A stretch of 19,777 nt of DNA from the NCBI GenBank assembly GCA_012728505.1, contig JAAYEY010000202.1, positions 1 through 19,777 of the forward strand. The letters are read 5' to 3'. Each line of letters opens with the position of its first letter. Position 1 is the stretch's first letter. The notes below the pieces were generated by a model. It searched no databases. It saw only the letters and a list, made by a program, of their open reading frames with translations, and had not been told where the DNA came from. The DNA comes from Synergistaceae bacterium. GTDB lineage: Bacteria > Synergistota > Synergistia > Synergistales > Synergistaceae. The position numbers and the translations under genes were made by a program. Shown here piece by piece: positions 1 through 19,777 of this stretch.

Positions 1-1
1 G

Positions 2-29
2 GCAGCTTCACGCGGCACGCTTCTGCCGC
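2..29. repeat. Intergenic hairpin with heptamer-like GCGTG repeats
   Basis: This lies just downstream of the LCP gene. Positions 12-17 (GCGGCA) pair with 24-29 (TGCCGC) around a 6-base loop. Read on the minus strand the stretch contains GCGTGCC-GCGTGAA-GC, a 7-base periodic pattern. The 12-mer GCGTGAAGCTGC (2-13, minus strand) occurs again at 14772-14783 on the plus strand. No T-run follows the hairpin, so it does not look like an intrinsic terminator for the LCP gene. It is probably the edge of a dispersed intergenic repeat cut by the window boundary. Confidence 0.5.
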
Positions 30-37
30 AGCACTAT

Positions 38-1453
38 TTATTGTGTGCTAATCTTTATCAGTTTGTCAATGTGGCTTATCAATTTATCGCTATCATGTCC
101 TATAATTATTGATGGATAAAATGCCTGGTTGTTTGCCCTTACAAGGTTGTTGGGTATGTCGAGAAGCTTACCCAGTGTTTTTGCAGTTTCTACAACAGCA
201 GGTTTAGCGTTTATTGGATATACAACGTTGCTGCTCCTGTAGTCGAAATGCTTTGCATTTGCTGACATTACAACTTCAATTCCGATTTTTTGGAGTTTTG
301 ATGCTACTTCTGTGCTCAAACCTGACTTCCCTGTTCCATTAAGTACTGCAACAGATTCGGACATAGATCTGATCATACTAAGGAGATTTTCTGCGGACAT
401 AAAATCTTCGGTTTTCTTACCCACTGCTTCTTCTTTTTTTATGGTCTCTCCGTTTATTTTAATCTCATCAACAGCCGAGGAATATGACAGTGAGAGTCCG
501 GCAAAGTTATTAGTGTTTTTATTTTCCTTTACATCACCCGAAACAAGCATTTCAAAGGGAGCGTTCAAAAATTCATTTGCCGTCTTAGTGTCGCCTATCC
601 AGTAGCTAAGGTTATTGACTGTAGCTGCTTGGCCATAGAGGGTGGAAAAGAATATCCGTTCTCTGCCAAGCTCATTTTGTGCGAATCCTGCCAGTTGTAT
701 TGCAAGACCCGGCGACATGTCTGTCTTGAAAAGCTTCATTATCTGAGCGGTCAGTTCAGGTATTTTTACCAATACCCTCGGATCGTATATTTTCTTTAAG
801 AGCGCTTTTATAAACTGCTGCTGTCTGTGTACTCTTCCGATGTCGCCTAGTGCATCTTTTCTGAATCTTACATAGTGTAGAGCCGTCTTTCCGTCCATTA
901 CTTGCAGTCCGGGCTGTATGTTTATATCAAGCTTACCCGCCCTGTCGACATACCTCATTTTCTTTTTGACGTCGATCTCTACTCCGCCAAGTATGTCTAC
1001 AACCGCAGGAAAACTTACATAGTCCACGATTACATAATATAATATTGGCCGTTCAAGGTATTTTTCTACCGTTGCCTTCAGTAGGTCCGGACCGCCGTAC
1101 GCAAAAGCATGGTTTAATTTTTGAACCCCATGTCCGGGTATCTGTACCCTTGTATCTCTTGGCAGAGAGAGTATTCTCATGTTTTTATCGTCAATATCAA
1201 TAGCAGCGAATAAAACAGTATCAGACCTTTTTGAGCCTTCTACATCATCTTCACCCATGATAAGGACATTGAATGTCCCCTGTTCTTTTAGAGTAGCATA
1301 TTGCGCGCTGCCAGTATCTATTGAACTCACGATTGTGCCAAGAATGTCCTCTGATTTAGTGTGAAGTATCGTGTAAAATTTCAAACCTGCGCCGGCAGTA
1401 ATTCCTAATATTGCCAGCAGTATTATCATAATTATAGATTTAGAACGCATCAA
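38..1453 (-). CDS. LytR-CpsA-Psr (LCP) family protein with LytR_C domain
   Basis: Members of this family are membrane-anchored enzymes outside the cytoplasmic membrane that transfer lipid-linked glycopolymers to peptidoglycan; some act on other cell-envelope polymers. A short cytoplasmic N-terminus is followed by one membrane anchor (about residues 8-26). The LCP domain covers about 60-225 and shows the conserved charged residues RSDT (76-79), PRDTRV (98-103) and the RxR-type segment YVRFRKD (194-200) that bind the polyprenyl phosphate. A LytR_C domain covers about 365-465 (VAVLNGTG near its start). The start is TTG at 1453 with GGAGG 9 nt upstream; the ATG directly after it (1450) is an equally possible start. 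It is the last gene of the obg-nadD-LCP run, 23 nt downstream of nadD. The glycopolymer substrate cannot be deduced; for a diderm it need not be teichoic acid. Confidence 0.88.
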   Translation of the reverse strand: MMRSKSIIMIILLAILGITAGAGLKFYTILHTKSEDILGTIVSSIDTGSAQYATLKEQGTFNVLIMGEDDVEGSKRSDTVLFAAIDIDDKNMRILSLPRDTRVQIPGHGVQKLNHAFAYGGPDLLKATVEKYLERPILYYVIVDYVSFPAVVDILGGVEIDVKKKMRYVDRAGKLDINIQPGLQVMDGKTALHYVRFRKDALGDIGRVHRQQQFIKALLKKIYDPRVLVKIPELTAQIMKLFKTDMSPGLAIQLAGFAQNELGRERIFFSTLYGQAATVNNLSYWIGDTKTANEFLNAPFEMLVSGDVKENKNTNNFAGLSLSYSSAVDEIKINGETIKKEEAVGKKTEDFMSAENLLSMIRSMSESVAVLNGTGKSGLSTEVASKLQKIGIEVVMSANAKHFDYRSSNVVYPINAKPAVVETAKTLGKLLDIPNNLVRANNQAFYPSIIIGHDSDKLISHIDKLIKISTQ

Positions 1454-1476
1454 AGGTGTTTACCTCCATGTAAATA

Positions 1477-2094
1477 TCATCTGACTTTGTACAGTAAATA
1501 TTTTCTGATAAAATGTTCAACTGATGGAGGGACCAAAAACCGGATGCTTCTGTCTCGCCTTATCCTATCTCTGAGCTCTGTACTTGATATAGCCAGAAGA
1601 GGTATTTCTAGTGAGACTATTGCAGACCTAAGGTCTTCGGGCAGTTCTTCCATTCTTTTATAAGTGTATCCATAGCGGTTTACAGCAACAAATTTGCATA
1701 AGCTCATAATCTCTTCGGGGTTTTTCCATGAAACTATGTCCATTACGGCATCCAATCCAGTGATAAAGTAGAACTCCGTATCAGCATATTCTGGCATTGC
1801 CTTGAGCTGTCTAAGAGTGTCTATTGTATAGCTCTTGCCCGTTTTGTCGATTTCGATTCTTGAAACAGAAAAATATGGACAGTCTACAGTGGCTAAGACG
1901 GTCATCATGTACCTGTGCTCTGCAGGAGAGACAGTATCCCCCACTTTATGAGGGGGGTGACCTGTTGGCACGAAAATAACTTCAGAAAGATCGAAGGCCG
2001 CATGTGCTTCGTCAGCGGCTCTAAGATGTCCGTAATGTATTGGGTCAAAAGTTCCACCCATAATACCTATCCTTCTCTTAGAACTGTTTGTCAT
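1477..2094 (-). CDS. nadD: Nicotinate-nucleotide adenylyltransferase
   Basis: NadD adenylates nicotinate mononucleotide with ATP to give deamido-NAD, the penultimate step of NAD synthesis in the cytoplasm. The 205-residue length is usual. The nucleotidyltransferase signature GGTFDPIHYGHL lies at residues 13-24, with the two histidines that bind the ATP phosphates. The second motif ISSTELR lies at 169-175. The start chosen keeps the first beta strand (RRIGIMGG) intact and has a modest purine-rich AGGCAGG site just upstream; a later Met would remove the strand. It follows obg after 33 nt, and the obg-nadD pairing is common in bacteria. nadK, which converts the pathway's end product NAD to NADP, lies further upstream in the same gene run. 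Confidence 0.95.
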   Translation of the reverse strand: MTNSSKRRIGIMGGTFDPIHYGHLRAADEAHAAFDLSEVIFVPTGHPPHKVGDTVSPAEHRYMMTVLATVDCPYFSVSRIEIDKTGKSYTIDTLRQLKAMPEYADTEFYFITGLDAVMDIVSWKNPEEIMSLCKFVAVNRYGYTYKRMEELPEDLRSAIVSLEIPLLAISSTELRDRIRRDRSIRFLVPPSVEHFIRKYLLYKVR

Positions 2095-2127
2095 TTTCCT
2101 GCCTCTTTTGTCTTATAAGTTTTTGTC

Positions 2128-3492
2128 TTAATCTATATTTTCAATTCCCAGATCTTCATTAGGTTCTTCCGGTTCTTCAAAATCAGAAGGATAGTAATCA
2201 GGGTAGAAGACGAAGTCTCTGCTACCTATGGTTATTAGGTCTCCTTCTACTGCTCCTGCCGCTGCAAGAAGATCTTCTGCCTTGTATTTTCTCATAAGAA
2301 TAGTAAATCTTGCCACGTTTTCATCTTGATTAAGATCAAAACGTTCAACAGCTTTTTCAAGACGGTGGTGAAGAATTCTGAACCCTCCGCCGTGGAGTGA
2401 TATTATCTGTATTTTGTTTCTCGATCTTTCGCGCGTTGGTGTACTTTCTACCCGGTCAAGAGCGTAAAGCCTGACTTCACTCTTTGGTCTGGGGTTTTTT
2501 TCAGTGAATTCTATTATGTGTTTTACGAGTTCTGGGATTCCCTCTTCCGTGAGGGCACTCAAGGCGCAGAAATTGATTCCTTTTGACTTAAAATAATCTG
2601 ATAGCCTCTGGATAAGCTCTTCAGGTTCTTCTACCTCATCAAGCTTGTTTGCTACAACAAAGTAAGGACGCTTGTCCAAATCAGGATCAAATGTTCTCAT
2701 TTCAGTAAGAACTGTTTCCATATCTTCTATAAGTCTATCAAAATCTGAACACTCAAGACTCAAAACATGTATAAGGAGCCTGCTTCGAGCGATGTGCCTC
2801 AGGAATTGTATTCCTAAGCCCTTATTCATGTGTGCTCCCTCAATGAGGCCGGGAATATCTGCTATTACTATTCTTTCATGTCCTGTGTTGAGGACTCCCA
2901 GATTGGGAGAAAGTGTAGTAAAAGGATAATTTGCTATCTTGGGCTGAGCGTTGGAAATTGCTGCCAGAATGCTGGATTTCCCAACATTGGGGAGTCCTAC
3001 GAGTCCAACGTCAGCGATAAGCTTGAGTTCGAGCCTGACTTCAACCTCTTCGCCCAGATCGCCATTTTCACAAAACCTGGGTGCTTTTCTGACAGAACTG
3101 GAGAAAAAACGGTTACCCTTTCCTCCCTTTCCACCCCTTGCAGCAAGAAAACGGTCTCCTGGTTCTACAAGGTCGGCAAGACCTTCGTTTGTTTCAGCAT
3201 CATAGATAATCGTACCACAAGGTACTAATACAACTTTATCCTGACCCATAGCACCATTCATTGCACTACCCTTACCGTGTGCGCCGTTGTTTCCCTTTAT
3301 GTTTCTTTGAGATTCCAAGTCGGCAAGTGTCTGAAGGTTGTTAGTGGCTTCAAAAATAACACTGCCGCCTCTGCCTCCGTTTCCGCCGTCCGGTCCGCCG
3401 TTTGGCTTGAACTTTTCACGAAGGAAACTCATACAACCGTTTCCTCCTCTTCCTGCCTTTATGGAAAGTCGCATTGAATCAAGAAATTTCAT
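2128..3492 (-). CDS. obgE: GTPase Obg, ribosome assembly factor
   Basis: Obg is an essential GTPase that binds the 50S subunit during late assembly and links it to stress signalling. The 454-residue protein has three parts. The glycine-rich Obg fold (about 1-158) is full of GGxGG motifs. The G domain shows GLPNVGKSS (166-174), DIPG (212-215) and NKLD. The C-terminal OCT domain (about 345-430) is followed by an acidic tail rich in Glu and Asp. It lies downstream of rplU and rpmA in the classic L21-L27-Obg order, but a GC-rich hairpin in the 81-nt gap before it may reduce read-through from the ribosomal protein genes. Confidence 0.97.
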   Translation of the reverse strand: MKFLDSMRLSIKAGRGGNGCMSFLREKFKPNGGPDGGNGGRGGSVIFEATNNLQTLADLESQRNIKGNNGAHGKGSAMNGAMGQDKVVLVPCGTIIYDAETNEGLADLVEPGDRFLAARGGKGGKGNRFFSSSVRKAPRFCENGDLGEEVEVRLELKLIADVGLVGLPNVGKSSILAAISNAQPKIANYPFTTLSPNLGVLNTGHERIVIADIPGLIEGAHMNKGLGIQFLRHIARSRLLIHVLSLECSDFDRLIEDMETVLTEMRTFDPDLDKRPYFVVANKLDEVEEPEELIQRLSDYFKSKGINFCALSALTEEGIPELVKHIIEFTEKNPRPKSEVRLYALDRVESTPTRERSRNKIQIISLHGGGFRILHHRLEKAVERFDLNQDENVARFTILMRKYKAEDLLAAAGAVEGDLITIGSRDFVFYPDYYPSDFEEPEEPNEDLGIENID

Positions 3493-3509
3493 AATGTTAC
3501 CACGTCCTT

Positions 3510-3547
3510 AAAATAATACAAAAGGGGCCCTTGGTATAAAGGCCCCT
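3510..3547 (-). terminator. Hairpin terminator or attenuator between rpmA and obg
   Basis: On the minus strand AGGGGCC (3547-3541) pairs perfectly with GGCCCCT (3529-3523) around an 11-nt loop, and the tail TTTTGTATTATTT follows. This is an intrinsic-terminator shape with an interrupted U-tract, 27 nt after the rpmA stop codon. It probably acts as a partial terminator, letting L21 and L27 be made in excess over Obg. No strong promoter is visible between it and the obg start. Confidence 0.65.
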
Positions 3548-3573
3548 GGGTTTGTACCTAAATTTGTTCTGGT

Positions 3574-3831
3574 TTAAAGAGCTTCGGGCTCAATAGTTAC
3601 GAACTTACGGTCTGCTCTCGTCAAAAAACGCACTTTGCCTGTAGCAAGAGCGAAAAGAGTATGGTCGCGCCCGATTCCCACGTTAAGTCCAGGGTGGAAT
3701 TTTGTGCCGCGTTGACGCACTATAATAGTTCCAGCATTTACAAACTGTCCGTCACTACGTTTAACGCCAAGATATTTAGGCTGACTGTCCCGGCCGTTAG
3801 TAGTACTTCCTTGACCTTTTTTATGTGCCAT
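3574..3831 (-). CDS. rpmA: 50S ribosomal protein L27
   Basis: L27 sits near the peptidyl-transferase centre, where its N-terminal tail contacts tRNA. The 85-residue sequence begins [16 protein letters not shown], the mature form of the family. It lacks the N-terminal extension that the protease Prp removes in Firmicutes and Fusobacteria, and no prp gene lies between rplU and rpmA, so both halves of that maturation system are absent here. AAGGAGGT lies 12 nt upstream of the ATG. It is the second gene of the rplU-rpmA pair, 33 nt after rplU. Confidence 0.98.
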
Positions 3832-3864
3832 GACTTATAGATTACCTCCTTTTAGAGTGTTGCT

Positions 3865-4176
3865 CTAGCCTTCTATACCGTCTACTTGAATAAGTGTGTA
3901 CTGCTGACGGTGTCCTCTGAATTTACGATAGTTTTTCTTTCTGCGGTATCTGAATACGATAACTTTATCCTCTTTGCCGTGCTCAAGGACTTTACCTGTC
4001 ACGACCGCGTCCTTAATATAAGGAGTGCCAATCACAGGCCCGTCATCTTTACCGAGAAGTATGACCTTGTCAAAAGATATCTGTTCGCCCTCATCGGCGT
4101 GAATCTTTTCAAGACGGAGTTTGTCTCCGGCTTTCACTCTGTACTGCTTACCACCTGTTTCAATAACTGCATACAT
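3865..4176 (-). CDS. rplU: 50S ribosomal protein L21
   Basis: L21 binds 23S rRNA in the large subunit. The 103 residues are the usual length, starting MYAVIETGGKQYRV and ending with the family's basic segment RYRRKKNYRKFRGHRQ. GGAGG precedes the ATG by about 10 nt. It is the first gene after a near-consensus promoter (4259-4287) and has a leader of roughly 75 nt that can fold into a compact hairpin, suggesting autoregulation as described for L21 leaders in other bacteria. Confidence 0.98.
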   Translation of the reverse strand: MYAVIETGGKQYRVKAGDKLRLEKIHADEGEQISFDKVILLGKDDGPVIGTPYIKDAVVTGKVLEHGKEDKVIVFRYRRKKNYRKFRGHRQQYTLIQVDGIEG

Positions 4177-4252
4177 ACTAGTTTTTCCTCCCTCCGCTGC
4201 GTGTCAGGCAGCCTTACGGCTTTTATGGCCTGCACCAAGCGTATCCTAGAAC
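4177..4252 (-). promoter_or_regulatory. Structured 5' leader of rplU (possible L21-binding leader)
   Basis: This is the region between the predicted transcription start (about 4252) and the rplU ATG. In the RNA, GUGCAGGC (4235-4228) pairs with GCCUG-a-CAC (4209-4201) with one bulged A. Inside this stem is a second hairpin, GCC-GUAA-GGC (4220-4211), capped by a GNRA-type tetraloop. The 7-nt CAUAAAA strand leaves an asymmetric internal loop. Such a fold ahead of a ribosomal protein operon is the normal place for a ribosomal-protein-binding leader. I have not matched it to a specific known L21 leader model. Confidence 0.5.
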
Positions 4253-4258
4253 CTACGT

Positions 4259-4287
4259 ATTATAGAGAAATACTTTGGTTTAGTCAA
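4259..4287 (-). promoter_or_regulatory. Sigma-70-type promoter of rplU-rpmA
   Basis: On the minus strand the -35 is TTGACT (4287-4282), the spacer exactly 17 bp, and the -10 a perfect TATAAT (4264-4259). Predicted transcription starts near 4252. It is the best consensus promoter on the minus strand of this window, as expected for ribosomal protein genes, and it lies in the 136-nt gap after recN. Confidence 0.88.
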
Positions 4288-4312
4288 TAAAATTCGGACT
4301 AACCGGGTTTGG

Positions 4313-5968
4313 TCAAATCTGACCGGTATTTAAAAGGGATCTAGCATGCTCCAATGCTTCGTGAGAATTATCATCACCGGCAAGCATCCTTGCGATTTCT
4401 TTCTCGCGTTCTTGGTTCTCTATCTCAAAGATTCCAGTCTCTTCTCCGTCTCTTATTACAAGGAAGTGCTGGTCAGCCATAGCTGCTATCGCGGCTTCGT
4501 GGGTTATCAGGATAGCCCTGCAGCGTTTAGAGAGCTCTCTTAACTTGTACCCGGCTAGCAAAGCCGTCTTTCCCCCAAGACCTGCCTCTACCTCATCGAA
4601 AACAAGGGTCCCAGGAAGCTGTTCGTCTCCCAAGGAAAGTTGAAGGGCTATGAGGATCCTGCTAAGCTCACCTCCTGAAGCTGTTTTTCCTACTGGTAAG
4701 GAGGGTTGATTCAGCATGCTTAGTCTAAAAGAAACTGATTCTGCACCGTTAAAACGAAGTGTGTCCAGTTCTTCTATCTCAATAGAAAAGTGAGCAGACT
4801 CCATCGCGAGATCTTTAAGGTGGTGGTTTACTCTTGAAGCAAGATCTGCAGCCGCACTCTTTCTTAATTTACGAAGTTCTATAGCGAGGCCCTTTGTCTT
4901 TTTTTTCTTTTCTGCAGCACTTGTTTCAAGTCCTTCAAGCTCAAGGTGGCTCCCTTTGAGCCAAGACATCTCGTTTTTTGCTCTTTCAGCATATTCGAGA
5001 AGGTCTTTGCAACTGACAAGATTGAGCGAACGTTTCAGCTTTCTAAGCTGTCCTGTTTTTTTCTCAAGCCGGTCTTTTGCATTTTCTATGTTTTCTTCTG
5101 TCGAGAGTTCATGGAGTTCACATTGAAGAAGTTTGGAAACAGACTGAGTTGCAATAAGCATGTTTTCGACGCTTCTTTTCCATTTTTCTGTGTTTAGTGG
5201 AGGAGATGCGTAGATTTCTCTGCTTAGAGATTCCAATTCTTCTGTTATGCCTCTTCCTAATGCTCCACCTGAAAATTTTTCATTTATACCAATAAGCGCA
5301 ATCATTTTATTTTCTTTTAATTCAAGTTCTTTTAATTCTGTTTCCCATTTTTTTTCGCTATCTTCTTCTACTGCCAAGGTTTTTATAACCTGCAGGGTAT
5401 TCTCCGCCCCTTGGTAGAGGGTTTCAGTCTCTTCTCGCTTTTTTTTCAAACTGATTATTTGACGTTCAACAGCTATAGTCTCTCTAAAAAATTTCTCCAG
5501 TTCTTTCTTTGTCTGGCCTAGAAGTTCTCCCCCGCATGAGTCAACAAGATCCAGTTGTTTTAAAGGATCGATGAGTCCAAGCTGGGCAAACTGGCTTTGG
5601 ATAACCAGTTCTTTTTCCATCGCTGAAGTAAGGAGGTTGAGTGGAACTGGATTGTTTTGAACTAGGCATCGGCCTCTGCCGTTTCGACTGAATTGCCGTC
5701 TGACCACCACAGTCCCTTCTTGTGGCTGTAGTTCTTCATCAAGACCTGGGATGGTATCGGAAGAGAAAGTCATTAGAACGTCGGCCGAATCCTCAAGGGC
5801 ATGTATATAGTTTGTATTAGCACGTTTACCAGAGATGAATTCCATCGCACGTACAAGGCTGCTCTTGCCTGAGCCGCTCTCTCCGGTTATAACTATAAAG
5901 TCACCCTTGAGTGATAATTCTGCCTCTTTAATACCGCCAACACCACGTACACGGATCTGTTCGATCAA
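4313..5968 (-). CDS. recN: DNA repair protein RecN
   Basis: RecN is an SMC-like ATPase that gathers and tethers DNA ends during double-strand break repair. The 551 residues match the family. The Walker A motif is GESGSGKSS (29-37; the usual form is GETGAGKS), followed by two long Lys/Glu-rich coiled-coil arms (about 150-380). The ABC signature ASGGELSRI lies at 430-438 and the Walker B segment LVFDE ends at 459. The start is TTG at 5968, with GGGGGAGA about 7 nt upstream, overlapping the end of nadK; no ATG offers a complete first strand. It is 2 nt downstream of nadK. Co-transcription with tlyA and nadK is likely, as in many bacteria where recN ends the isoprenoid-tlyA-nadK cluster. Confidence 0.95.
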   Translation of the reverse strand: MIEQIRVRGVGGIKEAELSLKGDFIVITGESGSGKSSLVRAMEFISGKRANTNYIHALEDSADVLMTFSSDTIPGLDEELQPQEGTVVVRRQFSRNGRGRCLVQNNPVPLNLLTSAMEKELVIQSQFAQLGLIDPLKQLDLVDSCGGELLGQTKKELEKFFRETIAVERQIISLKKKREETETLYQGAENTLQVIKTLAVEEDSEKKWETELKELELKENKMIALIGINEKFSGGALGRGITEELESLSREIYASPPLNTEKWKRSVENMLIATQSVSKLLQCELHELSTEENIENAKDRLEKKTGQLRKLKRSLNLVSCKDLLEYAERAKNEMSWLKGSHLELEGLETSAAEKKKKTKGLAIELRKLRKSAAADLASRVNHHLKDLAMESAHFSIEIEELDTLRFNGAESVSFRLSMLNQPSLPVGKTASGGELSRILIALQLSLGDEQLPGTLVFDEVEAGLGGKTALLAGYKLRELSKRCRAILITHEAAIAAMADQHFLVIRDGEETGIFEIENQEREKEIARMLAGDDNSHEALEHARSLLNTGQI

Positions 5969-5970
5969 TA

Positions 5971-6852
5971 TCAGTCTCCCCCGTCAGTAATGCCGTTGAA
6001 ACCCCAGCGGAGTTTTTCCCTTAAAAGATCGTAGTAGCTCCTGTCTTTGAGCTGTATTATGTTAATTCGCATATCGGGATCTAGCATGGCTTCAAGATGG
6101 TCGTCGGGCAGTAGTTCATAACAAAGCTGTCCGTCCTGGGTAAGGATAAGGTTCCTGTTATCACCTTTTGGCGTAACATAAGCTCTGTCATTTTCGCCTA
6201 ATACTACCGGCCGTGCGTAAAGTGTGTGCGCACAGATTGGCGCTAGCAACATACAGGGCACATGGGGCGGGACTATTGGACCGCCTGCGGAGAGTGCATA
6301 AGCGGTGGACCCGGTCGGGGTTGAGAGGATCAGTCCATCTGCCAAGAAAAGCGAAAGTATCTGATCGCCTACTTTTACCTCCAGATCTATGACCCTAGCG
6401 AGGTTTCCCTTCGATATGACAAGATCGTTAAGAGCGTGGAGCTCATAAACCACCCGCTCTCCCCTCCAGACAAGACCTTTTAATAGATGTCTCTGCTGAA
6501 GCGTGTAATTCTTTGCCAGTATAGAAGTTATATCTTCCTTAGCAGATTTAGGGTCTCCTGTAGCAAGAAATCCAAGTCTTCCTAAATTAATCCCGTAAAG
6601 GGGGATAGGATAGCCGAAAGTATATCTGGCAGCTCGAAGGAAAGTACCGTCTCCCCCGAGAATTACTGCGAACTCAACTTCTTGTTTCCAGATGTTGTCC
6701 GGAATTTCGGGTATGCTTAATGCTGAAGCTTCGTGGGGAGGAAGCATGAAATTTATGCCGCTCTCTCTTCCCCATGCATAGAGCTTGGCGGCCAGCTTTA
6801 TCGCTTCGGGTTTTTGAGTGTTGAAAAGGAGTCCGACATTGTTTGTCTGCAT
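5971..6852 (-). CDS. nadK: NAD kinase
   Basis: NadK phosphorylates NAD at the 2' hydroxyl with ATP or polyphosphate to make NADP in the cytoplasm. The catalytic GGDGT motif lies at residues 66-70, followed by NLGRLGFLAT and the STPTGSTAYALSAGGP substrate-binding segment. The chosen ATG (6852) has GAGGGG 6-7 nt upstream. An in-frame ATG 15 nt earlier (6867), directly after the tlyA stop, has no such site and in fact contains the ribosome-binding site in its own codons. The protein is then 293 residues. It lies between tlyA and recN with almost no gaps. Confidence 0.95.
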   Translation of the reverse strand: MQTNNVGLLFNTQKPEAIKLAAKLYAWGRESGINFMLPPHEASALSIPEIPDNIWKQEVEFAVILGGDGTFLRAARYTFGYPIPLYGINLGRLGFLATGDPKSAKEDITSILAKNYTLQQRHLLKGLVWRGERVVYELHALNDLVISKGNLARVIDLEVKVGDQILSLFLADGLILSTPTGSTAYALSAGGPIVPPHVPCMLLAPICAHTLYARPVVLGENDRAYVTPKGDNRNLILTQDGQLCYELLPDDHLEAMLDPDMRINIIQLKDRSYYDLLREKLRWGFNGITDGGD

Positions 6853-6867
6853 TTTATTTCCCCTCAT

Positions 6868-7683
6868 TTAATGCGTAGTTTCGTGTGCCTCTTTGACCAA
6901 TTCTCTGAAGTCTATATTAGCATGTTTCAATGTGGTATTGTTCCTAGACCCTAAAAGAAATAGAAACTCGATGTTTCCTTCAGGACCTCTTATCGGAGAA
7001 TAAGTTGCATTTAAAAGAATAAGGTCTGTTTCTGTGTCGATAAAGGCTGCGAGATCGCTCAGCGTTTCCTCATGCAGTTGTGGATCCTCAACGACTCCCC
7101 TTCCGACTTTTTTCTTTTCCACTTCAAACTGTGGTTTTACAAGAACTACTATTATTCCCTCTTCTTTTATCAGCTTTTCAAGCGGCTTAAAAAGCAATTT
7201 TAAAGAGATAAAAGAAGCGTCAGATACTATGATGTCGACTTTTTCGCCGCCCAGCATCTCATCAGTTAGATAGCGAGCGTTTGTCCTCTCCATTACAACT
7301 ACTTTGGTGTTATTTCTCAACTTCCATGCCAGTAGTCCATATCCAACGTCAACAGCGTATACTTTTTTCGCGCCCCTTGAAAGGAGGACATCGGTAAAAC
7401 CGCCGGTCGAGGCGCCAATGTCTATGCACGTTTTATCTGATGGATCAATTTCAAAGTGGTAAAGCCCCTTTATCAGCTTATACGCTCCCCTGCTTACCCA
7501 CTCTTTTTCAGGAGCATCGACTGTAACGGAGGAATCAAAATAGGCCATTGATGTAGGTTTCTTTATAGTTATACCTTCAAGCTTGACCCGTCCTTCTTCG
7601 ATATAACTTTGGGCTAGCGTCAACGAATCGAGTATCTGTCGTTTGACGATTAGCTTGTCTAATCTTATCAATTTCCTTTTCAT
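6868..7683 (-). CDS. tlyA: TlyA family rRNA 2'-O-methyltransferase (hemolysin A family)
   Basis: TlyA enzymes methylate ribose 2'-OH of cytidines in 16S and/or 23S rRNA, and in mycobacteria their loss gives capreomycin resistance. An S4 RNA-binding domain (about 4-62) precedes an FtsJ/RrmJ-type methyltransferase fold. The SAM-binding segment is DIGASTGGFTD (88-98). The likely catalytic tetrad K-D-K-E is visible as K69, D155, K183 and E187. The ATG at 7683 overlaps the dxs stop as TAATG and starts the S4 domain correctly; longer readings only add codons shared with dxs. The ribosome-binding site is weak, so translation is probably coupled to dxs. The hemolysin name is historical and not evidence of toxicity. 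Confidence 0.9.
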   Translation of the reverse strand: MKRKLIRLDKLIVKRQILDSLTLAQSYIEEGRVKLEGITIKKPTSMAYFDSSVTVDAPEKEWVSRGAYKLIKGLYHFEIDPSDKTCIDIGASTGGFTDVLLSRGAKKVYAVDVGYGLLAWKLRNNTKVVVMERTNARYLTDEMLGGEKVDIIVSDASFISLKLLFKPLEKLIKEEGIIVVLVKPQFEVEKKKVGRGVVEDPQLHEETLSDLAAFIDTETDLILLNATYSPIRGPEGNIEFLFLLGSRNNTTLKHANIDFRELVKEAHETTH

Positions 7684-9557
7684 TATTTTTCTTTTTTTAT
7701 GGAGCCGATGATTGACTCCGGTGTAAGTCCGCATTCAATCCACTGTTCTAGACGTGTTGCATGAGAAATGTACCTGTCAGGGACGCCGATGTTTATGGCC
7801 TTGCAACCTGGATGATTTCTGCATACATAATCTGATATAGCGCTTCCTGTCCCACCATTAAGGTAGTTTTCCTCAGCCGTAACTATAATATTATGTTCTT
7901 TGAGTATTTCAGAAATAGCGCTAAGATCTAGAGGCTTAATAAAGCGAAGATCGACTACTGTTGGGTTTATACCCTCTTCGGAGCTAAGTTTTTCGGCTGT
8001 CTTCAGCATTAGTTCTACAGTGCTTCCTATTCCGACAAGACATACATCGCTGCCCCTTTTCAGTAACTCCAGCTTCCCCCATTCGGCAGGAACCCTTTCT
8101 AAATGACCTTCGGGTAAAATGTCTTTTGGCGCCTTTCCCCTCGGGTACCTGATAGCCATTGGAATGCCACGTTTCAACCAGCCTTGTACAAAAAACCTTA
8201 GATCTGCTGCATCTCTAGGAGCGGCTATGGTTATTCCAGGAACAGATTTGAGCCAAGGAACATCAAGTAATCCGTTATGGGTCTCTCCATCTTCCCCAAC
8301 AAGACCGGCTCTGTCGATACCTAGAAGGACGGGCAATTTTGAGAGACATATATCATGTGTTAACTGGTCAGTTGCCCTCTGAAGGAACGTTGAGTATATG
8401 CAAACGACGGGTCTCATTCCCCCTGCTGCCATTCCGGCGGCAAAAGTTAGCATGTGGCCCTCTGCAATTCCCACATCAAAAAATCTATCCGGGAATTTAC
8501 CTGCAAATTCGTTTAGGTTTGTCCCGTCTGTCATAGCGGCTGTGCAAACCGCGATCCGAGGATCATCATTAGCTGTCTCAGTAAGTGTTCCGGACATTAT
8601 CTCACTCCATGAAGGTAGCGGCGATCGTGTCTGTTTTTGAGGTGCGTCCAGCTGGGTATTTGGTCCGATTCCGTGAAAATAAGGCGCGTTGTTCTCAGCT
8701 TCACTGCATCCCTTGCCCTTTTTTGTGAGGACATGTATAAGCACTGATTCTTTGTAATGCCTTGCAAGGCGGAAGACTTCCTCCATCTCTTCGATGTTGT
8801 GGCCGTCAAAAGGACCCCAGTAATTGATACCAAACTCTTCAAATACATTAGTAGGAAGGAGTAGTGATTTCAGTTTAGACTTGACTTTCCCCAGGGTATC
8901 CTCCAAAGTATCTCCGCTTTTTAATGTGTGGCACTGATCCTTTATGAAATCTTTTACCTTGAGGTAAGTAGGATTAACAGAGAGACGCGCAAGATATCCG
9001 GCCATACCGCCGATTCTTGGGCTTATAGACATCTTATTGTCATTTAAGACAATTATCACTTTCGTTTTTGAGCTTTCAATACAGTTAAGCGCCTCAAAAG
9101 AGAGACCATTTAAAAGTGCTCCGTCACCGATAACAGCTACCACTTCATGGTTTTGGCGATTTATGTCTCTTGCTTTAGCATATCCAATTGCTGCTGATAT
9201 CGATGTGCTGCTGTGGCCTGTTGTAAAAAAATCATAGGGGCTTTCATCCATTCTGGGAAAACCTGCTATACCGCCTTTGGTTCTGAGGGTGTGGAATCGA
9301 TCCATTCTCTTGGTAAGTATTTTATATGCATATGATTGGTGTCCTACATCAAATATTATTTTATCCCTATCGGGGTTAAATGCTCTCAGAAGAGCAACGG
9401 TAAGCTCCACAGTCCCAAGCGAGGACGCGAGATGTCCTCCGTTCTTTAACGTGACCTCAAGTATCATCTCTCTTATTTCACAACTGAGCTTGTTTAATTC
9501 GCTGTAGTTAAGACCACTGAGACCTGTAAAATCTTTGGCTGTTTCAAGTATGCTCAT
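7683..9557 (-). CDS. dxs: 1-deoxy-D-xylulose-5-phosphate synthase
   Basis: Dxs condenses pyruvate and glyceraldehyde 3-phosphate in a thiamine-diphosphate-dependent, decarboxylating reaction, the first step of the MEP isoprenoid pathway. The 624 residues are full length. GHQSYAYK carries an active-site histidine, GDGALLNGLSFEALN is the ThDP/Mg motif, and GPFDGHN and HGIGP segments follow. IAEGHMLTFAAGMA holds the catalytic glutamate and DRAGLVGEDGETHNG closes the pyrimidine domain. GGGG lies about 10 nt upstream of the ATG. It sits between ispA and tlyA, a widely conserved order, and its product feeds the substrates of IspA. Confidence 0.97.
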   Translation of the reverse strand: MSILETAKDFTGLSGLNYSELNKLSCEIREMILEVTLKNGGHLASSLGTVELTVALLRAFNPDRDKIIFDVGHQSYAYKILTKRMDRFHTLRTKGGIAGFPRMDESPYDFFTTGHSSTSISAAIGYAKARDINRQNHEVVAVIGDGALLNGLSFEALNCIESSKTKVIIVLNDNKMSISPRIGGMAGYLARLSVNPTYLKVKDFIKDQCHTLKSGDTLEDTLGKVKSKLKSLLLPTNVFEEFGINYWGPFDGHNIEEMEEVFRLARHYKESVLIHVLTKKGKGCSEAENNAPYFHGIGPNTQLDAPQKQTRSPLPSWSEIMSGTLTETANDDPRIAVCTAAMTDGTNLNEFAGKFPDRFFDVGIAEGHMLTFAAGMAAGGMRPVVCIYSTFLQRATDQLTHDICLSKLPVLLGIDRAGLVGEDGETHNGLLDVPWLKSVPGITIAAPRDAADLRFFVQGWLKRGIPMAIRYPRGKAPKDILPEGHLERVPAEWGKLELLKRGSDVCLVGIGSTVELMLKTAEKLSSEEGINPTVVDLRFIKPLDLSAISEILKEHNIIVTAEENYLNGGTGSAISDYVCRNHPGCKAINIGVPDRYISHATRLEQWIECGLTPESIIGSIKKEK

Positions 9558-9659
9558 TTAAAATTTCCCCAATTTTGCATTTTTTTAAATTATAGCTAAA
9601 AGTATTATGTTAAATTAAAGTTTATCATAAATATTATAGCTTTATTGTCTAACGCTAGT
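9558..9659 (-). promoter_or_regulatory. AT-rich gap upstream of dxs, possible promoter
   Basis: This 102-nt gap between ispA and dxs is very AT-rich. Two perfect TATAAT hexamers occur on the minus strand (9594-9589 and 9638-9633), but neither has a convincing -35 sequence at 16-18 bp. A secondary promoter for dxs-tlyA-nadK-recN is plausible but not shown. No terminator hairpin is evident. Confidence 0.3.
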
Positions 9660-10568
9660 TTAATATGTCCTTCGTAGGAGATAATCTGTGAATTGCGGCA
9701 GAAAATCATCCTCTGGAAATAACTTAAGTATTGCTCTTTTTGCGAGTTTAGTTTCTTGCTCAGCCATTTTTGCAGCCTTTTCTATTCCATATACTGATAC
9801 GTGTGTCAATTTACCCTGTTCAGCATCTTTTCCAGGTGTCTTGCCAAGCTCTTCAGCGGTGCTCGAGACATCTAAGATATCGTCAATTATTTGGAAGGCT
9901 GAACCTATATGAGTACCATAATCATAAAAAGATGATAGGATATTCTGATCCTCTGTTCCTAGAGCAGCACCCGCTGTAACCGCTGCTCTTATAAGAGTGC
10001 CTGTTTTTAGGGAAGCAATTTTTCTGACATAATTTGGATCACATGCTGCAGGTGCTGTGTACATATCAAGGACCTGCCCTCCGCAAACACCAGCCGGTCC
10101 AACAGCGCTGCTGAAAATTCGCATTGCTCTCAAAAGCTTGCTAGGTTCTATGTTTATGCTGTGACAAAGAGGATATTCGAAAGAAAGTGCGAGCAGCGCG
10201 TCTCCTGCAAGCACAGCTAGAGTCTCTCCAAAAAGAGCGTGGTTTGATGGCTTCCCTCTCCTCATATCGTCGTCATCCATGCATGGAAGATCATCATGGA
10301 TCAATGTGGCCGTGTGGAGCATTTCGAAGCCAAGCGCCAAAGGAAGTGCATCAGTTATACTGCATGCGCATCTTTCCGCCGCAGCAAGACATAGAACTGG
10401 CCTCAGCCTCTTGCCTCCTGCAAATAGGGAGTAGTCCATTGCTTCAAATAAGTTGTGGGGAACGCCCTTATTTCTTAACTCTGAAGAGGCATTAAGGTAA
10501 TCTTCAAAAAAATTTTTATATTTGTTCAGTTCGCTTTTTACCTTTAGATCTGCATCGTTTGATTTCAT
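9660..10568 (-). CDS. ispA: Geranyl/farnesyl-type polyprenyl diphosphate synthase
   Basis: The enzyme joins isopentenyl diphosphate to allylic diphosphates to make C15 (possibly C20) prenyl diphosphate for undecaprenyl phosphate and quinone synthesis. The first aspartate-rich motif is DDLPCMDDDD (92-101) with the two-residue insert of bacterial type II synthases, followed by RRGKPS. The second is DDILD (229-233). The ATG at 10568 is chosen because GAGGGTG lies 7 nt upstream; a TTG two codons earlier is too close to that site. This gives 302 residues. It begins 2 nt after xseB ends and precedes dxs. Exact chain length cannot be read with certainty. Confidence 0.93.
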   Translation of the reverse strand: MKSNDADLKVKSELNKYKNFFEDYLNASSELRNKGVPHNLFEAMDYSLFAGGKRLRPVLCLAAAERCACSITDALPLALGFEMLHTATLIHDDLPCMDDDDMRRGKPSNHALFGETLAVLAGDALLALSFEYPLCHSINIEPSKLLRAMRIFSSAVGPAGVCGGQVLDMYTAPAACDPNYVRKIASLKTGTLIRAAVTAGAALGTEDQNILSSFYDYGTHIGSAFQIIDDILDVSSTAEELGKTPGKDAEQGKLTHVSVYGIEKAAKMAEQETKLAKRAILKLFPEDDFLPQFTDYLLRRTY

Positions 10569-10570
10569 AA

Positions 10571-10786
10571 TCAAGCACCCTCTTTTTTTTGAGGTTCGAA
10601 GGGAACTTCTCCCTCATCAGTCAGTAGAGCTACTCTTTGTTTTGCTTCTTCAAGATATGCTCGGCAGTCTCTTACCAACCCGACGCCTTTTTCAAACTCT
10701 GACAGGGCGTTCTCCAAGGGTAGTGACTCTCCTTCAAGTTTACGCAGTATTTTGTCCAATTCTGCCATTTTTTCGCTGAAGTTCAT
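10571..10786 (-). CDS. xseB: Exodeoxyribonuclease VII small subunit
   Basis: XseB is the small helical subunit that binds in several copies along XseA in exonuclease VII, which degrades single-stranded DNA to short oligonucleotides. The 71 residues show the family pattern: FSEKMAELDKILRKLE, then LPLENALSEFEKG, then a second helix ending in LL. GGAGG lies 7 nt upstream of the ATG. It heads the run leading into ispA and dxs. The partner xseA is not upstream, where the divergent rpmB lies instead, so the large subunit must be encoded elsewhere. A weak divergent promoter (TTGGAA, 18 bp, TATCAT) can be seen upstream on the minus strand. Confidence 0.92.
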   Translation of the reverse strand: MNFSEKMAELDKILRKLEGESLPLENALSEFEKGVGLVRDCRAYLEEAKQRVALLTDEGEVPFEPQKKEGA

Positions 10787-10809
10787 CTATAGACCTCCAA
10801 TACTTTTTG

Positions 10810-10839
10810 TTGCAGGATTTTCATATATTATGATACAAT
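10810..10839 (+). promoter_or_regulatory. Promoter of rpmB
   Basis: TTGCAG (10810-10815), an 18-bp spacer and TACAAT (10834-10839) resemble a sigma-70 promoter, giving a start near 10846 and a leader of about 35 nt. The region is shared with the divergent xseB gene. Confidence 0.6.
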
Positions 10840-10879
10840 GCACAAGTTGAATGTTCCAAGGTATAAGGGGGGAATTAAA

Positions 10880-11074
10880 TTGTCCAAGTTCTGTGATTGC
10901 TGCGGTCGTGGACCGGCGGCTGGAAATGCCGTTAGCCACTCTAACCGCCATACTAGGCGTCGTTGGCTTATAAACCTTCAGAGCGTACGTGTTGATGTGG
11001 GCGGCGGAGAGGCTCGGAAGCTTCATATCTGCACAAAGTGCCTCCGTTCCGGTAAAGTTCAAAGAGCCGTTTAG
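10880..11074 (+). CDS. rpmB: 50S ribosomal protein L28, four-cysteine form
   Basis: L28 binds 23S rRNA in the large subunit. The start is TTG at 10880 with GGGGGG 7 nt upstream; the ATG at 10838 in the same frame lies inside the -10 region and would add a non-family N-terminus. The 64-residue product starts SKFCDCCGRGP, and C5-x-x-C8 and C51-x-x-C54 form the zinc-binding set of the C+ paralogue. It is a single-gene unit between a minus-strand run on each side. Its stop codon lies inside the loop of its own terminator hairpin. Confidence 0.95.
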   Translation: MSKFCDCCGRGPAAGNAVSHSNRHTRRRWLINLQSVRVDVGGGEARKLHICTKCLRSGKVQRAV

Positions 11075-11095
11075 TACACGGCTCTTTTTTCTTTT
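11061..11095 (+). terminator. Intrinsic terminator of rpmB
   Basis: AAAGAGCCGT (11061-11070) pairs with ACGGCTCTTT (11078-11087) around a 7-nt loop that contains the rpmB stop codon, followed by a T-rich tail. The 10-bp stem is perfect and its first half still codes for the last L28 residues. On the opposite strand, towards which ftsK ends at 11109, the T-run is short, so termination of ftsK here is less certain. Confidence 0.9.
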
Positions 11096-11108
11096 CTTAC
11101 TTATACTT

Positions 11109-13328
11109 TTAACATCCATCTATTGTACTCCTTAGCATTTCTAGCGCTTCATCCTCATCTACCAGTATCTCACGAGGTTTTGAACCGTCAGCAGGACCAA
11201 CTATCCCAACCATTTCCATCATGTCTATCAGGCGCGATGCCCTTGAAAAACCCACCCTTAGTCTACGCTGAAGCCCGCTTGCAGAGGCAATTCCCGCAGC
11301 CATTACACTTGCTACGGCATCCTCTAAGAGGTCGTCATCGAATGCGGCGCTGTTATTCATACCTGATGGTCCATTTCCCTGTTTGTCTATCTCTATAAAA
11401 TCAGGTAGGCCAAAAAGACTGACAAGGTATTTCAGCCAGACATTAAGTACCTGCTCATCCACCCATGGAGACTGTATCCTAATTGGTTTAGGATGTTTTG
11501 TGGAAAGGAAGAGCATGTCGCCTTTGCCCAAGAGCTTCTCTGCCCCGGAACAGTCTATTATCGTCCTTGAATCAATAGAGCTTGGAAGGGTAAAGGCTAC
11601 TCTTGCAGGGATGTTAGCTTTGATAAGCCCCGTAATGACGTTAACAGAAGGTCGCTGTGTAGCGAGTATCAAATGTATACCTGTTGCCCTTGCCATTTGT
11701 GCTAGGCGGCAAATGTACTCTTCGACCTCTTTGGGTGCAGTCATCATCAGGTCGGCAAGCTCATCGACCACGATTACGATATGAGGGTATCTGTCTTTGG
11801 GCAAGGTTTTCTTGTTGAAGTTCTCTAGATTCCTTACCCTAGCTTTCGCAAAAGTGGTATAGCGTGATTCCATTTCACGTATTGCCCAGGCAAGCACATG
11901 TACAGCTTTTTTTGTGTCAGTTACTGGCGGGGTTAGAAGATGAGGCAACTTGTCGTACATTGCCATCTCTACCCTCTTGGGATCTACCAGAATCATTCTG
12001 AGTTCTTCGGGGGTCCGCATTGAGCAAAGTCCTACGATGCATGAGTTTATAAAAACACTTTTTCCGGATCCCGTTGTTCCTGCAACGAGGAGATGAGGCA
12101 GCTCCTCAAGGCCTGTTATAACAGCCTCGCCATTTACTGCAATACCAAAAGGCAGGGGAAGTGCTGTTTCAGTGTCCTGATAAACAGGGTCCTCTATAAT
12201 CGTCCTGATGGGGATGCCCCTTCGCCTTGGGTTCGGAATTTCTATACCCACGTAAGGTTTTCCAGGTATAGGTGCCTCGATCCTTAAGCTTGGAACTGCC
12301 ATTGCGAGTGCTATGTCATTTGATAGTACCGCCACTTTACTAACCTTTATACCTGGAGCAAGCTGAATCCTGAACTGTATGACAGTTGGTCCAACAAGTA
12401 TTTCCGCGAGGCGGGCTTCGATGTTAAATTGATTAAGTGCTTTTATTATTTTCTCGCCGAGAGGCATCGACTTCTCTTCGTCCATCTCCCCTTCATGCGA
12501 TTCTTCTTTTCCAAATATCTCTATTGGAGGGGGAAATATTCCTTGCTCCAAACCGCAGCATGGTTCGTTATCGTCAAAGTTAAACTCAGGATCCTGTATT
12601 TCTTCGTTGGTGTAAAGATCCTCATTTGTTTTCTGTCGATTCAATCCGGTCACAGTAACTGTTGCTTCGTCTGTATCATCGCCCGATGATCCAAAATAAT
12701 CAGAACCGTCATATTCTGCTATATTGACAGCTGCATCAGGCAGTTTCTTTTCTTGAGTCTCGCTCTCTTCGCTTTTCTTTTGAAAGATCGTGAATAATGA
12801 AGAACCGGGCAGTTTTATGTTAGATATGATTGGGATGTTATAGAGCAAAATTGCAATATATAACGAAAGAGCTCCGGCTATAAAAGTTCCAAAAGCTCCA
12901 AGCATCGAGAAAATATGATCTGCAAAATATGTTCCTAGTGTCCCTGGATCAAGCCAAGTGGGAAAGTTTGAAATGTTTGAAGTCATTTTATTAAGCCCAA
13001 GAAGGAGCGAAGCAGTGAAAAAGAGTAGTACTGTACCTGTAGTTTGTCTTATAAAGTGCGGTATTTCCTTGCACATAAGTTTTGAAATACTAAAATATAG
13101 AGCAAAAAGGATTGGTATTATGGAGGCCCCTCCAAGCGAACTTAATATCTCTGAAGATATTTTCCTCCCTAATGTGCCTGTCCATGGGGTGTAAAAAGAT
13201 GCTGTAAGATAGAGTGACAGCATTGCAAGCACAATGTAAGCGAGTTTAATCCATTTCCCATCGCCAGTCAGTTTTGTCTGGCGTGAAGCGGGTTTTTTAT
13301 CTCTCTTGCTTTTTTTTCTGAAGATCAT
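11109..13328 (-). CDS. ftsK: DNA translocase FtsK/SpoIIIE family
   Basis: FtsK is a membrane-anchored hexameric motor that pumps chromosome termini across the closing division septum. Four membrane segments are visible (about 29-46, 69-86, 98-112 and 139-166). An acidic linker (about 185-290) follows, shorter than in E. coli. The alpha/beta motor has Walker A GTTGSGKS (417-424) and the Walker B region HIVIVVDELADLM. The C-terminal winged-helix gamma domain (about 675-739) reads polar DNA motifs; its SASGLQRRLRVGFSRA segment is typical. The 739-residue length fits the SpoIIIE-like class. The ATG begins 1 nt after the tldD stop, with AGGAGG 13 nt upstream inside tldD, suggesting coupled translation. 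Confidence 0.95.
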   Translation of the reverse strand: MIFRKKSKRDKKPASRQTKLTGDGKWIKLAYIVLAMLSLYLTASFYTPWTGTLGRKISSEILSSLGGASIIPILFALYFSISKLMCKEIPHFIRQTTGTVLLFFTASLLLGLNKMTSNISNFPTWLDPGTLGTYFADHIFSMLGAFGTFIAGALSLYIAILLYNIPIISNIKLPGSSLFTIFQKKSEESETQEKKLPDAAVNIAEYDGSDYFGSSGDDTDEATVTVTGLNRQKTNEDLYTNEEIQDPEFNFDDNEPCCGLEQGIFPPPIEIFGKEESHEGEMDEEKSMPLGEKIIKALNQFNIEARLAEILVGPTVIQFRIQLAPGIKVSKVAVLSNDIALAMAVPSLRIEAPIPGKPYVGIEIPNPRRRGIPIRTIIEDPVYQDTETALPLPFGIAVNGEAVITGLEELPHLLVAGTTGSGKSVFINSCIVGLCSMRTPEELRMILVDPKRVEMAMYDKLPHLLTPPVTDTKKAVHVLAWAIREMESRYTTFAKARVRNLENFNKKTLPKDRYPHIVIVVDELADLMMTAPKEVEEYICRLAQMARATGIHLILATQRPSVNVITGLIKANIPARVAFTLPSSIDSRTIIDCSGAEKLLGKGDMLFLSTKHPKPIRIQSPWVDEQVLNVWLKYLVSLFGLPDFIEIDKQGNGPSGMNNSAAFDDDLLEDAVASVMAAGIASASGLQRRLRVGFSRASRLIDMMEMVGIVGPADGSKPREILVDEDEALEMLRSTIDGC

Positions 13329-13329
13329 T

Positions 13330-14700
13330 TTAAGTCTCGCTACCTCCTACAGTCATCCCCTCTATAAGCATAGATGGCTGTCCATCAGTTACAGGGACCC
13401 CTTGTCCTGATTTTCCGCAGACACCCGGGTCCATCACAAGGTCCTTCCCAAGAGCAATAATATTATCAAGCACAGCGGGTCCGTTGCCTGTCAGAATCGC
13501 TCCTTTTACAGGGTAGGAAATCTTTCCATTCTTAATTATATATGCTTCAGAGACATAAAAAACGAAATCTCCAGTCGTGGGGTTAACTTCTCCTCCACCC
13601 ATTTTTTTCACCAAAAGTCCGCTGTCGGTTTGGGCAAGCATAGAATCAAAATCGGAATCACCCGCAGTAAGCAGCGTATTACTCATTCTTGGCACGGGGA
13701 TGTTTCTAAAAGACTGCCTCCTCCCGTTCCCTGTAAGAGGTAGTTCAGATGTTTTTGCAGAAAGAATATCGGTCAGATAAGCTTTGAGTATTCCATTCTC
13801 TATCAGAACATTCCTTTTTGCCGGAGTTCCTTCGTCATCAAACCTGTATGAACCATAAAGGCAGGGTAACGTCGGGTCATCTATCATCGTGACTGTACTG
13901 TGTGCCACTTTTTCTCCTATTTTACCCATGTATACAGAGTGGTCTTTCTCTACGATGTCAGCTTCAAGTCCATGTCCGCAGGCTTCATGTATTACTGTGC
14001 CGCCCGCTTGTCCAGCCAAAAGTACTTTCATTTTTCCCGCTGGGCATGGCTTTGCTTCGAGCATCAGCAGAGCTCTTTCAAGAGCTGCAAAAGAAATTTC
14101 TTCGGGATCAGAATCTGACCAGAACTCAGAATGAGGCACTGCCAAGCAACGTCTCTCAGAAGCTGTATGTAGTACCCCATTTTTTTCCGCTATTATCTGG
14201 GCTGAAAAACTACAGTACGTTCGAGTGTCCTCAGCGCACATGCCGTCAGACCTTATGATAAGAATCTTTCTCTTTGAAATGCTGTATCTAAAGGCAGCTT
14301 GTCTTACATGTTTTGATTTTTTTCTGACCTTAGAATCTAGTTCTTTCATGTATTCAATTTCTGGAGGTGGAATGTGATCCTCCATGCTGAAGACCGGTTC
14401 CCTACCTTTCTCAACATAGAAATTAAGAGCGCCGAATGCTGACGATGCTGCTTCAGATAGGATTTGTGATAAGATGGATCTTGATGTACCAGGGGCATGT
14501 GAATAAAATGTCTTGTCACCGATTATTATCCTTGCTCCTGAGCCGTCAGTATTGGAGGATGCTAGCTCCTCAATCCTGCCATCTTCATAATGTGCAGAAT
14601 GAGCTGTACCTGCCTGCATAAAAATATCGGCGTGTACAGCCCCGTTTTTATGGGTTTCAGCAAGCTTCTGCTGGATATTTTCAATTGAGCTATCTCTCAT
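13330..14700 (-). CDS. tldD: TldD family metalloprotease
   Basis: TldD with TldE (PmbA) forms a zinc metalloprotease that degrades unfolded peptides and processes some modified peptides, such as microcin B17. The 456-residue protein carries HEACGH (H238, E239, H243), the family's HExxxH zinc motif, and the conserved C-terminal DPGVCGKSGQG region whose C428 is a probable third ligand. The ATG at 14700 has AGGAGAG 6 nt upstream. An in-frame ATG 13 codons earlier has none, and its extra codons fall in the direct repeat flanking the insertion described below. No tldE lies in the window. It is followed by ftsK. Confidence 0.92.
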   Translation of the reverse strand: MRDSSIENIQQKLAETHKNGAVHADIFMQAGTAHSAHYEDGRIEELASSNTDGSGARIIIGDKTFYSHAPGTSRSILSQILSEAASSAFGALNFYVEKGREPVFSMEDHIPPPEIEYMKELDSKVRKKSKHVRQAAFRYSISKRKILIIRSDGMCAEDTRTYCSFSAQIIAEKNGVLHTASERRCLAVPHSEFWSDSDPEEISFAALERALLMLEAKPCPAGKMKVLLAGQAGGTVIHEACGHGLEADIVEKDHSVYMGKIGEKVAHSTVTMIDDPTLPCLYGSYRFDDEGTPAKRNVLIENGILKAYLTDILSAKTSELPLTGNGRRQSFRNIPVPRMSNTLLTAGDSDFDSMLAQTDSGLLVKKMGGGEVNPTTGDFVFYVSEAYIIKNGKISYPVKGAILTGNGPAVLDNIIALGKDLVMDPGVCGKSGQGVPVTDGQPSMLIEGMTVGGSET

Positions 14701-14754
14701 TATCTCTCTCCTGTCATTCAGGCAACTCAACTTTATCACCTGTTGTTAAAGACT

Positions 14755-14773
14755 GCCAGGTGTAACATCTGGC
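14755..14773. repeat. 19-bp near-perfect palindrome upstream of tldD
   Basis: GCCAGGTGTAACATCTGGC reads as GCCAG-g-TGT, a central A, then ACA-t-CTGGC. The nine positions of each arm pair with a single G-T wobble. It lies about 55 nt upstream of the tldD ATG. Its symmetry suits a protein operator, but it also sits near one end of the repeat-rich insertion and may simply be part of that element. No T-run follows on either strand. Confidence 0.55.
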
Positions 14774-14818
14774 GTGAAGCTGCAACGTGAAACGTGTTGC
14801 GTGAAGCAATAGTGAAGC
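14772..14818 (+). repeat. Heptamer repeat tract (CGTGAAG/CGTGAAA type)
   Basis: Units CGTGAAA, CGTGTTG and CGTGAAG are contiguous at 14786-14806. A further CGTGAAG lies at 14773-14779 and GTGAAGC at 14812-14818. The 12-mer at 14772-14783 matches the left end of the window on the other strand, showing that the tract is not unique to this gap. Confidence 0.6.
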
Positions 14819-14875
14819 GGTTGTAAGGGCGGTCGATCAATTGTCAAATAATTGTTTGACCGCCATAACCATTGC
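14806..14875. repeat. Long nested inverted repeat / hairpin
   Basis: The core is GGCGGTC (14828-14834) with GACCGCC (14858-14864), then CAATT (14838-14842) with AATTG (14850-14854) around a 7-nt loop. Outside it, GGTT (14819-14822) faces AACC (14867-14870), and GCAAT (14806-14810) faces ATTGC (14871-14875), with an 8-nt excess on the left arm that itself contains a GTGAAGC repeat unit. The sequence is nearly symmetrical, so both strands would fold. No T-run follows, which argues against a simple terminator. Confidence 0.7.
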
Positions 14876-14924
14876 TTGCCAATAGATTGTCCGCCCTTGC
14901 GGCACGTACCTCACAGCTGCCTTT

Positions 14925-14968
14925 ACCAATCGACTACCAATCGATTACCCATTGATTCCCAATCGACT
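14925..14968 (+). repeat. Four imperfect 11-bp tandem repeats
   Basis: The units are ACCAATCGACT, ACCAATCGATT, ACCCATTGATT and CCCAATCGACT, exactly contiguous with an 11-bp period, close to one helical turn, so the same face of the DNA repeats. A looser copy (GCCAATAGATT) lies at 14878-14888. They do not match a DnaA box. They lie inside the candidate inserted element. Confidence 0.75.
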
Positions 14969-15014
14969 CCCCTTCTGATCAACTGCATTAGGGAAAGACG
15001 GTGGAAAAGTTCAT

Positions 15015-15242
15015 TCAGGCAACGTTAACTATGCTTATCTCAAGTCCTTCGTGCTGAAGTCCTTCTATACATCCAAGCATGTCTCCTAAAAGCTCTAAGG
15101 GGGTAAAAACGGTAACTTCTCCTTTTTCGGAGTTGTCAGTCTTTAAAAAACCTAGACCTTCACATGCGTCGATAGTCCAACTGATATAGTATATATCCTT
15201 TTGGATAACCATAAGCGAGATCTCACTCATTTGAGGTTTCAT
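15015..15242 (-). CDS. Small conserved protein, DUF4911-like
   Basis: This 75-residue protein has no signal peptide, membrane segment or catalytic motif. The pattern is alternating beta strands and one amphipathic helix (residues about 47-62, LELLGDMLGCIEGLQ), similar to an ACT/ferredoxin-like small fold. I tentatively place it in DUF4911, from memory of the family's look and not from a search. The ATG overlaps the mltG stop by 4 bases (ATGA), so translation is probably coupled to mltG; an internal ATG four codons later lacks a ribosome-binding site. The function is unknown. The stop codon lies within the right direct repeat of the candidate inserted element. Confidence 0.75.
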   Translation of the reverse strand: MKPQMSEISLMVIQKDIYYISWTIDACEGLGFLKTDNSEKGEVTVFTPLELLGDMLGCIEGLQHEGLEISIVNVA

Positions 15243-16249
15243 TCTGTCTTTTGCCTCTGTTTTTTTAAGTGTTCCTCATATGTTTTGCTGAAGATATGGT
15301 TCCCGTTTGCAGTTGCAAAGAAAAACAGGAAGTCTGTCATTTCCGGGTTAAGGGCACTGATCCAAGAACCTTCTGAAGGTATAGAGATAGGCCCCGGGGG
15401 CAGTCCATAGTTTTTGTATGTGTTGTAAACGGAATCTATCTCCAGATCTTTGTATGTTAGGCTTTTCTTTTTTATTCCCAGCTCATCCCAACAAAAGATC
15501 ACTGTGGCACATGACTGGAGGGGCATCCGTTCTTTTATTCTGTTTAAAAAGATCCCTGCAAGTATTGGGCGCTCCTCTTTGATTTTAGCCTCACCTTCCA
15601 CAATTGAAGCAAGAATACCTCGCTCAACGGCGAATTTTTTATCCGCGTTTTCTATGAGGTGTTTTCCTACTCTTTCCATCCAGAGTTTTGAAGCTCTTTT
15701 TACAGCTTGAGCTGCCACGTTGTTGCCTGGGGCTATAGAATATGTTTCAGGTAGGAGGAAAATAATCCTGTCCTTAGGTTTATCAGGAAGAAGCAAATGC
15801 AGTTCCAGTGGAAAATTTTCTTTTTCTGAAAGTGCGTTTAGAAGTTGCTCGTCATTGTCCTCAGGCAGTTTAAGTGCCTTTATAAGCGCACTGTATCTGG
15901 TTCCCGGTATTATTGTTACGTTTAGCGTCTGGGGACTGGATGTCTTTAGTTGATTCGCAACGGAAATCTCATCTCCGGGCGCTATTAGATAAGTGCCGGC
16001 TTTCAAAGACCTATCGATCCCGAGTTTGACCATCCACTTGATCAATTTGTTAGAGTCTTTGACTACCCCCGCTTCTTGTAATACTTTGGCGGCTTGCTTT
16101 GCCGACATGCCTCCGGATATCGTAACTTCAATTTTTTGGGCAGACAAAGTGAACATATCAGGATAAAGGGCTGGGAAAACAAAACATAAGAAACTGAAAA
16201 TCATAAGGGCTGCAATGAACTGTATATTATTTTCAATCTTGTTTGTCAA
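15239..16249 (-). CDS. mltG: Endolytic murein transglycosylase MltG (YceG family)
   Basis: MltG cleaves nascent peptidoglycan strands at the membrane and is thought to set glycan chain length as a synthesis terminator. A membrane anchor (about 11-29) is followed by a LysM-like segment (about 38-105) and the YceG catalytic domain. E218 in ASIVEGEA is the expected catalytic glutamate, and YNTYKNYGLPPGPI (275-288) and HIFSKTYEEH (318-327) are typical. Residues 244-250 read LQSCATV where the family usually has LQSDPTV, an unusual change next to the active site. The start is TTG at 16249 with AGGAGAG about 7 nt upstream. It heads the mltG, DUF4911-like, tldD, ftsK cluster. Confidence 0.93.
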   Translation of the reverse strand: MTNKIENNIQFIAALMIFSFLCFVFPALYPDMFTLSAQKIEVTISGGMSAKQAAKVLQEAGVVKDSNKLIKWMVKLGIDRSLKAGTYLIAPGDEISVANQLKTSSPQTLNVTIIPGTRYSALIKALKLPEDNDEQLLNALSEKENFPLELHLLLPDKPKDRIIFLLPETYSIAPGNNVAAQAVKRASKLWMERVGKHLIENADKKFAVERGILASIVEGEAKIKEERPILAGIFLNRIKERMPLQSCATVIFCWDELGIKKKSLTYKDLEIDSVYNTYKNYGLPPGPISIPSEGSWISALNPEMTDFLFFFATANGNHIFSKTYEEHLKKQRQKTE

Positions 16250-16310
16250 AAAATTCTCTCCTTATGCTACATCGCTAGGTAGAAGCTTATTTAGTCCTGT
16301 ACACGTAGGA

Positions 16311-16338
16311 ATTATACCTTCAATGTCTCTTAGGTAAA
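16311..16338 (-). promoter_or_regulatory. Promoter of mltG cluster
   Basis: On the minus strand TTTACC (16338-16333), a 16-bp spacer and a perfect TATAAT (16316-16311) predict a start near 16304, about 55 nt ahead of the mltG TTG. It is back to back with the serine-operon promoter, the two -35 boxes being about 22 bp apart. Confidence 0.65.
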
Positions 16339-16360
16339 AGAAAATATTTTTTATAAAAGC

Positions 16361-16389
16361 TTGACATTTATTCTCATGAAGGGTATATA
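16361..16389 (+). promoter_or_regulatory. Promoter of the serine operon leader
   Basis: A perfect TTGACA (16361-16366), a 17-bp spacer and TATATA (16384-16389) predict transcription from about 16396. An A/T-rich tract (about 16340-16358) directly upstream could act as an UP element. This is the only convincing promoter for the aminotransferase-serA operon. Confidence 0.82.
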
Positions 16390-16430
16390 TGTTAACCATT
16401 CAGCGGACACATTTGAAAGGAGTGCTTAAT

Positions 16431-16568
16431 TTGAGAGAATTCGTAAATATTGCTTATGCTGGCTCAATGCCTTCATCTATCTCTTCAGGCGCTTCTTCAT
16501 CATGGAGCGGCTCTGGTTGTGGTTGCCGGTCCCGGAACGTGTGCCCGATGAAAAGAAAATTTCCTTAA
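16431..16568 (+). CDS. Serine-rich leader peptide of the serine operon
   Basis: The 45-codon frame starts with TTG at 16431, 8 nt after AAAGGAG, and ends with TAA. The product has 11 serines, concentrated in residues 12-34, with a Ser-Ser-Ser run at 22-24. It also has five glycines and three cysteines, including GCGC at 29-32. Serine, glycine and cysteine are all made from the pathway encoded downstream. No signal peptide, protease site or RiPP enzyme is nearby. Its position between a strong promoter and an intrinsic terminator, with alternative RNA pairings overlapping its codons, indicates a regulatory leader peptide whose translation is sensed. An internal ATG (codon 13) has no ribosome-binding site. 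Confidence 0.75.
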   Translation: MREFVNIAYAGSMPSSISSGASSSWSGSGCGCRSRNVCPMKRKFP

Positions 16569-16627
16569 TTTTCAAAATCATCAAGTACGTTTCAGGGACC
16601 GGAAGAATATCTTCCGGTCTTTTTTTT
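16504..16627 (+). promoter_or_regulatory. Transcription attenuator (alternative 1:2, 2:3 and 3:4 stems)
   Basis: Strand 1 (GGAGCGGC, 16504-16511) can pair with strand 2 (GCCGGTCC, 16525-16532) at 7 of 8 positions. Strand 2, extended to 16526-16540, can instead pair with strand 3 (16587-16602): 15 pairs with one bulged A at 16594 and one G-U. Strand 3's CCGG and following bases form the terminator stem with strand 4. The 2:3 antiterminator and the 3:4 terminator are thus mutually exclusive. Ser codons 22-24 (16494-16502) lie just before strand 1, so a ribosome stalled there would mask strand 1, free strand 2 and favour read-through into the serine genes. The logic is inferred; the complementarities are in the sequence. 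Confidence 0.75.
16597..16627 (+). terminator. Intrinsic terminator in the serine operon leader
   Basis: GACCGGAAGA (16597-16606) pairs perfectly with TCTTCCGGTC (16610-16619) around a 3-nt loop, followed by eight T's (16620-16627). It lies 43 nt ahead of the aminotransferase start and no gene ends just upstream other than the leader peptide, so it must act conditionally for the operon to be expressed. It is the attenuator's 3:4 stem. Confidence 0.92.
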
Positions 16628-16670
16628 ATTCAAAAATTATTCTAATACACATAAGGAGGCTACAAAAGAA

Positions 16671-17816
16671 ATGAACACGAAATATCTGCTTACCCCAGGA
16701 CCGGTAGAATTGCCGGCAGAAGTGCTGAGGGCTGGTGCAAGACCATTAATAGGACACAGGTGTCCTGCTTTTTCCGAGCTCTTCACAAGTATCGAAAAGA
16801 TGCTCCAAGAACTTTTAAAGAGTGAAGGCCCCGTTATCATACTCCCCTCTTCCGGCACAGGAGCACTCGAGTGCATGGCCGTCAATTTCCTTGAAAAAGG
16901 AGATAAATTTATTTCAATATCATGCGGGGTCTTTGGTAACAGATTTCGTGAAATTGCTTTAAGGACAGGCGCTGAAGGAATCAATATCGATGTTGAGTTC
17001 GGTGAATCTGTTACACCAAAAATTGCTGCAGACGCAGTGAAAAACAACCCCGGCTGCAAAGTTCTCATGATAACTCACAACGAAACATCGACAGCTGTTG
17101 TTAATCCAATTAAAGAAATAATAGCTGCCATTCCGGAGAAAGATCGCCCGCTTATTTTTGTTGACGGAGTAAGTTCTGTTGGTGCAATGGAATGCTTCCC
17201 TCAGGAATGGGGCATTGATGTACTTGGCACAGCTTCGCAAAAGGGACTGCTTACACCTCCCGGATTGGGGCTCGTATGGCTTTCGGAAAAAGCCTGGAAG
17301 GCGCTAGACGGAAAAATATGCCCAAGTTACAGCTATGACCTTAAGCTGCACAAGAAAGAACTCGAGGCAAAATCACCTGCCAACCCCTTTACACCGCCCG
17401 TTTCACTCTACTATGCGCTTGAGGCCGCCCTCTCAGAGATTCTTGAGAGAGGTACTGATATTTGGTTTAACTCTCACAGGAAATATGCTGACGCTCTTGC
17501 CGCAGGACTTGAAGCTATGGGATTCGATCTTCTTGCAAAAAATAAAGAGGCCCGTTCTTCCGGTGTTACCGCGTTCAAATATCCGGGTGGAGATACAGAA
17601 GCAGTCCGTAAAAAATTGCGGGCTATGGGTATAGAAACAGCAGGAGGTCAGGGAAAATTAAAGGGTATTCTGATCAGAGTCGCCCATTATAACAATTGGG
17701 GATGGCCCGAACTTTGTATTATCCTTGGTTCGCTCTATGGAGCCGCAGGTATGGCTCAAACGCTTAAAAAGGACTTTCTGGCTGAAGCCTGGAATGTTTG
17801 GAACAAGGAGGACTAA
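16671..17816 (+). CDS. Class V aminotransferase, probable phosphoserine (or serine-pyruvate/alanine-glyoxylate) aminotransferase
   Basis: This 381-residue PLP enzyme belongs to the serine-pyruvate/alanine-glyoxylate branch of fold-type I, class V. Features are TPGP near the start, the phosphate-binding SSGTGALE (60-67), D165 in VDGVSS, and the PLP lysine K191 in TASQKGL. It is not the classical SerC sequence. Its place immediately before serA, overlapping as TAATG, and the serine-rich leader ahead of it suggest it transaminates 3-phosphohydroxypyruvate to phosphoserine. AGT-like enzymes next to serA are known in other bacteria lacking serC, for example Thermotoga. Serine-glyoxylate or alanine-glyoxylate activity remains possible. 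AAGGAGG lies 11 nt upstream of the ATG. Confidence 0.88.
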   Translation: MNTKYLLTPGPVELPAEVLRAGARPLIGHRCPAFSELFTSIEKMLQELLKSEGPVIILPSSGTGALECMAVNFLEKGDKFISISCGVFGNRFREIALRTGAEGINIDVEFGESVTPKIAADAVKNNPGCKVLMITHNETSTAVVNPIKEIIAAIPEKDRPLIFVDGVSSVGAMECFPQEWGIDVLGTASQKGLLTPPGLGLVWLSEKAWKALDGKICPSYSYDLKLHKKELEAKSPANPFTPPVSLYYALEAALSEILERGTDIWFNSHRKYADALAAGLEAMGFDLLAKNKEARSSGVTAFKYPGGDTEAVRKKLRAMGIETAGGQGKLKGILIRVAHYNNWGWPELCIILGSLYGAAGMAQTLKKDFLAEAWNVWNKED

Positions 17817-17821
17817 TGATA

Positions 17822-19471
17822 ATGGTTGAAAATAAAATATGGAAAGTTTTAATTGCTGAGACAGTTGGAGAGGCCGGACTTAATCTTCTAAGAGATGCTC
17901 CGGACATTGAATTAATAGAGGAAGTTGGAATATCTCGTGAAGACTTCTTAAAAAAACTGCCCGAAATGGACGCAGTTCTTACAAGAAGCGGAACAAAGAT
18001 GGATGAGGAAGCTCTGAACGCTGCAACAAAACTTAAGGTAGTTGCCCGTGCAGGTGTAGGGGTGGACAACGTCAACATTCCTGTTGCGAGTCGAAAGGGC
18101 GTAGTAGTAATAAATGCCCCAACTGGAAACACGCTGGCGGCGGCAGAGCTGACGATGGCTCTTATGTTAAGTCTTGTCAGAAAAGTCCCGCAGGCTTTTG
18201 GTTCCTTACGAAGCGGTGAGTGGGACAGGAAACGTTTCTCAGGCCACCAGCTCAGCGGGAAAAAAGTGCTTGTTATAGGTCTTGGAAGGATAGGTGTAGC
18301 TGTTGCACAGCGTTGTCGTGCTTTTGGTATGGACGTGATTGCATACGATCCTTATACATCGAAAAAGAAAGCAGAGTCTCTTGGAATACCATTTAGGACA
18401 GATCTTGCTGATGCTCTTTCTGTCGCTGATGTTGTGACCCTTCATATGCCTCTTACCGCTGATACATCGAACATGATTGATGAGAAAATGCTCAGGGCTT
18501 TTAAAAAGGGATCTTACCTTATCAACTGTGCAAGGGGCGGCATCGTTGATGAAAAAGCAGCAGCAGCGGCAGTCAGAGAGGAAAGACTTGCAGGAATAGC
18601 ATTTGACGTTTACTGTTCAGAACCTCTTGGAACAGACCATCCTTTTCTGGCTAAGGACATAGGGGACAGGATCGTTATCACTCCTCACCTTGGAGCCAGC
18701 ACTGAAGAAGCCCAGACCGAGGTAGCTATGATAGCGGCTGCGAACATGATTGCAGCTCTTCGGGGAGAACCTTATGAACATGCAGTCAACCTTCCTTTCC
18801 TTGAACAGAAACTGAATAAGACCCAAAAAGCATTCCTCCAGCTTTCCAGAAAAATGGGCATTTTGGGGGCCAAGCTTGCGGAAGCTGAGTGTGGCGCTAT
18901 TCAGGGAGCTCACATAATGCTCAGGGGGGACCTTTTTGATGAAGAAGAACCGCTACTAAACAAGCTTTCAGCATACAGCATAGGGGTCTTAAAGGGGCTT
19001 TTTGAGGTTAGCAGCGGTCCTGAAGTTTCATATATGCTCGCTCCCCTTCTGGCTAAAGACAGCGGTTTAAGCGTCGACGAAGGTTTCGGTGAACCCAAAA
19101 CATATAAAAATACAGTTGAGCTGACGCTTGATGCGGAGAAATGCAAAGTTTCACTCATGGGAACGATTACAGAAGAAGGACGTATGCGTATCGTAAAAGT
19201 AAATGGTTATTGGCTTGATTTTGTTCCCGGTGGTAAACTCATCATTTTTCAAAATCATGACAGGCCCGGAGTGATTGGAAAGATAGGAAACATCCTTGGG
19301 GAGTCGAAGGTAAACATTGCAAACTTTGCGCTGGGTCGCAAGGACAACAGCGGATTGGCCCTTGGCGCACTCGAAGTCGACAGTGACATTGATGACACTT
19401 TAAAGAAAAAACTTGAGAAAAGCGGCGATATGCTCTGGATAACACTTATAGACTTTTCCGAGGTAAAGTAG
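17822..19471 (+). CDS. serA: D-3-phosphoglycerate dehydrogenase
   Basis: SerA oxidises 3-phosphoglycerate with NAD to 3-phosphohydroxypyruvate, the committed step of serine synthesis. The NAD motif is GLGRIG (153-158), and the catalytic R-E-H set is R238 (NCARGG), E267 and H289 (TPHLGAS). After the catalytic part (about 1-310) come an intervening ASB domain (about 320-460) and a C-terminal ACT domain (about 475-549, starting near IIFQNHDRPGVIG). This is the long form that commonly shows serine feedback inhibition, so control may act at both enzyme and attenuator level. AAGGAGG lies 10 nt before this ATG; the ATG at 17816, 4 nt after that site and overlapping the aminotransferase stop, is the alternative start. 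Confidence 0.95.
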   Translation: MVENKIWKVLIAETVGEAGLNLLRDAPDIELIEEVGISREDFLKKLPEMDAVLTRSGTKMDEEALNAATKLKVVARAGVGVDNVNIPVASRKGVVVINAPTGNTLAAAELTMALMLSLVRKVPQAFGSLRSGEWDRKRFSGHQLSGKKVLVIGLGRIGVAVAQRCRAFGMDVIAYDPYTSKKKAESLGIPFRTDLADALSVADVVTLHMPLTADTSNMIDEKMLRAFKKGSYLINCARGGIVDEKAAAAAVREERLAGIAFDVYCSEPLGTDHPFLAKDIGDRIVITPHLGASTEEAQTEVAMIAAANMIAALRGEPYEHAVNLPFLEQKLNKTQKAFLQLSRKMGILGAKLAEAECGAIQGAHIMLRGDLFDEEEPLLNKLSAYSIGVLKGLFEVSSGPEVSYMLAPLLAKDSGLSVDEGFGEPKTYKNTVELTLDAEKCKVSLMGTITEEGRMRIVKVNGYWLDFVPGGKLIIFQNHDRPGVIGKIGNILGESKVNIANFALGRKDNSGLALGALEVDSDIDDTLKKKLEKSGDMLWITLIDFSEVK

Positions 19472-19472
19472 T

Positions 19473-19777
19473 TTGAGAGTTTTTGTTGTAAGGCACGGCG
19501 AGACTGACTGGAACGTTGAAGGACGATTCCAGGGACAGATGGATACGAAACTTAACGCGCGTGGAGTTAAACAGGCAGAACTCCTTGCAGAAAGGCTTAA
19601 AAATCACAAATTCGATGCTGTTCTCACAAGTCCTCTCTCAAGGGCCAGAGTGACAGCAGAAATGATAGCAGCAAAAGCCGGAATTCCCGAAGTGACAATT
19701 ATCAAAGAGCTTACCGAGATCAATCACGGTGACTGGGAAGGTTGTCTGGCAGACGAGATCTCCAGTAAATGGCCTGA
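19473..19777 (+). CDS. Histidine phosphatase family protein (phosphoglycerate mutase-like), 3' end outside window
   Basis: The reading frame starts with TTG at 19473, one base after serA ends, with GAGG about 9 nt upstream inside serA, and runs off the right edge after about 101 residues. RHGETDWN (7-14) is the phosphohistidine motif, with H8 the nucleophile. LTSPLSRARVTA and the ELTEINHGDWEG segment are the expected second and third motifs. The family includes cofactor-dependent phosphoglycerate mutases, alpha-ribazole phosphatase and metal-independent phosphoserine phosphatases such as Hydrogenobacter PspA. Position in a serine operon makes phosphoserine phosphatase the most attractive role. 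Sequence alone does not settle it. Confidence 0.85.
   Translation, partial: MRVFVVRHGETDWNVEGRFQGQMDTKLNARGVKQAELLAERLKNHKFDAVLTSPLSRARVTAEMIAAKAGIPEVTIIKELTEINHGDWEGCLADEISSKWP

Follow-up and report, generated by a model that had tools for sequence, protein, structure and literature searches.

A candidate serine-sensing leader-peptide attenuator ahead of an aminotransferase-serA operon in Synergistales

Introduction

Leader-peptide attenuation is a textbook mechanism, and leader attenuators are known for tryptophan, histidine, phenylalanine, threonine, leucine, isoleucine/valine and cysteine, with the thr and ilv leaders responding to several amino acids. Glycine and cysteine both derive from serine. 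The Synergistota are anaerobes, many of them amino-acid fermenters, from digesters, oil wells and guts.

Attenuator leaders in Rfam include those for His (RF00514), Trp (RF00513), Thr (RF00506) and Leu (RF00512) (PMC3766115). In mycobacteria and other Actinobacteria, Cys leaders carry runs of codons for one amino acid before the operon for that amino acid (PMC1262725), and the examples in M. smegmatis are leaderless (PMC9031893). In C. glutamicum, the start codon of the ilvBNC leader lies one nucleotide from the transcription start, hairpins compete, and several amino acids are sensed (PMC11857589). The serC leader of alpha-proteobacteria (RF00517) stands ahead of serC-serA genes and has two conserved stems, the last of which was proposed to hide the ribosome-binding site; the available portion of its description mentions neither a leader peptide nor a terminator (PMC1273637). 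In B. subtilis, UCN Ser codons within the regulator gene slow ribosomes during serine starvation and thereby make SinR a sensor, a mode that its authors contrast with transcriptional attenuation (PMC3862929). Other papers cover a cysS uORF (PMC8632094) and the regulation of his genes, including HisR in Synergistes (PMC9413887).

Serine is awkward for attenuation because it has six codons and several tRNAs, and because starvation affects UCN codons otherwise than AGY codons, as reported for B. subtilis (PMC3862929). No serine leader-peptide attenuator was found in the searchable open-access literature (subscription papers fall mostly outside that scope), in agreement with an earlier note on this DNA, made from the sequence alone, that knew of no such system. 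The words "serine" and "serA" are absent from the available main text, supplement aside, of a paper on the Synergistetes species Thermovirga lienii (PMC6429828) and from the available text of one on premature terminators (PMC2965389); "serine" is likewise absent from the available text on Actinobacteria (PMC1262725). Here, we describe a Ser-rich leader region in a Synergistaceae bacterium (assembly GCA_012728505.1, contig JAAYEY010000202.1) and its counterparts in related genomes. The window is the whole stretch of DNA that was analyzed, 19,777 nucleotides in length.

The Leader Region and Its Operon

Rereading of the sequence confirmed that a Ser-rich leader and a terminator stand ahead of an aminotransferase-serA operon (Table 1). 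The promoter, Shine-Dalgarno (SD) site, 45-codon frame, 11 Ser codons and Ser triplet run at 16494-16502 are as described in the earlier note, whose coordinates are correct, and so is its perfect 10-bp stem followed by T8. The Ser codons are, in order, TCA TCA TCT TCT TCA TCT TCA TCA AGC TCT TCC, and ten of the 11 are thus UCN. In dinucleotide shuffles of the upstream region, the best SD-preceded frame held 0.74 Ser on average and none of 200 shuffles reached 11; when any frame was allowed, the mean best was 4.5 and one of 200 shuffles reached 11. The promoter grades near-consensus; it was missed by a simple promoter scan because the scan requires T at the last -10 position. The same two hexamers, with 17-nt spacing, are found in seven other scored loci of the same genus and a sister genus (L002-L006, L008, L009). 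The start of the 5' UTR at 16391-16402 (GTTAACCATTCA) is identical in the window and in L002-L009, which cover the genus and the sister-genus locus L009.

Table 1. Features of the leader region and operon, with positions in the window.
Feature	Position	Strand	Description	Basis
Promoter	16361-16389	+	TTGACA 16361-16366, 17-nt spacer, TATATA 16384-16389	sequence reading
Shine-Dalgarno site	16417-16422	+	AAGGAG, 8 nt 5' of TTG start	anti-SD duplex -8.2 kcal/mol
Leader peptide frame	16431-16568	+	45 codons, TTG start (16431), TAA stop, 11 Ser codons	translation; kept in relatives
Ser cluster	16464-16514	+	10 of 11 Ser codons (codons 12, 15, 16, 18, 19, 22, 23, 24, 26, 28)	translation; close-leader alignment
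Strand 2	16526-16540	+	antiterminator 5' strand, within the leader frame's end	folding, alignment
Strand 3	16588-16602	+	antiterminator 3' strand; distal half doubles as terminator 5' arm	folding, alignment
Intrinsic terminator	16595-16627	+	perfect 10-bp stem 16597-16606/16610-16619, loop ATA, T8 16620-16627	sequence, folding, alignment
Class-V aminotransferase	16671-17816	+	AGXT/serine-pyruvate aminotransferase-like, not SerC	PF00266; role from operon
serA	17822-19471	+	D-3-phosphoglycerate dehydrogenase with ACT domain	TIGR01327, 556 bits vs cut-off 454; PF01842
Histidine-phosphatase gene start	19473-19777	+	cut by window end	PF00300

The aminotransferase matched 12 NCBIfam models, none at its cut-off, and most of the solved structures closest to it in sequence belong to serine/alanine-glyoxylate aminotransferases. 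From its place in the operon, it is probably a replacement phosphoserine aminotransferase that stands in for SerC. The histidine-phosphatase fragment matches the PspA and CobC models, both below cut-off, and is possibly a phosphoserine phosphatase. It adjoins serA in the window; in the close relative L031 (5802-7143), no frame resembling it is listed after serA among those of at least 120 aa on the same strand.

Known RNA classes were considered for the region as well. A T-box riboswitch (RF00230) was unmatched in the window and 18 related loci and was rejected. The serC leader was also rejected, as the two-hairpin model RF00517 was unmatched in the same loci and the first gene is not SerC.

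Occurrence Across Synergistota

A search of 185 Synergistota genomes for close matches to the aminotransferase (E 1e-70 or better) found 68 places in 66 genomes, of which 67 were analyzed (a contig-edge fragment, G033:C210, was left out). With L067 and L070 excluded for upstream sequence that is too short, 65 loci were testable; L031-L035 are the same places as other loci and were dropped. A Ser-rich frame (5 to 15 Ser) occupies the same position in 60 of the 65, a count that depends on choosing the frame with the most Ser in each region and that includes two borderline loci with 5 Ser each, L037 and L071, the latter without a good promoter. No Ser-rich frame was found in the other five loci (L010, L012, L025, L047 and L051); L051 was counted here because its 5-Ser frame sits in repeats and is not preceded by an SD. 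The repeats are tandem short units (ctttaggcctcttattt-like) that occupy the leader position of L051, approximately 330 nt 5' of the aminotransferase.

SerA is present in 87 of the 185 genomes, 22 of which have no close aminotransferase, and 19 of these 22 were examined (G067, G069 and G177 were left out). Among the 15 Synergistales loci that lack the aminotransferase, 11 (L116, L118-L127) have an SD-preceded Ser-rich frame directly 5' of serA, and none was found in the other four (L113, L114, L115 and L117). The leader thus appears to track serine synthesis rather than one gene, given its presence before serA where the aminotransferase is missing. In the outgroup order, no Ser-rich leader was found in the four loci examined; a more distant aminotransferase lies 5' of serA in these loci and, judged by eye, sits closely behind another gene. 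In total, 69 leaders from 30 genera were obtained. Where strong leader matches were sought in eight genomes, each genome gave one, always at the ser locus. The earlier note had itself named conservation of a Ser-rich short frame upstream of serA operons in relatives as a test, and the frame is indeed strongly conserved there. By sequence comparison, the leader is a real feature of most serA loci analyzed in the order Synergistales, with its conserved parts rightly placed.

Two loci of genus g5, L010 and L012, retain promoter-like sequence and have no Ser-rich frame. L010 also retains the terminator and, by eye, the antiterminator strands, and is matched by the covariance model described below at E 2.8e-7; perhaps these two loci are decayed attenuators. 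In a separate case, genome G172 carries two aminotransferase-serA operons (L039 and L046, on contigs C26 and C95), each with its own, differing Ser-rich leader. As this genome is listed as 4% contaminated, one of the operons may be foreign.

Serine as the Conserved Property

Because the test based on the most-Ser frame is weak (shuffle p of 0.05 or less in 36 of 65 regions without SD and in 36 of 64 with SD), the case for serine relies on a choice of frame that is blind to content and on composition averaged by genus. When the frame was chosen by SD strength alone, 49 of the 65 regions offered one and 16 did not; Ser was the top residue in 37 of the 49, and in 3 of 14 in a reverse-strand control. 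Across the 69 leaders, Ser accounts for 25% of residues in genus averages versus 14% in dinucleotide shuffles; it exceeds its shuffle in all 30 genera and is the single commonest residue in 29. The genera are related, and the p values given here and below therefore do not come from independent events. In 58 leaders, Ser makes up 24% of the leader frame versus 8% of each other frame.

The codons point in the same direction as the residues. Among eight close leaders, 10 Ser columns are common to at least six, and all 10 vary synonymously. UCN codons outnumber AGY codons by 470 to 74 in 59 leaders, versus 1248 to 371 in the downstream gene (p 2e-6, kinship ignored). For these statistics and those of SD choice, L007 was omitted as a duplicate; L007 and L030 were both omitted from the folding, duplex, geometry and composition statistics. 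Across genera, Ser content, its position and the pairing strand persist, and the peptide sequence diverges.

The 2:3 and 3:4 Pairings

Pairing 2:3, the antiterminator, and pairing 3:4, the terminator, are mutually exclusive. In the window, the terminator segment folds with -18.8 kcal/mol (z -4.68), its stem being extendable by G-U pairing, and the antiterminator segment (16515-16606) folds with -34.7 kcal/mol (z -4.46); in either case, none of 200 shuffles was as good. A 1:2 pairing was sought by folding positions 16396-16548, and no excess stability was found (z -0.63, 45 of 200 shuffles as good). Thus, two of the three mutually exclusive pairings proposed in the earlier note are present in the window, and the third, 1:2, is weak there.

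Comparison among relatives supports the same two pairings. A manual alignment of 14 loci from the window's wider clade, which skips a bulged base present in eight of them, gives an antiterminator of 14 pairs, 10 of which form in all 14 loci. Two columns are compensatory (C-G in seven and U-A in seven; G-C in eight and A-U in six). At the first, strand 4 co-varies such that the terminator is kept: among the seven C-G loci, six carry C there and one carries U (G-U), and the seven U-A loci all carry U. In a program-made alignment, 91% of cells pair for the 2:3 core (8 bp), a level reached by none of 500 shuffles and with slid versions at 55% at most; for the 9-bp core of 3:4, the figures are 98%, 47 of 500 and 72%. 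Double-sided changes amount to one pair in the 2:3 core (reached by 290 of 500 shuffles) and one in the 3:4 core (434 of 500), and the covariation seen in these alignments reflects few evolutionary events. The earlier note had named covarying stems as a test; with that limit, 2:3 and 3:4 bear it out, and the partner position required for 1:2 is not conserved.

Over a broader set of 57 loci, the duplex between the leader end and the terminator arm beats its shuffle mean in 55, and at most five of 100 shuffles reach it in 28 (approximately 3 expected); for the pairing probability of strand 3, only 13 loci taken singly do better than their shuffles. Swapping of terminator arms between loci was tried as a null and replaced by shuffles, since motifs common to related loci left it with little power (the rank fraction had a median of 0.23, and 7 of 57 loci ranked in the top 5%). 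When a covariance model of the switch was built from the 14 window-clade loci and run on 52 family genomes, it matched the ser locus in 17, which are the 14 loci or their duplicates by construction together with two new genomes, G029 and G031. Each of the 17 has one strong match, at the ser locus, and elsewhere the model gave only four matches (E 0.0016 to 0.0099). In most relatives, a terminator lies between the leader and the first gene; hairpins were placed by hand in ten relatives, the U tract is weak or displaced in L027, L028, L066, L068 and L072, and L020 was left out of folding. In promoter scoring (maximum 12 plus small bonuses; no shuffle control), 54 of 57 loci reached 8 or more.

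Ribosome Position and Geometry

Between the end of the Ser cluster and strand 2, the median distance is 26 nt (quartiles 23-35); from the end of strand 2 to the stop codon, it is 12 nt. Of the 1576 codons at which a stalled ribosome would not occupy strand 2, 467 encode Ser, versus 63 of the 605 at which it would cover or have passed that strand (p 4e-23, kinship ignored). In folding restricted to the RNA transcribed before strand 4, the pairing of strand 3 is 0.67 when the ribosome sits on the Ser cluster versus 0.35 when it sits at the stop, and the former value is higher in 53 of 57 loci. The value at the stop counts strand 2 as hidden, also in the window and in L002-L005, where the stop lies 26 nt beyond the 14-nt strand 2 (32-33 nt by another measure), so that strand 2 would lie uncovered upstream of a ribosome that paused at that point. 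By that other measure, strand 2 would be within reach of a ribosome at the stop in 35 of 57 loci and out of reach in 22. With the ribosome at codons 3-8, the median for strand 3 is 0.70, and the cluster value is higher in 26 of 57 loci; since strand 3 is equally free to pair in that position, specificity would have to come from the codons alone.

Full equilibrium folding with the ribosome at each codon was also tried as a stand-alone model and was rejected, as it reproduced no switch: the terminator prevails nearly everywhere, and 6 of 57 loci cross 0.5 between the cluster and the stop. Because the terminator wins at equilibrium, the switch must be kinetic and depend on the order of transcription.

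Proposed Mechanism and Alternatives

The leader region is very probably a ribosome-mediated transcription attenuator that senses serine through charged tRNA-Ser, acting as a choice between 2:3 and 3:4. This was the main reading of the earlier note, and it gains support from the comparative test, in both the conservation of the Ser frame and the 2:3 and 3:4 pairings. The locus combines a translatable frame, codons for the product amino acid, an intrinsic terminator, a ribosome-dependent antiterminator and suitable codon placement. The parts, their conservation and spacing, and the exclusion between 2:3 and 3:4 are as described above; from them we infer coupling, stalling, and the direction and size of the response. 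Transcription from the promoter would be coupled to translation of the leader with its 45 codons. If Ser-tRNA were plentiful, the ribosome would pass the Ser cluster, reach strand 2 and block 2:3; strand 3 would then pair with strand 4, and the terminator would end transcription before the aminotransferase and serA. When Ser-tRNA is short, the ribosome would halt on the Ser cluster and leave strand 2 free as strand 3 emerges, such that the 2:3 antiterminator could form before strand 4 is made and the polymerase could read through. The best reading of the data is this three-strand switch, in which the non-stalled ribosome itself clears strand 2, as it explains them with fewer parts. Folding suggests that such a switch gives untranslated RNA little built-in protection.

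A trp-type attenuator with four strands, in which a stalled ribosome masks strand 1 and 1:2 otherwise protects the terminator, with termination on untranslated leaders too, is unlikely. Strand 2 has upstream partners in each of the 14 loci studied, with mean pairing probabilities from 0.50 to 0.92; in L002, L006 and L009, the partner is codons 23-28, which a ribosome at the end of the Ser cluster could cover. In addition, strand 3 is slightly freer in untranslated leaders than with the ribosome on the cluster (median 0.65 versus 0.67; lower in 37 of 57 loci, p 0.0009). However, this difference is small, the position of the partner differs between loci, and the window segment folds no better than its shuffles; a conserved protective 1:2 hairpin of the trp type was not found in the 14 loci and the window, the pairing being weak and without a fixed place. 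On these grounds, the masking of a protective strand 1, as put forward in the earlier note, is not upheld, and the three-strand switch is preferred. What the switch reads could be broader than serine itself: glycine and cysteine are made from serine, and the leader may therefore gauge the serine family as a whole, in the manner of the thr and ilv leaders, a possibility that we regard as doubtful. Gly and Cys do exceed their dinucleotide shuffles in 28 (p 5e-7) and 25 (p 6e-6) of 30 genera; of the remaining residues in the 69 leaders, none but Met is in significant excess, and that excess is weak (19 of 30 genera, p 0.009). Conversely, the GGN and UGY codons may be retained for RNA pairing, Cys is absent from 8 of 58 leaders, and the runs are runs of Ser (at least three in 39 of 58 leaders).

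Two further readings would dispense with codon sensing altogether. The frame might encode a functional Ser-rich small peptide that happens to precede an ordinary terminator, and dN/dS in the eight close leaders (0.60 over the entire frame, 0.42 within the Ser cluster) suggests selection at the peptide level. We consider this highly improbable, as it is not the peptide sequence that persists across genera, and the leader sits before serine genes with strand 2 built into the 3' end of its frame. Alternatively, a riboswitch that binds a ligand, such as a T-box or an RNA of the serC type, might operate here with the Ser codons incidental, and a structured leader with a terminator ahead of an amino-acid operon would fit such an element. 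Yet the 5' portion of the RNA differs from genus to genus and the Ser codons persist, and no Rfam family was matched at its gathering score in the window or 18 related loci; even at a lax threshold, positions 16340-16680 gave six weak matches, all below cut-off (His_leader 22.3 bits versus 49). An RNA of this kind is thus extremely improbable, and the serine attenuator remains the favored explanation.

Comparison with Known Systems

The leader of one genus may be translated in an unusual way. In genus g16, a near-consensus -10 box lies 6-9 nt before the leader ATG, without a good SD, in 8 of 11 loci scored (L019, L022, L036, L037, L040, L041, L045 and L050), and L038 and L044 also fit this short distance at later in-frame ATGs (by eye). 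The distance is at least 25 nt in 42 of 54 loci with a promoter-like match, which was scored without a shuffle control. Genus g16 thus probably starts its leader peptide on a leaderless mRNA. The full picture of a Synergistales attenuator family that senses the serine family, works with three strands, also precedes serA alone and has one leaderless genus is put forward tentatively, with less confidence than the serine attenuator itself.

The His, Trp, Thr and Leu leaders (PMC3766115) are alike in their promoter, SD site, frame rich in codons for the product, antiterminator opposed to a terminator, and biosynthetic operon. The present leaders differ in their amino acid, serine, and in their lineage, Synergistota; they also have no conserved 1:2 hairpin and match no Rfam leader model at threshold. 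The Cys leaders resemble them in their runs of codons for one amino acid and, in M. smegmatis (PMC9031893), in the lack of a leader on the mRNA that genus g16 also seems to share; however, they read Cys rather than Ser, and no conserved terminator hairpins were reported ahead of the mycobacterial cys operons (PMC1262725), whereas most loci here have a terminator. The probably leaderless start in g16 also comes close to that of C. glutamicum ilvL, though the ilvBNC system responds to branched-chain amino acids and follows a three-hairpin model with an anti-antiterminator (PMC11857589). The serC leader (PMC1273637) shares the position ahead of serine genes, and its model finds no match here. The SinR sensor (PMC3862929) shares the use of UCN codons, which are favored over AGY in the present leaders, and differs in that its codons lie within a regulator gene and involve no leader RNA switch. 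A conserved serine attenuator would make the choice of regulatory codons directly testable; the leader would also add Synergistota to the lineages that use attenuation and is a candidate regulator of serine synthesis in this group. Taken together, these comparisons suggest a mechanism that is known in kind, with a serine specificity and a lineage that appear to be new as far as the open literature searched shows.
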